A stretch of 64,000 nt of DNA. Source: Kitasatospora setae KM-6054. Lineage in GTDB: Bacteria > Actinomycetota > Actinomycetes > Streptomycetales > Streptomycetaceae. The position numbers and the translations under genes are program-made. The stretch spans positions 6,661,001-6,725,000 of the forward strand of contig NC_016109.1 in the NCBI RefSeq assembly GCF_000269985.1. The letters are read 5' to 3'. Below, piece by piece: positions 1-64,000 of this stretch (positions are counted from its first letter, which is position 1; each line of letters opens with the position of its first letter). Under the pieces are notes generated by a model. The model saw nothing but the letters and a program-made list of their open reading frames with translations, was not told where the DNA came from and ran no database searches.

Positions 1-2
1 CC

Positions 3-1085
3 GGGTTGGACCAGGAGCTGGCCCGCCACCCGCTGGCCGACCTGGAGCGCGCCCCCAGCCCGGCGATCGCCGCGTTCAAGGCGGCGGGCGGGCCCGGCCT
101 GCTGGTGCCCACCGCCTACGCCGGGGCGGGCGCGAGCGCGCTGCGGGCCGTCCGGGTGCAGCGGGCGGTCGGGGCCCGCTGCCCCTCGCTGGCGGTCGCC
201 ACCACCATGCACCACTTCTCGGTGGCGGGCCTGGTCGAGGCCGCCAAGTACGGTGACGGCCTGGAGGGCGCGCTGCTGGAGACCGTCGCCAAGGAGCGGC
301 TGCTGGTGGCCTCCGCGTTCGCCGAGGGCCGCCCCGGGCAGAACATCCTCACCCCGCACCTGAGCGCCGAGCGGCGCGGCGACCGGATCGTGCTGAACGG
401 CAGCAAGAAGCCGTGCAGCCTGGCCCGCTCGATGGACCTGCTGACCGCCTCGGTCGCGCTCACCGGCCCGGACGGCGTCGAGCGGCTCGGCGTCGCGCTG
501 ATCCCCGCCGACACCCCCGGCATCAGCGTCCACCCGTTCTGGGGCACGCCGGTGCTGGCCGGCGCCGAGAGCGACGAAGTCCGGCTCACCGACGTCGAGT
601 TGGACCCGTCCATGGTGGTCGCCACCGAGGTCACCGCGGCCGCCGTGCCGGACGCGCTGAACATCGCCGGGTTCCTCTGGTTCGAACTGCTGCTGACCGC
701 CGGCTACCTGGGCGTTGCCAGCGCCCTGGTCGAGCGGACGCTGCACCGCCCCGGCGGCGGCAGCGACGACCCGACGCCGCACCTCGTCCCGGTCGAGGCC
801 GCGGCGCTCGCCGTCGAGGCGGTCGCCCGGGCGATGGACGACGACCCCTGGGACGAATCCCTGCTGGTCCGGGCGCTGACCGCCCGCTACGCCGCGCAGG
901 ACGCCATCGCCGAGACCACCCGCTCCTGTCTGGCGGCGCTCGGCGGGATGTCCTTCATCACCTCCCCGGACTGCTCCTACCTGGCCTCCGCCGCCGTCGG
1001 CCTGACCTTCCACCCGCCCGCCCGCACCAGGATGGCCCGCCCGCTGCGGGACTTCCTGGACGGCCGCCCGCTGCGGATCGGCTGA
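3..1085 (+). CDS. Acyl-CoA dehydrogenase family protein (5' end outside window)
   Basis: The frame is already open at the left edge, and the TTG at position 6 is only the first usable start codon, so the true start probably lies outside the window. About 360 residues are visible. The AGAGAS segment near the N-terminus, a central beta-domain with HPFWGTPVLAG and an alpha-helical C-terminal half ending in RMARPLRDFLDG match the acyl-CoA dehydrogenase fold (FAD enzymes that oxidise acyl thioesters or related C-C/C-N bonds). The catalytic Glu of classical members is not obvious. It heads a seven-gene rightward operon containing an ACP and a ketosynthase, so the substrate is more likely an ACP- or amine-linked chain than a fatty-acid degradation intermediate. 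Family assignment is fairly sure; the substrate is inferred. Confidence 0.75.
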   Translation, partial: GLDQELARHPLADLERAPSPAIAAFKAAGGPGLLVPTAYAGAGASALRAVRVQRAVGARCPSLAVATTMHHFSVAGLVEAAKYGDGLEGALLETVAKERLLVASAFAEGRPGQNILTPHLSAERRGDRIVLNGSKKPCSLARSMDLLTASVALTGPDGVERLGVALIPADTPGISVHPFWGTPVLAGAESDEVRLTDVELDPSMVVATEVTAAAVPDALNIAGFLWFELLLTAGYLGVASALVERTLHRPGGGSDDPTPHLVPVEAAALAVEAVARAMDDDPWDESLLVRALTARYAAQDAIAETTRSCLAALGGMSFITSPDCSYLASAAVGLTFHPPARTRMARPLRDFLDGRPLRIG

Positions 1086-1126
1086 GACCGGTGCGGAAGA
1101 CGAGCGCGGCGCGGGGGGCGAGCACG

Positions 1127-2356
1127 ATGCGGGGGACGAGTGCGGCGCGGGCGGCCGGCGCCGGCCGCTACCGGGTCGAGGTCCTGCGCGGTGTCGGCGA
1201 GTTGCCGCCCGGACTGTGGGAGCGGCTGGCCCCGCCGGACGACCCGATGTGGTCCCGCGAGGTGTTCGCCGCGCTGGAGCGCGCCCGGGTCGGCCCCGAC
1301 GGGTACGCCCACCTGCTGCTGCGCCGGGACGGCGAACCCGTCGCCGTGCTGCCGCTCTGCCTCTTCCGCGGCCTGCGGCTGGACCGGATCGTCGGCCCCG
1401 CCGAACGCCGCCGGCTCGCCCCGCTGAACCGCCTCGCCCCCGGCCTGCTCCGGGTGCCCACGCTGTTCTGCGGCAACCTGCTCGGCCAAGGCCGGCTGCC
1501 CGCCGCCGAGCCGCTCGACCCGGCCGCCGGACGGCAGTTGGTCGCCGCCGCCCTCGGCCTGGCCCGGCGCGAACGCCTGGGCACCGTCCTGTTCAAGGAC
1601 TTCGCCGGGCCCGACCTCGCCCCGCTGCGCACCCCGCTCCGGGAGGCCGGGTTCTTCCTCGCCCCCGCCCTGCCCGACACCGAACTCACCCTGACCGGAG
1701 GCACGTTCGACGACTACCTGGCCGCCCTCCCGGCCAAGCCGCGACGCAACGCCCGGGCCAAGATACGTCGCTTCGAGGCCCAATCCGACCTGCGCATCGA
1801 GGTGTTGGCCGACTACCGGCACCTGCTGCCACAACTCCTCGCCCTCTACCGGCAGGTGATGGACCGGGCCGACCAGACCCTCGACGTCCTCGACCAGACC
1901 TTCCTGACCGCCGTCGCCGCCGACCCGCGCAGCCGGCTGGTGGTCTGCCTGGAGACCCGGCGGATGGGCCAACACGCCATCGGGGAACGGGCGGTGGGCT
2001 TCCTGCTCTGCCTGTTCGGCCCGGACGGCACCGCCGCGACCGGCGCCCGGATCGGCCTGGACTACCGGCTCGCCCACCGGGCCGCGCTCTACCACAACCT
2101 GCACTACGCGGCCGTCCGGCTGGCGATCGCCGCCGGCTGCCGCCGGATCCGCTTCGCCCAGACCGCCTACCTGCCCAAGGTCGAGATGGGCTGCGAACTC
2201 GTCGAGCAGTGGCACGCGATGACGCACGTCCGGCCGCTGCCCCGCGCCGTGCTGCGCCGGGTGCTGCCGCCCGCGCTGGCCGCCGCCCGGGCCGAGGCGC
2301 TCGGCCCGCACGACCCCCGCCGACCGACCGAAAGGCCGTCCCATGCCGCACGTTGA
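1127..2356 (+). CDS. FemAB/GNAT-like N-acyltransferase (peptidogalycan-biosynthesis type)
   Basis: 409 residues. ATG 1127 was chosen because GGGGGG lies 8-13 nt upstream; GTG 1091 is in frame but lacks a clear ribosome site. The N-terminal half reads like the acceptor domain of FemAB/DUF482-type acyltransferases. The second half carries FDDYLAALPAKPRRNARAK, a typical FemAB-like signature, then GARIGLDYRLAHRAALYHNLHYAAV and RIRFAQTAYLPKVEMG, which form the GNAT core. Such proteins transfer an acyl or aminoacyl group to an amine. The last 14 nt overlap the next gene, so translation is probably coupled. In this operon the natural acceptor would be an amine made by the downstream aminotransferase; that is inference. 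Confidence 0.7.
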   Translation: MRGTSAARAAGAGRYRVEVLRGVGELPPGLWERLAPPDDPMWSREVFAALERARVGPDGYAHLLLRRDGEPVAVLPLCLFRGLRLDRIVGPAERRRLAPLNRLAPGLLRVPTLFCGNLLGQGRLPAAEPLDPAAGRQLVAAALGLARRERLGTVLFKDFAGPDLAPLRTPLREAGFFLAPALPDTELTLTGGTFDDYLAALPAKPRRNARAKIRRFEAQSDLRIEVLADYRHLLPQLLALYRQVMDRADQTLDVLDQTFLTAVAADPRSRLVVCLETRRMGQHAIGERAVGFLLCLFGPDGTAATGARIGLDYRLAHRAALYHNLHYAAVRLAIAAGCRRIRFAQTAYLPKVEMGCELVEQWHAMTHVRPLPRAVLRRVLPPALAAARAEALGPHDPRRPTERPSHAAR

Positions 2357-2804
2357 AGTCGAACTGCCCGTCACCGCACCGCCCGAGACCGCCTGGCCGG
2401 TGGTGCTCGACGTCCTCGGCTACCCCGCCTGCATGGAGAGCGTCGACTCGGTCGAACTCGTCGAGCAGGCCGACGACACCCACCGCACCACCGCCTGGTC
2501 GGTCCGGCTGGAGGGCTCGGTGCTGCGCTGGGTCGAGACCGAGGTGATCGACCACGCCGCCCGCCGCTTCGACTTCGAGCAACTCACCGGCGACCTCGGC
2601 GCCTTCGCCGGCCACTGGGCGGTGACCCCGGCCCCGGGCGGCGGCAGCACCGTCGCCCTGCACGTCGACTTCGACCTCGGCATCCCGCTGCTCGCCGACA
2701 TGCTCAACCCGGTCGCCGCCGACGCCCTGCGGGACAGCGCCGCGCAGATGCTCGGCGCGCTGGAACAGCGGATGCTGGCCGGCGCCGAAGGGGCCGCCCG
2801 ATGA
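2343..2804 (+). CDS. SRPBCC (START-like) domain protein
   Basis: 153 residues beginning MPHVEVELPVTAPPE, the usual first strand of SRPBCC/polyketide-cyclase-like proteins, followed by a VVLDVLGYPACMESV helix and a strand series ending in a long amphipathic C-terminal helix (DALRDSAAQMLGALEQRML). These single-domain helix-grip proteins bind a hydrophobic ligand and act as cyclases, dehydratases, aromatases or lipid carriers. It overlaps the gene before it by 14 nt and the aminotransferase after it by 4 nt (ATGA), so it is an integral part of the operon. A cyclase or dehydratase role on the nascent chain is plausible, but no catalytic residues can be assigned. Confidence 0.7.
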   Translation: MPHVEVELPVTAPPETAWPVVLDVLGYPACMESVDSVELVEQADDTHRTTAWSVRLEGSVLRWVETEVIDHAARRFDFEQLTGDLGAFAGHWAVTPAPGGGSTVALHVDFDLGIPLLADMLNPVAADALRDSAAQMLGALEQRMLAGAEGAAR

Positions 2805-4192
2805 CCGCCGTCGACACCGGCCCGGGCGCCGGTGCCGGAACGGCCGGGGGAGTGGGCGGGGCGGTCGACGCCGGGGCCGTCTTCGACCGGCTGCGCCGCC
2901 ACCTCTCCCCGAAGCTCGCGCTCACCGGCGGCTTCGCCGGCCGCGGCGCCGTCGAGGCCGCCGCGTCCGGCTGCCGGGTCACCCTCTCGGACGGCCGCAG
3001 CGTGCTGGACTTCGGCTCCTACGCCGTCACCCTGCTCGGCCACCGCCACCCCGCCGTCAGCGCCGCCGTCCGGGCCCGGCTCGACACCATGCCGACCACG
3101 ACCCGCAGCCTGGCCAACCCGGTCGCGGCCGAGGCCGCCGCCCGGCTCAGCGGCTACCTCGGCGACGCCCTGCCCAAGGCGTACTTCGGCCTGAACGGCG
3201 CCGACGTGGTCGAAGTCGCGGTGAAACTCGCCCGGTTGGCGACCGGCCGCCCCCGGGTGGTCGCCGTCCGCGGCGGCTTCCACGGCAAGTCGCTGGGCGC
3301 CCTCGCGCTCACCCACAGCCCGCTCTACCGGCGCGGCCTGCTCGGCTGCGAGATCGACACCGTGCACGTCGACGCCGACGACGAGGGCGCGATCGCCCGC
3401 GAGGCGGCCGGCGGGCAGGTCGCCGCCGTGATCCTCGAACCCGTCCAGGGCGAGAACGGCGCCCGGCCGCTGCCCACCGAGGTGCTCCGCCAGTGGTGCG
3501 CGGACGCCGCCCGGGCCGGCGCGTTCGTGATCGCCGACGAGATCCAGTGCGGCCTGCGCCGCTGCGGCGAACGCTCGGTCGCGCTCGCCGACGGCCTGCC
3601 GGTCGACGCCGTGCTGCTCGGCAAGCCGCTCGGCGGCGGCGTCGTCCCGCTCTCCGCGCTGCTCTGCACCGAACGCCTGTACGCGCCGCTGGCCGCCGAC
3701 CCGTTCCTGCACTCGGCGACCTTCGGCGGCCACCCGCTGAGCTGCGCCGCCGTCCCGGCCGCCCTCGACGCGATCGAGCAACTCGCCGACCACGGACGCG
3801 AATCGGCCGCCCTGCTGGACGGGCTGCTGGCCGGCCTGCGGGACCGCCACCCCGGCGTGGTGCGCGCCCTGACCGGCCGCGGCCTGCTGCGCGGCCTCGA
3901 CTGCGCCACCCCCCGGCAGGCCGGCGCCATGGTGCTCGAACTCGCCGCCGCCGGCCTGCTGGTCTCGCCCTGCCTCAGCCGCCCCACCACCATCCGGCTG
4001 CTGCCGCCGCTGATCGCCACCCCGGCCGAACTCGCCGAGGCCGCCGCCCTGTTGGACACCGCGCTGACCGCCACCGGCAAGAACCACCCGGCCACCGACC
4101 CGGCCGCGGCCGATGCCCCGGCCGCGGCCGCTGCCCCGACCCCCGTTCCTGCCCCGACCCCTGAAGGAGCGCACCCAGGTGCTCACACGTGA
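2801..4192 (+). CDS. Class III (omega-type) PLP aminotransferase
   Basis: 463 residues. Family features in order: RSVLDFGSYAVTLLGHRHP (substrate entrance), a GxN loop GLNGADVVEVAVKLA, GFHGKSLGALALTHS, the PLP-pyridine Asp motif IADEIQCG, and the Schiff-base lysine in LLGKPLGGG near residue 274, followed by FGGHPLSCA. It resembles acetylornithine/4-aminobutyrate-type enzymes that aminate aldehydes or ketones. The N-terminal ~20 residues are Gly/Ala-rich, and the last ~40 residues are an Ala/Pro tail containing [13 protein letters not shown]. The acp gene begins inside this tail. Placement directly before an ACP, a ketosynthase and a reductase-like SDR suggests amination of an aldehyde or ketone made on the ACP. 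Family call is firm; substrate is inferred. Confidence 0.85.
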   Translation: MTAVDTGPGAGAGTAGGVGGAVDAGAVFDRLRRHLSPKLALTGGFAGRGAVEAAASGCRVTLSDGRSVLDFGSYAVTLLGHRHPAVSAAVRARLDTMPTTTRSLANPVAAEAAARLSGYLGDALPKAYFGLNGADVVEVAVKLARLATGRPRVVAVRGGFHGKSLGALALTHSPLYRRGLLGCEIDTVHVDADDEGAIAREAAGGQVAAVILEPVQGENGARPLPTEVLRQWCADAARAGAFVIADEIQCGLRRCGERSVALADGLPVDAVLLGKPLGGGVVPLSALLCTERLYAPLAADPFLHSATFGGHPLSCAAVPAALDAIEQLADHGRESAALLDGLLAGLRDRHPGVVRALTGRGLLRGLDCATPRQAGAMVLELAAAGLLVSPCLSRPTTIRLLPPLIATPAELAEAAALLDTALTATGKNHPATDPAAADAPAAAAAPTPVPAPTPEGAHPGAHT

Positions 4193-4502
4193 GGAACTCG
4201 CCGCGACGGTCCGGACGGTCGTCTCCGACGTCCTCGGCACCGAACCCGAGGAACTGCGGGACCGGACCAGCCTGGCCGACGACTACGGCATCGACAGCCT
4301 CGAACTCATGGAGATCGGCGCCCGGTTGGAGCGCACCCTGCGGCTGCGGATCGACCCCGACGACCTGATCTCGGCCCGCGACGTCGGCCACGCCGTCGAC
4401 CTGCTGCACGCCCGCCTGCGCGACCCCGCCACCGCGGCGCCCGGCAGCCGCACCGCCAACGCCGTCATCACCCTCGCCCCGCCCTCCGGCGGCCCCGCGT
4501 GA
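4179..4502 (+). CDS. Acyl carrier protein
   Basis: 107 residues from GTG 4179, chosen because GAAGGAG (4163-4169) sits 9 nt upstream; the longer open frame from 4113 would add a Pro/Arg-rich leader unlike any ACP. The phosphopantetheine site is DDYGIDSLELMEIG, with the attachment Ser in DSLEL. Helix 1 (EELAATVRTVVSDVLG) and helix 3 (ISARDVGHAVDLLHARL) fit the ACP fold. About 25 extra residues follow the domain. Discrete ACPs next to a single KAS occur in type II fatty acid-like and polyketide pathways. The start overlaps the aminotransferase end by 14 nt and the stop overlaps the ketosynthase start by 4 nt. Confidence 0.88.
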   Translation: MLTREELAATVRTVVSDVLGTEPEELRDRTSLADDYGIDSLELMEIGARLERTLRLRIDPDDLISARDVGHAVDLLHARLRDPATAAPGSRTANAVITLAPPSGGPA

Positions 4503-5761
4503 GCCCCCTGGCGCGCGCCGACCGGCACCCGTCCGGCGGCCACCGGGTCGCCGTCACCGGCATCGGCCTGAAGACCCCGGTCGGCACCACCCTCGACGAG
4601 GCGTACGCCGCCGTGCTGGCCGGCAAGCCCGCCGCGACCCGGCTCGACCGGCTCGCCGAGGCCGACCTGCCCGTCCACATCGCCTGCCTGGTACCGGAGT
4701 TCGACACCGAGCCGTACCTCAGCCGGCGCGAGGCCCGGCAGATCGACCGCCCCGCCCAGCTGCTGCTGTGCGCCGCCGCCGACGCGCTCGCCGACGCCGC
4801 GCTGCCCGCCGGGCAGCCGCGCGAGCGGATCGGCGTCCAGATCGGCACCGGCATCGGCGGCCTCACCAGCATGGAGGACGCCACCGCCGGCTACGTCCAC
4901 CGCCCCCGCGACCTGCCGGTGCACACCGTCCCGCGGACCATGGCCAACTCGCCCGCCTGCCGGGTCGCGCTGCGCCACGGCTTCCAGGGCGTCTGCACCA
5001 CCTACTCCAGCGCCTGCGCCAGCGGCGGCACCGCGCTCGCCGAGGCGGCCCGCCGGATCCGGTACGGCGAACTCGACGTCGCGGTGGCCGGCGGCGTCGA
5101 CGCCGCCATCAGCACCGTCGTGCTCGGCTCCTTCGCCCGGATGCGCGCGCTCTCCCTCCGCAACGACGAACCCGCCCTGGCCAGCCGCCCGTTCGACGCC
5201 GACCGGGACGGCTTCGTGATGGGCGAGGGCGCCGTCGTGCTGATCCTGGAACCCTGGGCGGCGGCCCGCGCCCGCGGCGCCCGGATCCACGGCGAGATCG
5301 CCGGCTACGCCGAGACCTGCGACGCCTTCCACATCGCCGCCCCGCACGAGGACGGCGAGGTCGCCGCCCGCTGCATGCGGGCCGCCGTCGCCGACGCCGG
5401 ACTCGCCCTCGCCGACATCGGCCACATCAGCGCGCACGGCACCTCCACCGTCCCCGGCGACCGGGCCGAGGCCCGCGCCGTCGCCCGCTGCTACGGCGCC
5501 GCGTCCCCGCCCGTCACCGCGGTCAAGGGCGTCACCGGCCACCTGATCGGCGCCGCCGGGGCGCTCGCCGCCGCCCTCGCGCTGCGCTGCGCCGCCGACG
5601 GGCTGGTCCCGCCGATCGCCAACCTGCGGAGCAGCCCCGAGGCCGACCTGCTCGACCTCGTCCAGGGCGCCCCGCGCGCCGTCGCCCCCGCCCCCGTCCT
5701 CTCGAACGCCTTCGGCTTCGGCGGCCAGAACGCCTGCCTGGTGCTCGCACCCCCCACCTGA
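4499..5761 (+). CDS. Beta-ketoacyl-ACP synthase (FabF/KAS II-like)
   Basis: 420 residues starting at GTG 4499 within a GTGA overlap. The catalytic triad is visible: Cys in TTYSSACASGG (about residue 172), His in SAHGTSTVPGD (about 311) and His in GHLIGAAG (about 347), plus the C-terminal SNAFGFGGQNACLV. It condenses an acyl group with malonyl-ACP by decarboxylative Claisen condensation. VTGIGLKTPVG at the N-terminus is the usual thiolase-fold opening. No chain-length factor, ketoreductase or dehydratase is encoded beside it in this window, so it either works with housekeeping FAS enzymes or with genes beyond the left edge. Family call is very secure. Confidence 0.92.
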   Translation: MSPLARADRHPSGGHRVAVTGIGLKTPVGTTLDEAYAAVLAGKPAATRLDRLAEADLPVHIACLVPEFDTEPYLSRREARQIDRPAQLLLCAAADALADAALPAGQPRERIGVQIGTGIGGLTSMEDATAGYVHRPRDLPVHTVPRTMANSPACRVALRHGFQGVCTTYSSACASGGTALAEAARRIRYGELDVAVAGGVDAAISTVVLGSFARMRALSLRNDEPALASRPFDADRDGFVMGEGAVVLILEPWAAARARGARIHGEIAGYAETCDAFHIAAPHEDGEVAARCMRAAVADAGLALADIGHISAHGTSTVPGDRAEARAVARCYGAASPPVTAVKGVTGHLIGAAGALAAALALRCAADGLVPPIANLRSSPEADLLDLVQGAPRAVAPAPVLSNAFGFGGQNACLVLAPPT

Positions 5762-5803
5762 CCCCGCCCGGGCCACCCGACCCCTCCGAGAGGCAGCCAC
5801 CCC

Positions 5804-6829
5804 ATGCGCGTCCTGCTCACCGGCGCGACCGGCGTCGTCGGCACCGAACTCGCCCAGCAGCTCCGGGCCGCCGACCCCGCCGTCGAACTCGTCCCGGTCT
5901 CCCGCCGCGGCGAGCACACCGTCCACTGGCGGATGGGCGCCGAACCGCCGCCGCCCGCCCTCGCCGGCCACTGGGACGTCATCGTGCACGCCGCCGCCAG
6001 CACCCGCTGGACCCTCGGCCGCGACGAGGCCGCCACCGCCAACCTCGACCCGCTGCGCGCCGTCCTCGCCCTCGCCGACCGCGACACCCACCTCGTCCAG
6101 GTCTCCACCGCGTACGTCGGCGGCGACCGCAACCCCGAGGACCTGCGCGGCGCCGAGTTCGAGGGCTACCGCAACGGCTACGAGTGGTCCAAGGCCCGCT
6201 GCGAGGACCTCGCCCGCGAGCGGCACCCCGGGCCGCTCACCCTGGTCCGCCCGCCGCTGGTCGTCGGCCGCCGCGGCACCGGCGAGATCGCCCGCTTCTC
6301 CGGCCCCTACACCATGCTGCAGGCCCTGGTCTCCGGCACCGCCGCCGTGGTCGTCGGCGACGGCGCCGGCTACGCCGAGATCAGCCCCGTCGACGAGGTC
6401 GCCGCCGCGCTCACCGCCGCCGTCCTCGCCGAACCGCCCGCCGCCCCGCGCACCGAGGTGATCGCGGCCGGCGCCGACTGCCTCGACCTCGACACCCTCG
6501 TCGACGTCATCCTCACCACCCTCAACGACTTCCGCGCCGCCCACGGCGCACCCCCCGTCGAACGCCCCCCGCTGATCCCCACCGACAGCTGGAACCGCTT
6601 CTTCCTCCCGCTCTCCGACCGCCACCTCTCCCCGGTGCAGGGCCAGGCCGTCCGCCTGCTCGCCATGTTCCAGAGCTACACCAGCATGCGCCGCCCCTTC
6701 ACCCCCACCTGGAAGGTCCCCGATCCCGCCGCCGCGATGGCCGCCTCCGTCCACCACTGGGCCCACCGCCGCCCCCGTCTCGCCCTCGCCCGCCCCGAAC
6801 CCTGGACGCTGCTCGCCCCCGCCCGCTGA
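5804..6829 (+). CDS. Extended SDR, thioester-reductase/male-sterility-like
   Basis: 341 residues. The N-terminal Rossmann motif is VLLTGATGVVGTELAQQL, a mid-domain VQVSTAYVGGDR carries the catalytic Ser/Thr, and YEWSKARCE gives the YxxxK pair. The STAYV...YxxSK arrangement is characteristic of the NAD_binding_4 group (fatty acyl-CoA reductases and carboxyl-terminal thioester reductases), which release an acyl chain from a carrier as aldehyde or alcohol. It could also be a generic NAD-dependent epimerase-like reductase. The gene is 42 nt downstream of the ketosynthase, preceded by GAGAGGCAGCC, and is last in the operon; a GC-rich hairpin covers its stop codon. Confidence 0.72.
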   Translation: MRVLLTGATGVVGTELAQQLRAADPAVELVPVSRRGEHTVHWRMGAEPPPPALAGHWDVIVHAAASTRWTLGRDEAATANLDPLRAVLALADRDTHLVQVSTAYVGGDRNPEDLRGAEFEGYRNGYEWSKARCEDLARERHPGPLTLVRPPLVVGRRGTGEIARFSGPYTMLQALVSGTAAVVVGDGAGYAEISPVDEVAAALTAAVLAEPPAAPRTEVIAAGADCLDLDTLVDVILTTLNDFRAAHGAPPVERPPLIPTDSWNRFFLPLSDRHLSPVQGQAVRLLAMFQSYTSMRRPFTPTWKVPDPAAAMAASVHHWAHRRPRLALARPEPWTLLAPAR

Positions 6830-6850
6830 GACGTTCCGGCGGGCGGGGGC
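6815..6850. terminator. Perfect 12-bp GC hairpin between convergent genes
   Basis: Left arm GCCCCCGCCCGC (6815-6826) pairs perfectly with GCGGGCGGGGGC (6839-6850) around a 12-nt loop. It overlaps the stop codon of the SDR gene and lies 30 bp from the stop of the convergent xylanase gene, so it may end transcription from both sides. It has no T-tract, as is usual in actinomycetes. Confidence 0.55.
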
Positions 6851-6880
6851 GGGGACGGGGGCGGGGGCTCGGGTGGCGGG

Positions 6881-7828
6881 TCAGGCGGTGGTGCAGGAGA
6901 CGGTCGGCCAGGTGGTGGAGCCGTTCTTCATGAGGGTCAGGCCCCAGGAGTTGCCGGAGCCGTTGGGGGTGGCCACCAGGGTCTGGGCGTCCGGGTAGGT
7001 GGCGTTGACGTTCCAGGTGGCGCTGACCTGCTCGGGGCTGGGGACCTTGACGGTGACCTTCCAGTTGGCGGCGCCGGTGACGTCGACGTTCAGGTTGTAG
7101 CGGTCGCTCCAGGAGCTGCCGGCCGACAGCGTGGCGGTGCAGCTGCCACCGGTGCCGCCACCGCCGCCGGTGGTGGTGCCGAGGGTGAGGTTGGAGCTGC
7201 CGCTGCTCTGGTAGCCCTCGGTCGCCAGGATCTCGTAGTTCATGGTGCCGAGGTTCATGCCGTGCTGGGCCCAGGCGTCGAAGTGGTTGCCGACGGTGAT
7301 GGTGCCGCCGGTCCGCTTCGACTGGCGGACGCTCCAGTACTGGTTGAAGGTCTTGTTGCCCTCGATGGAGGGGGCGTTGACCCGGGTCGTCTCGTAGATG
7401 TCGTACGTGCCGCCGTCGCTGGTGACGGTGCCCTTGTAGGTGCCGGTCGGCTTGTACGAGCCGTAGTTCTCGACCACGTAGTACTCGACCAGCGGGTTGG
7501 TGGTCCAGCCGTACAGCGACAGGTAGGCGTTGCCGTTGGTGCTCCAGGTGCCCGAGTACGTCACCGGGTTGCGCGAGCCGGTGCTCCAGCCCTTGCCCGC
7601 GACGAAGTTGCCCGCGTTGGTCCAGGAGGTGCCGTAGTTGCCGCCGCCGTTCAGCGACATCGAGGCCGAGCCGGTGCCCTCGGTCCAGAACGAGTAGAAG
7701 TAACCGCCGTCGCTGCCGGTCTGGTTGGTGGTGACGGTCGCCGCGTCGGCGGTACCGGGCAGCAGGACGACGGCGGCCAGCGCCAGCGGGAGGACGCGGA
7801 CCCGGCGGAGGGAGCGGGGCAGGTTCAC
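6881..7828 (-). CDS. Secreted GH11 endo-1,4-beta-xylanase with C-terminal CBM2
   Basis: 315 residues from GTG 7828, chosen because the next residues ([28 protein letters not shown]) form a clean signal peptide; an in-frame ATG at 7876 would add 16 residues. The GH11 jelly-roll follows ([20 protein letters not shown]). The nucleophile Glu is in EYYVVENYG and the acid/base Glu in [13 protein letters not shown] Gly/Thr linker (TTTGGGGGTGG) leads to a family 2 carbohydrate-binding module starting at [17 protein letters not shown] and ending with a Cys (TVSCTTA). It hydrolyses xylan outside the cell, producing xylobiose for the BxlEFG-like importer 9 kb away. A TTGACA promoter with an operator-like half-palindrome lies upstream. 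Confidence 0.93.
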
Positions 7829-8170
7829 GAGGTGATCCGTTCTGCGGTGGGGGTGGGTGGGGGAAGCCACGGCCAACCCGGTTGCACCGGTGGGGGGTTG
7901 GCACGACCGGTGCGCGGCCCGGGGTTGGGCTGGACTGGGCGTCAGTGTTGGCCCGGCCCTGTCAGGCTGTCAACACTTTCGACATGATTTCCGAATGAGT
8001 CGGATCGGCCTGGGGTCGTCAACTTGCTGGTAGAGGAGTGTTTTTGGCTCAAGCGAAGGGGAGGGAAAGTGGGGTACCGGGCTGGGTGTCCGCATTCTTC
8101 GGCGATCACTCTTCGAAAGTTTCGCAACCGTGGGCCCGCGCGCGAGCCGGGTGTGACAGGATCCTGGACC
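7829..8170. promoter_or_regulatory. Divergent intergenic region, xylanase and response regulator promoters
   Basis: 342 bp between the divergent xylanase and NarL-type regulator genes. Reading leftward there is a perfect -35 TTGACA (7973-7968), an 18-bp spacer and a -10-like AACACT (7949-7944). CAACACTTTCG (7971-7981), a 9/11 match to CGAAAGTTTCG, overlaps this -35. A perfect CGAAAGTTTCG palindrome is at 8114-8124, 47 bp before the regulator start. The rest shows no open frame or RNA that I recognise. Confidence 0.6.
8114..8124. promoter_or_regulatory. CGAAAGTTTCG palindrome, BxlR-type operator
   Basis: Perfect 11-bp palindrome embedded in TTCGAAAGTTTCGCAA. The identical 11-mer recurs at 15641-15651 before the alditol oxidase, and a variant (CGAAACTTTAG) precedes the sugar-binding lipoprotein gene. 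CGAA-N-TTCG-type sites are known for LacI-family xylose/xylobiose regulators of streptomycetes. The BxlR-like protein is encoded in this window, which supports the call; binding is inferred. Confidence 0.55.
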
Positions 8171-8830
8171 ATGGCCATCCGCGTGCTGCTCGCCGACGAC
8201 CAGGAGATGGTCCGCCGCGGCATGCGGCGGATCCTGGAGACCCAACCGGACCTGGAGGTCGTCGGCGAGGCCGCCGACGGCGTCGGCGCGGTCGAGGCCG
8301 CTCGGCTGCTGCGCCCCGACGTCGCGCTGGTGGACGTCCGGATGCCCCGGATGGACGGGCTGGAGGTGGTCCGGCGGCTGGCCGGCCCCGGAGCGGCGGC
8401 ACCGACCAGGGTCGTCGTGGTCACCACCTTCGACCTCGACGAGTACGTCTACCCGGCGCTGCGCCACGGCGCCTCCGGCTTCCTGCTCAAACGCTCCGGC
8501 CCGGCCCTGCTGGTCGAGGCGGTCCGGGCGGCGCACGCCGGCGACAGCCTGATCAGCCCGTCCGTCACGGTGCGGCTGCTGCGGCACGTCACCGGCCGCG
8601 CCCCGGCGGCGTCCGGCCCCGGGCTGCTGGAGCCGCTGACCCGACGCGAGCGGGAGGTCGCCGGGAAGGTCGCGGAGGGCAGGACCAACGCCGACATCGC
8701 CGGGGAGCTGTTCATCTCGGCGGGCACGGTGAAGACCCATGTCGCCAGCATCCAGCGCAAGTTGGGCGTCCGGAACCGGGTCGGCATCGCGATGCGCGCC
8801 TTCGAGCTCGGCTACGCGCCGGGCGACTGA
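8171..8830 (+). CDS. NarL/FixJ-family response regulator
   Basis: 219 residues from ATG 8171. The receiver domain has LLADDQEMVRRG (acidic pair), phospho-acceptor Asp in VALVDVRMPRMDG (about residue 54), VVVTTFDLDEYV and the conserved Lys in GFLLKRSG. The LuxR-type DNA-binding domain begins LTRREREVAGKVAEGRTNADIA and ends with TVKTHVASIQRKLGVRNRV. The likely partner is the histidine kinase at 10113-11363, separated by one opposite-strand gene, and the likely targets include the ABC exporter behind that kinase. A perfect BxlR-type palindrome 47 bp upstream hints that sugar control may reach this gene. Confidence 0.92.
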   Translation: MAIRVLLADDQEMVRRGMRRILETQPDLEVVGEAADGVGAVEAARLLRPDVALVDVRMPRMDGLEVVRRLAGPGAAAPTRVVVVTTFDLDEYVYPALRHGASGFLLKRSGPALLVEAVRAAHAGDSLISPSVTVRLLRHVTGRAPAASGPGLLEPLTRREREVAGKVAEGRTNADIAGELFISAGTVKTHVASIQRKLGVRNRVGIAMRAFELGYAPGD

Positions 8831-8861
8831 CGGTCGTTGGCGACCTACGGTCGACGGCCCG

Positions 8862-9995
8862 TCAGGAACTCAGGGTGAGGCTCCAGTCGTGGTTCGCCCG
8901 GACCCGGAACAGCCCCGGCCCCGGGAGCTCCCCGACCAGGTCGCAGGTGCCCTTCCCGCCGACCGCGCGCTCCCCGGGCCCGAACCCGTCGGTCAGCCGC
9001 TCGATCCAGCACGATCCGCTGCCCCGGTGGCTGAACCGGATCCCGGCCGGCCCGCCCTCGTAGCGGAAGACGTACCGCCCCTTGAAGGACAGGCCCCGCT
9101 CCAGCACCGGCACGTGCTCCGGCGTCTGCAGCCACAGCTGCCACGGCCCGCGCTTCTCCACCCGCAGCCGGACGTGCGCCTCGCCGTCCGGCGGCAGCAC
9201 CACCACCGTCCGCCCCAGCGCGTGCGCCATCAGCAGCCCCCCGCCGCCGGGCCCGCCCAGCCGGTGCACCTCGCCCTCGTACGACGACCGGACCACCAGC
9301 AGCGCGGGCCCGGCCGGATCGGGACGGTGCAGCCTGACCTCGCGCGGGCCCTTCCCGTCGGCGCGGTACGCCGTCCGGGTGCCGGGCGGCGGGGTCCTGT
9401 ACGGCCGCCAGCCGGGGGCGGCGGGGGCCGTGGCGGGGGCTGTGGCGGGGGCCGGGTGGGCGCGTACCGGGCGTACCGGGCGGGTCGGGCGGGTCGGGCG
9501 CCGGTCGGTGACGGGCGGCAGCCCGTCGGAGAGCCGGGCGGCGTCCGCCGCGCAGACCGGCACCGGGCGGGGCACGCCGCCGGGCGGCGCCCACCGGAAC
9601 TCGGTGGTGGCCGGGCCGTGGCGCGGGTCGAAGAAGCACGGCGGACGGCGGTCCGGCACCGGCCGGCCCGCCCGCCGGGCCTCGGCGCGGGCGAGCGCCG
9701 ACCGCCCCTCGTCCAGGGCGCGCAGCACGTCGGCGGCGTCCTCGCGGTTCCGGTCGCCGACGAAGTCCCGCTTGGCGCGCTCGTAGGCGTCCAGGGCGCG
9801 GCCGTAGTCGGCGAGCGCGTCCCCGGCTGCGGCCTGCCCGGCCGTCGTCTGCCCGGCCGGGGGAGTGGAGCCGAGTTCGTAGCGGGCCAGCGCCTCGCCG
9901 AAAGCGGTGATCTCGGCGTCCACCTGGGCGAGTTCGTCCGCGCGGCGCCGCCGGAGGAGTCCCAGGAAGCCCCGCCCGCGACCGTCGCCCCCCAC
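8862..9995 (-). CDS. Uncharacterised protein with helical N-terminus and beta-rich C-terminal domain
   Basis: 377 residues from GTG 9995, which has GAGGGGGAC about 7 nt upstream. No signal peptide or membrane segment. Residues ~10-110 are helical and charged (ADELAQVDAEITAFGEALARYE, then ALDAYERAKRDFVGD and ALDEGRSALARAEARRAG), suggesting a coiled coil like those in domain-of-unknown-function proteins that pair with phospho-signalling. A Pro/Ala/Arg linker with PTRPTRPVRPVRAHPAPAT follows. The C-terminal ~140 residues alternate hydrophobic strands and end with NHDWSLTLS, resembling a beta-sandwich that senses or binds a ligand. It lies inside the HK/RR locus on the opposite strand, divergent from the kinase. 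I do not recognise the family. Confidence 0.6.
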   Translation of the reverse strand: MGGDGRGRGFLGLLRRRRADELAQVDAEITAFGEALARYELGSTPPAGQTTAGQAAAGDALADYGRALDAYERAKRDFVGDRNREDAADVLRALDEGRSALARAEARRAGRPVPDRRPPCFFDPRHGPATTEFRWAPPGGVPRPVPVCAADAARLSDGLPPVTDRRPTRPTRPVRPVRAHPAPATAPATAPAAPGWRPYRTPPPGTRTAYRADGKGPREVRLHRPDPAGPALLVVRSSYEGEVHRLGGPGGGGLLMAHALGRTVVVLPPDGEAHVRLRVEKRGPWQLWLQTPEHVPVLERGLSFKGRYVFRYEGGPAGIRFSHRGSGSCWIERLTDGFGPGERAVGGKGTCDLVGELPGPGLFRVRANHDWSLTLSS

Positions 9996-10112
9996 GTGCC
10001 GTCCCCCTCGCCGTACCGTCCGGTGTCCCTCGGACCGGATCCTAGCCAGTGGGCGGACGGAGGACCGTCGGTGGGCGGACAGCCGGTGCACCCGCTGCAT
10101 AGGCTCGGCCCC

Positions 10113-11363
10113 GTGCAGAGTGAACAGGCGGGGAGGGACGGGCGGGCGGAGCGGCCCGAGCGGCTGCGCCGGCTGCGCCGGGTGTGCTGCGGGCTGCTGG
10201 CGGCCGGGCTGGTGTTCCTGGCGCTGCTGGCCCCGCCGGGGGCGCGGGCCGGGGCGCTGCTGGTGGCCGGGCTGGCCGGGCTGGCGGTGACGGCGGCAGC
10301 ACTGCGGCGGCCGTGGCGGCGGTGCGGCCCGGCCGGCCCGGCGGGCCTGGTCGCGCTCCTCTCGCTGGCCGTCGACGCGGGCTACTTCGGGCCGCGCGGA
10401 CTGGTGCTGCTCTGGCTGCCGTTCGAGTACGCGGCGCTGCTGGTGCTGGCCGGGCGGACGGTCCGGCGGTCCGCCGCGCGGCGGGCCGCGTTCGCGGCGG
10501 CGGCGGTGGTGCTCGCCGCGCTCGCGCTGCCGCTGCGCTTCACCGTCCGGCTGCCGCAGGCCGTCCTCGGGACGTCGGTCGTCGCGGCGGCCGCCGCCGC
10601 GCTGCCGGTGGCCGTCGCGATCGGCACCGGACTCCACCTGCGGCGCCAGGACGAGCGGCAGGCCCGCGCGGTCCGGCTGGCCCGCCGCGAGCAGCGCCTC
10701 GAAGTCGCCCGCGACCTGCACGACTTCGTCGCGCACGAGGTGACCGGCATCCTGCTGGAGGTGCAGGCCGCGCAGTTCTCCGGCTACGACGAGCGGCAGA
10801 CCGGCGAACTGCTGGCCCGACTGGAGGCGGCCGGCACCCGGGCCCTCGACTCGATGGACCACACCCTGCGCACCCTGCGCGAACGGGAGACACCCGGCGC
10901 CGGGCCCGGACTGGCCGAACTCCCGGCGCTGGTCGACCGGTTCCGCGCCGCCGGCCCGGCCGACACCGTCCTCACCCTCACCACACCCGAACCGGGAACC
11001 GCCGACACCGTCCCGCCCGAGACCGGCGACACCGCGTACCGGGTCGTCCTGGAGGCACTCACCAACATCCGCCGCCACGCCGCCCGGGCCGGACACCTGC
11101 ACGTCGAAGTGACCCGGACCGGAGACCCCGCCGTCCTCCGGGTCACCGTCACCGACAGCGGCGGACGCGACCCCGCCGCCACCCCGCCCCGCCGACCGGG
11201 CGAGGGCGGCACCGGCCTGGCCGCCCTCGCGGCCCGCGTCCACGCCCTCGGCGGCACCCTGACGGCCGGCCCGCACACCGCGACCGCCACACCCGGCCGC
11301 CCCGGCGCCTCCGGCGCGGGCTGGCGGGTCCGGGCCGAACTGCCGCTGCACGACGGGCCCTGA
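10113..11363 (+). CDS. Sensor histidine kinase (NarL-partner type)
   Basis: 416 residues from GTG 10113. The N-terminal ~170 residues hold about five hydrophobic segments (GLLAAGLVFLALLAPPG, GALLVAGLAGLAVTAAAL, LVLLWLPFEYAALLVLAG and others), so it is membrane-anchored with little extracellular loop. HisKA_3 dimerisation: RLEVARDLHDFVAHEVTGIL with the phosphorylated His in RDLHD. The ATPase domain has N box YRVVLEALTNIRRHA, TVTDSGG and GGTGLAALAARVHALGG. It should phosphorylate the NarL regulator at 8171-8830 and is 255 nt upstream of an ABC ATPase/permease pair, a common arrangement for drug or cell-envelope stress exporters. Confidence 0.9.
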   Translation: MQSEQAGRDGRAERPERLRRLRRVCCGLLAAGLVFLALLAPPGARAGALLVAGLAGLAVTAAALRRPWRRCGPAGPAGLVALLSLAVDAGYFGPRGLVLLWLPFEYAALLVLAGRTVRRSAARRAAFAAAAVVLAALALPLRFTVRLPQAVLGTSVVAAAAAALPVAVAIGTGLHLRRQDERQARAVRLARREQRLEVARDLHDFVAHEVTGILLEVQAAQFSGYDERQTGELLARLEAAGTRALDSMDHTLRTLRERETPGAGPGLAELPALVDRFRAAGPADTVLTLTTPEPGTADTVPPETGDTAYRVVLEALTNIRRHAARAGHLHVEVTRTGDPAVLRVTVTDSGGRDPAATPPRRPGEGGTGLAALAARVHALGGTLTAGPHTATATPGRPGASGAGWRVRAELPLHDGP

Positions 11364-11528
11364 GCCGCCGGGGCCGGACCGAACCGCCCCCGCACGACGG
11401 GCCACGGCCACGGCCACGGTCACGGTCACCGGCGCTCAGGCGTTCGGCCTGCGCCGTGACCGCCGTGACCGCCGTGGCCGTTGTGACCGCCGGTGCGGCC
11501 GTCGCGGGTCCGTCGCGGGTCCGCCGAT

Positions 11529-11546
11529 ATCTGCCGAACGGCAGAT
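11529..11546. promoter_or_regulatory. 18-bp perfect inverted repeat upstream of ABC exporter
   Basis: ATCTGCCG (11529-11536) and CGGCAGAT (11539-11546) flank AA, 72 bp before the ABC ATPase start. It is AT-richer than its surroundings. Symmetric half-sites suit a dimeric regulator such as the NarL protein encoded upstream; the binding protein is inferred. The rest of the 254-bp gap contains GC-rich short repeats (CACGGC, GACCGC) and no gene. Confidence 0.5.
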
Positions 11547-11617
11547 GGCAGCGCGCCCCCGATCGGCGAGGCTCGTGGTCCGGGGCGCGCACGGGCGCAC
11601 GGGCGGAGAGGGAGGCC

Positions 11618-12532
11618 ATGCTCGAACTGATCGACGTCACCCAGGTGTACCGGGGCGGCAGGCACGCCGTCGGCGGGGTCAGCCTGCGGCTGGGGCCCGG
11701 GATGCTGGGGCTGCTCGGCCCGAACGGGGCGGGGAAGTCCTCGTTGATGCGGATCGTCGCGACGGTGACCCGGCCGACCGGTGGCGGGCTCCGCTACCGG
11801 GGGGCCGACGCGGTGGCCGAGCCGGAGCCGTTGCGCCGCGAACTCGGCTACCTGCCACAGGACTTCGGCGTCTACCCGAATCTCACGGCGCGCGAGTTCC
11901 TGGCCTACCTGGCGGCCGCCAAGGGCCTGTCCGGGCGTTCGGCGCGGGCCCGGATCGACGAACTGCTGCACCTGGTCAACCTCACCGAGGCGGTGCGGCG
12001 CCCGCTCGGCGCGTACTCGGGCGGCATGCTCCGCCGGGTCGGCATCGCGCAGGCGCTGCTCGCCGACCCGAAGGTGATCGTGGTGGACGAGCCGACCGCC
12101 GGGCTCGACCCGGAGGAGCGGGTGCGCTTCCGCAACCTGCTGAGCGAACTCGCCGTCGACCGCGCGGTGTTGCTCTCCACCCACATCGTCTCGGACGTCG
12201 AGTCGGTCGCCGCCGACATCGCCGTGCTGGCGGGCGGCCGGCTGCTCCGCCGGGGCACACCCGAGGAGTTGTGCCGGGAGGCGGCCGGACGGGTCTGGGA
12301 GCTGACCGTCGCCTCGGCCCAACTCCCGGACGTCCAGGGCAGGTTCGCGATCAGCCGGATGGTGCGCGGCACGGACGGGGTGCGCCTGCGGCTGCTCGCC
12401 GACCACCCGCCCGCGCCCGGGGCCGTCGCCGTCGCGCCGGACCTGGAGGACGCGTACCTCGCCCTCGTCCACCAGAGCCGGAGTCAGAGCCGGAGTCAGA
12501 GCCGGAGCCAGGGTGCGGAGGTGGCGCGGTGA
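11618..12532 (+). CDS. ABC transporter ATP-binding protein
   Basis: 304 residues from ATG 11618, with GAGAGGGAGG upstream. Walker A GPNGAGKSS, Q-loop GYLPQDFG, signature YSGGMLRRVGIAQ, Walker B VIVVDEPTAGLDPEE and H-loop LLSTHIVSDVE are all present. It is the DrrA/CcmA-like exporter class. The C-terminus ends in three copies of an Ser-Arg-Ser-Gln repeat (12-bp DNA repeats at 12472-12516), an odd low-complexity tail. The stop overlaps the permease start (GTGA). The upstream HK/RR pair suggests inducible efflux. Confidence 0.93.
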   Translation: MLELIDVTQVYRGGRHAVGGVSLRLGPGMLGLLGPNGAGKSSLMRIVATVTRPTGGGLRYRGADAVAEPEPLRRELGYLPQDFGVYPNLTAREFLAYLAAAKGLSGRSARARIDELLHLVNLTEAVRRPLGAYSGGMLRRVGIAQALLADPKVIVVDEPTAGLDPEERVRFRNLLSELAVDRAVLLSTHIVSDVESVAADIAVLAGGRLLRRGTPEELCREAAGRVWELTVASAQLPDVQGRFAISRMVRGTDGVRLRLLADHPPAPGAVAVAPDLEDAYLALVHQSRSQSRSQSRSQGAEVAR

Positions 12533-14154
12533 ACGCCCGCACACTGGCCGGGCTGGCGCTCGGCGACTTCCGCGACCGGGCGCGCCGCCCGGTGTACGCG
12601 GTGATCCTGCTCGCCGCCGTCGGGCTCGGCTGCCTCGCGGTGCCGGCCGCCGACAGCAGCTGGGTGATCCTGGACGTCGGCGGCCACCGCGGCACCTACA
12701 ACAGCGCCTACGTCGGCACCGCCACCGCCCTCGCGGGCGCGCTCTGGCTCACCGTCGGCGGCTTCTACGCCGTCCGCGGCGCGATCGTCCGGGACGGGAC
12801 CACCCGGGTCGGCCAGGTGCTGGCCGCGACGCCGCTGCGCACGCCCGGCTACCTGTTCGCGAAGTTCCTGGCCAACCTGGCGGTGCTCGGCTCGATGCTC
12901 GCCGTGCTGGCCGGTACCGCGCTGGTGCTGCAACTCGTCCGGGGCGAGGACCGGGCGGTCCACCCGGTGGCCCTGCTCGGGCCGTTCGTGCTGCTCGCGC
13001 TGCCGCCGGTGGCGCTCACGGCGGCGCTCGCCGTGCTGTTCGAGACGGTGCGGCCGCTGCGGGCCGGGCTCGGCAACGTCGTCTGGTTCGTCGTCGCGCT
13101 GCCGGCCGTGATCGGCGGGCAGTCCGGGTCCGCGCCGCTCGGCGGCCTCGGCGTCGGGCAGGCCGCGCGCTCGCTGGAGGCCGCCCTGGCCGCACGCCGA
13201 CCACCGTCCACCGAAGGCGGGTTCAGCCTCGGCCTGACCCAGGTGCCGCACCCGCTCGACCCGTTCCGCTGGGACGGTTTCGCCGCCACCGGGGGCTTCC
13301 TGCGCGACCGGCTGCTGCTCCTGCTGCTGGCGGCGGCCGTCGCGCTGCTGCCCGCGCTCTGGTTCCGCCGGATCGCGCCGGACCCCGCGCTCCCGCTCAC
13401 CCCCGCCCGCCGCGCCGCCGACCCCGTGCCCGCCGCACCCGCACCCGCACCCGCACCCGCACCCGCCGCACCGCCGCGCTGGACCGCCGGCCCGCCCAAC
13501 GGCCTGCGGCCGGCCGAAGCGCGGACGGCCGGGGCACGGACGGCCGGGGCGTTCGGGCGGCTGTTCGCGGGCGAGGCGCGGATCCTGGTGCAGGGCGTCC
13601 CCCGCTGGTGGTGGCCGGTCGCGGGCGGGCTCGCCGCCGTCGGCCTCGCGGTGCCGCTGCCCGCCGCGACCGGGCTGCTGCTGCCGCTGGGGTGGCTGTG
13701 GCCGGTGCTGCTCTGGTCCCGCCTGGGCAGCCAGCGGGTCGAGCACGGCCTGGAGGGGCTGTTGGCCGCGTACCCGGCCCCGCGCCGCCGCCTGCTCGCC
13801 GAGTGGACGGCCGGCCTGGCCCTCACCGCCCTGGCCGGTCTCGCCCCGCTGCTGCGGCTGCTCGTGGCGGGCGACGGCCCGGGCCTCGCGCACTGGGCGG
13901 CCGGCGCCCTGCTCGTCCCCTCGCTCGCCCTGGCGCTGGGCACGCTGAGCCGCGGCCACCGCCTCTTCCAGGCGCTCTACCTCCCGCTCTGGTACCTCCT
14001 GGTCAACCGCGTCGCCGCCCTGGACTTCATGGGCGCCGTCCGCACCGCCGGCCGCCCGGCGGGCCCCCACCCGCTGCTGGTCACGGCGCTGGCCGCCGCG
14101 CTGCTCGCCGCGTCCTTCGCGGTGGCGGCGGCCCGGCGCGGCGTCAAGGAGTAA
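12529..14154 (+). CDS. ABC transporter permease (two-module membrane protein)
   Basis: 541 residues from GTG 12529 in a 4-nt overlap with the ATPase gene. Roughly ten to twelve hydrophobic segments occur in two blocks: about residues 18-290 (for example VYAVILLAAVGLGCLAV and LLLLLLAAAVALLPALWF) and about 360-540. They are separated by an Ala/Pro linker containing repeated AP dipeptides encoded by CACCCG repeats (about 13437-13470). DNA between the blocks also repeats a RTAGA element. It forms the channel for the preceding ATPase. Substrate unknown; the pairing is certain from the overlap. Confidence 0.85.
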   Translation: MNARTLAGLALGDFRDRARRPVYAVILLAAVGLGCLAVPAADSSWVILDVGGHRGTYNSAYVGTATALAGALWLTVGGFYAVRGAIVRDGTTRVGQVLAATPLRTPGYLFAKFLANLAVLGSMLAVLAGTALVLQLVRGEDRAVHPVALLGPFVLLALPPVALTAALAVLFETVRPLRAGLGNVVWFVVALPAVIGGQSGSAPLGGLGVGQAARSLEAALAARRPPSTEGGFSLGLTQVPHPLDPFRWDGFAATGGFLRDRLLLLLLAAAVALLPALWFRRIAPDPALPLTPARRAADPVPAAPAPAPAPAPAAPPRWTAGPPNGLRPAEARTAGARTAGAFGRLFAGEARILVQGVPRWWWPVAGGLAAVGLAVPLPAATGLLLPLGWLWPVLLWSRLGSQRVEHGLEGLLAAYPAPRRRLLAEWTAGLALTALAGLAPLLRLLVAGDGPGLAHWAAGALLVPSLALALGTLSRGHRLFQALYLPLWYLLVNRVAALDFMGAVRTAGRPAGPHPLLVTALAAALLAASFAVAAARRGVKE

Positions 14155-14301
14155 CCGGGGCAGGGGAGTTCGGGCCGGCCGTCGGCGGGTTCCGCGTCGT
14201 TGCGGGCCGACGGCCGACCGGCCCCGGGTGGGGCGCCGTCGGGTGGGCGGGGAAGCGGGGGCCGCCGGCCCGGCGGAGTGGGTGGGTGGGTGGATGGGGG
14301 A

Positions 14302-15552
14302 TCAGGCCAGGCGGTCGGTGAAGGGGTTGCCGAACTTGCCGGTGGGGTCGAGTTCCCGGCGCAGGGCCAGGAAGTCGGGGAGCCGCGGGTAGGCGGCGGT
14401 GGTGGCGGCGCGGTCGGCGAGGGTGACCTTTCCCCAGTGCGGGCGGCCGCCGAGGGGGAGCAGGGCGCGTTCGACGGCGGCGAGGGCCGGGGTGACGGTG
14501 GCGGGGTCGGGTTTCCAGGTGAAGTGGAGGGCGAGCGAGTCGCGGCCGTACGCGGGGCTCAGCCAGAGGTCGTCGGCGGCGACCGTGCGGACCTCGGAGA
14601 TGTGCAGGGCGGGGGCCAGCCGGGTGCCGAGGGCGCGCAGTGCGGTGATCGCGGCGGTGGCGGCCGTCCGTGGCAGCAGGTACTCGGACTGCAGTTCGGC
14701 GCCGCTGCTCGGGGTGAACTCGGGGCGGAAGTGCGGCAGTCGCCGGTGCCAGCGGCCGGGGGTGCCGAGCTGCCGGGTGCAGTGGTCGGCGGGCATCCCG
14801 GGGACGGGGTGTTCGGGGGCGGTGGCGGGGCGGGCGCCCGGGACGGTGGCGGCGGGGCGGCCGTCGTCGAGCTGCTTGACCCAGACCCGGCCGGTGTCCG
14901 AGCCCCAGTCGGTGAACAGGCTGACGCTCCAGCCGGCGGCGTGCACCTCGTCCAGGCGGGCGGCGTACTCGGCGAGCGGCAGGCCGAGGTGGACGTACTG
15001 CCGCAGGCGGTACGCGGGGAGGACGTCGAGGGTGAGCGCGGTGGCGATGCCGAGCGCGCCGAGGTGGACGACCGCGCCGGGGTGGGACAGGACGCGGGTC
15101 TCGCCGTCGGGTCCGAGCAGTTCCAGCGAGCGGACGGCGGCGGCCAGCGAGCGGTGGGCGTCGCCGGAGCCGTGGGTGCCGGTGGCGGTCGCGCCGGCCA
15201 CCGAGATGTGCGGCAGCGAGGCCAGGTTGGCGAGGGCGAGGCCGGCCGCGTCCAGGGCGGCGGCGAGTTCCGCGTAGCGGGTGGCGGCGGAGACGGTGAC
15301 GGTGCGGCGGTCGGGGGCGATCTCGATCCGGGTCGGCAGGTCGTCCAGCAGGACCAGGTCGCCGTCGGTGTCGGCGACCGGGCTGAACGAGTGCCCGCTG
15401 CCGAGCGCCCGGATCCGCTCGCTGCGGCGGACCAGCTCCCGCAGTTCGTCGAGGGCGCGCGGCCGGTGGACTGCGCGGGCGCCGAAGACCAGGTTGCCCG
15501 CCCAGTTGGTCAGCGGTCCGGGGGTCGGCCGTCCGGTGCCGGTGGAGGTCAT
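14302..15552 (-). CDS. aldO: Alditol oxidase (AldO-like, FAD)
   Basis: 416 residues from ATG 15552, with GGAGG 8 nt upstream; the open frame extends 16 codons further but without a ribosome site. TNWAGN, GSGHSF (His for covalent FAD in AldO), SLPHISVAGA, GTHGSGDAHRSL, FTPSSGAELQSEYLLPR, EVRTVAADDLWLSPAYGRD and GGRPHWGKV all match the vanillyl-alcohol-oxidase-type flavoprotein AldO of Streptomyces, which oxidises the terminal alcohol of xylitol, sorbitol and other polyols to the aldose with O2. Its location next to the xylobiose system, plus a CGAAAGTTTCG operator upstream, suggests use of xylan-derived polyol. A TTGCCG-17-TAATTT promoter is visible. Confidence 0.88.
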   Translation of the reverse strand: MTSTGTGRPTPGPLTNWAGNLVFGARAVHRPRALDELRELVRRSERIRALGSGHSFSPVADTDGDLVLLDDLPTRIEIAPDRRTVTVSAATRYAELAAALDAAGLALANLASLPHISVAGATATGTHGSGDAHRSLAAAVRSLELLGPDGETRVLSHPGAVVHLGALGIATALTLDVLPAYRLRQYVHLGLPLAEYAARLDEVHAAGWSVSLFTDWGSDTGRVWVKQLDDGRPAATVPGARPATAPEHPVPGMPADHCTRQLGTPGRWHRRLPHFRPEFTPSSGAELQSEYLLPRTAATAAITALRALGTRLAPALHISEVRTVAADDLWLSPAYGRDSLALHFTWKPDPATVTPALAAVERALLPLGGRPHWGKVTLADRAATTAAYPRLPDFLALRRELDPTGKFGNPFTDRLA

Positions 15553-15598
15553 CGGCGCACCTCCAGGGGCTCGAAGTCCATTTGCAAGGTCGAGAGAC

Positions 15599-15651
15599 AA
15601 ATTAGTTCACGAAGGGGACGGCGGCAAGGGCCGAGACGGCCGAAAGTTTCG
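15599..15651 (-). promoter_or_regulatory. aldO promoter with BxlR-type operator
   Basis: On the minus strand, -35 TTGCCG (15627-15622) and -10 TAATTT (15604-15599) are 17 bp apart, about 47 bp before the aldO ATG. A perfect CGAAAGTTTCG palindrome occupies 15641-15651, 14-24 bp upstream of the -35. It lies downstream of the bxlR stop codon, so it can only serve aldO or readthrough control. Confidence 0.55.
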
Positions 15652-15667
15652 GGAGCGCCCGCGCCCC

Positions 15668-16690
15668 TCACCGGCGGCCCGGTGCCGCCGTGCTGGAGCG
15701 CACCACCAGCGTGGTGGACAGCTCCAGCCGGGTCGGCGCGGTGGGGGGCTCGCCGCCGCGCAGGGCGAGGACCAGCCGGGTGGCCTGCTCGGCCATCTCG
15801 CGCAGCGGCTGCCGGACGGTGGTCAGCGCGGGGCTGGTCCACTGGGCGAGGTCGAGGTCGTCGTAGCCGACCACGGAGAGGTCCTCGGGGACGCGCAGGC
15901 CGTGCAGCCGGGCGGCCTCCATGACGCCGAGGGCCTGCAGGTCGCTGCCGGCGAAGATCGCGGTGGGGCGGTCGGGGAGGGCCAGCAGCCGCTTGGCGCG
16001 GGCGAGTCCGCCCTCGGCGTGGAAGTCGCCGTAGGCGATCAGGTCCGGGTCGGCGCCGAGTCCGGCCATGGCCAGCGCGGAGCGGTAGCCGTCGAGCCGG
16101 GCGTGTGCGCAGAGGGTGTCCTCGGGGCCGGTGACGATGCCGATCCGGCGGTGGCCGAGCTCGATCAGGTGCCGGGTGGCGGCCAGGCCGCCGGCCCAGT
16201 TGGCGGAGCCGACCGAGGGGACGTCCGGGTCGGGGTTGCCGGCCGGGTCGATGATGACGAACGGGATGGAGCGGGCCCGGAGTTGGCGCTTGAGCTCGGG
16301 CGGCAGGCCGGAGAGGACGAGCACCACGCCGAGCGGCCGCCGGCGCAGCACGGCGTCGATCCAGCCGGGTCCGGGGGCGCGCCGGGAGCCGCTGTGCGCG
16401 ACCACGACCGCGGCGCCGTGCTCGTCGGCGACGGTCTCGACGCCGCGCAGCAGTTCCATCGCCCAGAGGCTGTCGAGTTCGTGGAAGACGATCTCGATCA
16501 GCGGCGCCTCGCCGCCGCGGGCGCCGCGCTGGTAGTCGTGCGCGCGCAGGATCCGCTCGACCCGGTCCCGGGTGGCGGCCGAGACGTCGGTACGTCCGTT
16601 GAGGACCTTCGAAACCGTCGAAACGGAGATTTCGGCCTCCCGTGCGATGTCCGCAAGGGTGGCTCGTCCCAGTTCATCGCCCTTTTCCAT
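15668..16690 (-). CDS. bxlR: LacI-family transcriptional regulator (BxlR-like)
   Basis: 340 residues if started at ATG 16690; an in-frame GTG at 16708 is possible and neither has a strong ribosome site. The helix-turn-helix [28 protein letters not shown] is classical LacI. The periplasmic-binding-like core follows ([80 protein letters not shown]). It is divergent from the BxlE-like lipoprotein gene, the same context as BxlR in streptomycetes, which represses xylobiose uptake genes at CGAA-N-TTCG sites. Xylobiose or xylose as inducer is inferred from context. Confidence 0.82.
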
Positions 16691-16762
16691 GCGCGCAGCA
16701 TAGGGCACGGCGGGTGGGCCGAGCGGCTCGGATCACGCTTCAGTAACCCTCGCGACGGGGGG

Positions 16763-16835
16763 TTGACCCGAAACACGCTCGCAACTTAGCGTCCCGGCCA
16801 GGCATTGATTTCGAGACTCGGCTCGAAACTTTAGG
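16763..16835 (+). promoter_or_regulatory. bxlE promoter and operators
   Basis: TTGACC (16763-16768), an 18-bp spacer and TAGCGT (16787-16792) form a good promoter. Downstream, TTTCGAG (16810-16816) and CTCGAAA (16823-16829) form a perfect 7-bp inverted repeat with a 6-bp spacer. CGAAACTTTAG (16825-16835), a 9/11-type match to the palindrome found before aldO and near the xylanase, overlaps its right half. Sites just after the start point suit repression by the divergent LacI protein. Confidence 0.6.
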
Positions 16836-16844
16836 AGACTCCTG

Positions 16845-18137
16845 ATGAAGAGACGTGCTTTCGCTGTGGCACTCGGGCTGTCCCTGGTGACGGTGGGGGT
16901 GACGGCCTGCGGCAGCGGGGGCTCGTCCGCCGGCGGCGGCTCGAACACGATCCACGTGCTGGTCTACGGCGACGCCAGCAACAAGGTCGAGAAGCAGCTG
17001 GTCGAGACCTTCAACAAGACCTCGAAGGTCAAGGTCGTCCTCGACACCATCCCGGGCGCCGACTACCAGTCCAAGCTCAACACCGTCATCAACACCCCGC
17101 AGGCGCCGGACGTCTTCTTCAACTGGGGCGGCGGCAGCATCCAGCCCTACGTCAAGGCCGACCTGCTGCTCCCGCTGGACAGCATGATCGAGGCCGACCC
17201 GGGCCTGAAGTCGAACTTCCTCCCCTCGGTGTTCGACACCGCGGTGATCGACGGCAAGTCCTACGGCATCCCGATGCGCGGCACCCAGCCGGTGCTGCTG
17301 TTCAACAACAAGAAGGTGCTGGCGGCGGCCGGCCTGAGCGTCCCGAAGACCTGGGACGAGCTGCTGAACGCCGTCGCCGCGCTGAAGGCCAAGGGCATCA
17401 CCCCGTTCGCGCTCGGCGGCGGCGACCAGTGGCCGACCCTGATGTGGTACGAGTACGTCTTCGACCGGGTGGCCGGCCCCGAGCTGTTCCGGAAGGCGCT
17501 GGCCGGCGACAAGACCGCCTGGGAGAGCCCGGAGTCGAAGCAGGCGCTCGGCATGCTCAAGCAGCTGGTCGACGCGGGCGCGTTCGGCTCGAACTTCGAC
17601 TCGGTGAAGTTCACCGACGGCGGCTCCCCGGCGCTGCTGGCCAAGGGCAAGGCCGCGTTCGAGCTGATGGGCTCCTGGGCGTACGCCACCCAGCAGGACG
17701 CCAGCCCGGACTTCGCCAAGAACGACCTCGGCTACAGCGCCTTCCCGTCCGTCGCGGGCGGCAAGGGCGACCCGGCGAACCTGGTCGGCAACACCAACAA
17801 CTTCTACTCGGTGCTGAAGAAGACCAAGCACCCGGAGGCGGCCGCGGCCTTCCTCAAGCTGATGTACTCCGACGAGTTCGTGCAGGCCCAGCTGGCCATC
17901 GGCAACCTGCCGACCACCACCAACACCGAGCACTTCCTCGACACCGCGGCCAGCCCCGCGTACTCGAAGTACCAGTACGGCCTGGTCAAGGCGGCCCCCT
18001 CGTTCCAGCTCTCCTGGGACCAGGCGTACCCGCCGGCCGCCACCACGCCGATCCACACCGCCGTCCAGCAGTTCTTCAGCGGCAAGCTCGACGTGGACGG
18101 CTTCATCAAGGCCATGCAGGCCCTCCCCGCCTCCTGA
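16845..18137 (+). CDS. bxlE: Sugar ABC transporter substrate-binding lipoprotein (BxlE-like)
   Basis: 430 residues. The signal peptide MKRRAFAVALGLSLVTVGVT ends in a lipobox with Cys in VTACGSGG. The mature protein has the family 1 solute-binding fold: IHVLVYGDASNKVEKQLVETFN, APDVFFNWGGGSIQPYVKAD, SYGIPMRGTQPVLLFNNKKV, VPKTWDELL, AFELMGSWA and a C-terminal VQQFFSGKLDVDGFIKAM. AGGAG lies 6-7 nt before the ATG. First gene of a four-gene operon with two permeases and a GH3 beta-xylosidase, the arrangement of the xylobiose importer BxlEFGA. The energising ATPase (MsiK-type) is not here, as is usual for streptomycete sugar importers. Confidence 0.87.
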   Translation: MKRRAFAVALGLSLVTVGVTACGSGGSSAGGGSNTIHVLVYGDASNKVEKQLVETFNKTSKVKVVLDTIPGADYQSKLNTVINTPQAPDVFFNWGGGSIQPYVKADLLLPLDSMIEADPGLKSNFLPSVFDTAVIDGKSYGIPMRGTQPVLLFNNKKVLAAAGLSVPKTWDELLNAVAALKAKGITPFALGGGDQWPTLMWYEYVFDRVAGPELFRKALAGDKTAWESPESKQALGMLKQLVDAGAFGSNFDSVKFTDGGSPALLAKGKAAFELMGSWAYATQQDASPDFAKNDLGYSAFPSVAGGKGDPANLVGNTNNFYSVLKKTKHPEAAAAFLKLMYSDEFVQAQLAIGNLPTTTNTEHFLDTAASPAYSKYQYGLVKAAPSFQLSWDQAYPPAATTPIHTAVQQFFSGKLDVDGFIKAMQALPAS

Positions 18138-18156
18138 GACCCCTGAGACGACCCCC

Positions 18157-19122
18157 ATGAGCACTTCCTCCCTCGGATCCGGGCCCGGATCCGGTTCCGG
18201 GCCCGGCCGCGGTGCGCGCGCCGGGCGCCGGGCCGGCCGCCGGGCCGGTGTCGGGGTGACCCGCCCGGGCCTGGCCTGGGCGGTGCCCGCCACCGTCTTC
18301 TTCCTCCTGTTCGCGATCCTGCCGCTGGTGCTGGTCGCGGTGCTGTCCTTCACCAGCTGGGACGGGGTCGGCGCGCCGACCTTCAACGGCCTGGACAACT
18401 GGACCAGGCTGCTGCACGACCCGGTGATGACGCAGAGCGTCTGGCTGACCCTGGTGCTGACCGCGGCCGGCGTCCTGGTGCAGACCCCGGTCAGCGTCCT
18501 GCTGGGCGTCTGGGCGGCCGGGCACCAGCGCAACCGGGCCGTGCTGTCGGCGGTCTTCTTCACCCCGCTGCTGCTCTCCGCCACCGCGATCTCGGTGGTC
18601 TGGCGGGCCGTCCTCGACCCCAACTTCGGCGTCCCGTCCCAGCTGCCGTGGCTGTTCGGCGACGGCAACCTGATGGGCAGCCAGAGCGGCGCGATCGCGG
18701 TGCTGACCTTCGTCGGCATGTGGCAGTGGACGCCGATGCACGCCCTGCTCTACCAGGGCGGCGCCCGGGCGATCCCGCGGGTGCTCTACCAGGCCGCGGC
18801 GATCGACGGCGCGGGCAAGGTCCGGCAGTTCCTGCACATCACCCTGCCGCAGCTGCGCAACACCATGATCACCTCGGTGATCCTGATGCTGGTCGGCGGC
18901 CTCACCACCTTCGACACCGTGCTGATCCTGACCCAGGGCGGCCCGGGCACCGACACCACCAACAGCGCCTTCTACATGTACCAGCAGGCCTTCAAGAGCT
19001 TCGACTTCGGCTCCGGCTCGGCCATCGCCCTGGTCCTCGTGGTGGTCGCCACCCTGATCTCGCTCGCCGTCGTCCGGCTCTCCGGCTACGACAAGATGCG
19101 CGGCACCACGGAGGGACTCTGA
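18157..19122 (+). CDS. bxlF: Sugar ABC transporter permease (BxlF-like)
   Basis: 321 residues. A Gly/Arg-rich cytoplasmic N-terminus (about 40 residues with GSGPGSGSGPGRGARAGRR) is followed by six membrane segments, the first being AVPATVFFLLFAILPLVLVAVL. The EAA-type loop reads YQAAAIDGAGKVRQFLHITLPQLRN, the contact for the ATPase. MalF-type permease of the sugar importer. It is 19 nt after bxlE and its stop shares one base with the start of the next permease (TGATG). Confidence 0.88.
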   Translation: MSTSSLGSGPGSGSGPGRGARAGRRAGRRAGVGVTRPGLAWAVPATVFFLLFAILPLVLVAVLSFTSWDGVGAPTFNGLDNWTRLLHDPVMTQSVWLTLVLTAAGVLVQTPVSVLLGVWAAGHQRNRAVLSAVFFTPLLLSATAISVVWRAVLDPNFGVPSQLPWLFGDGNLMGSQSGAIAVLTFVGMWQWTPMHALLYQGGARAIPRVLYQAAAIDGAGKVRQFLHITLPQLRNTMITSVILMLVGGLTTFDTVLILTQGGPGTDTTNSAFYMYQQAFKSFDFGSGSAIALVLVVVATLISLAVVRLSGYDKMRGTTEGL

Positions 19123-19940
19123 TGCGTAGGCGTCCCAACCACCTCGCCGGGCTCGGCTCGCTGGTCTGGCTGGCCGTCGTCGGCTTCCCGCTGTACGTGC
19201 TGCTGATCTCGACCTTCCGGACCAGGGCCAGCTACTCCTCCGAGGGGCCGCTCAGCTTCCCCGAGCACCTCACCCTGCAGAACTACGCCGACGACTTCTC
19301 CAACGGCTTCGGCCAGGACTTCCTCAACACGGTGATCGTCACCGCCAGCGTGGTCGCGATCGTGCTGCTGGTCGTCCCGCCGCTGGCCTACGCGATCGTC
19401 CGGGCCCGGGGCCGGACCATCGCCACCGTCTTCCGGATCTTCCTGCTCGGCCTGGCGATCCCCGCCCAGGCCGTGATCGTCCCGATGTTCTACGTGATCA
19501 GCAAGGCCGGCCTGTACGACCACCTGATCGGCGTGATCCTGCCGACCGCCGCGTTCTGCCTGCCGGTGTGCACGCTGGTGCTGACCGGCGCCATGCGCGA
19601 CATCACCAACGAGCTGTACGAGGCCATGGCGATGGACGGCGCCACCCCCTGGCGGGTGTTCTGGCAACTGGTGGTGCCGCTGTCCAGGGGCGGCCTGTCG
19701 TCCGTCGTGGTCTTCTCGGCGCTCCAGGCGTGGAACGGCTTCCTGTTCCCGCTGATCCTGACCCAGTCGGAGAGCAGCAAGGTCATCACCCTCGGCCTGT
19801 ACAACTTCCAGACCGAGCACGGCGTCGACGTGCCCGGCCTGCTCAGCGCCGTCGTGCTGTCGATGCTCCCGATCTTCATCGTCTACCTGTTCGCCCGACG
19901 TGCCTTGGTCCAGGGCCTCATGGGCGTCGGAGGAAAGTGA
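19122..19940 (+). CDS. bxlG: Sugar ABC transporter permease (BxlG-like)
   Basis: 272 residues from ATG 19122. MalG-type: membrane segments such as LAGLGSLVWLAVVGFPLYVLLIS and FRIFLLGLAIPAQAVIVPMFYV, and the EAA loop YEAMAMDGATPWRVFWQLVVPLS. The C-terminus ends FARRALVQGLMGVGGK, typical of this group. It forms the membrane channel together with BxlF. The GGAGGAAAGTGA at its end supplies the ribosome site for the downstream beta-xylosidase. Confidence 0.88.
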   Translation: MRRRPNHLAGLGSLVWLAVVGFPLYVLLISTFRTRASYSSEGPLSFPEHLTLQNYADDFSNGFGQDFLNTVIVTASVVAIVLLVVPPLAYAIVRARGRTIATVFRIFLLGLAIPAQAVIVPMFYVISKAGLYDHLIGVILPTAAFCLPVCTLVLTGAMRDITNELYEAMAMDGATPWRVFWQLVVPLSRGGLSSVVVFSALQAWNGFLFPLILTQSESSKVITLGLYNFQTEHGVDVPGLLSAVVLSMLPIFIVYLFARRALVQGLMGVGGK

Positions 19941-19948
19941 CCACCGAG

Positions 19949-22351
19949 ATGAACCCGGCCGTTCCCACCGAAGCCCCCACCGAAGCCCCCGGCACCGCCG
20001 CCCCCGCCGCCCCCGCACCCGCGCCCCGCTGGCGCGACCGCGCGCTGAGCGCCGGGGAGCGCGCCGACGCGCTGATCGCCGAGATGACCCTGCCGGAGAA
20101 ACTGGCCCAGCTGATCGGCGTCTGGGTCGGCGCCTCCGACGAGGGCGGCGACGTCGCCCCGCACCAGCACGACATGGAGGAGCCGCCGGACCTGGACGAC
20201 CTGCTCCCGCAGGGCCTCGGCCAGCTGACCCGCCCGTTCGGCACCCGCCCGGTCGACCCGGCGCTCGGCGCGCTCTCGCTGGCCCGCAGCCAGCAGCGGA
20301 TCGCCGCCGCCAACCGGTTCGGCATCCCCGCGCTGGCCCACGAGGAGTGCCTGGCCGGCTTCGCCGCCTGGGGCGCCACCGCCTACCCGGTGCCGCTGTC
20401 CTGGGGCGCCGCCTTCGACCCGCCGCTGGTCGAGCGGATGGCCGCCGCGATCGGCCGCGACCTGCGCGCGGTCGGCGTCCACCAGGGCCTGGCGCCCGTC
20501 CTCGACGTGGTCCGGGACGCCCGCTGGGGCCGGGTCGAGGAGACCATCGGCGAGGACCCGTACCTGGTCGGCACGGTCGCCGCCGCGTACGTCCGCGGCC
20601 TGGAGTCGGCGGGCGTCGTCGCCACCCTCAAGCACTTCGCCGGGTACTCGGCCTCCCGGGCCGGGCGCAACCTCGCCCCGGTCGGGATGGGCGTCCGCGA
20701 GCGCGCCGACGTCATCCTGCCGCCGTTCGAGATGGCCGTCCGCGAGGGCCGGCCGCGCTCCGTCATGCACGCCTACACCGACACCGACGGCGTGCCGTCC
20801 GCCGCCGACGGGGAACTGCTGACCGGGCTGCTCCGCGACACCTGGGGCTTCGACGGCACCGTGGTCGCCGACTACTTCGGCATCGCCTTCCTCAAGGTGC
20901 TGCACGGCGTGGCCGGCGACTGGGCGGAGGCCGCCGCGCTCGCGCTGGCCGCCGGCGTCGACGTCGAACTGCCCACCGTCAAGACCTTCGGCGAGCCGCT
21001 GCTGCGCGCCGTCGAGGACGGCACCGTCCCCCTCGCGACCGTCGACCGGGCGCTGCGCCGGGTGCTCGCCCAGAAGGCCGAACTCGGCCTGCTGGACGAG
21101 GACTGGGACGCCGTCCCCGCCGCGCTGGCCGGCCGCCCGCTGGACGACCCGTCCGCGCTGCGCGGCACCGTCGACCTCGACCCGCCGGAGAACCGGGCAC
21201 TGGCCCGGGAGATCGCCGAACGCGCCGTCGTGCTGCTCAGCAACGACGGCACCCTGCCGCTGCGCGCGCCCCGCCGGATCGCGCTGATCGGCCCGAACGC
21301 CGACACCCCGACCGCGGTGCTCGGCTGCTACGCCTTCCCCGTGCACGTCGGCGGCCAGCACCCGGACGTCCCGCTCGGCATCGAACTGCCCACGCTGCGC
21401 CAGGCGTTGGCCGCCGAGTTCCCCGGCACCGAGATCTGGACGGCGGCCGGCGCGAGCGTCGACGGCCCGGACACCTCCGGCTTCGCCGAGGCCCTCGACC
21501 TGGCCCGCCGGGCCGACGTGGTGGTGCTGGCGCTCGGCGACCGGGCCGGCCTGTTCGGACGCGGCACCAGCGGCGAGGGCTGCGACGTCGAACTGCTCGA
21601 ACTCCCGGGCGTCCAGCAGCAGTTGCTGGACGCGCTGCTGGACGTCGGGACGCCGGTGGTGCCGGTGCTGCTGGCCGGCCGGCCGTACGCGCTGGGCCGG
21701 GCGGTCACCGGGGCCGCCGCCCTGGTGCAGGCGTTCTTCCCCGGCGAGGCCGGCACCGAGGCGGTGGCCGGCGTGCTCAGCGGCCGGATCAACCCGTCCG
21801 GCCGGCTGCCGGTCAGCATCCCGGCCCGGCCCGGCGTCCAGCCCTCCACCTACCTGGCGGCCCGGCTGGCCGGCCCCAGCGAGGTCTCCAGCACCGACCC
21901 GACGCCCGCGTTCGGCTTCGGCCACGGCCTCGGCTACACCGCCTTCGAGTGGACCGGCCTCGCCGTCGACCGCGAGACCACCGGCACCGACGGCGAGTTC
22001 GAGCTCGCCTTCACGCTCCGCAACACCGGCGACCGGGCCGGCAGCGAGACCGTCCAGCTCTACCTGCACGACCCGGTCGCCGGCGTGGTCCAGCCGGTGC
22101 AGCGGCTGATCGGCTACCGCCGGATCGAACTCGACGCCGGCGAGAGCACCCTGGTCCGGATCACCGTCCCCGCCGACCTGGCCTCCCACACCGGCCGCGA
22201 CCACCGCCGGATCGTCGAACCCGGCGCCCTGGAACTGCGGATCGCCGCCGCCAGCACCGACCCCCGCCTCACCGCCACCGTCCGCCTGGACGGCCCGGTC
22301 CGCGTCCTGGACCACACCCGGCGGCTGCACGCGGAGTTCCGGACCGGCTGA
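19949..22351 (+). CDS. bxlA: GH3 beta-xylosidase/beta-glucosidase (BxlA-like)
   Basis: About 800 residues. ATG 19949 was preferred; GTG 19937 overlaps the permease stop but lies only 3 nt after GGAGG. The GH3 TIM barrel begins RADALIAEMTLPEKLAQLIG, with RWGRVEETIGEDPYLVG, ATLKHFAGYSA (substrate-binding Lys-His) and the nucleophile Asp in GTVVADYFGIAFL. The second alpha/beta domain has RAVVLLSNDGTLPLR and a fibronectin-III-like C-terminal domain contains SETVQLYLHDPVAGVVQPVQ and RIVEPGALELRI. No signal peptide, so it acts in the cytoplasm on imported xylobiose or other disaccharides. Operon position matches BxlA. Beta-glucosidase activity cannot be excluded. Confidence 0.86.
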   Translation: MNPAVPTEAPTEAPGTAAPAAPAPAPRWRDRALSAGERADALIAEMTLPEKLAQLIGVWVGASDEGGDVAPHQHDMEEPPDLDDLLPQGLGQLTRPFGTRPVDPALGALSLARSQQRIAAANRFGIPALAHEECLAGFAAWGATAYPVPLSWGAAFDPPLVERMAAAIGRDLRAVGVHQGLAPVLDVVRDARWGRVEETIGEDPYLVGTVAAAYVRGLESAGVVATLKHFAGYSASRAGRNLAPVGMGVRERADVILPPFEMAVREGRPRSVMHAYTDTDGVPSAADGELLTGLLRDTWGFDGTVVADYFGIAFLKVLHGVAGDWAEAAALALAAGVDVELPTVKTFGEPLLRAVEDGTVPLATVDRALRRVLAQKAELGLLDEDWDAVPAALAGRPLDDPSALRGTVDLDPPENRALAREIAERAVVLLSNDGTLPLRAPRRIALIGPNADTPTAVLGCYAFPVHVGGQHPDVPLGIELPTLRQALAAEFPGTEIWTAAGASVDGPDTSGFAEALDLARRADVVVLALGDRAGLFGRGTSGEGCDVELLELPGVQQQLLDALLDVGTPVVPVLLAGRPYALGRAVTGAAALVQAFFPGEAGTEAVAGVLSGRINPSGRLPVSIPARPGVQPSTYLAARLAGPSEVSSTDPTPAFGFGHGLGYTAFEWTGLAVDRETTGTDGEFELAFTLRNTGDRAGSETVQLYLHDPVAGVVQPVQRLIGYRRIELDAGESTLVRITVPADLASHTGRDHRRIVEPGALELRIAAASTDPRLTATVRLDGPVRVLDHTRRLHAEFRTG

Positions 22352-22375
22352 CCCCGCCGCACCGCCCGCCGACCC

Positions 22376-22419
22376 GACGGCCGCGCCGCCTCCCCGCCAC
22401 GGGAGGCGACGCGGCCGTC
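22376..22419. terminator. 19-bp stem hairpin ending the bxl operon
   Basis: GACGGCCGCGCCGCCTCCC (22376-22394) pairs with 22401-22419 at 18 of 19 positions around the loop CGCCAC. It starts 25 nt after the bxlA stop, in the gap before a convergent gene. The remaining ~200 bp to 22625 shows no gene. Confidence 0.65.
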
Positions 22420-22625
22420 CGCGCGCGCCGGACGCCGTGGCGACCGGCGCGAAGCGCTGGTCCGCGGCCGGCCCGAGCGCCTGCGGCACCGACCGACTCG
22501 GTCGCGGGAGGTCACGCGGCTCGACGGTGCGAACGATCGTGGAGGCGCCTCTCGCCGAGGAGCCGACAACCGGGGGAGCGGGCCTCGACCGCCCCGCTCC
22601 GAACGGGCTCGGGCCCGGGGTGCGG

Positions 22626-25385
22626 TCAGCCGTCGAGCTCGGCGGAGGGGAGGACGGCGCCCGGGACGTCGGCCGGGGCGAGGAGGGTGTGCTCGCCCGG
22701 GTAGGGCTGCTGCCAGTCGTGGGCCTCGTACCAGGTGAGGTGGTTCAGCTGGGCCGGGTTGGCGCGGTCCGGCACGGCGTCGGGGCCGGTCAGGTGCTGC
22801 TGCTTCTTCCAGTCCGACCACTTCGCCGCGAGGTCCGCCGCCGGGGCGGGGACGCTCCCGGTCGGGGCGGCGGCGGCCGCCGGGTCCGCCGGGGCCGGGA
22901 CGTCCGGGCCGCAGGGGGGCGGGGTGGCGAGGCCGTTGGTGAGCGAGGTGCGGTTGGGCAGGGCGGTGAACGGGGCGGGGTCGGGGGTGCGGGTGAAGGC
23001 GCCGGTCATCGGGGTGGCGGCGGTGTCCTTCTGGTTCATCGGCTTGATCCCGAGGATCTGCTCGATGGTGCGGATCATGTTGATCTGCGAGTAGTAGCGG
23101 CTGTCGACGACGCCGTGCCGGGCGTACGGGCTGATCACCTGGATCGGCGCCCGGTGCCCGTCGACGTGGTCCAGGCCCGCCTGCGAGTCGTCCTCGACCA
23201 CGAAGACCGCCGAGGAGTCCCAGTACGGGCTGTGGCTGATCTCGTCGACGATCTGTCCGACCGCGAGGTCGTTGTCGGCGACCTGGGCGGCCGCGTTGGC
23301 GGGCCCGCCGGTGTGGTCGCTGGAGAGCCAGAGCATGTTCAGGTCGGCGGGGCCGTTCCGTTCGAAGTCCTGCTTCCAGATCTGGGCGCGGTAGACGTCC
23401 GGCACGCTGGTGTCGAACTTCGGGAAGGCCGGCACCGACACCCGGTTCAGCGACGGGATCGGCGAGGAGGACACCAGCCGGTAGGCCGAACCGGCCCCGG
23501 TGGCGGCCATGTTCCTGGTGTCGCAGTACAGGTTCTGCCAGCTCGCGTCGGCCGGCTTGGCGAGGAACTGGTGGAACTCGCCGAAGTCCCGCACGCTCCG
23601 CCCGGCCGCCTGCGCGCCGCTCCACAGCGTGCCGCTCGCCTGGTGGCCGAGCGCGTCGTCCTCGGTGTCGTAGCTGCGCAGGTACTCGCCCGCCGAGGAC
23701 TCGGTGTACTCCGGATTGTCGGCCTGCATCAGCCAGTTGTGGCCCTCGGCGGAGTTGGTGCCGATGTCGTACGTGTTGTCGTAGAGGCCGAACTGCCGGG
23801 CCAGCGCGTGCTGGTTGGGTGTCACGTTCGCGCCGAACTGGGCGAGTGCCGGGTCGCCGTTGCCCTGCGGGAGGTCGCCGAACAGCTGGTCGTACGTCCG
23901 GTTCTCCTTGACGATCAGGAAGACGTGCTTGATCGTCGACGGGTCGCCGATCTTCTCCGGGACGGGAACGGCCTTGGCCTTGTCGCCCGTTGCGCTCTTC
24001 GCCGCGTTCTTCGTCCAGTTGTTCCGCGCGAAGACCTTCGCGGTCTGCTTGCGGATCTCCTGGTCGCCGGGCAGCGTGAAGCGCACCACGCTGGAGGTGG
24101 TGTCGTGCGTCCCGTGCCCGGCGGCGGTGGTGTCGCGGCGGGCGTCGATGCCGCGGGTGTTCGAGACCAGGACGTCCTTGCCGGAGACGGCGAGTTCGGC
24201 GGGGAAGTAGTCGGTGGGCAGCAGCCCGACGTAGCTCGCCGGTTCCTGCGGGCCCGCGTACCGGTAGACGGCGATCGCGTTGGCCCGGCCGAGGGTGACC
24301 AGGAGGCGGCCGTCGTCGGTCAGCGCCACCGCGTTCGGCTCGTAGCCGATCGACGCCTCCGACCAGGGCCGGGTGGCGATGGTCTGGACCACCTGGTCGC
24401 GGCGGGTGTCGATCACCGAGACGCTGTCGGTCCCGGTGTTGGTGACGAACACCGTGCCGTTCTTGGCGTACACGGCGGTCGGGTGCAGGCCGACGTCGAT
24501 ACCGGCCGGCGCGTTGGAGGGGTGTGCCAGGTCGATCACGCTGACCGTGCCGGTGGTGGCCGCGCCGGTCTCCGGGTCGGCCGGGACCTGGGTGCCGTAC
24601 GAGTTGATGGTGCTCTCGCCGGGCCGGGCCGGCCGGCCGCCCTCGTTGCTGACGTAGAGCTTGCCGCCGGACAGCGCCAGGCCGCGCGGCGCGTTGCCGA
24701 CCGTCCAGCTCCGGGTGACCGTGCCGGCGGCGGTGTCGATGGCGACCACCCGGTTCTGGCCGTTGACCGCCGCGTACGCGGTCGAACCGTCCGCCGAGAA
24801 GACCAGGCCGGAGACCAGGGCCTGCTGCGAACCGCTCTTGGCGATCTTCACGGACACCGGGCCGCTGACGCTGCCGTCCGGGGCGACGGTGAACCGGGTG
24901 TAGCCGTCCGGCTGGCCGAGCCAGAGCTGCTTGCCGTCCGGCGAGTAGGTCGGGCCCTCCTGGCCGACGCTGTTGCCGCTGATCTGCGGCACCGACGCGG
25001 CGCCGGAGCCGACGACCTGCCGCACCTTCCAGCTCCGCACGTCCACGATGACCAGCGCGGCGCCGCCGTCGGCGACCGAGGCCGCCAGGTGGGCGCCGTC
25101 CGGGCTGACCGTCGACGACATGATCTTGCCGTTCGGGATGACCAGCCGCTCGCCGTACGGGTCGACGTACTGGTTGTCGGACACCAACTGGCCCAGTTCG
25201 TACGACTGCCCGACCTGGTCGGTGCCGAAGGCGTCGGTGCCGTGCGCGAAGCCGACGCCCGCGCCGGCGGTCAGCACCACCGCGGTGGCGGCGGCCGTCA
25301 CCAGCGTCCGGCGGCGGTGGCGGGCGGCCGGGCGGGCGGCCGGTGCTTCGAGGTCGTCACTCAGACGGCGACGGGTGACCTGCAT
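22626..25385 (-). CDS. Secreted YncE-like beta-propeller / phosphoesterase fusion
   Basis: 919 residues. A signal/anchor segment (RRTLVTAAATAVVLTAGAGVGFAHG) follows an Arg-rich N-terminus. Residues ~80-430 are a seven-bladed propeller-like repeat series (ATVDGTVSVIDLAHPSNAP, GTDSVSVIDTRRDQVVQ and similar 'YVTN' repeats). From ~500 the phosphoesterase domain starts: IKHVFLIVKENRTYDQLFG (metal-binding Glu-Asn), then SAEGHNWLMQA, SSDHTGG, VFVVEDDSQAGLDHVDGHR and PIQVISPYAR. This family contains acid phosphatases/phospholipase C-like enzymes, which act outside the cell on phosphate esters. It is divergently separated from nothing: the next two leftward genes (an ABC pair) lie 39 bp upstream, with a repeated GGACTGCTTCTAC between them. 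Confidence 0.82.
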   Translation of the reverse strand: MQVTRRRLSDDLEAPAARPAARHRRRTLVTAAATAVVLTAGAGVGFAHGTDAFGTDQVGQSYELGQLVSDNQYVDPYGERLVIPNGKIMSSTVSPDGAHLAASVADGGAALVIVDVRSWKVRQVVGSGAASVPQISGNSVGQEGPTYSPDGKQLWLGQPDGYTRFTVAPDGSVSGPVSVKIAKSGSQQALVSGLVFSADGSTAYAAVNGQNRVVAIDTAAGTVTRSWTVGNAPRGLALSGGKLYVSNEGGRPARPGESTINSYGTQVPADPETGAATTGTVSVIDLAHPSNAPAGIDVGLHPTAVYAKNGTVFVTNTGTDSVSVIDTRRDQVVQTIATRPWSEASIGYEPNAVALTDDGRLLVTLGRANAIAVYRYAGPQEPASYVGLLPTDYFPAELAVSGKDVLVSNTRGIDARRDTTAAGHGTHDTTSSVVRFTLPGDQEIRKQTAKVFARNNWTKNAAKSATGDKAKAVPVPEKIGDPSTIKHVFLIVKENRTYDQLFGDLPQGNGDPALAQFGANVTPNQHALARQFGLYDNTYDIGTNSAEGHNWLMQADNPEYTESSAGEYLRSYDTEDDALGHQASGTLWSGAQAAGRSVRDFGEFHQFLAKPADASWQNLYCDTRNMAATGAGSAYRLVSSSPIPSLNRVSVPAFPKFDTSVPDVYRAQIWKQDFERNGPADLNMLWLSSDHTGGPANAAAQVADNDLAVGQIVDEISHSPYWDSSAVFVVEDDSQAGLDHVDGHRAPIQVISPYARHGVVDSRYYSQINMIRTIEQILGIKPMNQKDTAATPMTGAFTRTPDPAPFTALPNRTSLTNGLATPPPCGPDVPAPADPAAAAAPTGSVPAPAADLAAKWSDWKKQQHLTGPDAVPDRANPAQLNHLTWYEAHDWQQPYPGEHTLLAPADVPGAVLPSAELDG

Positions 25386-25424
25386 GCTGCTGTCCCTTCT
25401 GCGGACTGCTTCTACGGACTGCTT

Positions 25425-26744
25425 CTACGGAGCCGGCAGCAGCTCGACGTTCCCGTCGAACTGCCAGAGCGGGTTCGGCGCGTCGCCGACGGGCGTGCGC
25501 ACCAGGAAGTAGCCGTTCACCTCCTTCGGCCCGTCGCCGTCGGCGACGAACCGGCCGTCGGGGGCCACGTCCAGCTGGTAGACGGCCGTGCCGGTGGCCT
25601 CGGTCCCCGGCAGGTGCCAGGACACCGTGCAGCGCCAGTCGTTGCCCGGGCCCTCCGGCTCGACCAGGGTGCTGCCCTTGTCGCAGGAGGCCGTCACCGC
25701 GAGCTGCTGCTCGGTGGCGTCCGGGCGGTTCAACTCGGCGGTCTGCAGGCGGTAGAGGTGCCCGAAGGCGGTGGCCACCGCGCGCTGCACCTTCTCCTGC
25801 CCGATGCCCGAACCGCCGCCCGCCGACGGCAGCAGCACCGCCGCGCCGGCGGCCAGCAGCCCGGCCAGCGGGAGCGCGCCCAGCAGGAGCGCGGGCCGGC
25901 CCGGGGCGTCGTGCACCGGGTTGGTGAAGTCCCGTCGCAGGAACAGCAGGTAGGCGCAGGCCGTGCTCACCGCGGCCCACAGCAGGCTGACCGCGACGCC
26001 GATCAGCAGCGGACCCCACTGGACGGGGCCGGTGAACAGACCGTTCCAGGAGACGAACGCGTAGCCGGGCAGCGCGAGACGCAACCCGACCGGCAGCGGC
26101 AGCAGTTGGGCCAGTTGCAGCACCAGGGCCGCCAGGGCGGGCAGCAGCAGGCCCATCGGGGAGCGGCCGAGGGCGACCGAGCCGAGCAGGCCGAGGCCGG
26201 CCAGCGCGAGAGTGGGCGCGAGGGCGCACAGCCAGGCGAGTGCGACCCGGGACGCGGCGTCGCCGGGGGAGAGCGGGGAGCCGTCGAGGCCGACCAGCGG
26301 GTGGTGGCCGACCGCGAGCAGGCCGCCGACCGCGCCGGAGACGGCGAGTCCGGTGACCAGGGCGGCCAGCACGCTGAGGCCGGCCAGGGCCTTGGCGGCG
26401 AAGATCCGGCGCGGGGAGCGGACGGCGACCAGCAGGTGCCGCCAGGTGCCGAGCCGGTCCTCGGCGGCGAACACGTCGCCCACGACGAGCGAGGTCAGCA
26501 GCGGCAGCGCCCAGCTCCCGGCGAAGCCGAGTACCACCAGCGGCCCGGCCCAGCCGGTGGCGTGCATCCACCGTCCGAACAGGGTGTCGGTCGGCAGCGT
26601 GGCCTGTCGGCTCACGGCGGCCACGAACAGCGCGGGCGCCAGCCAGCAGACCGGCACCAGCAGCCGGATCCGCCACTGCGCGACCAGCTTCACCACCTCG
26701 AACCGGTACGCCCGCAGGACCGGCACCGCGCCACCCGCACTCAT
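25425..26744 (-). CDS. ABC transporter permease with long extracytoplasmic C-terminus
   Basis: 439 residues. About six hydrophobic segments (LLVPVCWLAPALFVAAVS, LVVLGFAGSWALPLLTSLVV, LALAGLGLLGSVALG, and others) are followed by a final one near residue 290 (ALPLAGLLAAGAAVLLPSA). The last ~135 residues are soluble and resemble a secreted beta-rich domain (LNRPDATEQQLAVTASCDKG...GNDWRCTVSWHLPGTEATG) containing two Cys that could pair. The soluble tail is unusual for ABC-2 permeases. Its start overlaps the ATPase stop by 4 nt, so the two act together; export substrate unknown. Confidence 0.75.
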   Translation of the reverse strand: MSAGGAVPVLRAYRFEVVKLVAQWRIRLLVPVCWLAPALFVAAVSRQATLPTDTLFGRWMHATGWAGPLVVLGFAGSWALPLLTSLVVGDVFAAEDRLGTWRHLLVAVRSPRRIFAAKALAGLSVLAALVTGLAVSGAVGGLLAVGHHPLVGLDGSPLSPGDAASRVALAWLCALAPTLALAGLGLLGSVALGRSPMGLLLPALAALVLQLAQLLPLPVGLRLALPGYAFVSWNGLFTGPVQWGPLLIGVAVSLLWAAVSTACAYLLFLRRDFTNPVHDAPGRPALLLGALPLAGLLAAGAAVLLPSAGGGSGIGQEKVQRAVATAFGHLYRLQTAELNRPDATEQQLAVTASCDKGSTLVEPEGPGNDWRCTVSWHLPGTEATGTAVYQLDVAPDGRFVADGDGPKEVNGYFLVRTPVGDAPNPLWQFDGNVELLPAP

Positions 26745-27703
26745 CGCACCCCTCCCTCTGCTCCCGCTTCCGCTCCCGCTTCCGCTTCCGCTCCCCGCGA
26801 CTCGGTCAGGGTGAGCAGGGCGGCCTCCAACGGCGAGACCACGGGCGTGAGTTCGCGCACCGCGACGCCGTCCCCGACCAGCCGGGCCACCAGCGCGTCC
26901 AGGCCGGGCACCCCGGCCCGGACCACCAGCCGGCCGGCCGCGTCGTCCGGCAGCAGGCGGACGCCGGTGGTGCCGGCGGCGGTGCGCCGGGCCCGGTCGG
27001 GGTCGGAGGTCAGCAGCCGGTAGTCCAACTCGTCGTTGCGCGCGGCGAGTTCGTCCAGCGGCCCGGAGAACGCCACCCGCCCGGTGTGCAGGATCGTCAC
27101 CTCCGAGCAGAGCGCCTCCAGGTCGTCCATCCGGTGACTGGAGAGCACCACCGCCGTCCCCTCCGACGCCAGGCGGCGCAGCACCCCGTGCACGTGCCGC
27201 TTGCCCGCCGGATCCAGCCCGTTGGACGGCTCGTCCAACACCAGCAGCCGCGGCCGCGACAGCAGCGCCGCCGCCAACCCCAACCGCTGCCGCATCCCCA
27301 GCGAGAACCCGCCCACCCGGTCGTCCGCGACCTCCGTCAACCCGACCTGCTCCAACGCCTCGCCGACCCCCGCCCCGCGCCCGCCGCGCAACGCCCCGAG
27401 CGCCGCCAGGTTCTGCCGAGCGGTCAAGGAGGGGTAAAGCCCGGGGCCGTCCACGAACCCCGCCACCCCGTCCGGGGCGGTCAGCGCGCGGCCGACCGGC
27501 GTGCCCAGGATCTCCAGCGCGCCCCGGTCGGCGACGGCCAGGCCGAGCAGCAGCCCCAACAGCGTGGTCTTCCCCGCCCCGTTGGGCCCCACCAGGCCGT
27601 GCACCCGCCCCGGCCCCACCTCCAGGTCGACCCCGTCGAGCGCGATGACGTCCCCGAAGTGCTTGCCGACACCCCGGGCCCGGACCGCGAGGCGCGCGTC
27701 CAT
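26741..27703 (-). CDS. ABC transporter ATP-binding protein
   Basis: 320 residues from ATG 27703, preceded by GGAGGAAGGGG; an upstream in-frame start at 27754 lacks one. Walker A GPNGAGKTT, signature FSLGMRQRLGLAAALLS, Walker B LLVLDEPSNGLDPAG, H-loop VVLSSHRMDD. The C-terminal region after residue 220 is the extended segment typical of BcrA-type exporters, and the very end is an Ala/Glu/Gly repeat (AEAGAEAGAEGG) from hexamer-like DNA repeats (26760-26795). It pairs with the permease encoded downstream in a 4-nt overlap. Confidence 0.92.
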   Translation of the reverse strand: MDARLAVRARGVGKHFGDVIALDGVDLEVGPGRVHGLVGPNGAGKTTLLGLLLGLAVADRGALEILGTPVGRALTAPDGVAGFVDGPGLYPSLTARQNLAALGALRGGRGAGVGEALEQVGLTEVADDRVGGFSLGMRQRLGLAAALLSRPRLLVLDEPSNGLDPAGKRHVHGVLRRLASEGTAVVLSSHRMDDLEALCSEVTILHTGRVAFSGPLDELAARNDELDYRLLTSDPDRARRTAAGTTGVRLLPDDAAGRLVVRAGVPGLDALVARLVGDGVAVRELTPVVSPLEAALLTLTESRGAEAEAGAEAGAEGGVR

Positions 27704-27890
27704 GAAGCCCCTTCCTCCGTAGCCGAAGGAGACCCTAGGGACTTGACGCCGCACGATCAGGACCCGCTTCCTGAACGTTCATGGAACGAAATGCGGTGAT
27801 CGCCCCCACAACCGCGCCCGCATCCGCCCCCGCATCCGAGCCCGCATCCGCGCCCGCGACCCGCGCGTGAGGGCGCGGGCGGGCCGGGCG
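27704..27890. repeat. Intergenic region with CCCGCATCCG tandem repeats
   Basis: Between the ABC ATPase start and a LuxR remnant. Positions ~27800-27868 carry four or five imperfect copies of a 12-bp unit around CCGCATCCGC. GAACGTTC (27774-27781) is a perfect 8-bp palindrome, and TTGACG (27743-27748) faces away from the ABC gene. No gene is visible. Confidence 0.5.
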
Positions 27891-28088
27891 TCAGACGCCG
27901 AGGAAGCGCAGCACCGCCAGCACCCGCCGGTGGCCGTCGGCGTCCGCCGGGAGGTCGAGCTTGGCGAAGATGTTGCCGATGTGCTTGTTCACGGCGGCGT
28001 CGCTGACGAAGAGTTCGGCGGCCAGGTTCGCGTTCGAGCGGCCCTGCGCCATCAGGCCCAGCACCTCCCGCTCGCGCGGGCTCAGCCG
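27891..28088 (-). pseudogene. C-terminal remnant of a NarL-type response regulator
   Basis: Only the LuxR DNA-binding domain survives: LERLSPREREVLGLMAQGRSNA, then ELFVSDAAVNKHIGNIFAKLDL and RRVLAVLRFLGV at the natural C-terminus. The receiver domain that should precede it is absent: upstream in this frame there is only Pro/Arg-rich non-family sequence. The upstream DNA instead encodes, on the other strand, the C-terminal part of an FtsX-type permease. Such a domain alone could still bind DNA, but no start codon with a ribosome site is near. It is best read as one side of a deletion scar. Confidence 0.7.
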
Positions 28089-28103
28089 TTCCAGCGGGTC
28101 GTG

Positions 28104-28490
28104 CCGCTGCGGGTCTCCCGGGTGCTGCCCGACGACCCGGCCCGCGGCGACCTCGTCCTGCCCCGCGCCCTGGTGCGGGCCCACGACCCGGCGGCCCTGA
28201 ACGACGACGTGTTCGTCCCGGCGGGCGTCGCGGCGGTCGCCGTCCCGGGCAGCGCCGTCCACGACGCGCTCCGCTACGCCCTGGACGACTACGCCACCGA
28301 CGCCCGACTTACCGACGCGCTCGCCGCGCTGCTGATCGCCATCGCGGCCGGCGGCACTCCCCGCCAGTTGCGGGCTGCCGCCGCCGGGGAGATCGCGCTG
28401 ACCGTCCTCCTCGGCACGGCCCTCACCGTCCTGGCCCTGGCCCTCGCCGCCACCGCCACCGTCACCCGGCGGACCCCGCGCGGCCGCTGA
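28104..28490 (+). pseudogene. C-terminal remnant of an FtsX-type ABC permease
   Basis: The open frame ending at 28490 reads VLPDDPARGDLVLPRALVRAHDP then a jump to DARLTDALAALLIAIAAGG and PRQLRAAAAGEIALTVLLGTALTVLAL, all typical of the last quarter of large FtsX-type permeases (periplasmic domain end and final membrane helices). About 700 N-terminal residues are missing. There also seems to be an internal loss between LLIAIA and GGTPRQL, where the family has a helix with a NTLxMA-type motif. It begins right where the LuxR remnant on the other strand ends. Confidence 0.65.
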
Positions 28491-28583
28491 CCGCCCGGCG
28501 TCCGTCCCCGCGCCGGTCCGTCCTTGTGCCGTCGGTCGGGCCGGGCCAGGATGGCGAGGGGCCTGGAGGACGGGGGACGCGGG

Positions 28584-28937
28584 GTGGGAGAGGTGGCAGC
28601 GGACCGGTCCGGCGTGCTGTGGTCGGGGCGGCTCGGCCGGGCGGTCGCGGAGCTGCGGGAGGAGCAGGACGGCCGTCGGGTCCTGCGGATCGGCGACCGG
28701 TCGGCGGTCGTCGACGGCCGGACGGGGATCCGCCACCGGACCGGCCGGCTCCTGCTGAGCCGGCGCGTCACCCTCACCCGGGACGGCCGGACCGTGCTGA
28801 CGCACCGCTACCGGCTGCCGTGGCGGCTTCAGCTCTGCCTGTTCCTGGACCCCGCCTACGACCGGTGGACCGCCGAGGAGGACGACCCGGGCCTGGTGCT
28901 GGTGTCCCTGCTCGGCGGGACGGACGACTGGCAGTGA
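28584..28937 (+). CDS. Hypothetical protein, small beta-rich
   Basis: 117 residues from GTG 28584 (GGAGGA 13 nt upstream); ATG 28551 is an alternative. Alternating charged strands (GVLWSGRLGRAVAELREEQDGRR, RSAVVDGRTGIRHRTGRLLLSRR, LTRDGRTVLTHRYRLPWRLQLCLFLDPAYDRW) look like a small all-beta fold, with a hydrophobic C-terminal segment LQLCLFLDPAYDRW...GLVLVSLLGG. No signal peptide and no known motif. It is followed 170 bp later by an MMPL transporter. Function unknown. Confidence 0.5.
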   Translation: MGEVAADRSGVLWSGRLGRAVAELREEQDGRRVLRIGDRSAVVDGRTGIRHRTGRLLLSRRVTLTRDGRTVLTHRYRLPWRLQLCLFLDPAYDRWTAEEDDPGLVLVSLLGGTDDWQ

Positions 28938-29140
28938 CCGGCGACCGGTGACCGCAGGCCCCGACCGGTGAACCGGGCGGGGCCTGCGGGCGCGGTAGTG
29001 GGCGGCGGCCGGGTACCGCGCCCGCGGTACGCGGGGAGTCCGCGGGCGGGGGACGACACCGGGCGGTCCGGCGGGGAGGGTGGAGGAGACCTGGAGAAGG
29101 GCCGGCGATGGCCCGGCGCAGGCCGACCACGGGAGTGTGC

Positions 29141-31342
29141 ATGACCGTCCTCGCACGCTGGTGCCACCGGCACCGGCTCGTCACCGTGCTGTTGTGGCTG
29201 GGGCTGCTGGTCGGCCTGGGGGCTGCCTCCGGCGCGGCCGGCACCAGGTACAGCGACAGCATGGCGATGCCGGCCACCGAGTCGACCCGGGCGCTGGAGC
29301 TGCTCAAGGAGCAGCTGCCCGCCGCGGCCGGCGACACCGACACCGTGGTGTGGCACACCGGGGCCGGCGGCGTGGGCGACCCGGCCGTCAAGGAGCGGAT
29401 GACCCGGGTGCTGGACGCCATCGCGCACAGCCCGTCGGTCGCCGCCGTGGTGAGCCCGTACGAGGAGCGCGGCGCGGCCCAGGTCAGCGCCGACGGCACC
29501 ACCGCCTACGCGCAGGTCACCTTCACCGGCGACGCGCACGCCGTCCCGAAGGCCGACGTCGAGCACGTGATCGACCTCGCGAAGCAGGCCCGCACCGACA
29601 CCCTGGACGTGCAGCTCGGCGGGCAGGCCGTGCAGGACACCGAGCGGGAGATGGGTGGCGCCAGCGAGATCATCGGCATCGTCGCCGCGCTGGTCGTGAT
29701 GACCCTGGTGTTCCGCTCCGCGTGGGCGGCCGCGCTGCCGATCCTCACCGCGGTGGCCGGCGTCGGCACCGGGGTGATCGCCACCGGCCTGCTCAGCCAC
29801 GGCATGAGCATCGCCTCGGTCGCGCCGACCCTCGGCGTGCTGGTCGGCCTCGGCGTCGGCATCGACTACGCGCTGTTCATCGTCAACCGGCACCGCAAGG
29901 GCCTGATGGCCGGGCTGAGCGTCGAGGAGGCGTCCGCGAAGGCGCTGAACACCTCCGGCCGGGCCGTGCTGTTCGCCGGCCTGACCGTGGTGATCGCGCT
30001 GCTCGGCATGCTGATCCTCGGCATCGGCTTCCTGAACGGCATGGCGGTCTCCGCCGCGCTCACCGTCGGCCTGACCGTGCTGGCCGCGATCACCCTGCTG
30101 CCCGCGCTGCTCGGCCTGCTGAAGCTGCGGGTGCTCTCCCGCGCCCAGCGCCGCCGCCTCGCCGGGCAGGGCCCGCTGGAGGAGCACGCCGCCGGGTTCT
30201 GGCCGCGCTGGGCCGCCGAGGTGCAGGCCCGGCCGACCGGCAAGGCGCTGCTCGCCCTCGTCCTGATGCTCGCCGTCTCGCTGCCGGTGCTGTCGCTGCG
30301 CCTGGGCAGCTCGGACGCCGGCAACAACCCGAAGTCCACCACCTCCCGGCAGGCGTACGACCTGCTGGCCGACGGCTTCGGCCCCGGCTCCAACGGGCCG
30401 CTGCTGCTGGTCGCCGAGGCCCCGGCGGCCGCCGACCGGGCCGCGCTGCAGAAGCTGGTCGGCGAGCTGGAGGGCGTCGACGGCGTCGCCCGGGTGGTGG
30501 CCGTGCCGCTCCAGGAGGGCCAGCGGGTCGGCATCGTCCAGGTGCTGCCCAGCACCTCGCCGCAGTCCGCGAAGACCTCCGCGCTGATCACCGAGCTGCG
30601 CGAGCGCACCGTGCCCGCCGCCGAGGCCGGCACCGGGCTGAAGGTGTACGTCGGCGGCGCCACCGCCACCGCCGCGGACTTCGCCGACGTGCTGATCGCC
30701 AAGCTGCCGCTGTTCATCGCGATCATCGTCGGCCTGGGCTGCCTGCTGATGATGGTGGCCTTCCGCAGCCTGCTGGTGCCGCTGATCGGCGTCGCGATGA
30801 ACCTGCTGACGATGGGCGTCGCGTTCGGCGCGATCGTCGCGGTCTTCCAGTGGGGCTGGGGCGCGGAGGCGCTCGGCGTCGGCGCGGCCGGGCCGGTCGA
30901 GGCGTTCGCCCCCGTCATGATCATCGCGATCCTGTTCGGCCTCTCGATGGACTACCAGGTCTTCCTGATCAGCCGGATGCACGAGGAGTGGACCCACACC
31001 CGCGACAACCACCGCTCGGTCCGGATCGGCCACGGCGAGACCGGCCAGGTCATCACCGCCGCCGCCGTCATCATGGCCTGCGTGTTCGCCGCCTTCCTGT
31101 TCGGCGGGCAGCGCATGATCGCCGAGTTCGGCCTCGGCCTGGCGCTCGCCGTCCTGCTCGACGTGCTGGTGCTGCGGATGGTCCTGGTGCCCGCCCTGAT
31201 GCACCGCTTCGGCGCCGCCAACTGGTGGCTCCCGGGCTGGCTCGACCGCCTGCTGCCGCACGTCTCGGTCGAGGGCGAGCCCGACCCGGCGCCCGCCGCC
31301 GCGCCGGAGAGCACCCGCGAGCCCGCCGACGCCCGGCACTGA
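29141..31342 (+). CDS. MMPL-family RND transporter
   Basis: 733 residues from ATG 29141 (GGGAG 6 nt upstream, and MTVLARWCHRHRLVT is the usual MMPL beginning); ATG 29108 is an in-frame alternative. Twelve membrane helices in two halves. The proton-relay Asp-Tyr pairs are visible in GVGIDYALFIVNRHR and GLSMDYQVFLISRMHEEW. Two periplasmic loops follow helix 1 and helix 7. Such transporters export lipids or siderophore-like molecules through the membrane using proton flux. The first gene after it is a sensor kinase, so transport may be regulated by the HK/RR pair. A four-copy CCCCTGAC repeat follows the stop (31339-31370). Confidence 0.88.
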   Translation: MTVLARWCHRHRLVTVLLWLGLLVGLGAASGAAGTRYSDSMAMPATESTRALELLKEQLPAAAGDTDTVVWHTGAGGVGDPAVKERMTRVLDAIAHSPSVAAVVSPYEERGAAQVSADGTTAYAQVTFTGDAHAVPKADVEHVIDLAKQARTDTLDVQLGGQAVQDTEREMGGASEIIGIVAALVVMTLVFRSAWAAALPILTAVAGVGTGVIATGLLSHGMSIASVAPTLGVLVGLGVGIDYALFIVNRHRKGLMAGLSVEEASAKALNTSGRAVLFAGLTVVIALLGMLILGIGFLNGMAVSAALTVGLTVLAAITLLPALLGLLKLRVLSRAQRRRLAGQGPLEEHAAGFWPRWAAEVQARPTGKALLALVLMLAVSLPVLSLRLGSSDAGNNPKSTTSRQAYDLLADGFGPGSNGPLLLVAEAPAAADRAALQKLVGELEGVDGVARVVAVPLQEGQRVGIVQVLPSTSPQSAKTSALITELRERTVPAAEAGTGLKVYVGGATATAADFADVLIAKLPLFIAIIVGLGCLLMMVAFRSLLVPLIGVAMNLLTMGVAFGAIVAVFQWGWGAEALGVGAAGPVEAFAPVMIIAILFGLSMDYQVFLISRMHEEWTHTRDNHRSVRIGHGETGQVITAAAVIMACVFAAFLFGGQRMIAEFGLGLALAVLLDVLVLRMVLVPALMHRFGAANWWLPGWLDRLLPHVSVEGEPDPAPAAAPESTREPADARH

Positions 31343-31487
31343 CCCCCTGACCCCCTGACCCCCTGACCCCGGAGATCCCCCCCGGGACATCCCCGGAGAT
31401 CCCCACCCCCTGAACGCGAAGCCCGGCCGGTCACCCCCCTACCGGCCGGGCTCCGCCGCGCACCGTGCGTACCGTGAAGGAGTGCGA

Positions 31488-32732
31488 ATGACGACGCGGA
31501 AGCTCAGACGGTGGCTCGGCGGCAGCCCGGCGCGGACCGACGCGGCGATCGCCCTGTCCTGCTTCCTGCTGGCCGCGCCGGTCAGCGCCGCCACCGCCTA
31601 CCACCGCGACGCCTCGATCGGCGGCTACCTGCTGCTCCTGCTGGCCTCCTGCCTGCCGCTGCTGGCCCGCAGCCGCCGGCCGGTCGCGGTGGCGGCCTGC
31701 ACCGTCGCGATCGGCGTCGCCGAACTGCTGCTGGTCCCGCTCGCCCCCGGCCGCCGCCCGGAGTCCCTCGGCATCTCGATGGTCGCCGTCGGCTTCGCGC
31801 TGTACGCGGTCGGCACCCGCACCGACCGGCGGACCGCCTGGCGCACCGGCTGCTGCGCGGCCGCCGCGCTCACCCTCACCGCGCTGATCGTCCGCCCCGG
31901 CCTGGAGGAACTCCCGCAGAACCTCGGCCTGATCGCCTGGCCCTGCCTGTCGGTGGCGATCGGCGACGCCGTCCGCAGCCGCCGCGAACTGCTCGCCTCC
32001 GCCGTCGAACGCGCCGAACGGGCCGAACGCACCCGGGAGGAGGAGGCCCGCCGCCGGGTCACCGAGGAGCGGATGCGGATCGCCCGCGAACTCCACGACG
32101 TCGTCGCCCACCACATCACCCTGGTCAACACCCAGGCCGGCGTCGCCCACCACCTGATGCGCACCGACCCCGACCACGCCTACCAGGCCCTGGAGCGGAT
32201 CCGCGACACCAGCCGCGCCGCCCTCGACGAACTCCGCGCCACCGTCGGCCTGCTCCGCCACAGCGGCGACCAGGCCGCCGCCGCCCCGCGCGAACCCGCC
32301 CCCGGCCTGGCCGGCCTCGACGACCTGCTCGACGCCTTCCGGCACTCCGGCCTGGCCGTCACCCTGGAACGCTCCGGGCCCGCGACCGGCGCCCCCGCCG
32401 GCCCCGCCGCCGACGGCCTCCCGCCGATCACCGACCTGACGGCCTACCGGATCATCCAGGAAGCCCTCACCAACACCCACAAGCACGCCGGCCCCGCCAC
32501 CGCCGTGGTCCGCCTCGACTTCACCCCCGACCTCCTCCGGGTCACCGTCGAGGACGACGGCCGCGGCACCGGACCCGGCGGCGAGGGCACCGGACACGGC
32601 ATGATCGGCATGTACGAACGCGCCCGCGCCGCCGGCGGCACCCTCACCGCCGGGCCCCGCCCCCGCCGCGGCTTCCGCGTCCACGCCGAACTGCCGCTGC
32701 CCGACCGCACCGGCCGGAAGGGCTGCCGATGA
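31488..32732 (+). CDS. Sensor histidine kinase (NarL-partner type)
   Basis: 414 residues from ATG 31488, with GAAGGAG 5-6 nt upstream. Five or six N-terminal hydrophobic segments (AIALSCFLLAAPVSAATAY, YLLLLLASCLPLLA, LIAWPCLSVAIGDAV). HisKA_3: RMRIARELHDVVAHHITLVNTQAG with the phospho-His in ELHDVV. ATPase N box YRIIQEALTNTHKHA, then VEDDGRG and GHGMIGMYERARAAGG. The stop overlaps the response regulator start (ATGA), a textbook pair. Upstream MMPL exporter suggests an envelope-related input; the signal is unknown. Confidence 0.93.
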   Translation: MTTRKLRRWLGGSPARTDAAIALSCFLLAAPVSAATAYHRDASIGGYLLLLLASCLPLLARSRRPVAVAACTVAIGVAELLLVPLAPGRRPESLGISMVAVGFALYAVGTRTDRRTAWRTGCCAAAALTLTALIVRPGLEELPQNLGLIAWPCLSVAIGDAVRSRRELLASAVERAERAERTREEEARRRVTEERMRIARELHDVVAHHITLVNTQAGVAHHLMRTDPDHAYQALERIRDTSRAALDELRATVGLLRHSGDQAAAAPREPAPGLAGLDDLLDAFRHSGLAVTLERSGPATGAPAGPAADGLPPITDLTAYRIIQEALTNTHKHAGPATAVVRLDFTPDLLRVTVEDDGRGTGPGGEGTGHGMIGMYERARAAGGTLTAGPRPRRGFRVHAELPLPDRTGRKGCR

Positions 32733-33400
32733 CCGTCCGTGTCCTGCTCGCCGACGACCAGGCCCTGCTCCGCGGCACCTTCCGGCTGCTGATCGACTCC
32801 GCACCCGACCTGGAGGTGGTCGGCGAGGCCGGCACCGGCCGGGAGGCCGTCGCGCTGGCCCGCTCGCTCCGCGCCGACCTGGTCCTGATGGACATCCGGA
32901 TGCCCGACCTGGACGGCCTCGCCGCGACCGCGCTGATCACCGCCGACGAGGACCTGGCCGGCGTCAAGGTGCTGATCCTCACCACCTTCGAGAACGACGA
33001 GTACGTCGCCGAGGCGCTGCGCGCCGGAGCCAGCGGCTTCCTCGGCAAGGGCATCGACCCCGCCGAACTCCTCGACGCCGTCCGCCTCGTCGCGGCCGGC
33101 GACGCCCTGCTCTCCCCGGCCGCCACCAAGGCCCTGATCGGCCGCTTCCTCGCCCAACCCGACCCCGTCCGGCGCGCCGCCCTCCCCCGCCTGGACGTCC
33201 TCACCGCCCGCGAACAACAGGTGGTCGCACTGGTCGCGGCCGGCCTCTCCAACGACGACATCGCCGAACGGCTGTTCGTCACCCCGCTCACCGCCAAGAC
33301 CCACGTCAACCGCGCCATGACCAAACTCGGCGCCCGCGACCGCGCCCAACTCGTCGTCATCGCCTACGAGACCGGCCTGGTCCGCCCCGGCGGCGGCTGA
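32729..33400 (+). CDS. NarL-family response regulator
   Basis: 223 residues from ATG 32729. Receiver: LLADDQALLRGT, phospho-Asp in ADLVLMDIRMPDLDG (about residue 54), LILTTFENDEYV, Lys in GFLGKGIDP. Effector: LDVLTAREQQVVALVAAGLSNDDIA and TPLTAKTHVNRAMTKLGARDRA, the LuxR helix-turn-helix. Co-translated with the kinase before it. Ends 30 nt before the convergent pntB gene. Confidence 0.93.
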   Translation: MTVRVLLADDQALLRGTFRLLIDSAPDLEVVGEAGTGREAVALARSLRADLVLMDIRMPDLDGLAATALITADEDLAGVKVLILTTFENDEYVAEALRAGASGFLGKGIDPAELLDAVRLVAAGDALLSPAATKALIGRFLAQPDPVRRAALPRLDVLTAREQQVVALVAAGLSNDDIAERLFVTPLTAKTHVNRAMTKLGARDRAQLVVIAYETGLVRPGGG

Positions 33401-33429
33401 GCGCCGCGCGGGCGGACCGGGCCGGACCG

Positions 33430-34860
33430 TCAGGCGAGGGCCGGGTCGAGGGAGTCGAGGGACTGGAGGATCTGGTCGACGCTCTGCTTGGCGTCGCCGA
33501 AGAGCATGGCGGTGTTGTCGCGGAAGAACAGCGGGTTCTGGACGCCCGCGTAGCCGGAGGCCATGGAGCGTTTGAAGACGACGACGTGTTCGGCCTCCCA
33601 GACGCGGAGGACGGGCATGCCGGCGATCGGGCTGGCGGGGTCGTCGAGGGCGGCGGGGTTGACGGTGTCGTTGGCGCCGATGACCAGGACGACGGTGGTG
33701 TCGGGGAAGTCGTCGTTGATCTCGTCCATCTCCAGGACGATGTCGTAGGGGACCTTGGCCTCGGCGAGCAGGACGTTCATGTGGCCGGGGAGCCGGCCGG
33801 CCACCGGGTGGACGCCGAAGCGGACCTCGACGCCGCGTTCGCGCAGCCGGCGGGTGAGCTCGGCGACCGGGTGCTGGGCCTGGGCGACGGCCATGCCGTA
33901 GCCCGGGGTGATGATCACGGACTTGGCGGCGGCCAGCAGTTCGGCGGTCTCCCGGGCGCTGATCTCGTGGTGCTCGCCCTGTTCGGCGTCGCCGCTCGCC
34001 GGGGCCTCGATGCCGAAGCCGCCGGCGATGACGGACAGGAAGGAGCGGTTCATCGCCTTGCACATGATGTACGAGAGGTAGGCGCCGGAGGAGCCGACCA
34101 GCGCGCCGGTGACGATCAGCAGGTTGTTGTCGAGCAGGAAGCCCGCGGCGGCGGCCGCCCAGCCCGAGTAGCTGTTCAGCATGGAGACCACGACCGGCAT
34201 GTCGCCGCCGCCGATCGAGGCGACCAGGTGCCAGCCGAGCAGCAGGGCCAGCACGGTCACCGCGACCGTCAGCCCGAGCGAGGGGGAGGCGGTGAACCAG
34301 ACGGTGAGCGCCGCGAACGCGCCCAGCGCGCCCAGGTTGAGCAGGTTCTTGCCGGGCAGCACCAGCGGGCGGGAGGCGATCCTGGCGGAGAGCTTCAGGT
34401 AGGCGACGATCGAGCCGGTGAAGGTGACCGCGCCGATGAAGATCCCGATGAACACCTCGGCGTGGTGGATCGTCAGCAGGTCGGCGGCGACCGCGGTCTG
34501 CGCGTCGCCGTGCCGCTCCACCTCCAGGTAGCTGTTCCAGCCGACCAGCACGGCGGCCAGGCCGACGAAGCTGTGCAGGACGGCGATCAGCTCCGGCATC
34601 TGGGTCATCTCGACCCGGCGGGCCCGCCACAGGCCGATCGCCGCGCCGACCGCCGTCGCCAGCAGGATCAGCGCGACCGCGCCGGCGCTGATCGTCCGGG
34701 AGGCGACCACGACGGTGGCGGTCAGCGCGAGGGCCATGCCCGCGATGCCGTAGGCCACGCCCGCCCGGGAGGTCCGGTGCTGGGAGAGGCCGGCCAGGCT
34801 GAGGATGAACAGCAGGGCGGCGACCAGGTCCGCGGCGTGCGCGGCGGTGAGGGAGGTCAT
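33430..34860 (-). CDS. pntB: NAD(P) transhydrogenase subunit beta
   Basis: 476 residues. About eight or nine membrane helices (residues 1-260, for example [20 protein letters not shown] and [23 protein letters not shown]) form domain II. The C-terminal NADP(H)-binding domain III begins near 290 with [33 protein letters not shown] and includes [31 protein letters not shown] and [12 protein letters not shown], as in proton-translocating transhydrogenases that make NADPH from NADH. It follows pntA by 6 nt, so the two subunits are co-expressed. Confidence 0.93.
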
Positions 34861-34866
34861 CTCGGC

Positions 34867-36435
34867 TCAGCCTTTCGAGAACATGCTCAGCATGCGGCGG
34901 GTGACGGCGAAACCGCCGAAGATGTTCACGCTGGTCAGCAGGATCGCCACGCAGGACAGCACCGTGACCAGCGTGCTCTCGTGCCCGATCTGCAGCAGCG
35001 CGCCGATCACCACGATCCCGGAGATCGCGTTGGTCACCGACATCAGCGGTGTGTGCAGGGCGTGGTGGACCTTGCCGATCACGTAGTAGCCGATCACCAC
35101 GGCCAGCGCGAACACCGTGAAGTTCTCGGCCAGTTGGGCCGGCGCGAAGGCGACCAGCAGGAACAGCGCCAGCATCCCGGCCCCGATCAGCCCGAACCGG
35201 ACGGCCGGGGCGAGGCGCTTCTCCGGGGCCGCGGCGGCGGCCGGCGCCGGGGGAGCGGCGGCGGGCGCCGCCGAGACCGCGACCGGCGGCGGCGGCCAGG
35301 TGGTCGCGCCGTCCCGGACGACCGTCACCGCGCGCTGCACCACGTCCTCGAAGTCGATCACCAGCCGCCCGTCCTTGCCGGGCGTCAGCAGCTTCAGCAG
35401 GTTCACCAGGTTGGTGCCGAACAGCTGCGACGCCTGCGCGGGCAGCCGGGACGCCAGGTCGGTGTAGCCGATCAGGGTCACCCCGTTGTCGGTGACCACC
35501 GTCCGCCCGGCGACCGTGCCCGCCACGTTGCCGCCCTGCGCGGCCGCCATGTCGACCACCACGCTGCCCGGCTTCATCGCCGCCACGTCCTCGGCGGTGA
35601 GCAGCCTCGGCGCCGGGCGGCCCGGAATCAGCGCGGTGGTGATCACGATGTCCACGTCCGCGGCCTGCGCCCGGTACAGCGCGGCCGCCGCCCGGTCGTA
35701 GTCCGCCGAGGTGGCCTTCGCGTACCCGTCGGTGCTCGCCTCCTGGGCCGCCTCCACCGGCAGGTACTCGCCGCCCAACGACTTGACCTGGTCCGCCACC
35801 TCGGGCCGAGGGTCGGTCGCCCGGACGATCGCGCCCAGGCTCGACGCGGCCCCGATCGCCGCCAGCCCCGCCACGCCCGCGCCCGCCACCAGCACCTTCG
35901 CCGGCGGCACCTTGCCGGCCGCGGTCACCTGCCCGGTGAAGAACCGGCCGAACGCGTGCGCCGCCTCGATCACCGCCCGGTAGCCCGCGATGTTCGCCAT
36001 CGAGCTCAGCACGTCCATCGACTGCGCCCGGGAGATCCGCGGCACCGCGTCCAGCGACAGCGCCGTCACCCCGCGCTCCGCCAGCGCCGCCAGCAGCTCC
36101 GGCCGCTGCGCGGGCGCCAACAGCCCCACCAGGGTGGTGCCCGCGCGCAGCCGGGCCACCTCGGCGTCCGACGGCGCGTTCACCTTCAGCACCACGTCGG
36201 CCGCCCAGGCGTCCCCGACGGCGGCGCCCGCCGCCCGGTACGCCTCGTCGTCGAACCCGGACGCCGCACCGGCCCCGGACTCGACCACCACCCGGTAGCC
36301 GAGGGCCAGCAGCCCGCGCACCGTGGCCGGGGTCGCCGCCACCCGGGTCTCCCCGGCGACGGACTCGGCGACCACGCCGAGCCGTCGGGGCGGCGAGGCG
36401 GCCGTGGAGGAAGGCGGGGAGTCGTATCCAGACAT
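34867..36435 (-). CDS. pntA: NAD(P) transhydrogenase subunit alpha (fused alpha1/alpha2)
   Basis: 522 residues. The N-terminal NAD-binding domain I is related to alanine dehydrogenase ([102 protein letters not shown]). An Ala/Pro linker near 400-420 leads to three or four membrane helices ([49 protein letters not shown]), the alpha2 part fused to alpha1. It ends with [13 protein letters not shown]. The promoter region holds GTGTGCGTGATGCGTAG repeats and, 163 bp upstream, an IS701 element. Confidence 0.93.
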
Positions 36436-36480
36436 CGCTCGTACTCTCTCGTCGGAGGAGGGTGCTGCCGGGCGCGTTCC

Positions 36481-36541
36481 GTGTGCGTGATGCGTGTGCG
36501 TGATGCGTAGGCGTGTGCGTGATGCGTAGGTGTGCGCGTGC
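36481..36541. repeat. GTGTGCGTGATGCGTAG tandem repeat
   Basis: Three copies, first shortened, in the 163-bp stretch between the pntA start and the IS left end. The repeat is not related to the IS ends. It lies where the pntA promoter is expected. Confidence 0.7.
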
Positions 36542-36598
36542 TTCGTGCGGGTGTTCCGGGTTCAGGGTGAGTGCTTCCCCTTGAACGCAGGAACCTAG

Positions 36599-36622
36599 TA
36601 CTGCAACGGTGCTTACCGTGAC
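36599..36622 (+). repeat. IS701 left terminal inverted repeat
   Basis: 24 bp, opening TACTGCAAC; matches the right end at 22 of 24 positions. The adjacent CTAG is duplicated at the right side. Confidence 0.9.
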
Positions 36623-36651
36623 GGTTGTTGGGTTCGCTCGTTGGGCGGTTC

Positions 36652-37842
36652 ATGGGTGGAGACATATCCGAGGTCGATGCTCGTCGCTGGTCGGACGGGC
36701 TGGCCGACCTGCACGAGCGGTTTGCTCACCGGTTCGCGCGGAGCGAGTCGCGCGAGTCGGCACTGGCCTACATGCGGGGCCTGCTGGCGCCGTTGGAGCG
36801 CAAGAACGGCTGGACGGTGGCGGAGGAGGCCGGCCATGGCGGGCCGGACCGGATCCAGAGGCTGCTGAACCGCATCGACTGGGACGCGGACGGGGTGCTC
36901 GACGACGTGCGCGAGTACGTCGTCGAGCACCTGGCGGATCCCTGCGGCGTGCTGATCGTGGACGACACCGGCTTCCTGAAGAAGGGCGTGCGGTCAGCCG
37001 GCGTCCAGCGGCAGTACTCCGGCACCGCGGGGCGGACCGAGAACTGCCAGGTCGGAGTCTTCCTCGCCTACTCCAGCGAGCTGGGCCGGACGTTGATCGA
37101 CCGGGCGCTCTACCTGCCGAAGTCCTGGACCGACGACCGCGTGCGCTGCCGAACGGCCGGGATCGGCGACGAGGTCGAGTTCGCCACCAAGGTCCAGCTC
37201 GCACGGGCGATGGTCCGCCGCGCGATCGACGACAAGATCCCGTTCCGCTGGGTGACCGCGGATGCCGGCTACGGCTACAGCAAGGGCTGGCGCTACGAAC
37301 TCGAGCAGGCCGACGTCTTCCACGTCATGGCCACCACCAGCCACGACACCGTCGTCACCTGGCAGGCCATGGACCATCGGCTGCACGACCTGGTCGCCGA
37401 CCTGCCCCGGCAGAGGTGGAAGCGCCGCTCCTGCGGCGAGGGCGCCCACGGCCTGCGGATCTACGACTGGGCTCGCGTGGAGGTCCGCCCCTGGCACCGT
37501 CCTGACCGCAGGCACTGGGTCCTGGCCCGCCGCAGCATCAGCGATCCCACGAAGGTCGCCTACTACATCGCCTACGCGCCGGCCGAGGCCACACTCAACG
37601 AGTTGATCGCCGTCGCGGGCGCCCGTTGGGCGATCGAGGAGTGCTTCCAGACCGCGAAAGGCCAGTGCGGCCTCGACGACTACCAGGTCCGCCGCCACCC
37701 GGGCTGGTACCGGCACATCACCCTGGCCATGGCCGCCCACGCCTACCTCACCGTCGTGCGGGCCCAGCAGCTCGAAAAGGGGCCGGACCCGCTCGAACGC
37801 CAGACCTGGTACCCCTCACCCTCCCCGAGATCCGCCGGCTGA
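36652..37842 (+). CDS. IS701-family DDE transposase, frameshifted near C-terminus
   Basis: 396 residues from ATG 36652, which opens with the family-typical MGGDISEVDARRWSDGL; a TTG at 36625 would start within the terminal repeat. DDE residues: Asp in VLIVDDTGFLKKG, Asp in WVTADAGYGYSKGW, Glu in WAIEECFQTAKGQCGLDDYQVR. After AQQLEKG the frame runs into PSPSPRSAG and stops at 37842. The family's usual C-terminus (DLVPLTLPEIRRLITQL and VLHWSRWRRRRQQQARTSHY) is found in the -1 frame through 37988. AAAAGGGG at about 37775-37782 could be the slip or base-loss site. So the enzyme may be C-terminally altered, or need a -1 shift. Confidence 0.88.
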   Translation: MGGDISEVDARRWSDGLADLHERFAHRFARSESRESALAYMRGLLAPLERKNGWTVAEEAGHGGPDRIQRLLNRIDWDADGVLDDVREYVVEHLADPCGVLIVDDTGFLKKGVRSAGVQRQYSGTAGRTENCQVGVFLAYSSELGRTLIDRALYLPKSWTDDRVRCRTAGIGDEVEFATKVQLARAMVRRAIDDKIPFRWVTADAGYGYSKGWRYELEQADVFHVMATTSHDTVVTWQAMDHRLHDLVADLPRQRWKRRSCGEGAHGLRIYDWARVEVRPWHRPDRRHWVLARRSISDPTKVAYYIAYAPAEATLNELIAVAGARWAIEECFQTAKGQCGLDDYQVRRHPGWYRHITLAMAAHAYLTVVRAQQLEKGPDPLERQTWYPSPSPRSAG

Positions 37843-37978
37843 TCACGCAGCTCACCCGGCCTGTCCGCCGCAGCATAGGCCACGTCCTGCACTGGTCCCG
37901 ATGGCGCCGCAGACGCCAACAACAGGCCCGGACCAGCCATTACAAGAGACGAGGCCACAGCCCAAGAGCTGAAGCCTC

Positions 37979-38002
37979 GTCAGGGTAAGCACTGTTGCAG
38001 TA
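37979..38002 (-). repeat. IS701 right terminal inverted repeat
   Basis: Reverse complement opens TACTGCAACAGTGCTTACC; differs from the left repeat at two positions (G/A and G/C). Followed by the duplicated CTAG. Confidence 0.9.
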
Positions 38003-38111
38003 CTAGACTCCCGCCCCCCTCCGGGGTAAAGGGGTGAGTGGTGAAATGTGTCACCACAGGTGCGTCCGACCGGGTTGCGCCCCCGACCGTGCAGAGGAGC
38101 ACCCACCCGCG

Positions 38112-38720
38112 ATGCGCGTCCTGCCCTACGGCACCCGGGCCGTCCTGGTCGAGGTCGAGGACCTCGACCGGGCCGCCCGGCTGCACGCCGCCCTGCTCGA
38201 CGACCCGCCGCCCGGCACCGGCGAACTCGTCCCCGCCGCCCGCACCGTGCTGGTCCACTACGACCCGGCCCGCACCGATCCGGCCCGGCTCGGCGCCGCG
38301 CTGCGCGCCCTCGACCTGCGGGCCGCCCCCGCCGCCGGCGCCGCCCCCGTCACCATCGAGGTCCGCTACGACGGCGAGGACCTCGCCGAGATCGGCCGGC
38401 TCACCGGCCTGACGCCCGCCCAGGTCGTCGCCCGGCACACCGCCGCCGCCTACCGCGTCGCGTTCTGCGGCTTCGCCCCCGGCTTCGCGTACCTCACCGG
38501 AGTCGACCCCGCCCTGCGGGTCCCGCGCCGGGCCGCGCCCCGCACCCGGGTCCCGGCCGGGGCGGTCGCGCTCGCCGACGAGTTCACCGGCGTCTACCCG
38601 CGCGAGTCGCCCGGCGGCTGGCAGCTGCTCGGCACCACCCGGCACCCCCTGTGGGACCCGTCCGCCGACCCGCCGACCCCGCTCACGCCGGGCACCGCCG
38701 TCCGCTTCACCGCCGTCTGA
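38112..38720 (+). CDS. pxpB: 5-oxoprolinase subunit PxpB (KipI-like)
   Basis: 202 residues. Family motifs: VLPYGTRAVLVEVED, ARTVLVHYDP, VTIEVRYDGEDLAEIGRLTGL, VVARHTAAAYRVAFCGFAPGFAYL, VPRRAAPRTRVPAGAVALADEFTGVYPRESPGGWQLLG and a cyclophilin-like end. PxpB works with PxpC and PxpA to hydrolyse 5-oxoproline to glutamate with ATP. The gene begins 105 bp after the IS element and is followed 95 bp later by pxpC. No pxpA (LamB/YcsF) is present in this window near it. Confidence 0.88.
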   Translation: MRVLPYGTRAVLVEVEDLDRAARLHAALLDDPPPGTGELVPAARTVLVHYDPARTDPARLGAALRALDLRAAPAAGAAPVTIEVRYDGEDLAEIGRLTGLTPAQVVARHTAAAYRVAFCGFAPGFAYLTGVDPALRVPRRAAPRTRVPAGAVALADEFTGVYPRESPGGWQLLGTTRHPLWDPSADPPTPLTPGTAVRFTAV

Positions 38721-38815
38721 CCGCCGTCCGGCTGTCGCCCCGACTGCCGTCCGGCTCTCGGCCCGACCGCCGTCCGACCGTCCCGAACGCCCTTGCCGCA
38801 GGCCGGAGTCCGCCC

Positions 38816-39715
38816 ATGCCCAGCCCCCGTACCAGCCCCAGTGCCCGTACCAGCCCCAGTCCCCGTACGCTCCGTGTGATCGGCGCGGGCTTCGGCGCCA
38901 CCGTCCAGGACCTCGGCCGGCCCGGGCACGCCGCCCTGGGCGTCAGCCCGTCCGGTGCCGCCGATCCGCGCAGCCTGCGGCTGGCCAACCGGCTGGTCGG
39001 CAACCACGAGGACGCCGCCGGGATCGAGGCCCCCTACGGCGGCCTCGTGCTGGAGGCCGGTCGGCACACCACCGTCGCGCTGGCCGGCCCGCCGTGCCCG
39101 GCCCGGGTCGGGCGCCGCGCCGTCGACACCCACGCCCCGGTCCTGCTCGCGCCCGGGGAGCGCCTCACCGTCGGCAGCCCCGTCCACGGCCTGCGGGTCT
39201 ACCTCGCGGTCCGCGGCGGCATCGACGTCCCCCCGGTCCTCGGCTCGCGCTCCACCGACACCCTCTCCGGGCTCGGCCCGGCCCGCCTCGCCCCCGGCGA
39301 CCTGCTCCCCGTCGGCACCCGCACCGCGCACTGGCCCGCCGCCGACCTGGCCCCCGAGCGCCCCTTCCCCGCCGAACCGGTGCTGCGGATCGTCCCCGGC
39401 CCGCGCGACGACTGGTTCACCCCCGAGGCCCGCACCGCCCTGTGCACCGCCCGCTACACCGTGACCTCCCGCTCCGACCGGATCGGCATCCGCCTCGACG
39501 GCCCGGCCCTCACCCGCGCCCGCCCCGGCGAACTCCCCTCCGAGGCGGCCCTCCCCGGTGCCCTCCAGGTGCCGCCCGACGGCCGCCCGATCCTCTTCCT
39601 CACCGACCACCCCGTCACCGGCGGCTACCCCGTCATCGCCACCGTCCACGAGGACGACCTCCGGCTCGCCGCCCAGACCCGCCCGGGCCGCACCCTCCGC
39701 TTCCGGATGATCTGA
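38816..39715 (+). CDS. pxpC: 5-oxoprolinase subunit PxpC (KipA-like, biotin-dependent carboxyltransferase fold)
   Basis: 299 residues. The N-terminus carries RTSPSARTSPSPRTL, a repeat encoded by CCAGTxCCCGTA units (38820-38866). The family core is VIGAGFGATVQDLGRPGHAALGVSPSGAADPRSLRLANRLVGN, LEAGRHTTVALAGP, LYLAVRGGIDVPPVLGSRSTDT, ARPGELPSEAALPGALQVPPDGRPILFLTDHPVTGGYPVIATV. Partner of PxpB in 5-oxoproline hydrolysis. The gap before it holds CCGCCGTCCG repeats. Confidence 0.88.
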   Translation: MPSPRTSPSARTSPSPRTLRVIGAGFGATVQDLGRPGHAALGVSPSGAADPRSLRLANRLVGNHEDAAGIEAPYGGLVLEAGRHTTVALAGPPCPARVGRRAVDTHAPVLLAPGERLTVGSPVHGLRVYLAVRGGIDVPPVLGSRSTDTLSGLGPARLAPGDLLPVGTRTAHWPAADLAPERPFPAEPVLRIVPGPRDDWFTPEARTALCTARYTVTSRSDRIGIRLDGPALTRARPGELPSEAALPGALQVPPDGRPILFLTDHPVTGGYPVIATVHEDDLRLAAQTRPGRTLRFRMI

Positions 39716-39771
39716 TCAACCGTCAATCAGCCTCCGCCGCTGGCAGACTGGCCATTCGGAGCGGCACGGAC

Positions 39772-39797
39772 CAGGGGCCAAGGGCCAAGGGCCAAGG
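39772..39797. repeat. GGGCCAA heptamer array
   Basis: Three to four tandem copies of GGGCCAA or GGCCAAG, about 20 bp before the DUF3995-like gene. Unknown role. Confidence 0.6.
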
Positions 39798-39819
39798 ACG
39801 ACGGACGGCGGGGGACGGG

Positions 39820-40377
39820 ATGCGGGCGGGGAGGGGCGGCTGGGGCTACGGCGCGGCCGGCTGGGCGGGGGCGTTCGCCGCCGCGCACGTCTACTGGGCG
39901 GTCGGTGGGTCGCACGGGCTGGCCGTCTCGGCGGGGGAGCGGCTCGCGGCGGAGCGGCCCGGCTGGTTCGTGGCGGCCGGGCTGTGGGGCGTGGCGGCGG
40001 CCTGCCTGGCGGGCGCGGGCCTGGGCGTGCTGCTGGCACGGGCGGGGGCGGCGTCGCGGTGGCGCCGGGCGGTCGAGTGGGCGGGTCGGTGGGTGGGCGT
40101 GCTGCTGCTGGCGCGCGGGGCGCTGGTCGAGGTGCTGCTGCTGACGGACGCGACCGGGCTGGACGGCGCGGTGAGCCGGGCCCAGCGGGCCTGGACGCTG
40201 GAGCTCTGGAACCCGTGGTTCCTGGCCGGCGGCGTCCTGTTCTGGCTGGCCGCCCGCGCGCTGCGCCGGAGCGCGGCGGAGAGTCCGGCGGGGCGTCCGG
40301 CGGAGCGGGGGCCGGGCCGGGACGGCAGGGGCTCAGGCCAGGCCGGGGTGGATCAGGCGGCCGCGGTGGACGAGTGA
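39820..40377 (+). CDS. DUF3995-like four-helix membrane protein
   Basis: 185 residues. Membrane segments GAAGWAGAFAAAHVYWAVGG, WFVAAGLWGVAAACLAGAGLGVLLA, WVGVLLLARGALVEVLLL and PWFLAGGVLFWLAARAL fit the DUF3995 layout, including the HVYWAVGG near the start and ELWNPWFLAGGVLFW at the end. The C-terminal 35 residues are Gly/Arg-rich. Function not known for the family. Its 3' end overlaps 45 nt of the convergent Lrp remnant. Confidence 0.7.
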   Translation: MRAGRGGWGYGAAGWAGAFAAAHVYWAVGGSHGLAVSAGERLAAERPGWFVAAGLWGVAAACLAGAGLGVLLARAGAASRWRRAVEWAGRWVGVLLLARGALVEVLLLTDATGLDGAVSRAQRAWTLELWNPWFLAGGVLFWLAARALRRSAAESPAGRPAERGPGRDGRGSGQAGVDQAAAVDE

Positions 40378-40944
40378 CGCGGACTGCTTGAGGCGGCGGA
40401 CCCGGACGCTGATCTCGTAGCCCGCGATGCCCTCGACCAGGGCCAGCCGGGTGGTCAGGTAGCGGTAGAAGTCCGGGGTGTCGCGGCAGATCACCACCGC
40501 CATCAGGTTGTGCCGGCCGCTGATCGCGGCGGCGAACGCGCACTCGCCATGGCCGCCCAGCTCCTCGCCGACCCGGTGCAGCCGGGCCAGGTCGACCTGG
40601 AGCCACAGGGTGGCGTTCAGCTCGTAGCCGAGCAGTTCCGGCAGCACGTCGACGTCGTAGGAGAGGGACCCGGCCGCCTCCAGCGCGGCCAGCCGACGGG
40701 CGACCCGGGGCGTGGACCAGCCGGTCAGCTCGGCGAGGCGGGTGTGGGTGGCCCGGCCGTCCTCGGCCAGGGCCCGCAGCAGCGGCAGGTCCTCCTCGCC
40801 GATCGGCCGCGGCGGGTCGGCCGGGACGGGCCGGTCGGCGGTCAGCTGCCCGATCTGCGCGGCGCTCAGCGGGGGACCTGCGGCCGTCCAGGAGGTGGCG
40901 CCGAGGCCGCCGAAGGAGCGCACCACCAGGTCCAGGCTGACGTC
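40333..40944 (-). pseudogene. Two-domain Lrp/AsnC regulator, N-terminal half missing
   Basis: The readable part equals the second half of the ~330-residue tandem AsnC-type regulators of streptomycetes. The middle segment LGATSWTAAGPPLSAAQIGQL is followed by the second winged helix EEDLPLLRALAEDGRATHTRL, then DGVARRLAALEAAG-like helix STPRVARRLAALEAAG, YDVDVLPELLGYELNATLWLQV and RAM-domain parts CAFAAAISGRHNLMAVVICRD, FYRYLTTRLALVEGIAGYEI. Upstream of VVRSFGG there is no first helix-turn-helix. Instead an MFS fragment begins on the other strand. No start codon with a ribosome site is visible, so this is one half of a deletion scar. Confidence 0.7.
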
Positions 40945-40945
40945 T

Positions 40946-41619
40946 TCGTCCTCAGCCTGTACTTCGGCATGGTGCAGCACCTGAGCACCCTGCAGGCCGC
41001 GCTGCGGCTGGTCCTGGTCACCGGCACCTCGCTGCTGGCCGGCCTCCCGGTCGGACGGCTGATGCACCGGGTCGCGCCCCGGCTGCTGATCACCACGGGC
41101 CTGCTGCTGATCGCCGCCGCGCTGCTCACCCTCACCGGCGTCGACGCCGCCACCTCCTACCCCGCGCTGTCCTGGCGCCTGGTGCTGCTCGGCCTCGGCA
41201 TGGGCGCCGTCCTCACCCCGATGACCGCCACCGCGGTCTCCGCCGTCCCGTTCCACCTCGCCGGGATGGCCGCCGCCGGCAACAACGCGATCCGCCAGGT
41301 CGGCGCCGCGCTCGGCCCGGCCGTCCTCGGCGCGCTGCTCACCACCCGCACCCTGGACGCCCTCCCCGGCCGGCTCGCCGACGCGGGCGTCCCCGCCGAC
41401 ACCCGCGCGCGCCTCCTGGACACCGCCCGCGACCAGGGCCTCGGCGCCGTCGCCGGCCTCGACCTCGGCCCCGCCACCGGCCGCGCGACGGCCGCCCTCG
41501 GCGACTCCTTCCTGGACGGCATGCGGCTGTGCCTGCTGGTCTCCGCCGCCCTCGCCCTGCTCGCCGCCCTGGCCGCCGCACTGCTGCTGCGCCCGGCCGC
41601 CGGACGGCCCCGGACCTGA
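40946..41619 (+). pseudogene. C-terminal half of a DHA2-type MFS transporter
   Basis: The open frame gives VFVLSLYFGMVQHLSTLQAAL, VTGTSLLAGLPVGRLMHRVAP, LLITTGLLLIAAALLTLTGVD, WRLVLLGLGMGAVLTPMTAT, GMAAAGNNAIRQVGAALGPA and final helix LCLLVSAALALLAALAAALLL. These equal the second half (helices ~8-14) of drug:H+ antiporter-2 transporters; the first 200+ residues, including motif A, are missing. It abuts the headless Lrp remnant. The two together suggest a divergent regulator/transporter pair that lost both 5' ends. Confidence 0.72.
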
Positions 41620-41653
41620 CTGTTCGTCAGTGGGGCCTGCCACGCTCCCTCCC

Positions 41654-41863
41654 ATGAGCGAAACGAACGCGGCGCCGCCGTCGCGCGCCGACTGGAAGAC
41701 CACCTCTCTGGGTAGCCAGCCGATCCCCGTGCACTGCGGGCGGCTCGCCTACGACATCGACCTCGGCGAGTGGGAGTGCGCCTGGTGCGACGACCGGATC
41801 CACGTCCGGGACATCCCGGACTGGCCGCGCCCCGCCCGCACCGCCGCCGCCGTCCGGTCATGA
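41654..41863 (+). CDS. Small zinc-ribbon-like hypothetical protein
   Basis: 69 residues from ATG 41654 (the open frame begins earlier). Core: PIPVHCGRLAYDIDLGEWECAWCDDRIHV. A Cys, then CAWC with nearby His residues could bind one metal. Similar tiny proteins occur in streptomycetes without known function. The frame ends PRPARTAAAVRS. It follows an MFS remnant whose stop is just upstream; CTGAC-N5-GTCAG at 41617-41631 sits between them. Confidence 0.5.
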   Translation: MSETNAAPPSRADWKTTSLGSQPIPVHCGRLAYDIDLGEWECAWCDDRIHVRDIPDWPRPARTAAAVRS

Positions 41864-42213
41864 GGCCGGGGCGGGGGTGCGGACGGCGGGTGGCGGGTGA
41901 CGGGGCGTCAGTAACGGCCGGGTAACAGCCGCCGCCTAGGGTCCTCGACGAGTGCCGAGGGCACCGGCCACAGGAGCCGGAACCCCCGGTGCGCCGCTCA
42001 TCCTCGGGCCCGGCGGCCGCGGACCCCCCATCCCCGCGACCGCCGGGCCCGTCGAGCAACCCGGCCGACGCCTGTGCGCCGGGACTTCTGTGGGGACGCC
42101 CCGGCGCCCGGACGTCGGCCCACCGGTGCGCCGCCCCACCAGGCCCACCGGCGCGGTTCGAGCGCCGCAAAATCGGCGGAGCGGTCGGGCCCGGGCACGT
42201 AGCATCCGGTGTC
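41864..42213. other. 350-bp intergenic stretch, no gene seen
   Basis: Long frames here lack start sites and family likeness. It contains GTAACGGCCGGGTAACAGCC (imperfect direct repeat, ~41911-41930) and CTAGGGTCC, which could mark a -10 region. Nothing else recognised. Confidence 0.4.
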
Positions 42214-43116
42214 ATGGCGATGTTCGTGCACCTCACCTCGGCGGCCGACGCGCCGCGCATCCGGCGTTCCGGGATCAGGGCCGACAGCCGGGGGCCGGAG
42301 GGGGCGCGCGGCTCGTACGTCTTCCCGGTGCTGCCCTCGTACACGCTCACCCACCAGTGGCTGCGCGAGCTGGCCCGGGGCGGGAGCAGGGGCGGGCTGG
42401 TTGCGGTGCACGTCCGGCTGGACGACGGGCTGGAGGTGTGGGCCGGGCACTACGCCGGGCGGTACTCCGGGCGGAAGCGGGAGGAGCGCCGGCTGGTGAC
42501 GGCCGCCGAGGCGGTGCGGCTGATCGCCGGGCGGGAGGACCCGCGCGGCTGGGAGGTGTTCGTGCCCCGGGCGGTGCGGCCCGGTGAGGTGCACCGGATC
42601 CGCACCGCCCCGCAGGTGGTCGGCTGGCGCTACAAGCCGGACGCGCACGGCACCCGGCCCTGCACCTGCTTCGGCTGCGTGGTCCGCGGCGGGTACGGCG
42701 GCCGCCGGCTGCGCGAACGGATGCCGCACCCGCTGGACGGGCCGCCGCCGCCCGTCCCCGTCCTGCTGGCCCGGATCGCCGCCGCCGACGGCGACCCCGC
42801 CGCGCTCGACGACGCCCTGCACTGGTTCGGCATGCGCCGCCGCGGCCCGCTCCGCGCGCTGGCCCCGCTCGCCGCCCACCCCGAACCCCGGGTCCGCGAG
42901 GCCCTGGTCTGGGCGCTCGGCCACTGGAACACCCCCGGCACCGAGGACCTGCTCGACACCCTCGCCGCCGACCCCGACCCCCGGGTCCGCGAAGCCGTGG
43001 TCTGGAAGGCCGACCGCCGCGCCACCCCCCGCGCCGAGGCCCTGCTCGACACCCTCGCCACCGACCCGGCCGCCGAGGTCCGGGAGGCCGTCGCCTCGGC
43101 CCGCGAACCGGACTGA
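42214..43116 (+). CDS. HEAT-repeat protein with ART-like N-terminal domain and CxCxxC motif
   Basis: 300 residues from ATG 42214. The N-terminal ~145 residues begin FVHLTSAADAPRIRRSGIRAD, resembling the entry strand-helix of ADP-ribosyltransferase/RNA 2'-phosphotransferase-like folds (H-x-T-S ... I-x-x-x-G-I), and continue LVAVHVRLDDGLEVWAGHYAG and GWEVFVPRAVRPGEVHRI. Then VGWRYKPDAHGTRPCTCFGC, a CxCxxC cluster suited to metal binding. The C-terminal ~120 residues are HEAT-type helical repeats (LAPLAAHPEPRVREALVWALG, LLDTLAADPDPRVREAVVWKA, LLDTLATDPAAEVREAVASAR). Substrate unknown; ART likeness is a weak structural inference. Confidence 0.6.
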   Translation: MAMFVHLTSAADAPRIRRSGIRADSRGPEGARGSYVFPVLPSYTLTHQWLRELARGGSRGGLVAVHVRLDDGLEVWAGHYAGRYSGRKREERRLVTAAEAVRLIAGREDPRGWEVFVPRAVRPGEVHRIRTAPQVVGWRYKPDAHGTRPCTCFGCVVRGGYGGRRLRERMPHPLDGPPPPVPVLLARIAAADGDPAALDDALHWFGMRRRGPLRALAPLAAHPEPRVREALVWALGHWNTPGTEDLLDTLAADPDPRVREAVVWKADRRATPRAEALLDTLATDPAAEVREAVASAREPD

Positions 43117-43158
43117 CCGCCCGCCCGCCCGCTCCCAGGCGGGCAGGCGGGCGGGCCG

Positions 43159-44253
43159 TCAGCCCAGGGGCTCCAGCAGTTCCAGCAGTCGCCGTTCGGC
43201 CGCCGCGCTCAGCCCCTCCGCGGCCAGTCCCCGCGCGTCGGGGGCGGGTCCGCCGCGCGCGGTGTCCCAGGCCAGGGTGTCGGCGATGGTCTCGGCCAGC
43301 GGACGGTAGGCCAGCCCGGCGGCCAGCGCCCGGGAGACGTCGACCCGGTTGATCGCCGCGCACTCGGGCGAGGCGATCCACATCGGCACGCCCATCCACG
43401 GTTCGACCCCGGCCCGCAGCAGGCGGGCGCTGTCGATCCAGACCGGTTCGGCGGCGGGGTTCACCACCGCCCGGCAGGCGGCGAAGAACTCGCCGAACGG
43501 CAGCGGCCGCCCGGTGACGTGGTACGGGCCGCCGCGCCCGGCCGTGACGCAGTCCAGGATCCACGCCGCCAGGTCGCGGACGTCGATGAACTGCGCCGGG
43601 TCGGCCGGGTCGCCCGGCAGCAGCACCCGGCCGCCGCGCCGGAAGCGCCGCGGCCAGTACGGGAAGCGGTCGGTGCTGTCGTGCGGCCCGACGATCAGGC
43701 CGGGGCGGACCACGCTCGCGCGCTCGCCGAAGGCGTCCAGGACGATCCGCTCGCAGCGGGCCTTGCGCGCCCCGTACAGCTGGTGGGGCGGCAACTCGCG
43801 GTCGAGGTCGAGCAGTTCGCCGTCCTCGTCCTGCACGGTGGCCTGGTCGGCGAGCACCGACAGCGAGGAGACGAAGACGTACCGGCCGACCCGCCCGGAC
43901 AGCGCGGCCACCGAGCGGCGGACCGCCTCCGGCTCGTAGCCGGCCACGTCGACCACGGCGTCCCAGCTCCGCCCGGCCAGCGCGGACAGGTCGGCGGTGC
44001 GGTCGCCGAGGACGGTCTCGACACCCGGGAACAGCCCGGGCGCGGACAGGCCGCGGTTGAACAGCGTCACCCGGTGCCCGGCGGCGAGGGCGGCCTCGAC
44101 CAGGGCGCGGCCGACGAAACGGGTCCCGCCCAGCACGAGCAGCCGCAGCCGGCCCGGCGGACGCCGGACGGCAGGCGGGACGGCAGGCGGGACGGCACGC
44201 GGGACGGCACGCGGGACGGAAGGCGGAACAGGACGGAGGGGAACACTCTGCAT
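43159..44253 (-). CDS. NAD-dependent epimerase/dehydratase family protein
   Basis: 364 residues. The Rossmann motif is LLVLGGTRFVGRALVEAALAAGH, later WDAVVDVAGYEPEAVRR and YVFVSSLSVLA, and the YxxxK-like motif YGARKARCE. The end has a typical SDR C-terminal region (YHVTGRPLPFGEFFAACRAVV, IASPECAAINRVDVSRALAAGL). The first ~25 residues are a Val/Pro/Arg-Ala repeat (PRAVPRAVPPAVPPAV) encoded by ~12-bp DNA repeats (44160-44225). Substrate unknown; sugar-nucleotide or mRNA-binding CSP41-like members share this pattern. Confidence 0.78.
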   Translation of the reverse strand: MQSVPLRPVPPSVPRAVPRAVPPAVPPAVRRPPGRLRLLVLGGTRFVGRALVEAALAAGHRVTLFNRGLSAPGLFPGVETVLGDRTADLSALAGRSWDAVVDVAGYEPEAVRRSVAALSGRVGRYVFVSSLSVLADQATVQDEDGELLDLDRELPPHQLYGARKARCERIVLDAFGERASVVRPGLIVGPHDSTDRFPYWPRRFRRGGRVLLPGDPADPAQFIDVRDLAAWILDCVTAGRGGPYHVTGRPLPFGEFFAACRAVVNPAAEPVWIDSARLLRAGVEPWMGVPMWIASPECAAINRVDVSRALAAGLAYRPLAETIADTLAWDTARGGPAPDARGLAAEGLSAAAERRLLELLEPLG

Positions 44254-44445
44254 GAGGGAAGAACTCCGGAGTGGTGAAGCGGCCCGGACCGCCGGCGGCA
44301 GCAGCCGGCTCAGTCCGCGGCCCGGATGGGGACGTGACGGAACTCGCTCCCGGCAACCATCAACCTCACCCTCTCGGCGACGCGTCGACCCACCACCCCG
44401 GACGGGGCGTCCGCGAACCTAGCAGGAAGCGCCCGGGACGGTCGA

Positions 44446-45030
44446 CCGGAAAGCCCCCCGGCCGCCGACGAGTTCGGCGGCCCGGACGAGGACCCGGAGG
44501 GCTTCGCGTGCGGCGGCTGGCAGGCCCCGCTGCTGGACGAGGTGGCGGGCGCGCAGGTCGACGCCGCGTACCAGGGCACCGACGCGCTGCTGCTGGGGCG
44601 CCGGACGTACGACATCTTCGCCGCGTACTGGCCCACCGCCGGGGACAACCCGTTCGCGCGGCTGTTCGACTCCGTCCCCGAGTACGTGGCCTCGCGCGGC
44701 GAGCCCGCGCTCGACCGGGCGGGCTCGCGCCTGCTCGGCCCCGACCTGCCCGCCGCCGTCCGGGAGATCCGGGAGCGGCACGAGCGGATCCGGGCGGTCG
44801 GCAGCCTCGACCTGGTGCAGACCCTGCTGCGGGAGCGGCTGTTCGACCGGATCGACCTGTGGGCGCGCCCGATCGTCCTCGGCACCGGCAAGCAGGTCTT
44901 CGGCAGCGGCGCCGTCCCCGCCAACCTCACCCTGCTCGCACCCCCGGCCGCGAGCCCGCGCGGCACCGTCCTGCTGCCCCACGGCCTCGCCGACGGCGTC
45001 CCGGGGACCGGCGACACGGCCGCCCGGCAG
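44446..45030 (+). pseudogene. RibD C-terminal/DHFR-type reductase, N-terminus missing
   Basis: The frame reads FGGPDEDPEGFACGGWQAPLLDEV, LLLGRRTYDIFAAYWPTAGDNPFAR, PEYVASRGEP and AVGSLDLVQTLLRERLFDRIDL then LWARPIVLGTGKQVFGSG, the hallmarks of YwjB/RibD-type dihydrofolate reductase-like proteins. The family's first strand (MRKVxxxxFVSLDGV) is absent: upstream residues are unrelated, with no start codon near. No stop ends the domain either; the open frame passes into the cold-shock-domain gene. Another N-terminally truncated gene whose lost 5' side faces a divergent gene. Confidence 0.65.
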
Positions 45031-45171
45031 GCGAGTCGACCGCCCGCCCGGGCGCGCCGCCCGGTGCGCCCGGCCGGTCGCGGACGCCCGGGTTCGCCTC
45101 GCCGCCGTGTCGGGACTATCCTCGGGCGCAGGTTTCGGGCATGGGGCCCAAAAGGTGTCTTGGGGGTTGGC

Positions 45172-45576
45172 ATGGTTGCCGGTCGCGTGGTGCGGTTCGA
45201 CGGTTCGCGGGGTTACGGGTTCATCGCTCCGGACCAGGGCGGGGAGGACGTGTTCCTGCACGTCAACGACCTGCTGATCCCGGAGTCCTACATCCGGACG
45301 GGTCTGTCGGTGGTCTTCGAGATCGAGGACGGCGACCGCGGCCCGAAGGCGTCCTCGGTCCAGCTCGCCCCGGGCGTCGACCCGAAGGCCCCGGTCGTGG
45401 AGCGCGGCGCGGTGCTCCGCCCGGTGGACGACGACGACCCGCTGGCCTCCGACGACTACCTCGACGACGTCACCGAGGCGCTGCTGGAGTCCGCCCCGTC
45501 GCTGACCGGCACCCAGATCCTCCAGGTCCGCGCCGCGATGCTGCAGCTGGCGAAGAGCCACGGCTGGATCGGCTGA
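45172..45576 (+). CDS. Cold-shock-domain protein with C-terminal extension
   Basis: 134 residues from ATG 45172, with GGGGGTT upstream. RNP1-like SRGYGFIAPDQGGEDVFLHVNDLL and the beta-barrel residues around TGLSVVFEIEDGDRGPKASSVQL are typical CspA fold. Compared with 67-residue Csp, there is an extra ~65-residue tail (PVDDDDPLASDDYLDDVTEALL, TGTQILQVRAAMLQLAKSHGWIG) predicted helical, as in a conserved actinomycete group. Single-stranded nucleic-acid binding, probable RNA chaperone. Confidence 0.85.
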   Translation: MVAGRVVRFDGSRGYGFIAPDQGGEDVFLHVNDLLIPESYIRTGLSVVFEIEDGDRGPKASSVQLAPGVDPKAPVVERGAVLRPVDDDDPLASDDYLDDVTEALLESAPSLTGTQILQVRAAMLQLAKSHGWIG

Positions 45577-45654
45577 CCGGCGCGAACGCCGTCACCGTCG
45601 GCCGGGTGCTGCTCGACCGCTACCGGGCCGCCTTCGAGGAGCCGCGCGGCGAGT

Positions 45655-46155
45655 GTGAGCAGCTCATCCGGCAGCCCCCGGCCGGCTGACGGCCGATGTC
45701 CGGGCCCCGGCCCCCGGCCGGCTGACCCCGGCCCGGGGCGCGCCACCCTGCGACGACCCGTCCCCGCAACGAAACTGACGTCTCGTCAACTCCTCGTCCT
45801 GACCGTCCTGTTGGTCGCCCAGTTCATGCTCGCGGTGGACTTCTCGATCCTCAACGTCGCCCTCCCGGCGATCGGTTCGGGCCTCGGCTTCCCGCTCGGC
45901 GACCTGCAGTGGATCGGCACGGCGTTCGCGCTGCCCGCCGCAGGGTTCACCCTGCTGTCCGGCCGGATCGCCGACCTGTTCGGCCGGCGGCGGCTGTTCC
46001 TGCTCGGCCTGGCGCTGCTCACCACCTCCTTCCCGGAGGGCCCGCTGCGCGACCGGGCGCTCGGCCTGAACGGCGCGCTGATGTCGGCCGGGTTCACCGC
46101 CGGCGCGGTCCTCGGCGGCCTGCTCACCGACCTGCTCCGCCCCCGCCGGGCCTGA
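45655..46155 (+). pseudogene. N-terminal MFS transporter remnant with internal deletion
   Basis: From 45769 the frame reads TKLTSRQLLVLTVLLVAQFMLAVDFSILNVALPAI, LQWIGTAFALPAAGFTLLSGRIADLFGRRRLFLLGLAL, i.e. helices 1-3 of a DHA2 MFS transporter with its motif A (GRIADLFGRRR). It then jumps at LALLTTSFPEG to LRDRALGLNGALMSAGFTAGAVLGGLLTDLLRP, the helix 5 region, and stops. The family has ~45 residues between two LALLT-like elements here, so the loss looks like recombination between short repeats. The nearest start codon (GTG 45655) leaves a Pro-rich leader unlike the family. Confidence 0.7.
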
Positions 46156-46237
46156 CCGCCGCTCCCGGCCGCCGCTCCCGCCCGTTGCTCCCGGCCGCCC
46201 GGACGGGGCAGTGGGCGCGGGCTGGCATGATCGGGGG

Positions 46238-46918
46238 ATGGTTGAACGAGTCATCGCCGCCTGCGACGGAGCGGCCAAGGGCAACCCCGGTCCCGCCGGG
46301 TGGGCGTTCGTGGTCGCGGACGGGAACGGCACCCCGCAGCGCTGGGCGGCCGGCCCGCTGGGGCGCAACACCAACAACGTCGGCGAACTGACGGCCCTGC
46401 AACGCCTGCTGGAGGCCACCGACCCGGCCGTGCCGCTCGAAGTCCGCCTCGACAGCACCTACACCCGGGACGCGGTCACCAAGTGGCTGCACGGCTGGAA
46501 GCGCAACGGCTGGAAGACCGCGGCCGGCAAACCGGTCGCCAATCAGGAGCTGATCCAGCGGATCGACGCCCTGCTCACCGGCCGCGACGTCGAGTTCGTC
46601 TACGTCCCGGCCCACCAGGTCGACGGCGACCCGCTCAACGCCATCGCCGACAAGGCCGCCAGCGACGCCGCCCGCACCCAGCAGGCCGCCGCCGGCACCG
46701 CCCCCGACCTCCCCGTCCCCGACCCGGCCCCCGCCACCCCCGCCCGCCGCGCCCCGGCCAAGCGCACCACCCCCGCCGCCACCACCTCTACCGGCGGCGG
46801 CACCGGCCGCACCCTCGCCGCCAAGTTCCCCGGCCGCTGCCCGTGCGGCCGCGCCTACGCCAAGGGCGAGACCATCACCAAGGTCGGCACCAGCTGGGGC
46901 CACCCCGACTGCGCCTGA
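46238..46918 (+). CDS. rnhA: Ribonuclease HI with C-terminal Cys-rich tail
   Basis: 226 residues from ATG 46238. RNase HI catalytic residues: Asp in IAACDGAAKGNPGPAGW, Glu in NNVGELTAL, Asp in VRLDSTYTRD, Asp in HQVDGDPLNAIAD; the basic LHGWKRNGWKTAAGKPVAN stands for the handle region. It degrades RNA in RNA-DNA hybrids. After a Pro/Ala/Thr linker the last ~35 residues, FPGRCPCGRAYAKGETIT then GHPDCA, form a Cys/His group (C-P-C...H-x-x-C) that may bind zinc. The tail is not in the E. coli enzyme. The upstream gap is GC-rich with no promoter that I trust. Confidence 0.9.
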   Translation: MVERVIAACDGAAKGNPGPAGWAFVVADGNGTPQRWAAGPLGRNTNNVGELTALQRLLEATDPAVPLEVRLDSTYTRDAVTKWLHGWKRNGWKTAAGKPVANQELIQRIDALLTGRDVEFVYVPAHQVDGDPLNAIADKAASDAARTQQAAAGTAPDLPVPDPAPATPARRAPAKRTTPAATTSTGGGTGRTLAAKFPGRCPCGRAYAKGETITKVGTSWGHPDCA

Positions 46919-47087
46919 CGCCCCCGCCCGGCCGGGTTCCCCCCTCCCGGGCCCCGGCCGGGCCCGGGGGCCCACCGGGGCCCAGGGCGGCGGCCGCGGG
47001 TTTGTCCGGGCCGCCGTCGGTGTGTCAGATTGCGACGGAGCGCGTGCTCGCGTACCCGTACCGTCACGCATTGGGAGGAAGGACCCC
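46919..47087. promoter_or_regulatory. htpG upstream region
   Basis: 169 bp. No CIRCE (TTAGCACTC-N9) or HAIR-type heat shock operator is visible. A GGGCCC-rich inverted stretch (46941-46985) may end rnhA transcription. The only clear translation signal is GGGAGGAAGG before the htpG ATG. Confidence 0.4.
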
Positions 47088-48932
47088 ATGAGCACCGAGA
47101 CGCTGGAGTTCCAGGCCGAGGCACGGCAGTTGCTGCAGTTGATGGTCCACTCGATCTACTCGAACAAGGACGTCTTCCTGCGCGAGCTGATCTCCAACGC
47201 GTCGGACGCGCTGGACAAGCGGCGGCTGGCCGGCCTCACCGACGAGCGGCTGCGGGTCGAGGACCCGCACATCGCCGTCGAGACCGACCAGCGGGCCCGG
47301 ACGCTGACCGTCCGGGACAACGGGATCGGGATGACCCGGGACGAGGTCGTCGGGCTGATCGGGACGATCGCCCGCTCCGGCACCGCGGAGACGCTGCGGC
47401 GGCTGCGGGAGAGCAAGGAGCCGGCCGAGCTGATCGGCCAGTTCGGGGTCGGCTTCTACTCGACCTTCATGGTCGCGGACAAGGTCACCCTGGTCACCCG
47501 GAAGGCCGGGGAGGAGACCGGCACCCGCTGGGAGTCGGCGGGCGAGGGCACCTACACCCTGGAGACCGTCGAGGACGCCCCCGAGGGCACCGCCGTCACC
47601 GTCCACCTGCGGCCGGAGGACGGCGAGGACGGGCTGCACGACTACGCCGAGCCGTCGACCGTCCGGCGGATCGTCAAGCAGTACTCGGACTTCATCGCCT
47701 TCCCGATCCGCGCCGCGGGCCCGGACGGCACCGGCGAGCAGACCCTCAACTCGATGAAGGCGCTCTGGGCCCGCCCGCGCAACGAGGTCGACGAGGAGGA
47801 GTACCGGGAGTTCTACCGGCACATCGCGCACGACTGGACCGACCCGCTGGAGACGATCCGGCTGCGCGCCGAGGGCACCTTCGAGTACGAGGCGCTGCTG
47901 TTCATCCCGGCCCGCCGCCCGCACGACCTGTTCCAGCGCGACGGCCGCCACGGCGTCCAGCTGTACGTCAAGCGGGTGTTCATCATGGAGGACAGCCGCG
48001 AGCTGCTCCCCGACCACCTGCGCTTCGTCAAGGGCGTGGTGGACGCCGCCGACCTGTCGCTGAACATCTCCCGGGAGATCCTCCAGCAGGACCGGCACAT
48101 CCAGCTGATCCGCCGCCGGCTGGCCAAGAAGGTGATGGCCACCGTCAAGGAGATGATGGCCGCCGACCCCGAGAAGTACCGCACCTTCTGGCGCGAGTTC
48201 GGCCCCGCCGTCAAGGAGGGCCTGCTCGACCCCGCCGAGGACCGCAAGGCGATCCTGGACGTCGCCTCGTTCTCCTCCACGGCCGGCGAGGAGCCGACCT
48301 CGCTGGCCGACTACGTCGCCCGGATGAAGGACGGCCAGGACAAGATCTACTACATGACCGGCGAGAGCCGCGCCCAGGTCGAGAACTCCCCGCACCTGGA
48401 GGCGTTCCGGGCCCAGGGCTACGAGGTCCTGCTGCTCACCGACCCGGTCGACGAGATCTGGGTCGAGAGCATCCCCGACCACGACGGCAAGGAGTTCAGC
48501 TCGGTCGCCCGCGGCGCGGTCGACCTGCCCGCCGACGAGGTCCCCGAGGAGCGCACCGGCTCCTACGCGGCGCTGCTCGGCTGGCTGGGCGAGACGCTCG
48601 GCGACGTCAAGGACGTCCGGCTCACCACCCGGCTGACCAACTCGCCCGCCTGCCTGGTCAGCGACGCGGACGGCCTCACCCCCACCCTGGAGAAGATGTA
48701 CCGGGCGATGGGCCAGGACGTCCCGCCCGCCCGCCGGATCCTCGAACTCAACCCGGACCACCCCCTGGTCGGCGCCCTGCGCACCGCCCACGAGGAGCGC
48801 GCCGACGACCCGGCCCTCGCCGAGACCGCCGAACTCCTCTACGGCACCGCCCTGCTGGCCGAGGGCGGCGACCTGACCGACCCGGCCCGGTTCGCCAAGC
48901 TGCTCGCCGACCGCCTCGCCCGGACGGTCTGA
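47088..48932 (+). CDS. htpG: Molecular chaperone HtpG (Hsp90)
   Basis: 614 residues, close to the usual size. GHKL ATPase motifs: FLRELISNASDALDKRRL, TVRDNGIGMTRDEVVGLIGTIARSGT, IGQFGVGFYSTFMVADKV. Middle-domain catalytic Arg region YVKRVFIMEDSRELLPDHLRFVKGVVDAADLSLNISREILQQ and the dimerisation domain (NPDHPLVGAL) follow. Folds client proteins in the cytoplasm. Followed by a strong terminator hairpin 18 nt after the stop. Confidence 0.96.
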   Translation: MSTETLEFQAEARQLLQLMVHSIYSNKDVFLRELISNASDALDKRRLAGLTDERLRVEDPHIAVETDQRARTLTVRDNGIGMTRDEVVGLIGTIARSGTAETLRRLRESKEPAELIGQFGVGFYSTFMVADKVTLVTRKAGEETGTRWESAGEGTYTLETVEDAPEGTAVTVHLRPEDGEDGLHDYAEPSTVRRIVKQYSDFIAFPIRAAGPDGTGEQTLNSMKALWARPRNEVDEEEYREFYRHIAHDWTDPLETIRLRAEGTFEYEALLFIPARRPHDLFQRDGRHGVQLYVKRVFIMEDSRELLPDHLRFVKGVVDAADLSLNISREILQQDRHIQLIRRRLAKKVMATVKEMMAADPEKYRTFWREFGPAVKEGLLDPAEDRKAILDVASFSSTAGEEPTSLADYVARMKDGQDKIYYMTGESRAQVENSPHLEAFRAQGYEVLLLTDPVDEIWVESIPDHDGKEFSSVARGAVDLPADEVPEERTGSYAALLGWLGETLGDVKDVRLTTRLTNSPACLVSDADGLTPTLEKMYRAMGQDVPPARRILELNPDHPLVGALRTAHEERADDPALAETAELLYGTALLAEGGDLTDPARFAKLLADRLARTV

Positions 48933-48949
48933 CACCCCCTCGCCCGGCC

Positions 48950-48986
48950 GCGGCCCCGCCCCCGATCGTCCCGGGGGCGGGGCCGC
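48950..48986. terminator. Perfect 14-bp stem hairpin after htpG
   Basis: GCGGCCCCGCCCCC (48950-48963) and GGGGGCGGGGCCGC (48973-48986) flank a 9-nt loop, 18 nt after the htpG stop. Confidence 0.75.
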
Positions 48987-49102
48987 TTCGCCGTCTGCCA
49001 GACGACCGCGGCGGGGTGGAGGAACTCGCTCCGATTGTCGGGATGTCGAGTGCGGTCCGCCGTCCCGGTCGAGCGGTGGCTGAGGAACTCCCCAGATCAC
49101 AG

Positions 49103-49129
49103 CGTGAATTGACGATCCGTCAATTCACG
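49103..49129. promoter_or_regulatory. 27-bp perfect palindrome upstream of the PBP gene
   Basis: CGTGAATTGACG (49103-49114), spacer ATC, CGTCAATTCACG (49118-49129). Both 12-bp arms match exactly, and the block is far AT-richer than the surrounding DNA. It lies 131 bp before the penicillin-binding protein start and after the htpG terminator. The TTGAC-GTCAA core resembles MarR/TetR-type operators; the binding protein is unknown. The rest of the 327-bp gap has no gene. Confidence 0.65.
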
Positions 49130-49259
49130 ATCGGACCCGGAGTGGTCCAGGCCACCGGCCGCGCAGTGGTTTTGATCACACCTCGGCCCCCGAAACGCGC
49201 GGTCGACTGGTGGCGTCTGAGGAGTGACGAGGGACGCCCGGCGAGGGAGCGGAGTGCTG

Positions 49260-51377
49260 ATGGTGCCTGGCCAGCCAGGGAACGGTGACGAGGCCGCGGC
49301 GGGGCCGCCGGAACGCACCGCCCGCGCCGACGCCCGTACCGCCCGCGCGGGTCGGCGCCGTCTGCTGCCCCGCCGGCCCCGTCGGCCCCGTCGGCTGGAC
49401 TACCCCCGGGCCGGCCGGAGCGGCGTCCGGCGCTGGCTGCCGTCCTGGCGCCAGCTCCTGTTGCTGGCCGGCACCTGCTGCGCGCTGCTGTGCGGCACCG
49501 TCGGCGTGCTGTACGCCACCACCGAGGTCCCCACCGACCTGAACGCCTTCGCCACCCAGCAGAACAACGTCTTCTACTGGGCCGACGGCACCGAGATGGC
49601 CCGCACCGGCCTGGTCAACCGGCAGGACGTCCCGCTCGACCAGGTGCCCGAGCAGGTCCGCTGGGCGGTGCTGGCCGCCGAGAACGAGACCTTCTACTCC
49701 GACCCCGGCATCTCCTTCCAGGGCATCGGCCGGGCGCTCTACCGGATGGGCTCGGGCGGCGACACCCAGGGCGGCTCCACCATCACCCAGCAGTACGTGA
49801 AGAACGCCTACCTGAACCAGCGGCAGGACTTCTCCCGCAAGCTCGACGAGATGTTCATCGCGCTCAAGCTCGACCAGCGGGACAGCAAGGAGCAGATCCT
49901 CAGCGGCTACCTGAACATCAGCTGGTTCGGCCGCGGCAGCTACGGCATCGAGCGCGCCGCCCAGGCGTACTACGGCAAACACGTCTCCGAACTGAACGTC
50001 AGCGAGGGCGCGTTCCTCGCGGCGGTGCTCAAGGGCGCCTCGCTGTACGACCCGGCCCTGAACGCCGACAACCACGCCCGGGCGGTCGACCGCTGGTCCT
50101 GGATCCTCGACCGGATGGTGAAGATCGGCAGGCTCTCGGCCGCCGACCGCGCCAAGTACACCGACTTCCCCGAGCCGAACCCCGTCCCGCCGCTGGTCGG
50201 CCTGAACGGACAGACCGGCTACCTGGTCGACCTCGCCAAGAGCTACGCGCAGAGCCACGCCGACATCACCCCGGCCCAGTTCGACCTCGGCGGCTACCAG
50301 ATCCACACCACCTTCGAGAAGCCGAAGGAGCAGGCGCTCACCGAGGCCGTCCAGAGCGCCGCGAAGAAGCTCGACCCCGAGCGCCGCCCCGCCGACCAGA
50401 ACGTCCACATCGGCGCCGCTTCGGTCGCCGCCGACGGCCGGATCCTCGCCGTCTACGGCGGCCCGGACTACCTCAAGCAGGGCTTCAACAACGCCAACAC
50501 CGTGAACGTGCCCGCCGGTTCGGCCTTCACCCCGCTGGTGTACGCGGCCGGCCTGGCCCAGGGCGTCCAGCGCGAACGCAACGGCCCCCGCACCCCCGTC
50601 CAGCCCACCACCACCTACAACGGCGACAACGGCGTCGACCTGCGGACCCCCGAGGGCCCCTACTGGGGGCGGGACGGCAAGAAGGCCAAGACCACCAACG
50701 ACGGCGGCCGGAACTGGGGCACCCTCACGCTGCGCGCCGCCGTCGAGCGCTCCGTCAACGGCCCGCTCCAGCAACTCGGCATGGACGTCGGGCTCGACAA
50801 CGTCCGCCGGACCGCGCTCGCCCTCGGCCTGCTCCCCGAGAGCATGGGCGACCTGACCCCCGCCTACACCCTCGGCAACTCCACCCCCAGCGCGATCCGG
50901 CTCGCCGACGCCTACACCGCCTTCGACGCCGACGGCAAGCGCACCGACCCGTACTCCGTCACCTCGGTCACCCGCAACGGCAGCCAGATCGCCGTCGACA
51001 AGCCCGCGACCGTCCAGGCCCTCACCTCCCAGGTGGCCGCCGAGGTCGACACCGCGCTGCGCGGCGCCGCCAGGGACGGCCTCGGCCTCGCCAAGGACGG
51101 CACCGGCACCGCCAAGGACGCCACCGGCACCGCCAAGGAGGCGAAGGAGGCCGCCGCCGACAGCGGTGCCAAGGCCGGCAGCACCCAGGAGCACGACGCC
51201 AGCTGGTTCGTCGGCTACCACGGCGGCGTCTCCACCGCCGTCACCGTCTTCCGGCTCGACCTGAAGACCCTGGAACTGCTCCCGCTGACCGGCATCGGCG
51301 GCACCGCGCAGAGCGCCCCCGACGCCGCGATCCCGGCCGGGATCTGGGCCGCCAACGCCAGGGGCACCGCGCGCTGA
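49260..51377 (+). CDS. Class A penicillin-binding protein with degraded transpeptidase motifs
   Basis: 705 residues from ATG 49260 (GGAG 6 nt upstream). A basic N-terminus and membrane anchor (WRQLLLLAGTCCALLCGTVGVLYA). Glycosyltransferase domain: AAENETFYSDPGISFQGIGRAL (Glu kept, Asp changed to Asn), GGSTITQQYVKNAYL, RKLDEMFIALKL, KEQILSGYLNISWFGRGSYGI. The transpeptidase domain keeps SVN (about residue 498), but the SxxK Ser-Lys motif reads GSAFTP near residue 421 (Lys replaced by Thr) and KTG reads AKAGSTQE near 638, after a repeated KDGTGTAKDATGTAKEAKE insertion. The fold is intact through WFVGYHGG. So it likely polymerises glycan strands without normal crosslinking. Confidence 0.88.
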   Translation: MVPGQPGNGDEAAAGPPERTARADARTARAGRRRLLPRRPRRPRRLDYPRAGRSGVRRWLPSWRQLLLLAGTCCALLCGTVGVLYATTEVPTDLNAFATQQNNVFYWADGTEMARTGLVNRQDVPLDQVPEQVRWAVLAAENETFYSDPGISFQGIGRALYRMGSGGDTQGGSTITQQYVKNAYLNQRQDFSRKLDEMFIALKLDQRDSKEQILSGYLNISWFGRGSYGIERAAQAYYGKHVSELNVSEGAFLAAVLKGASLYDPALNADNHARAVDRWSWILDRMVKIGRLSAADRAKYTDFPEPNPVPPLVGLNGQTGYLVDLAKSYAQSHADITPAQFDLGGYQIHTTFEKPKEQALTEAVQSAAKKLDPERRPADQNVHIGAASVAADGRILAVYGGPDYLKQGFNNANTVNVPAGSAFTPLVYAAGLAQGVQRERNGPRTPVQPTTTYNGDNGVDLRTPEGPYWGRDGKKAKTTNDGGRNWGTLTLRAAVERSVNGPLQQLGMDVGLDNVRRTALALGLLPESMGDLTPAYTLGNSTPSAIRLADAYTAFDADGKRTDPYSVTSVTRNGSQIAVDKPATVQALTSQVAAEVDTALRGAARDGLGLAKDGTGTAKDATGTAKEAKEAAADSGAKAGSTQEHDASWFVGYHGGVSTAVTVFRLDLKTLELLPLTGIGGTAQSAPDAAIPAGIWAANARGTAR

Positions 51378-51390
51378 CCCGCCGCGCGGC

Positions 51391-52785
51391 CTACTTGAGG
51401 TAGGTCGGCCAGTCCGGGGACTGCGCCGGGTCCAGGTGCCGGAGCTTCTCCAGCACCTTCGGGTCCTGGACGTCCATCCAGTCGGCCAGCTCCTTGAACG
51501 AGACGCAGCGCACCCCGTCCTTCTTGCAGACGGTCTCCATCACGTCCTGGATCGCCTGCATGTAGATGCCGCCGTTCCAGGTCTCGAAGTGGTTTCCGAT
51601 GAACAGCGGCGCCCGGCTGCCGTTGTAGACCCGCTCGAAGCCGTCCAGGTAGCCCTCCCGGGCCTGCTTCTCCCAGGCCGGGTACTTCTTCGGGTCGCCC
51701 GCGGTGCTGGAACCCGACTGGTTGGCAAGGAAGTTGAAGTCCATCGACAGCACCTGGGTGTTGCCGAACGGCAGCAGCTGGAGCGGGAAGTTCCAGATCC
51801 CGTCGGCCTTCGACGGCCAGACCTGGAACTCGCCCGGCGAGCTCGCGTCGTACCGCCACCCGTACGACTTCGCCGCCTGCAGCAGGTTCTTCTGCCCCTC
51901 CAGGCAGGGCGCCCGGCCGCCGACCAGCTCCTTGGCGTAGTCGAACGGCAGCGGCGCCTCGGCCGCGAACCCGGTGTTGGTCCTCCAGTTCGCGACGAAC
52001 GCGTACGCCTGGTCGATCTCCTTCTTCCAGTCCTCCACCGTCCAGGTCGAGCCGCCGCCGGCGTCCCCCGCGTCGGTGCAGAAGTGCCCGTTGAAGTGGG
52101 TGCCGATCTCGTCGCCGTCCTGCCAGGCCAGCCGCAGCTGCGCCAGGGTCTCCTTGACGTGCTCGTCGGTGGGGAAGGAGATCGCCGCGCTGCCGGCCGG
52201 GTGCTTCGGCGCCTGGTACAGGTTCCGCTTCCGGTCCGGGACGAGGTAGATGCCGCTCAGGAAGAACGTCATCGTCGCGTTGTTCGTCTTCGCCAGCTCG
52301 CGGAACCGGGAGAACAGGTGGTCGTCGTTCTCCAGCGCGCCGTCCCAGGAGAACACCACGAACTGCGGCGGCTTCTCACCCGGCTTCAGTTTCTCCGCCT
52401 TCAACTGGTGCGGCTGCGGCCCGGCGTCGGACGTCGAGCCGTCCCCCAGCGGCTTCACCTTCCCGTCCCACGACGGCGACGCCGCCACCCCGCCGCCCAC
52501 CCCGTCGCCCGCGCCGCCGGACGCCGCCGCGGCCTCCGGCGACGACGGCGACGGCGACGACGGCGGCGGACCGAGCGCCGGCGCCGGGCCCGTCCCGCCG
52601 TCCAGTGCCAGCGTCAGCACCAGCGCGGTCACCGCGCCCCCGGCCAGCACCCCCAGCGCCACCTTCACGGCCCCGCCCCGGAGTCGCGGACGCTCCCCGC
52701 CCCTTTGGTTCTTCACTGTTCCGCTGTTCCCCGTCCCGCTCCACCGGACCGCCGCGTCCCGCGACGGAACGACCGGACACCGCAT
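51391..52785 (-). CDS. Polysaccharide deacetylase-family secreted/anchored protein
   Basis: 464 residues. ATG 52785 has AGGAAGAGG directly upstream; GTG 52716 is the main alternative and would leave the N-terminal anchor VKVALGVLAGGAVTALVLTLAL near the start. After the anchor comes a Pro/Ser/Ala linker. The catalytic part begins PPQFVVFSWDGALENDDHLFSRFRELAK, with NodB-like motif 1 reading SWDG, motif 2 GTHFNGHF, and later NFPLQLLPFGNTQVLSMDFNF and GNHFETWNGGIY. This matches a deacetylase-like group acting on cell-wall or secreted glycans outside the membrane. The metal-binding second Asp of motif 1 is not present in the usual form, so activity is uncertain. Confidence 0.72.
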   Translation of the reverse strand: MRCPVVPSRDAAVRWSGTGNSGTVKNQRGGERPRLRGGAVKVALGVLAGGAVTALVLTLALDGGTGPAPALGPPPSSPSPSSPEAAAASGGAGDGVGGGVAASPSWDGKVKPLGDGSTSDAGPQPHQLKAEKLKPGEKPPQFVVFSWDGALENDDHLFSRFRELAKTNNATMTFFLSGIYLVPDRKRNLYQAPKHPAGSAAISFPTDEHVKETLAQLRLAWQDGDEIGTHFNGHFCTDAGDAGGGSTWTVEDWKKEIDQAYAFVANWRTNTGFAAEAPLPFDYAKELVGGRAPCLEGQKNLLQAAKSYGWRYDASSPGEFQVWPSKADGIWNFPLQLLPFGNTQVLSMDFNFLANQSGSSTAGDPKKYPAWEKQAREGYLDGFERVYNGSRAPLFIGNHFETWNGGIYMQAIQDVMETVCKKDGVRCVSFKELADWMDVQDPKVLEKLRHLDPAQSPDWPTYLK

Positions 52786-52898
52786 CCTCTTCCTAACGGA
52801 CGAGTGGGAGAGCGTGATCGGTTGTCACCGACGGCCGCCGGGAACGCCGGAGGGGAGCCGCCGGTGGGATCGGCGGCTCCCCTCGGACGGGGCGGGGG

Positions 52899-53396
52899 TC
52901 AGGCGTCCCAGCCGAGGGAGTAGACCCCGGCGGCCGTGTTGGTGAGGTGCACGGCCCCGGTCAGGCCCTGGTACGCGCCGGTGCCGCCGGTGATCACGCC
53001 GTCGAACTGCTTGGGGTACTTCGCGGTCAGCGGGTTGTCGATCGGCACCACGGCCGTGAAGGTCACCTGGTCGCCACCGGTGAAGACCAGGTCGGCGGCG
53101 CAGAACGCGGTCACCGAGTCGACCGCGACCGCGTCCTTGGTGCACTGGTCGTACACGGTGGCGACCTGCGCGCCGCTCGCGTCCTTCGCGGCGGCCGTCC
53201 CGCCGAAGCCCGCGCCGACCGCGTTGGCCGCGCCCGCCAGCGAGTTGCTGCCGGTGAAGTCGATGGTCAGGGCGGGCGGCGCGGCCCGGTGGGCGTCGGT
53301 GGTGGCCGCGCCGGCCAGCGCGGGGACACCGGCGACCACGGCGGCGGCTCCGACGGCGAGCGCGATCAGGCCCTTGGTCTTGGCGGTTCGGGACAT
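52899..53396 (-). CDS. Small secreted AOC/dirigent-barrel-like protein
   Basis: 165 residues. Signal peptide LIALAVGAAAVVAGVPALAGA. Mature part: PALTIDFTGSNSLAGAANAV, YDQCTKDAVAVDSVTAFCAADLVF (two Cys likely bonded), QVTFTAVVPIDNP, YPKQFDGVITGGTGAYQGLTGAVHLTNTAAGVYSLGW. The 'GGTGAYxGxTGxV' pattern is that of allene-oxide-cyclase/dirigent-like beta barrels, which occur as secreted bacterial proteins of unknown function. Located between a glycan deacetylase and a 281-bp gap. Confidence 0.78.
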   Translation of the reverse strand: MSRTAKTKGLIALAVGAAAVVAGVPALAGAATTDAHRAAPPALTIDFTGSNSLAGAANAVGAGFGGTAAAKDASGAQVATVYDQCTKDAVAVDSVTAFCAADLVFTGGDQVTFTAVVPIDNPLTAKYPKQFDGVITGGTGAYQGLTGAVHLTNTAAGVYSLGWDA

Positions 53397-53677
53397 GGTT
53401 CCTCCAGTTCGGTCCGGGCGGGAACACCCGGGGGCGGGCCCAGACCACCACGCCCTGAGTGCGCACGGTGAGCAGGCGTCACCCTCCGTGTCGCCCGCGC
53501 CGAGCCGTCGGACACGCCGTCAGTTCCCTTGCCGCGGAAGGAGAAAGGCCCGATCGGAAACGGATGGCACCGCGGCCGAGAATCACCCGTTCGCACCCGG
53601 AACATCCGTGCGCGGGAGGAGCCGCCCGGGGGCGCGCGCAGAGCTCCCGCGCGCTCCATCCCGCTGGGGGACAGGGC
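53397..53677. other. 281-bp intergenic region, no gene seen
   Basis: Between the small secreted protein start and the membrane protein stop. GGAGGAACC precedes the former. The rest contains AT-richer segments (53531-53590) and an imperfect palindrome around TCCGTGCGCGGGAGGA, but nothing I recognise as a gene or known site. Confidence 0.4.
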
Positions 53678-54106
53678 TCAGGGGCAGAGGGAGCCGCTGC
53701 GGCAGGCCGTGGCACCCGCCGACGCCGGGCCCTGGAGCGGGACGGAGTGGGGGGCGGGGTACGGGTGCGAGTACCCCCGCAGCGAGAGCAGCAGCAGGCC
53801 GGCGAACACCAGCACGCCGAGCACCTGCGAGCCGGCCGCCAGCGGCGCGCGCAGGTACAGCGCGAGCCCGGCCAGCACCGCCGCCGCCAGCACCAGGACG
53901 CCCTGCCAGACCAGGAAGGAGCGGGTGACCTCGCTGACGACGGCGAACGGCCCGTCGTGCGGCTGCGCCCGCACCAGCAGGACGAACGCGACGAGTTCGG
54001 CGGAGAACAGCACCAGGAACAGGCCGAAGTCCGCGCCCAGCGGCATCCGGCGGCCGGGCCGGGACCACGACCGCGGGCCGGGGCGTGCGGAGGAGGTGAC
54101 CGTCAT
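53678..54106 (-). CDS. Hypothetical three-helix membrane protein
   Basis: 142 residues. Membrane segments FGLFLVLFSAELVAFVLLVRA, FLVWQGVLVLAAAVLAGLALYL and VLGVLVFAGLLLLSLRGYS. The C-terminus (YPAPHSVPLQGPASAGATACRSGSLCP) is outside the membrane in the likely topology and has two Cys. Not recognised. It is next to the class F sortase and may be part of the same unit, though 54 nt separate them. Confidence 0.55.
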   Translation of the reverse strand: MTVTSSARPGPRSWSRPGRRMPLGADFGLFLVLFSAELVAFVLLVRAQPHDGPFAVVSEVTRSFLVWQGVLVLAAAVLAGLALYLRAPLAAGSQVLGVLVFAGLLLLSLRGYSHPYPAPHSVPLQGPASAGATACRSGSLCP

Positions 54107-54160
54107 GGACCCACCCTGCCAGCCCGGCGGCCCGGGGGAACGGCGGTGGGCGCGCGGGGT

Positions 54161-54862
54161 TCAGGAGACCGCGGTCAGGTGGGCGTAGACCACGGTGTTC
54201 GAGTCGTAGCCGGTGCGCCGGTCGTACCGGCCGCCGCAGGTGATCACGCGCAACTCGGCGCGGCCCGCCGGGGCGTACACCTCGGCGGCGGGGAAGGCGG
54301 CCTTCGGGTAGGAGCGCACGGCGTCGACGGTGAAGACGGCGGTGCGGCGGTCCTGCCGGGTGACGGTGAGGGTCAGGCCGGGGCGCAGCAGGCCGAGCCG
54401 GTACAGCACGCCCGGGCCGCGCCGGTCGTCGACGTGGCCGACCACCACGGCGGTGCCGTCCGCGCCGGGCGCCGGGGCGTCGCGGTACCAGCCGACCAGG
54501 TCGCGGCGGCCCAGCGGCGGCGTGGCCAGCGCCCCCGCCGGGTCCAGGCCCAGCGGGGTGAAGGCGGCGTCGACCGCGATCGACGGGATCCGCAGTCGCA
54601 CCGGGTCGGACGGCCCGAGCGCCGCGACGCCCGGCGCGGGCCGGGCGCTCCCGGCCGCCCCGCCGGGCGACGGCGGGGCCTGCGCGGGTGGGGGCGGGGG
54701 CTGACTGGTGGTCAGCCCGTCGTCGACCAGCCAGACACCGGACAGCAGCGCGACGGCCGCGGTGCCGACCCGCACGGTCCGCCGCAGCCGGGCCAGCCGG
54801 GCGGCGCGGGCGGCACCGGCATGCCGCCCGCGCCGCCCGGCCGGCCGCTCCGCAGGGGTCAA
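54161..54862 (-). CDS. Class F sortase
   Basis: 233 residues. An N-terminal membrane anchor (VGTAAVALLSGVWLVDDGL) is followed by a Pro-rich linker, then the sortase barrel: PVRLRIPSIAVDAAFTPLGL, RRDLVGWYRDAPAPGADGTAVVVGHVDD with the catalytic His in VGHV, VYAPAGRAELRVITCGGRYDRRTGYDSNTVVYAHL with the catalytic Cys in ITCGG and Arg in RRTG. It attaches proteins to the cell wall or trims C-terminal signals; class F sortases are common in actinomycetes. The start overlaps the preceding surface protein stop (ATGA), suggesting that protein is a substrate or partner. Confidence 0.88.
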   Translation of the reverse strand: MTPAERPAGRRGRHAGAARAARLARLRRTVRVGTAAVALLSGVWLVDDGLTTSQPPPPPAQAPPSPGGAAGSARPAPGVAALGPSDPVRLRIPSIAVDAAFTPLGLDPAGALATPPLGRRDLVGWYRDAPAPGADGTAVVVGHVDDRRGPGVLYRLGLLRPGLTLTVTRQDRRTAVFTVDAVRSYPKAAFPAAEVYAPAGRAELRVITCGGRYDRRTGYDSNTVVYAHLTAVS

Positions 54863-55207
54863 CGGCGGGAGCGGCGGCGCCGGCGGACGACCAGGTAGCC
54901 CGCCCCCGCGATCAGGGCGGCGCCGACGGCGACCTCCGCCGGGTTCAGGTCACGCGAGGAGCCGCCCGCGCCGGCCGCCACCCCGCCCTGCGGCGTCCGC
55001 CCCGGGCCCGACCCGTTCGCGCCACCGCCACCGCCCGGACCGCCCGTACCGCCGGACCCCGGGCCGCCCTTGCCTGACGGGGAGGAGCCGGTCGACGGCG
55101 ACGGCGAGGGGGAGACGCCGCTGCCGACGGGGGACGGCGAGACGCTGCCCGAGGGGCTCGGCGACGGGGAGGGCGACGGGCCGGGGCCGTCGTCGACGGC
55201 CCGGGCG
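54859..55207 (-). pseudogene. Surface protein C-terminus (Pro/Ser-repeat, TM and Arg tail), 5' end lost
   Basis: The frame ends with DLNPAEVAVGAALIAGAGYLVVRRRRRSRR, a membrane helix with a polybasic tail typical of wall-anchored proteins. It is preceded by a PSPSPSPSPSG and GSGGTGGPGGGGG stalk. The expected signal peptide is missing. Upstream, the same strand encodes the N-terminus of an MFS transporter in another frame. It overlaps the class F sortase by 4 nt, which strongly ties the original gene to that sortase. The gene appears to have lost its 5' end by a deletion fused to the MFS gene. Confidence 0.55.
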
Positions 55208-55249
55208 GAGCCTCGGCACGACGGCGCCGACGGGGGCGGTGAGGACCAT

Positions 55250-55499
55250 CGGCGCACCGCAGCCCACGAGGACGGCAGGGGCGCCGCGCCGCGGGCCGGC
55301 GCATCCACCGGCCCAGGACCAGCGCGCCCCGGCCGCCGTCCGGCCCCAGGGCGAACGCGAGCCACGCCACGGCGACGACGGTCATGCCGTCGCCCGGGTC
55401 GGACAGCGCGAAGGCCGGCATCAGCCGCCGGAAGGTCCGGTCGGCGAACAGGGCGCGGTAGGGGCCGGGCAGCAGGCGTCCCGCGGTCGCTGAGGGCAT
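55250..55499 (-). pseudogene. N-terminal MFS transporter remnant
   Basis: From ATG 55499 the frame reads LLPGPYRALFADRTFRRLMPAFALSDPGDGMTVVAVAWLAFALGPDGGRGALV then LGRWMRR, the first helix-loop region of MFS exporters. The usual 20-25 residues between two GALV elements (helix 2) are absent: GGRGALV is followed directly by LGRWMRR, so short-repeat deletion is likely. After RPAARR the frame dissolves into Arg/Pro-rich sequence, and another frame carries the surface protein tail. Confidence 0.6.
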
Positions 55500-55582
55500 G
55501 CGGGCCAACGTCGCGCTTCAAGCGGGCTTGAAGTCAAATCCGGTCCGAGGAACGAGTCGTAGCGGGCCGGGGCGGCGAGCAG

Positions 55583-56830
55583 TCAGGCCGCCTCCTCGCG
55601 GGGGCGTCGGCGGCGCGGGCGGAGGCGTTCGCCGCGGGCGAGGCGGCGCAGGGCCGCGAAGCGGGAGAAGCGGTCGCGGTTGGCGACGGCGGCCCGGTCG
55701 AGTTCCTCCATCAGGCGGCGGCCGCGGTGCTCCAGGTCGAGCTCGTCCAGGATCCGGTCGACCTCGGCGAGCAGCGAGCCGTGCAACTGCCAGCCCTCCG
55801 GCTGTTCCTGGACGCGGCGCAGCAGCAGGTGGGCGACGTTCTCCCGGCAGGCCCAGGCGGCGGCGAGTTCGGCGGCCAGCCGCTGCTCGGCCTCCTCCGC
55901 GTTGCGGCTGACCTGCGTGGTGACCAGCACCGCGAAGCTCACCAGCGCCCCGCCGAGGTGCCCGAACAGCTCCTCCAGCGCGACCGCGACGTCCGCCGGG
56001 AACAGCCGCTCGCCCGGGTCGCGGCGCTTGGCCAGGTCGGTCAGCGAGCGGGCGATCACCCGGATCACCACCACGCAGATCTCCAGCGTGTCCAGTCCGG
56101 TCCGCAGCACCAGCCGGGACAGCAGGCCCTCGCTGATCCGCGGGTTCAGCCGCAGGCTGTCCTCGGCCTGCCGCAGCGCCCCGTCCACCCCGGCGATGGC
56201 CTGGTCCAGCCGGCGCGCCTCGTGCAGCCGCTCGGCGGCGCGCTCCACCGGCACCGGCCGCCCCAGCTCCTCGGCCAGCCCGAGCAGCAGGTGCCGGGCC
56301 CGCCGGGCCAGGTCCTCGATCGACTCGCCCGCCGTGTCCACCCACACCGGAGGCGCTATCACCAGGTTGAACAGCAGCCCCACCCCCGCCCCGATCACCG
56401 TCTCCAGCACCCGGTCCCAGGCTTGCGTGGTGACCTGCGAGACGCCCAGGATCAGCATCGCGCTGATCGCCACCTCCTGGACGAACTCGTCCACCCGGAC
56501 GAACCGCCCCACCACCAGCGACGCCAGGATGATCAGCCCCAGGCTCCACCAGGACAGCCCCACCACCGTCGAGAACCCGATCGCGATCAGCACCCCGACC
56601 ACCACCGAGTTGACCCGCCGGACACTCGTGGTCAGCGTCGAGTACACCGTCACCTGCACCACCAGCAGCGCCGTCAGCGGCGCGGTCAGCGGCGCCGGCT
56701 CACTGCTCAGCCAGGTCGCCACCACGTACGACAGCGTCGCCGCGACGGTCGCCCGCACCGTCTGCACGACGAACGGGTCCCTGGCCCCACGGCGCACCAA
56801 GGCCGCCACCGACTCCGGAACAAAGCGCAT
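55583..56830 (-). CDS. FUSC/aromatic acid exporter family membrane protein
   Basis: 415 residues. N-terminal membrane half: VQTVRATVAATLSYVVATWL, LTAPLTALLVVQVTVYSTLTTSVRRVNSVVVGVLIAIGF, SLGLIILASLVVGRFV, VQEVAISAMLILGVSQ, LETVIGAGVGLLFNLVIAPPVWV. This is the FUSC/ArAE pattern of proteins that export aromatic acids or related compounds. The C-terminal ~240 residues are long soluble helices (RARHLLLGLAEELGRPVPVERAAERLHEARRLDQAIAGVD, EELFGHLGGALVSFA, AELAAAWACRENVAHLLLRR), ending in an Arg-rich tail. Substrate unknown. Confidence 0.85.
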   Translation of the reverse strand: MRFVPESVAALVRRGARDPFVVQTVRATVAATLSYVVATWLSSEPAPLTAPLTALLVVQVTVYSTLTTSVRRVNSVVVGVLIAIGFSTVVGLSWWSLGLIILASLVVGRFVRVDEFVQEVAISAMLILGVSQVTTQAWDRVLETVIGAGVGLLFNLVIAPPVWVDTAGESIEDLARRARHLLLGLAEELGRPVPVERAAERLHEARRLDQAIAGVDGALRQAEDSLRLNPRISEGLLSRLVLRTGLDTLEICVVVIRVIARSLTDLAKRRDPGERLFPADVAVALEELFGHLGGALVSFAVLVTTQVSRNAEEAEQRLAAELAAAWACRENVAHLLLRRVQEQPEGWQLHGSLLAEVDRILDELDLEHRGRRLMEELDRAAVANRDRFSRFAALRRLARGERLRPRRRRPREEAA

Positions 56831-56896
56831 GCAGACCCTTCTATCCCCCCGGACGCCCCGTACACCGCAACGCCGCCCGGTGGCGGGCCGCTGACC

Positions 56897-57739
56897 TCAG
56901 GGCGAGCACGCCGCGCCGGGCCCCGGAGGATCGGCCGGTGTCGGCGTCAGCAGGAGCACCAGCGCGGTCGGGTCGTCCACCGGGTGGAACGAGCCGAGGG
57001 TCAGCCGGACCGGCGCCCGCCCGGGCGGGTGGGCCAGGACGGCGCGGGCGGTCAGCGGGGCGACCGAGTGGCAGCCCCACCAGTGGCGCAGCTCGGGGAC
57101 GTCGGCGTCCAGGCGGCGGTACAGCCGCTCGGTGCGCGGGTCGGCGAGGGCCGGGCCGGCCTGCGCGCGGAAGTGCCGGAAGACGTCCATCGCGAGCGGC
57201 CGCCAGTCGGGCAGCACCGCGTGCAGGCGCGGGTCGGCGGCGAGCAGCCAGAGCAGGTTGCGGCGGTCGGCCGACACCTCCCCGGGGTCGCCGCACAGCG
57301 CCGTCCAGGCCGCGTTCCAGGCCAGCAGGTCGAAGTGGCGGTCCAGCAGGACGGCCGGGCCGGCCGTCCAGGAGTCGAGCACCGGGCGGACGGCGGCGGC
57401 CAGCCTCCCCGCCGCGCCCGGATCGTCCCCGGCCGGGGCGGGCTCGTGGTAGCCGGCCAGCCGCAGCGCGTGCCGCAGGCCCGCCGCGTCCAGCCGCAGC
57501 GCCCGGCCGACCGCCTCCAGCACCTGCCGGGAGGCCGCCACCCGGCCCTGTTCGAGCCAGGTGTACCAGGCCAGGCCGACCCCGGAGAGCGAGGCCACCT
57601 CCTCGCGGCGCAGCCCCGGCGTCCGGCGCCGCGCGGTCGCGGCCAGGCCGACGTCGGCGGGCCGCAGCGACTCGCGGTGGGCGCGCAGGAACGCGCCCAG
57701 CTCCCGACCGGTGGCGGTGGCGGTGGCGGTGGTGGGCAC
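56897..57739 (-). CDS. XRE-family regulator with MmyB-like ligand-binding domain
   Basis: 280 residues from GTG 57739 (GAGGAG 8 nt upstream). Helix-turn-helix region: LGAFLRAHRESLRPADVGL, RRTPGLRREEVASLSGVGLAWYTWLEQGRVAASRQVLEAVGRAL. The 'TPGLRREEVA.LAGVS..WYTWLEQGR' signature marks the XRE-MmyB family. The C-terminal PAS-like domain (AVLLDRHFDLLAWNAAWTALCG, RNLLWLLAADPR, WWGCHSVAPLTARAVLAHPP) binds a ligand. It is divergent from an LLM-type oxidoreductase gene 315 bp away, a common regulator/target arrangement. Confidence 0.85.
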   Translation of the reverse strand: MPTTATATATGRELGAFLRAHRESLRPADVGLAATARRRTPGLRREEVASLSGVGLAWYTWLEQGRVAASRQVLEAVGRALRLDAAGLRHALRLAGYHEPAPAGDDPGAAGRLAAAVRPVLDSWTAGPAVLLDRHFDLLAWNAAWTALCGDPGEVSADRRNLLWLLAADPRLHAVLPDWRPLAMDVFRHFRAQAGPALADPRTERLYRRLDADVPELRHWWGCHSVAPLTARAVLAHPPGRAPVRLTLGSFHPVDDPTALVLLLTPTPADPPGPGAACSP

Positions 57740-58054
57740 GGGCTCGCTCCTCGTCGCGGCTGGGACGCTCGGCACTCCGGCCCAGCGTAGGGCGGGAGAG
57801 GGCCGGTTCCGGATCCCGCAACACACTCCTCACACGCCGCCGAACCCCCGGTACCCGGACCGGAGTTCGGGGTGGGGCCGGGCCGGTTCGGGCCGGGCCG
57901 TCGGCGCCCGGATCCTATGACCGGGGGTAACCGTACGAACGCCTGGCTGGCCCGCCCGCCCGCCGCCCGCCAGGCTCGGACCGGACGGGGCACCCGGGCC
58001 GGCGGCGGCCGCCCGGGCCCCGCCCGCGGAACAGACGAGGAGACCCGCCACACC

Positions 58055-59071
58055 ATGCCCGGAACACCCGGACCCGTACCCGCACCCGTACCCGCCTGGG
58101 GCATCACCCTGCCGCTGCCCGGACTCACCCTCGACCGGCACCGCCGCCTGGTCGAACGCCTCCCCGACCTCGGCTACGGCGACGTGTGGAGCGCCGAGGG
58201 CGGCGGCACCGACGCGTTCACCCCGCTCGCCGCCACCGCCGCCTGGTCGCAGCGGCTGCGGATCGCCACCGGCATCGTCCCGGTCCACACCCGGGGCCCC
58301 GCCGTCCTCGCCCAGACCGCCGCCACCCTCGCCCAACTCGCCCCCGGACGCGTCCTGCTGGGCATCGGCGCGTCCGTGCCCGCGCACGTCACCGACATCA
58401 ACGGCATCCCGTTCGACGAGCCCTTCAAGCGCACCCGCGACGTCCTGCGCTTCCTCACCGCCGCGCTGCGCGGCGAACACGTCGCCGGCGACTTCGACAC
58501 CTTCTCCATCGCCGGCTACCGGCTGCCGCACCCGCCCGCCCGGCCCGTCAAGGTCATCCTCGGCGCGCTGCGCCCCGGCATGCTCCGGCTCGGCTTCACC
58601 GAGGGCGACGGCGCCATCACCAACCTGCTGCGCGCCCGGGACCTGCCCAAGGTGCTGGACGCGGTCGGCCCGCAGCCGCCCGGCAAGGAACTCGTCGTCA
58701 AGGTCTTCGTCTGCCCGACCGAGGACGCCGGGTACGCGCGGCGCGCCGCCCGGCCGTTCCTCGCCTGGATCCTCAACCGCGAGCCCTACCGCAGGTTCCA
58801 CGAGTGGCTGGGCAACGGCGACCTGCTCGCCGAGACCCACCGCCGCTGGGCCGCCGGCGACCACCCCGGCGCCCAGCGCGCCCTCCCGGACGCCCTCGTC
58901 GACGACCTGTTCCTGCACGGCCCGCCCGAGCGGATCCGCGAACGCCTGCGCGAGTTCCTCCTCCCCGGCGTCACCGCCGTCCAGCTCTACGTCTCCCCGC
59001 CCCCGGACGCCCTCGCCGTCCCCGAGCGCCTCTTCGACCTGCTCGCCCGCCTCGGCCCGCACGGCGGCTAG
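58055..59071 (+). CDS. LLM-class (luciferase-like) flavin or F420 oxidoreductase
   Basis: 338 residues from ATG 58055 (GAGGAGACC upstream). TIM-barrel signature: WGITLPLPGLTLDRHRRLVERLPDLGYGDVWSAEGGGTDAFTPLAATA, RIATGIVPVHTRGPAVLAQTAATLAQLAPGRVLLGIGASVPAHVTDI, FSIAGYRLP, KVILGALRPGMLRLGFTEGDGAITNLL, VTAVQLYVSPPPDALAVPERLFDLLARLG. Enzymes of this class use FMN or F420. Probable target of the divergent MmyB-like regulator. Substrate unknown. Confidence 0.85.
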   Translation: MPGTPGPVPAPVPAWGITLPLPGLTLDRHRRLVERLPDLGYGDVWSAEGGGTDAFTPLAATAAWSQRLRIATGIVPVHTRGPAVLAQTAATLAQLAPGRVLLGIGASVPAHVTDINGIPFDEPFKRTRDVLRFLTAALRGEHVAGDFDTFSIAGYRLPHPPARPVKVILGALRPGMLRLGFTEGDGAITNLLRARDLPKVLDAVGPQPPGKELVVKVFVCPTEDAGYARRAARPFLAWILNREPYRRFHEWLGNGDLLAETHRRWAAGDHPGAQRALPDALVDDLFLHGPPERIRERLREFLLPGVTAVQLYVSPPPDALAVPERLFDLLARLGPHGG

Positions 59072-59118
59072 GGCCGAGGCGAGGGGCTTCCTCCGGTGCT
59101 GCCGGGCCCGTGGCGGGC

Positions 59119-60741
59119 TCAGTAGTGGGCGCCGAGGTCCTTCCAGGGGCCCCACTCGCCGGTGGTGCCGGGGGCTTCGGCGACCGACCACCACGCGGCC
59201 TGCCAGTTGTGGCCCGCCCAGGAGACGGTTTCGCCGCCGGTGTAGGCCAGGGCCGGGCTCCAGGCGGCGGCCGCGCAGGGCTCCGGAGGTGCGGGGCTCG
59301 TCACGGTGAGGGTGTAGGCCGTCTCGGCGTGGAAGTCGTTGCCCCGTCCGGTCACCAGCAGCCGGTAGGTGCCGGGGACGGTCGCCGCGGTGGTCGTCAG
59401 GGTCAGGGTGGCGGTCGTGCCGATCGGGTTGTTCGGGTAACTGGTCAGGACCATCGAGGGGTTGGCCGAGGCGGTGACCCCGGCCGGGGCGCCGGCGGTC
59501 CCGACCGTCACGTACTCCACCGTGGCGTGGTTGACCGCCGCGGTCACCCGGGTGGTCACCGAGGAGCCGGCGACCACGCTGCCGGAGTGCGAGTCCAGGG
59601 ACATCAGGAAGCTCGGCCCCTCGTCGGTGACCGAGGGGAACGGCCCGGGGGAGGAGGGGGACGGCAGGACCGGCGGCGGGTCGGTGAACGGCTGGAAGGC
59701 GTGGCTGAACTGCCAGGGGCCCTGCGCGGTGCCCGAGCAGGAGTCCGAGCCGGCCGTGCCCGGGCAGCCGCCGTTGTCGCGCTGCAGTGCCCGGAACGAC
59801 AGGGTGCCGACGCCCCGGTCCGCCGCCCAGGCCGCGACGGCGGCGGCGTCGGCGGTGCTGAACGTCTCCTCCGGGCCGTAGTGGTCGACGCCGATCATCT
59901 CGGTGATCCCGACCGCGCCCCACAGCTGCGCGTCCGTCCGGGCCGGGTACAGCTGCCGCAGCTGCTCGTGCAGGCACTGCGCGGCGGTCCGGGTGTCGGC
60001 GGCCATGTCGTGCCGGGGGCCGTCCCGGTAGTCGAACGTCAGCAGGTTGACGACGTGCACCCGGACGCCGTGGCACAGCGCGTTCTGCAGCACCGCCAGG
60101 CCGCCGGGGGTCAGACCGGCGGGGGTGGCGGGCAGGGTGTACGAGAACTGGACGTCGCGGCCGACGGACGCGGCCCAGTCCTCCGTCAGCCGGACCGCCC
60201 GGTTGCGGCGGTCCACGCCGCCCGAGTCGGTCAGCGACCGGCCCTCGACGGCCAGGTCGATCCGCTCGGCGTCGTACGCCAGGATGACCTTCCGGAACGC
60301 CGCGGCGATCGCCTCGACGTCGGTGCAGCTGTCGGCGAGGTCGGTGCCGGCCCCGCCCGCCGCGTACCCGCCGAACGACAGGACGACGCCGCCGCCGCGC
60401 GCCTGCAGGCCGTCGACCTCCTGGCTGTACTTCGGCATCCGGTCGACCCAGAAGGCCGGGGCGCTGGTGTCGCCGTTCCAGTACGGCGTGCAGGAGCCCT
60501 TGGCCTCGGTCCGGATCGGCCCCAGCGTCAGGAACCTGTTGCCGGACTGCGCGGCGACGACGGACGGGCTGTCGCCGCTCCGGACGTCGAAGTACGGCGC
60601 GAAGACGTGGGCGGGCAGCGGGGCGCCCGCCGCGTCGGCGGTGGCCGTGCCGCCCCCGCCCAGCGTCAGGCCGGCCAGGGCGGTGACGCCGAGGACTCCG
60701 GCGAGCAGCGCGCGGAAAGATCTGCGAACGGGTCCGGCCAT
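59119..60741 (-). CDS. Secreted GH18-like chitinase with C-terminal CBM5/12
   Basis: 540 residues from ATG 60741 (GAAGGGAG 9 nt upstream). Signal peptide RRSFRALLAGVLGVTALAGLTL. The GH18 barrel is seen in LPAHVFAPYFDVRSGDSPSVVA, VVLSFGGYAAGGAGTDLADSC, AERIDLAVEGRSLTD (catalytic DxxDxDxE position) and GVGTLSFRALQRDN. In the catalytic motif the middle Asp is Ala (DLAVE instead of DLDVE), while the acid Glu remains. A beta-sandwich domain follows (about 370-470), and the end CAAAAWSPALAYTGGETVSWAGHNWQAAWW is a family 5/12 chitin-binding module. Regulated by a DasR-type site upstream. Catalytic activity is open. Confidence 0.85.
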   Translation of the reverse strand: MAGPVRRSFRALLAGVLGVTALAGLTLGGGGTATADAAGAPLPAHVFAPYFDVRSGDSPSVVAAQSGNRFLTLGPIRTEAKGSCTPYWNGDTSAPAFWVDRMPKYSQEVDGLQARGGGVVLSFGGYAAGGAGTDLADSCTDVEAIAAAFRKVILAYDAERIDLAVEGRSLTDSGGVDRRNRAVRLTEDWAASVGRDVQFSYTLPATPAGLTPGGLAVLQNALCHGVRVHVVNLLTFDYRDGPRHDMAADTRTAAQCLHEQLRQLYPARTDAQLWGAVGITEMIGVDHYGPEETFSTADAAAVAAWAADRGVGTLSFRALQRDNGGCPGTAGSDSCSGTAQGPWQFSHAFQPFTDPPPVLPSPSSPGPFPSVTDEGPSFLMSLDSHSGSVVAGSSVTTRVTAAVNHATVEYVTVGTAGAPAGVTASANPSMVLTSYPNNPIGTTATLTLTTTAATVPGTYRLLVTGRGNDFHAETAYTLTVTSPAPPEPCAAAAWSPALAYTGGETVSWAGHNWQAAWWSVAEAPGTTGEWGPWKDLGAHY

Positions 60742-60778
60742 GGACCGCGCTCCCTTCTCAACTGTGGGGGAGGGTAGC

Positions 60779-60805
60779 GGACTTGACCCCCGAGGGGCCA
60801 AGTCC
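60779..60805. promoter_or_regulatory. 27-bp imperfect inverted repeat in the chitinase promoter
   Basis: GGACTTG (60779-60785) and CAAGTCC (60799-60805) flank CCCC-CGA-GGGG with one mismatch pair. It lies between the DasR-type site and the GH18 gene start. Could be a second operator or a hairpin. Confidence 0.5.
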
Positions 60806-60817
60806 GGCCCCATGGTC

Positions 60818-60831
60818 GTGGTCTGGACCAC
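60818..60831. promoter_or_regulatory. DasR-type operator GTGGTCTGGACCAC
   Basis: Perfect 6-bp arms GTGGTC and GACCAC around TG, 77 bp upstream of the chitinase start, embedded in CCATGGTC...CACATG. Very close to the DasR consensus (ACTGGTCTAGACCACT), which represses chitin and N-acetylglucosamine genes in streptomycetes. Confidence 0.75.
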
Positions 60832-60904
60832 ATGCCTGTCAAGACCCCCCCACACGCCGCCGCCATGACGCCGCCGGCCTGCCCCCGCGCCCCCGCCGCG
60901 CGGG

Positions 60905-61858
60905 TCAGGCCGGGCCGAAGGCGCGCAGCTTCTCCGGGTTGGAGATCGCGTGGACGCCGGTGACCAGGTCGGTCCCCGGCGCCAGGTCCAGGACCAGCAG
61001 CGCGAACGGGCGGCCGAAGGCGGAGAAGAGCGCGGCCGGCGCGCCGTTGGCGGTCGGCCAGGCGAGGTCGAGGGCGGGGCCCGGGCCGGTGCGCCGCCGG
61101 GCCAGGGCGGTGAGCAGCCGGGCGACCTTCGCACGGCCGGTGAGCGGCCGGCGCCCGCCCGGGGCCAGGCCGCCGCCGTCGCCGATCAGCGTGACGTCCG
61201 GGGCCAGCAGCCGGAGCAGCGCGGGCAGGTCGCCGCCGAGGGCCGCGGCCAGGAAGCGCTCGGTCACCTGGCGGCGGACCTCCGGGGCGGGCTCGTAGCG
61301 GGGGCGCCGGGCCCGGACGTGCTCCCGGGCCCGCTTCACCAACTGCCGCACCGCCGCCGGGGAGCGGCCCAGCACCGCGGCGGTCTCCGCCCCGCTGTAG
61401 CCGAACACCTCGTGCAGGACGAACGCCGCGCGCTCCAGCGGCGACAGCGTCTCCAGCACCACCAGCAGCGCCAGCGACACCGCCTCGGCCCGCTCGGCGC
61501 GCTCCGCCGGGCCCGCCTGCTCCTGGGCCGCCCGCCCCGGGCCGGCCGGCGGCTCGGGCAGCGGTTCGGGCAGCGGTTCGGGCAGCCACGGCCCGACGTA
61601 CGCCTCGCGCCGCCGGTCGACCGCCGCCCGCTGCGCCAGCGCCCGGTTGACCGCGATCCGCACCAGGTACGCCTTCGGGTGTTCGACCGGTGCCGCCGCC
61701 GGGTCGCCGGTCCGGGCCGACCAGGCCAGCCAGGTGTCCTGCAGGACGTCCTCGGTGTCGGCGACGCCGCCGAGCAGGTCGTAGACCAGGGCGAAGAGCA
61801 GCCCCCGGTGCTCCGCGTACTCCCGGGTGGCCCGCTCCGCCGCCGTCTCCGCACCCAC
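60905..61858 (-). CDS. ECF sigma factor, SigJ type with SnoaL-like C-terminus
   Basis: 317 residues from GTG 61858 (GGAGG 8 nt upstream). Region 2: EYAEHRGLLFALVYDLLGGVADTEDVLQDTWLAWSAR, KAYLVRIAVNRALAQRAAVDRRREAYVGPWLPEP. A PEPLPEPLPEPPAG repeat sits in the linker. Region 4: LLVVLETLSPLERAAFVLHEVFGYSGAETAAVLGRSPAAVRQLVKRAREHVR. The C-terminal domain of ~130 residues (FLAAALGGDLPALLRLLAPDVTLIGDGGG) is SnoaL-like, as in SigJ/ECF41-type factors that use this domain instead of an anti-sigma factor. Upstream DNA holds 13-bp tandem repeats. Confidence 0.9.
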   Translation of the reverse strand: MGAETAAERATREYAEHRGLLFALVYDLLGGVADTEDVLQDTWLAWSARTGDPAAAPVEHPKAYLVRIAVNRALAQRAAVDRRREAYVGPWLPEPLPEPLPEPPAGPGRAAQEQAGPAERAERAEAVSLALLVVLETLSPLERAAFVLHEVFGYSGAETAAVLGRSPAAVRQLVKRAREHVRARRPRYEPAPEVRRQVTERFLAAALGGDLPALLRLLAPDVTLIGDGGGLAPGGRRPLTGRAKVARLLTALARRRTGPGPALDLAWPTANGAPAALFSAFGRPFALLVLDLAPGTDLVTGVHAISNPEKLRAFGPA

Positions 61859-61882
61859 CGCGGCACCTCCGCCTGCTCGTTC

Positions 61883-61955
61883 CGCCCGGGCCTCGCGCCC
61901 GGGCCTCGCGCCCGGGCCTCGCGCCCGGACCTCGCGCCTGGACCTCGTGCCCGGA
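61883..61955. repeat. 13-bp tandem repeats GCGCCCGGGCCTC upstream of sigma factor
   Basis: Five to six near-perfect copies of a 13-bp unit (GCGCCCGGGCCTC, later GCGCCCGGACCTC). They begin 25 bp before the sigma factor start codon. A 13-bp period is not a multiple of three, so it is unlikely to be coding. Confidence 0.8.
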
Positions 61956-62193
61956 TCCTCCGGGACTGAGAGCGCCGCCGGCCGCCGGACGTTGCGCACC
62001 TGCCGGAGAGTGTGTCCCGGCTCACACCCGGGCCGCCGCCCCGGCCGCCCGTCCGCGCACCTCAAGTAGGCTGACCCCGGCCGGACATGACGGTGCCACG
62101 ACGAAACGGCGGACGCGACGGACGCGCCCCCGCGTCCGGGCGCCGGACGTGGGGGACCGGCCGACGGGGACGGACACGAAGGAACAGGCACCA
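61956..62193. promoter_or_regulatory. Divergent intergenic region, sigma factor and NTPase promoters
   Basis: GAAGGAACAG lies 8-14 nt before the GTG 62194 of the NTPase. ACCTCAAGTAGGCTGACCCC at ~62060-62079 holds a TAGGCT-like -10, and the rest is GC-rich without a gene. Confidence 0.4.
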
Positions 62194-64000
62194 GTGGACA
62201 GCGACAACCGCGCCGGCGTCGGACTCGCGGACCGGGCAGAGGAGCGGCCGGAGGAGCGGCCGGAGGACCGGCCGGGAGGCCGGGCGGAGGACCGGCCGGA
62301 CGGGCCGGCGGGCTGGCGGTACCTGCTGGACGACGGCGTCGACCCCGCCGGACGGATACCCGTCCACCTCGTCCGCGGCGGCACCCCGCCTGGCCCCGGC
62401 GGCGACCGCGCCCACCGGCCCAACCCGCGCCACGGCCGCCCGCTGCCCCAGCCGCCCGCCGCCGCCGACGCCCCCGCGCTGCCCCCGCTCGAAGCCGGCC
62501 GCCGCCCCGCCGGACGCGCCCTGCTGGCCTGGCTGGAGGACACCCGCGCCCCCCGGCTGTGCCGCATCGCCGGCTCCTCCGGCAGCGGCCGCACCCACCT
62601 GCTGACCTGGCTCGCCGCCGCCTGCCCGCCCGACCACCCGCGCCCCGGCCGCCGCGTGCACGCCCTGCTGGACGCCGAGGGCCTCACCGTCCGCTCCGCC
62701 ACCGCCCGGCTCGCCGACCTGCTCGGCCTCACCGCCGGCGAACCCGCCGAACTCCTCGAAGCGCTCCAGGACGGCACCCCCCGCACGGTCGTCGTCACCG
62801 ACCTCGACCGGGCCGGCGGCCCCCGCCTCCCCGGCACCCCCGAACGCCTCGCCCGCGAACTCCTCGTCCCGCTGCTCTCCGTCCCCTGGCTGCTGCTGGT
62901 CGTCGAAGCCGCCCACGGCCCCGCCGCCGACGCGCTCACCGCCGCCGCCCCCACCGGCGCCGTCCTCGACCTCGACCAGCCGCAGTGGACCGACCCCGAC
63001 AAGTACGCCGCCTGGTGCGCCCGGCTCACCGGCCACCCCGTCGACCCCGCCGCCACCCACCCCAGCCCCGGCCTCGCCCAGCTCGCCGCCCGCACCCCCG
63101 GTGCCGCCCCCGACCCGACCCGGCCGCCCGCCGAACGCGCCACCGCCCTCGCCGAGGCGTGGTGGGACGCCGTCCCCGGCCCCGAACGCGCCGCCCTCAC
63201 CGCGCTGGCCGGCGCCGACGGCCCGATCAGCACCGCCCTGTGGGCCACCCTCCCCGGCACCGACCCCGACGGCGTCGCCGCCGCCACCCGCCTGCTGCCC
63301 CCGCCGCCCATCGCCGACCGCTGGCGCCTGCGCCCGCAGCAACTCACCGACCTGGTCGCCGCCGACAGCCCGCCGGTCGACCACGCCGCCCTGATGTGGG
63401 AGGTCGCCGGCGGCATACCCGTCCGCCCCGACGGCGGCCCCGACCTCGCCGCCAGCGACCCCGAACGCCTCGCCCTGCTCGTCCGGCACGCCTCCGCCGC
63501 CGACCCCGGCACCCCGCTGCTCGGCGAGATCGACCTGCTGCTGCACGCCGAACCCGCCACCGTCACCGCCGCGTTCCAGCGCGCCGAGGACGCCGGCACC
63601 CCCGCCACCCCGCTCGCCGAAGCCTGGCGCCGCGCCGCCCCCGACCGGACCGCCACCGCCCGCCCCGCCGACCGCGCCGCCGTCCTGCACGCCCACCTCA
63701 CCGGCCGGCACGACGAGGCCGCCGCGCACTGCGCCGCCCTCGCCGCCCGGGTCGACACCCGCTGGCGCGCCGTCTGGCAGCACACCCCCGCCGCCGGCCC
63801 CTGCGCCGCCACCCTCGGCTTCGGCCCGCTGGCCGGCCGGCTGCTGCTCACCGACGCCGCCGGACTCCACCTCGCCGACCCGGCCACCGGCGAGGTCCTG
63901 CACAGCTCCGCGCCACCGGCCGAACCGCACCCGCGCGCCCTGACCGCCACCCCGTTCGGCGGCGCCCTGCTGCTGAACGCCTCCGGCACGCTCCGCCCGC
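62194..64000 (+). CDS. STAND-like P-loop NTPase with beta-propeller C-terminus (3' end outside window)
   Basis: Open frame from GTG 62194 to the window edge, at least 602 residues, no stop. The N-terminus has a charged repeat (RPEERPEDRPGGRAEDRPDGPA). The P-loop is near residues 123-140: LCRIAGSSGSGRTHLLTWL, with Arg where Walker A usually has Lys (GxxxxGRT). Walker B-like TPRTVVVTDLDRAGG is near 200, and a winged-helix-like region follows (ERAALTALAGADGPIST). After ~540 come propeller-type repeats (AATLGFGPLAGRLLLTDAAGLHLADPATGEVLH). STAND ATPases with WD40-like repeats act as signal sensors, including phage defence; the specific role here is inference. The gene is divergent from the SigJ-type factor. 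Confidence 0.65.
   Translation, partial: MDSDNRAGVGLADRAEERPEERPEDRPGGRAEDRPDGPAGWRYLLDDGVDPAGRIPVHLVRGGTPPGPGGDRAHRPNPRHGRPLPQPPAAADAPALPPLEAGRRPAGRALLAWLEDTRAPRLCRIAGSSGSGRTHLLTWLAAACPPDHPRPGRRVHALLDAEGLTVRSATARLADLLGLTAGEPAELLEALQDGTPRTVVVTDLDRAGGPRLPGTPERLARELLVPLLSVPWLLLVVEAAHGPAADALTAAAPTGAVLDLDQPQWTDPDKYAAWCARLTGHPVDPAATHPSPGLAQLAARTPGAAPDPTRPPAERATALAEAWWDAVPGPERAALTALAGADGPISTALWATLPGTDPDGVAAATRLLPPPPIADRWRLRPQQLTDLVAADSPPVDHAALMWEVAGGIPVRPDGGPDLAASDPERLALLVRHASAADPGTPLLGEIDLLLHAEPATVTAAFQRAEDAGTPATPLAEAWRRAAPDRTATARPADRAAVLHAHLTGRHDEAAAHCAALAARVDTRWRAVWQHTPAAGPCAATLGFGPLAGRLLLTDAAGLHLADPATGEVLHSSAPPAEPHPRALTATPFGGALLLNASGTLRP

What the first reader, a model, noticed from the sequence alone, without database searches (positions are those of the whole stretch)
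62194..64000. Partial STAND-like NTPase with Arg in Walker A and beta-propeller repeats
The 602+ residue open frame to the edge has a P-loop with GSSGSGRT, a Walker B-like VVVTDLDRAG and later WD40-type strands. Proteins like this include signalling and phage-defence ATPases. The Arg in Walker A is unusual.
Basis: partly seen in the sequence, partly recalled or inferred. Interest (0 to 1): 0.55.

Follow-up and report, generated by a model that had tools for sequence, protein, structure and literature searches.

The report
Orphan relative of toxin-linked STAND proteins
A soil bacterium's gene makes an NLR-like protein, a molecular switch joined to a propeller-shaped sensor, and its closest relatives sit beside secreted ADP-ribosylating toxins with propellers that seem to change in step with the toxin, so it may be a spare guard against such toxins.

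Summary
The gene starts at GTG 62194, runs past the edge and ends at window coordinate 64599 (801 aa), with a GSSGSGRT P-loop, a VVVTDLDRAG strand and a C-terminal propeller. A model of an 85%-identical orthologue shows a STAND core (Z 19.7 to 8bob) and a propeller, probably six-bladed. The Arg is not a freak: 32 of 68 full-length Kitasatospora members have it.

The new point is context. In Kitasatospora, 17 of 20 type-VII-signal (PF21725) proteins with an ADP-ribosyltransferase (ART) domain have a family gene on their 3' side; 0 of 27 without one do. In 9-11 such pairs, propeller divergence follows ART divergence (r 0.60-0.94), beyond the NTPase core, secretion domain and other module genes. 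The window gene lies inside this clade but has no toxin nearby; its genome holds a second, toxin-linked copy. Best reading: an orphan copy of a STAND-propeller partner, probably immunity-like, of T7SS ART toxins. Phage defence has no support. Functional steps are inferred from sequence; shared ancestry and small numbers limit the statistics, and the ancestry-aware test is not significant.

The parts
62194..64000 (+). Window part (residues 1-602) of the 801-aa gene; the gene continues to 64599 outside the window (L009:695-3100)
   Evidence: open frame and continuation
62180..62183 (+). AGGA, possible ribosome-binding site 10 bases before the GTG
   Evidence: sequence
62311..62442 (+). Residues 40-83: worn remnant of the N-terminal part of the T7SS-associated domain NF033532 (WRYLLDDGVDPAGRIPV...RPNPRHGRP)
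   Evidence: Recognised by NCBIfam, below its cut-off, in relatives L018 and L020 and own paralogue L036, not in the window protein itself; window segment 12.7 bits against a small profile of relatives, best of 1000 shuffles 12.2; six orthologues 13.9-28.1
62482..63438 (+). STAND NTPase core (P-loop domain to winged-helix region), residues about 97-415
   Evidence: Model of orthologue L012: residues 98-477 match 8bob chain C (Z 19.7), 98-520 match a STAND protein with TPR sensor (6mfv, Z 19.6)
62572..62595 (+). Walker A GSSGSGRT; the Arg codon is 62590-62592
62788..62817 (+). Walker B-like strand VVVTDLDRAG
   Evidence: the first D is D in 42, E in 14, G in 11, R in 1 of 68 members
62968..62994 (+). 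DLDQPQWTD signature after the P-loop domain, invariant in the 13 sequences of A1
   Evidence: it varies more widely in the 68 members
63439..63753 (+). Helical linker region, residues about 416-520
   Evidence: model of L012
63754..64000 (+). Start of the propeller (residues about 521-777; most lies beyond the window, to 64524)
   Evidence: model of L012 residues 524-780, best match Pizza6 (6f0t) Z 22.7

Best explanation
The gene encodes a STAND-type protein: a P-loop/winged-helix switch (with Arg in place of the Walker A Lys) joined to a propeller. It is an orphan copy of a family whose members, in Kitasatospora, are often encoded on the 3' side of type VII secretion (T7SS) toxins with ADP-ribosyltransferase domains. 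In those pairs the propeller most likely recognises the ART domain inside the cell, as an immunity factor or guard, and the nucleotide-binding core sets the state of the protein. Arg for Lys suggests binding with slow or no hydrolysis, so a slow or one-way switch. The window copy has no toxin and would act as an orphan guard against ART toxins of neighbours or kin. Shown: architecture, orthology, ART-specific linkage of relatives, correlated divergence of propeller and ART. Inferred: binding, immunity, nucleotide state, orphan role.
For: Fold. Linkage: T7SS_signal neighbours in 17 of 25 'set b' loci (L036, L049-L072), 0 of 11 window-orthologue loci, 0 of 34 short-form loci. All 17 neighbours carry ART domains (12 ADPrib_exo_Tox, 5 Scabin-like). 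Of the other 30 T7SS_signal places in the genus (47 in 27 of 70 genomes at E <= 1e-20) 3 have ART domains. So 17 of 20 ART toxins against 0 of 27 others have a family gene (Fisher p 4e-10; one of the 17, L071, has a broken copy). Family gene on the 3' side in 17 of 17, same strand in 12. Propeller-ART distance correlation 0.90 (n 11), 0.94 (n 10), 0.60 (n 9 without near copies); partial r 0.68, 0.72, 0.53 with p 0.0006, 0.0006, 0.002; the other parts give partial r -0.26 to 0.26. Window clade lies inside the 34-row clade that holds the T7SS-linked members (SH-aLRT 99). Own genome: second copy beside a T7SS_signal-ART gene and two EccC over the cut-off.
Against: The window gene and the 11 orthologue loci show no T7SS_signal, EspC or SseB match nearby, and 81 kb around it show none and no ART. 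The Fisher test ignores shared ancestry: independent pairs on supported branches give 3 the same way, 0 the other, 2 without difference, not significant. Mantel tests rest on 9-11 related loci; without the propeller in the model the NTPase core also correlates with ART (partial r 0.39 given the T7 domain, p 0.007), and the T7 domain keeps partial r 0.26, p 0.048 at n 11. Three ART toxins lack a family gene, two of them with an NF033532 gene instead, so NF033532 could be the immunity protein. Eight set-b loci lack a T7SS_signal gene; family members in other genera had none in 12 of 12 loci looked at. About 800 aa is large for an immunity protein (recalled). The window clade evolves fast: median dN/dS 0.45-0.59 in folded parts against 0.16-0.34 in three neighbour genes. 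In 2 of 11 orthologue loci (L047, L048) the N-terminal part matches in another frame than the core.
Confidence: 0.4

Rival explanations
1. The family is a T7SS substrate adaptor or chaperone: it holds ART-type substrates in the cytosol and hands them to the secretion machine, and NF033532 or another small protein gives immunity.
For: A T7SS-associated domain (NF033532) is tied to the family: N-terminal piece in L018, L020 and own paralogue L036, full copy at the C-terminus of L021. In the five Scabin-like loci (L064, L067-L070) a separate match to the L021 copy lies between toxin and family gene.
Against: A general adaptor should also accompany the 27 non-ART T7SS_signal proteins; 0 of 27 have it. 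The correlated divergence is with the toxin domain more than the secretion domain (partial r for T7 -0.02, 0.13 and 0.26).
Confidence: 0.2
2. The window gene is a MalT/Apaf-like regulator with an ordinary cellular role; toxin linkage of its relatives says nothing about it.
For: Stable orphan position: divergent sigJ-like gene in 10 of 11, thioesterase gene in 9 of 11, HTH-TPR gene in 9 of 11 orthologue loci. Short relatives sit between purL and fba/pyrE in many genomes, a housekeeping place.
Against: It was found in only 11 of 70 genomes of the genus and evolves faster than three neighbours, unlike a household gene. No output DNA-binding or signalling domain was recognised.
Confidence: 0.2
3. 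It is an Avs-like antiphage STAND sensor.
For: Same general architecture of switch plus sensor repeats (recalled for Avs).
Against: PADLOC 0 families; no effector domain recognised in the protein; no viral-contig relatives confirmed; linkage of relatives is to toxins.
Confidence: 0.04
4. It is a decaying paralogue that no longer works.
For: No partner toxin; raised dN/dS, about 0.77 in the N-terminal part, single pairs up to 1.54; apparent frame change in the N-terminal part of 2 of 11 orthologues (L047, L048); broken family copies elsewhere (L071, L072).
Against: Open over 801 codons here; one frame over the whole match in 9 of 11 orthologue loci, and in L047 the core and propeller are open too (L048 also has an assembly gap); median dN/dS below 1 in every region; P-loop identical in all 11.
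Confidence: 0.16

Closest known systems
STAND NTPases of the MalT / Apaf-1 type
   Same: P-loop domain, winged-helix region and C-terminal sensor; 8bob chain C (entry on the maltose system; the name MalT is recalled) Z 19.7 over residues 98-477, STAND-TPR 6mfv Z 19.6, Apaf-1 3shf best Foldseek hit E 1.9e-13, with rmsd 14.8 over both parts, so the domains are placed differently
   Different: Arg instead of Lys in Walker A; varied Walker B acid in the family; no recognised effector domain; genomic tie of relatives to T7SS ART toxins
Polymorphic-toxin immunity proteins
   Same: In relatives: gene on the 3' side of the toxin in 17 of 17 pairs, propeller diverging with the toxin domain
   Different: Large NTPase with a propeller; [quoted passage not shown] the window copy has no toxin
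NF033532 (lone7para_assoc) type VII secretion-associated proteins
   Same: N-terminal remnant in the window clade; fused to or beside relatives
   Different: The window protein is not called by the model; NF033532 is a 162-position model that covers neither NTPase nor propeller
Avs / antiphage STAND proteins
   Same: Switch plus sensor layout (recalled)
   Different: No PADLOC match, no effector domain recognised, relatives beside toxin genes

Membership tests
STAND NTPase | P-loop NTPase domain followed by winged-helix region | tested here: met
   Model of L012 (pLDDT 79.1, pTM 0.78) aligned to 8bob chain C and a STAND-TPR protein (6mfv) at Z 19.7 and 19.6 over 334 and 325 residues
STAND NTPase | Walker A with Lys | tested here: not met
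   GSSGSGRT in the window protein; Lys in 36 of 68 family members, so the family as a whole holds both states
STAND NTPase | Acidic Walker B | tested here: met
   VVVTDLDRAG here; D 42, E 14, G 11, R 1 of 68 in the family
STAND NTPase | C-terminal repeat sensor | tested here: met
   Propeller, residues 524-780 of L012, Z 22.7 to Pizza6; seven-bladed G-beta chains (recalled) follow at Z 19-20, so the blade number is likely six, not certain
STAND NTPase | Nucleotide binding, hydrolysis and oligomerisation | not testable with these tools
   needs protein
WD40 repeat family (Pfam PF00400) | Match over the curated cut-off | tested here: not met
   Window protein 18.3 bits against 27; relative L023 30.3 bits
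Polymorphic-toxin immunity proteins | Gene next to the toxin gene | tested here: not met
   Window gene: no ART or T7SS_signal match in 81 kb. Relatives: 17 pairs
Polymorphic-toxin immunity proteins | Neutralises the toxin | not testable with these tools
   co-expression needed
NF033532 T7SS-associated protein | Match over the curated cut-off | tested here: not met
   No match for the window protein even at E <= 10
Antiphage STAND (Avs and others in PADLOC) | Match to a PADLOC model | tested here: not met
   0 families at E <= 1

The most novel reading that the evidence does not exclude
A bacterial STAND/NLR-like protein is the cognate guard of a secreted toxin: its propeller reads the ART domain of a T7SS polymorphic toxin and co-evolves with it, and orphan copies such as the window gene form a memory of toxins met. 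That would be an immunity principle in which a signalling NTPase replaces the usual small toxin-binding protein, with an Arg P-loop marking a non-hydrolysing switch.
Probability: 0.3. Interest if true: 0.8.

Novelty: new variant of a known kind. Interest (0 to 1): 0.52.

Why it matters
It links two fields that rarely meet: NLR-like STAND switches and interbacterial T7SS toxins. If linked members bind and neutralise ART toxins, STAND proteins would join the immunity proteins, and an Apaf-1-like layout would be seen serving toxin immunity in bacteria. The family holds natural Lys and Arg P-loops in near relatives, so the need for hydrolysis can be tested directly. Even without that, it marks an unnamed component of a recurring SseB / EspC-like / T7SS_signal-ART / (NF033532) module of Kitasatospora.

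Tried and rejected
Phage defence: PADLOC none; viral contigs gave 13 pattern stretches, none confirmed as a relative. Plasmid origin: each of two queries matched 4 of 72,556 plasmid records (5 different records in all), all Streptomyces, identity under 42%. Single-sequence domain calls were uninformative: Pfam WD40 below cut-off, NCBIfam only a 12-bit DnaA-homologue P-loop match. phmmer's best matches were propellers Ika8 and Ika4 (E 6.8e-18 and 1.1e-8; that they are designed is recalled), telling only the fold. Arg as a mark of toxin linkage: rejected, since toxin-linked L057, L063, L067, L069, L070 have Lys and short unlinked L086, L088, L091, L093 have Arg. Tree-corrected linkage test was too weak: 3 same, 0 opposite, 2 undecided. 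Library searches for prior description (open-access PMC only; three of them returned nothing) listed no paper that I recognised, from titles and opening abstract lines, as describing this family. For PMC3482391, PMC7159879, PMC8195603 and PMC11217815 I saw passages from term searches only; PMC10539506 only as a listing.

Rows dropped or not counted: L058_p_7574 (fragment without P-loop) left out of 69 rows for the Lys/Arg count; members broken or cut (L048, L058, L071, L072, L105) are not among the 68; L016 (assembly gap) left out of A1 and A2; L071 (broken copy) left out of the distance tests; hits G014:C18, G068:C4 and G028:C112 not fetched. Flanks differ: about 7 kb for set b, 6 kb for window orthologues, 5 kb for the short form; linked toxins lie 123-1402 bases from the conserved part of the first family gene, so this should not make the contrast. 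Searches scored at most 15, 3 and 7 candidates per genome, so presence counts are lower bounds. ART and T7SS_signal were sought with profiles that I built from the 17 linked toxins; the Pfam counts agree with them. NF033532, EspC and SseB neighbours are tblastn matches to single seeds.

Because of the frame changes I lowered the best reading from 0.42 to 0.40 and raised the decay rival from 0.14 to 0.16.

Full report
What is in the sequence. The frame begun at GTG 62194 runs off the window after 602 codons. The same chromosome (window = G000:C1:6661001-6725000 of 8,783,278 bases) shows that it ends at window coordinate 64599, 801 aa. The only Pfam WD40 match (E 0.0035, below cut-off) lies at residues 659-689, outside the window. 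PADLOC gives nothing and NCBIfam only a 12-bit P-loop match.

Relatives. A scan of named genomes gave 13 loci: 12 in records named Kitasatospora and one named Saccharothrix sp. ST-888. Seven are close to the window protein (73-84% best-segment identity) and six distant (41-50%). In the genus, 45 of 70 genomes hold a family member at E <= 1e-20. Eleven of the 70 hold the window orthologue, counting one with an assembly gap; I judge this from scores and synteny. In the wider family 59 of 150 genomes in 9 of 17 genera match; in the phylum sample 2 of 296, one of them the own genome. The own genome has two full members: the window gene (1207 bits) and G000:C1:7421536-7423935 on the minus strand (808 bits), besides five weak propeller-region matches in two larger frames (19.7-29.5 bits). 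The two members are 40% identical over 792 columns.

Fold. AlphaFold2 on the orthologue L012 (85% identical to the window protein) with 11 relatives gave pLDDT 79.1 and pTM 0.78; residues 1-40, 45-60 and 79-106 are unreliable. Foldseek's best matches are Apaf-1 structures (3shf, E 1.9e-13, but rmsd 14.8 over both parts). VIA-align gives 8bob chain C (maltose-system entry; MalT by recall) Z 19.7, 4.2 A over 334 residues (model 98-477), and a STAND protein with TPR sensor (6mfv) Z 19.6, 4.9 A over 325 residues (98-520). The C-terminal part (524-780) matches Pizza6 propellers best (Z 22.7, 3.0 A over 231 residues), with G-beta propellers at Z 19-20. So STAND plus propeller is right, by fold; six blades are likely.

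The Arg. In 68 full-length members the residue is Lys in 36 and Arg in 32 (one P-loop-less fragment dropped from 69 rows). All 11 window orthologues have Arg. On a tree of the NTPase domain made without that column at least 4 changes are needed, 2 of them forced by supported branches. The Walker B acid varies too (D 42, E 14, G 11, R 1). I infer weakened hydrolysis in part of the family; nothing here measures it.

Genomic context of relatives. Of 25 loci with the longer, toxin-clade type of member (L036, L049-L072), 17 hold a protein with the type VII secretion signal domain PF21725 in the fetched flanks, all 17 with an EspC-like match and 16 with an SseB match. None of the 11 window-orthologue loci and none of the 34 short-form loci hold a T7SS_signal match, although L102 has SseB and a partial EspC-like match. 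Pfam shows ADP-ribosyltransferase domains in all 17 (12 ADPrib_exo_Tox, 5 Scabin-like). As a control I took every T7SS_signal place in the genus at E <= 1e-20 (47 in 27 of 70 genomes). The 30 not linked to the family carry RHS, CdiA_C, Ntox28, Ntox24, Gln_amidase, nuclease or other domains or none recognised; 3 carry ART domains (L122, L123, L131). Thus 17 of 20 ART toxins have the family gene (in L071 a broken copy) and 0 of 27 others do (Fisher p 4e-10). This p ignores ancestry. On a tree of the secretion domain alone, ART needs at least 7 changes and the family gene at least 5; independent pairs give 3 agreeing, 0 opposing and 2 undecided, too few to be significant. Sister cases that fit are L067 against L124 and L070 against L125 and L127; L122 beside L126 and L131 beside L069 do not, as L122 and L131 have ART without the family gene.

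Gene order and co-divergence. The family gene lies on the 3' side of the toxin in 17 of 17 loci, on the same strand in 12 and convergent in 5, its conserved part 123-1402 bases away. In ADPrib_exo_Tox loci with an intact family gene, pairwise distances of the propeller follow those of the ART domain (r 0.90, n 11; 0.94, n 10; 0.60, n 9 with two near copies removed). Partial correlations, holding the NTPase core, helical part and secretion domain (and EspC and SseB for n 10), stay at 0.68, 0.72 and 0.53 (permutation p 0.0006, 0.0006, 0.002). The same partial measure for each other part lies between -0.26 and 0.26, the highest being the secretion domain at n 11 (p 0.048). Given the secretion domain alone, the NTPase core also correlates with ART (0.39, p 0.007), the propeller more so (0.77). 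This is the best hint that the propeller recognises the toxin domain. It is a correlation in few, related loci.

The window gene. Its clade sits inside the supported clade (SH-aLRT 99) that contains the toxin-linked members; branches just above it have only moderate support, and the root was placed at the midpoint. It carries a worn remnant of the N-terminal part of NF033532, which the model itself does not call. No ART, T7SS_signal, EspC or SseB match occurs in 81 kb, the window and 17 kb beyond it. Its orthologues share a stable neighbourhood (sigJ-like in 10 of 11, thioesterase in 9 of 11, HTH-TPR in 9 of 11). dN/dS medians are 0.45, 0.59 and 0.59 in the folded parts and 0.77 in the N-terminal part (single pairs range from 0.14 to 1.54), against 0.16, 0.27 and 0.34 for three neighbours. 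In L047 and L048 the N-terminal part matches in another frame than the core, a frameshift or an error of sequencing. The core is constrained, but evolves fast. The own genome holds the linked paralogue, its T7SS_signal-ART neighbour and two EccC over the cut-off, so the parts of a secretion route are present there.

Reading. Most likely this is an orphan copy of a STAND-propeller partner of T7SS ART toxins, immunity-like and reading the toxin through its propeller. The adaptor rival is weakened by the absence of the family from 27 non-ART T7SS_signal proteins but is kept alive by NF033532 fusions and by two ART loci with NF033532 and no family gene (L123, L131). [quoted passage not shown] Later work may differ; my searches cover open-access papers only. 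Orphan immunity proteins as protection from non-self effectors are described in the abstract opening of PMC10539506 (listing). A catalytically inactive STAND NTPase as a component of a different conflict system is described in PMC7159879 (passage).

Noticed in passing
L073-L101 (Kitasatospora loci): A short form of the family (about 560-660 aa, mostly Lys P-loop) sits between purL and fba/pyrE in many genomes, often after a maleylpyruvate-isomerase-like gene; its role is unknown.
   Followed up: partly
L064, L067, L068, L069, L131: T7SS_signal proteins with Scabin-like ART domains whose tails hold an NPxYxP-like stretch that resembles the start of NF033532 and the RPNPRHGRP stretch of the window protein.
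   Followed up: no
L057 (= L021) and L063: NF033532-type domain at the C-terminus of the STAND-propeller protein (called by NCBIfam in L021; tblastn match in the same frame in L063), with the toxin gene convergent.
   Followed up: partly
L071, L072: Broken copies of the family gene (frame interrupted), one of them (L071) still beside an ART toxin gene.
   Followed up: no
L118-L121, L124-L128, L130: Large T7SS_signal proteins (about 1550-1700 aa) among the 30 of A4, 11 of which match RHS repeats; most have SseB/EspC-like neighbours but no STAND gene.
   Followed up: partly
window 54161-54862 and 54859-55521, minus strand: By eye: a class F sortase-like gene next to a Pro/Ser-rich protein with a C-terminal membrane anchor; not tested.
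   Followed up: no
L023 / L073: The contig of the record named Saccharothrix sp. ST-888 has the same length (31294) as G033:C1062, which genome search puts in the window's genus, so the name may be wrong.
   Followed up: no
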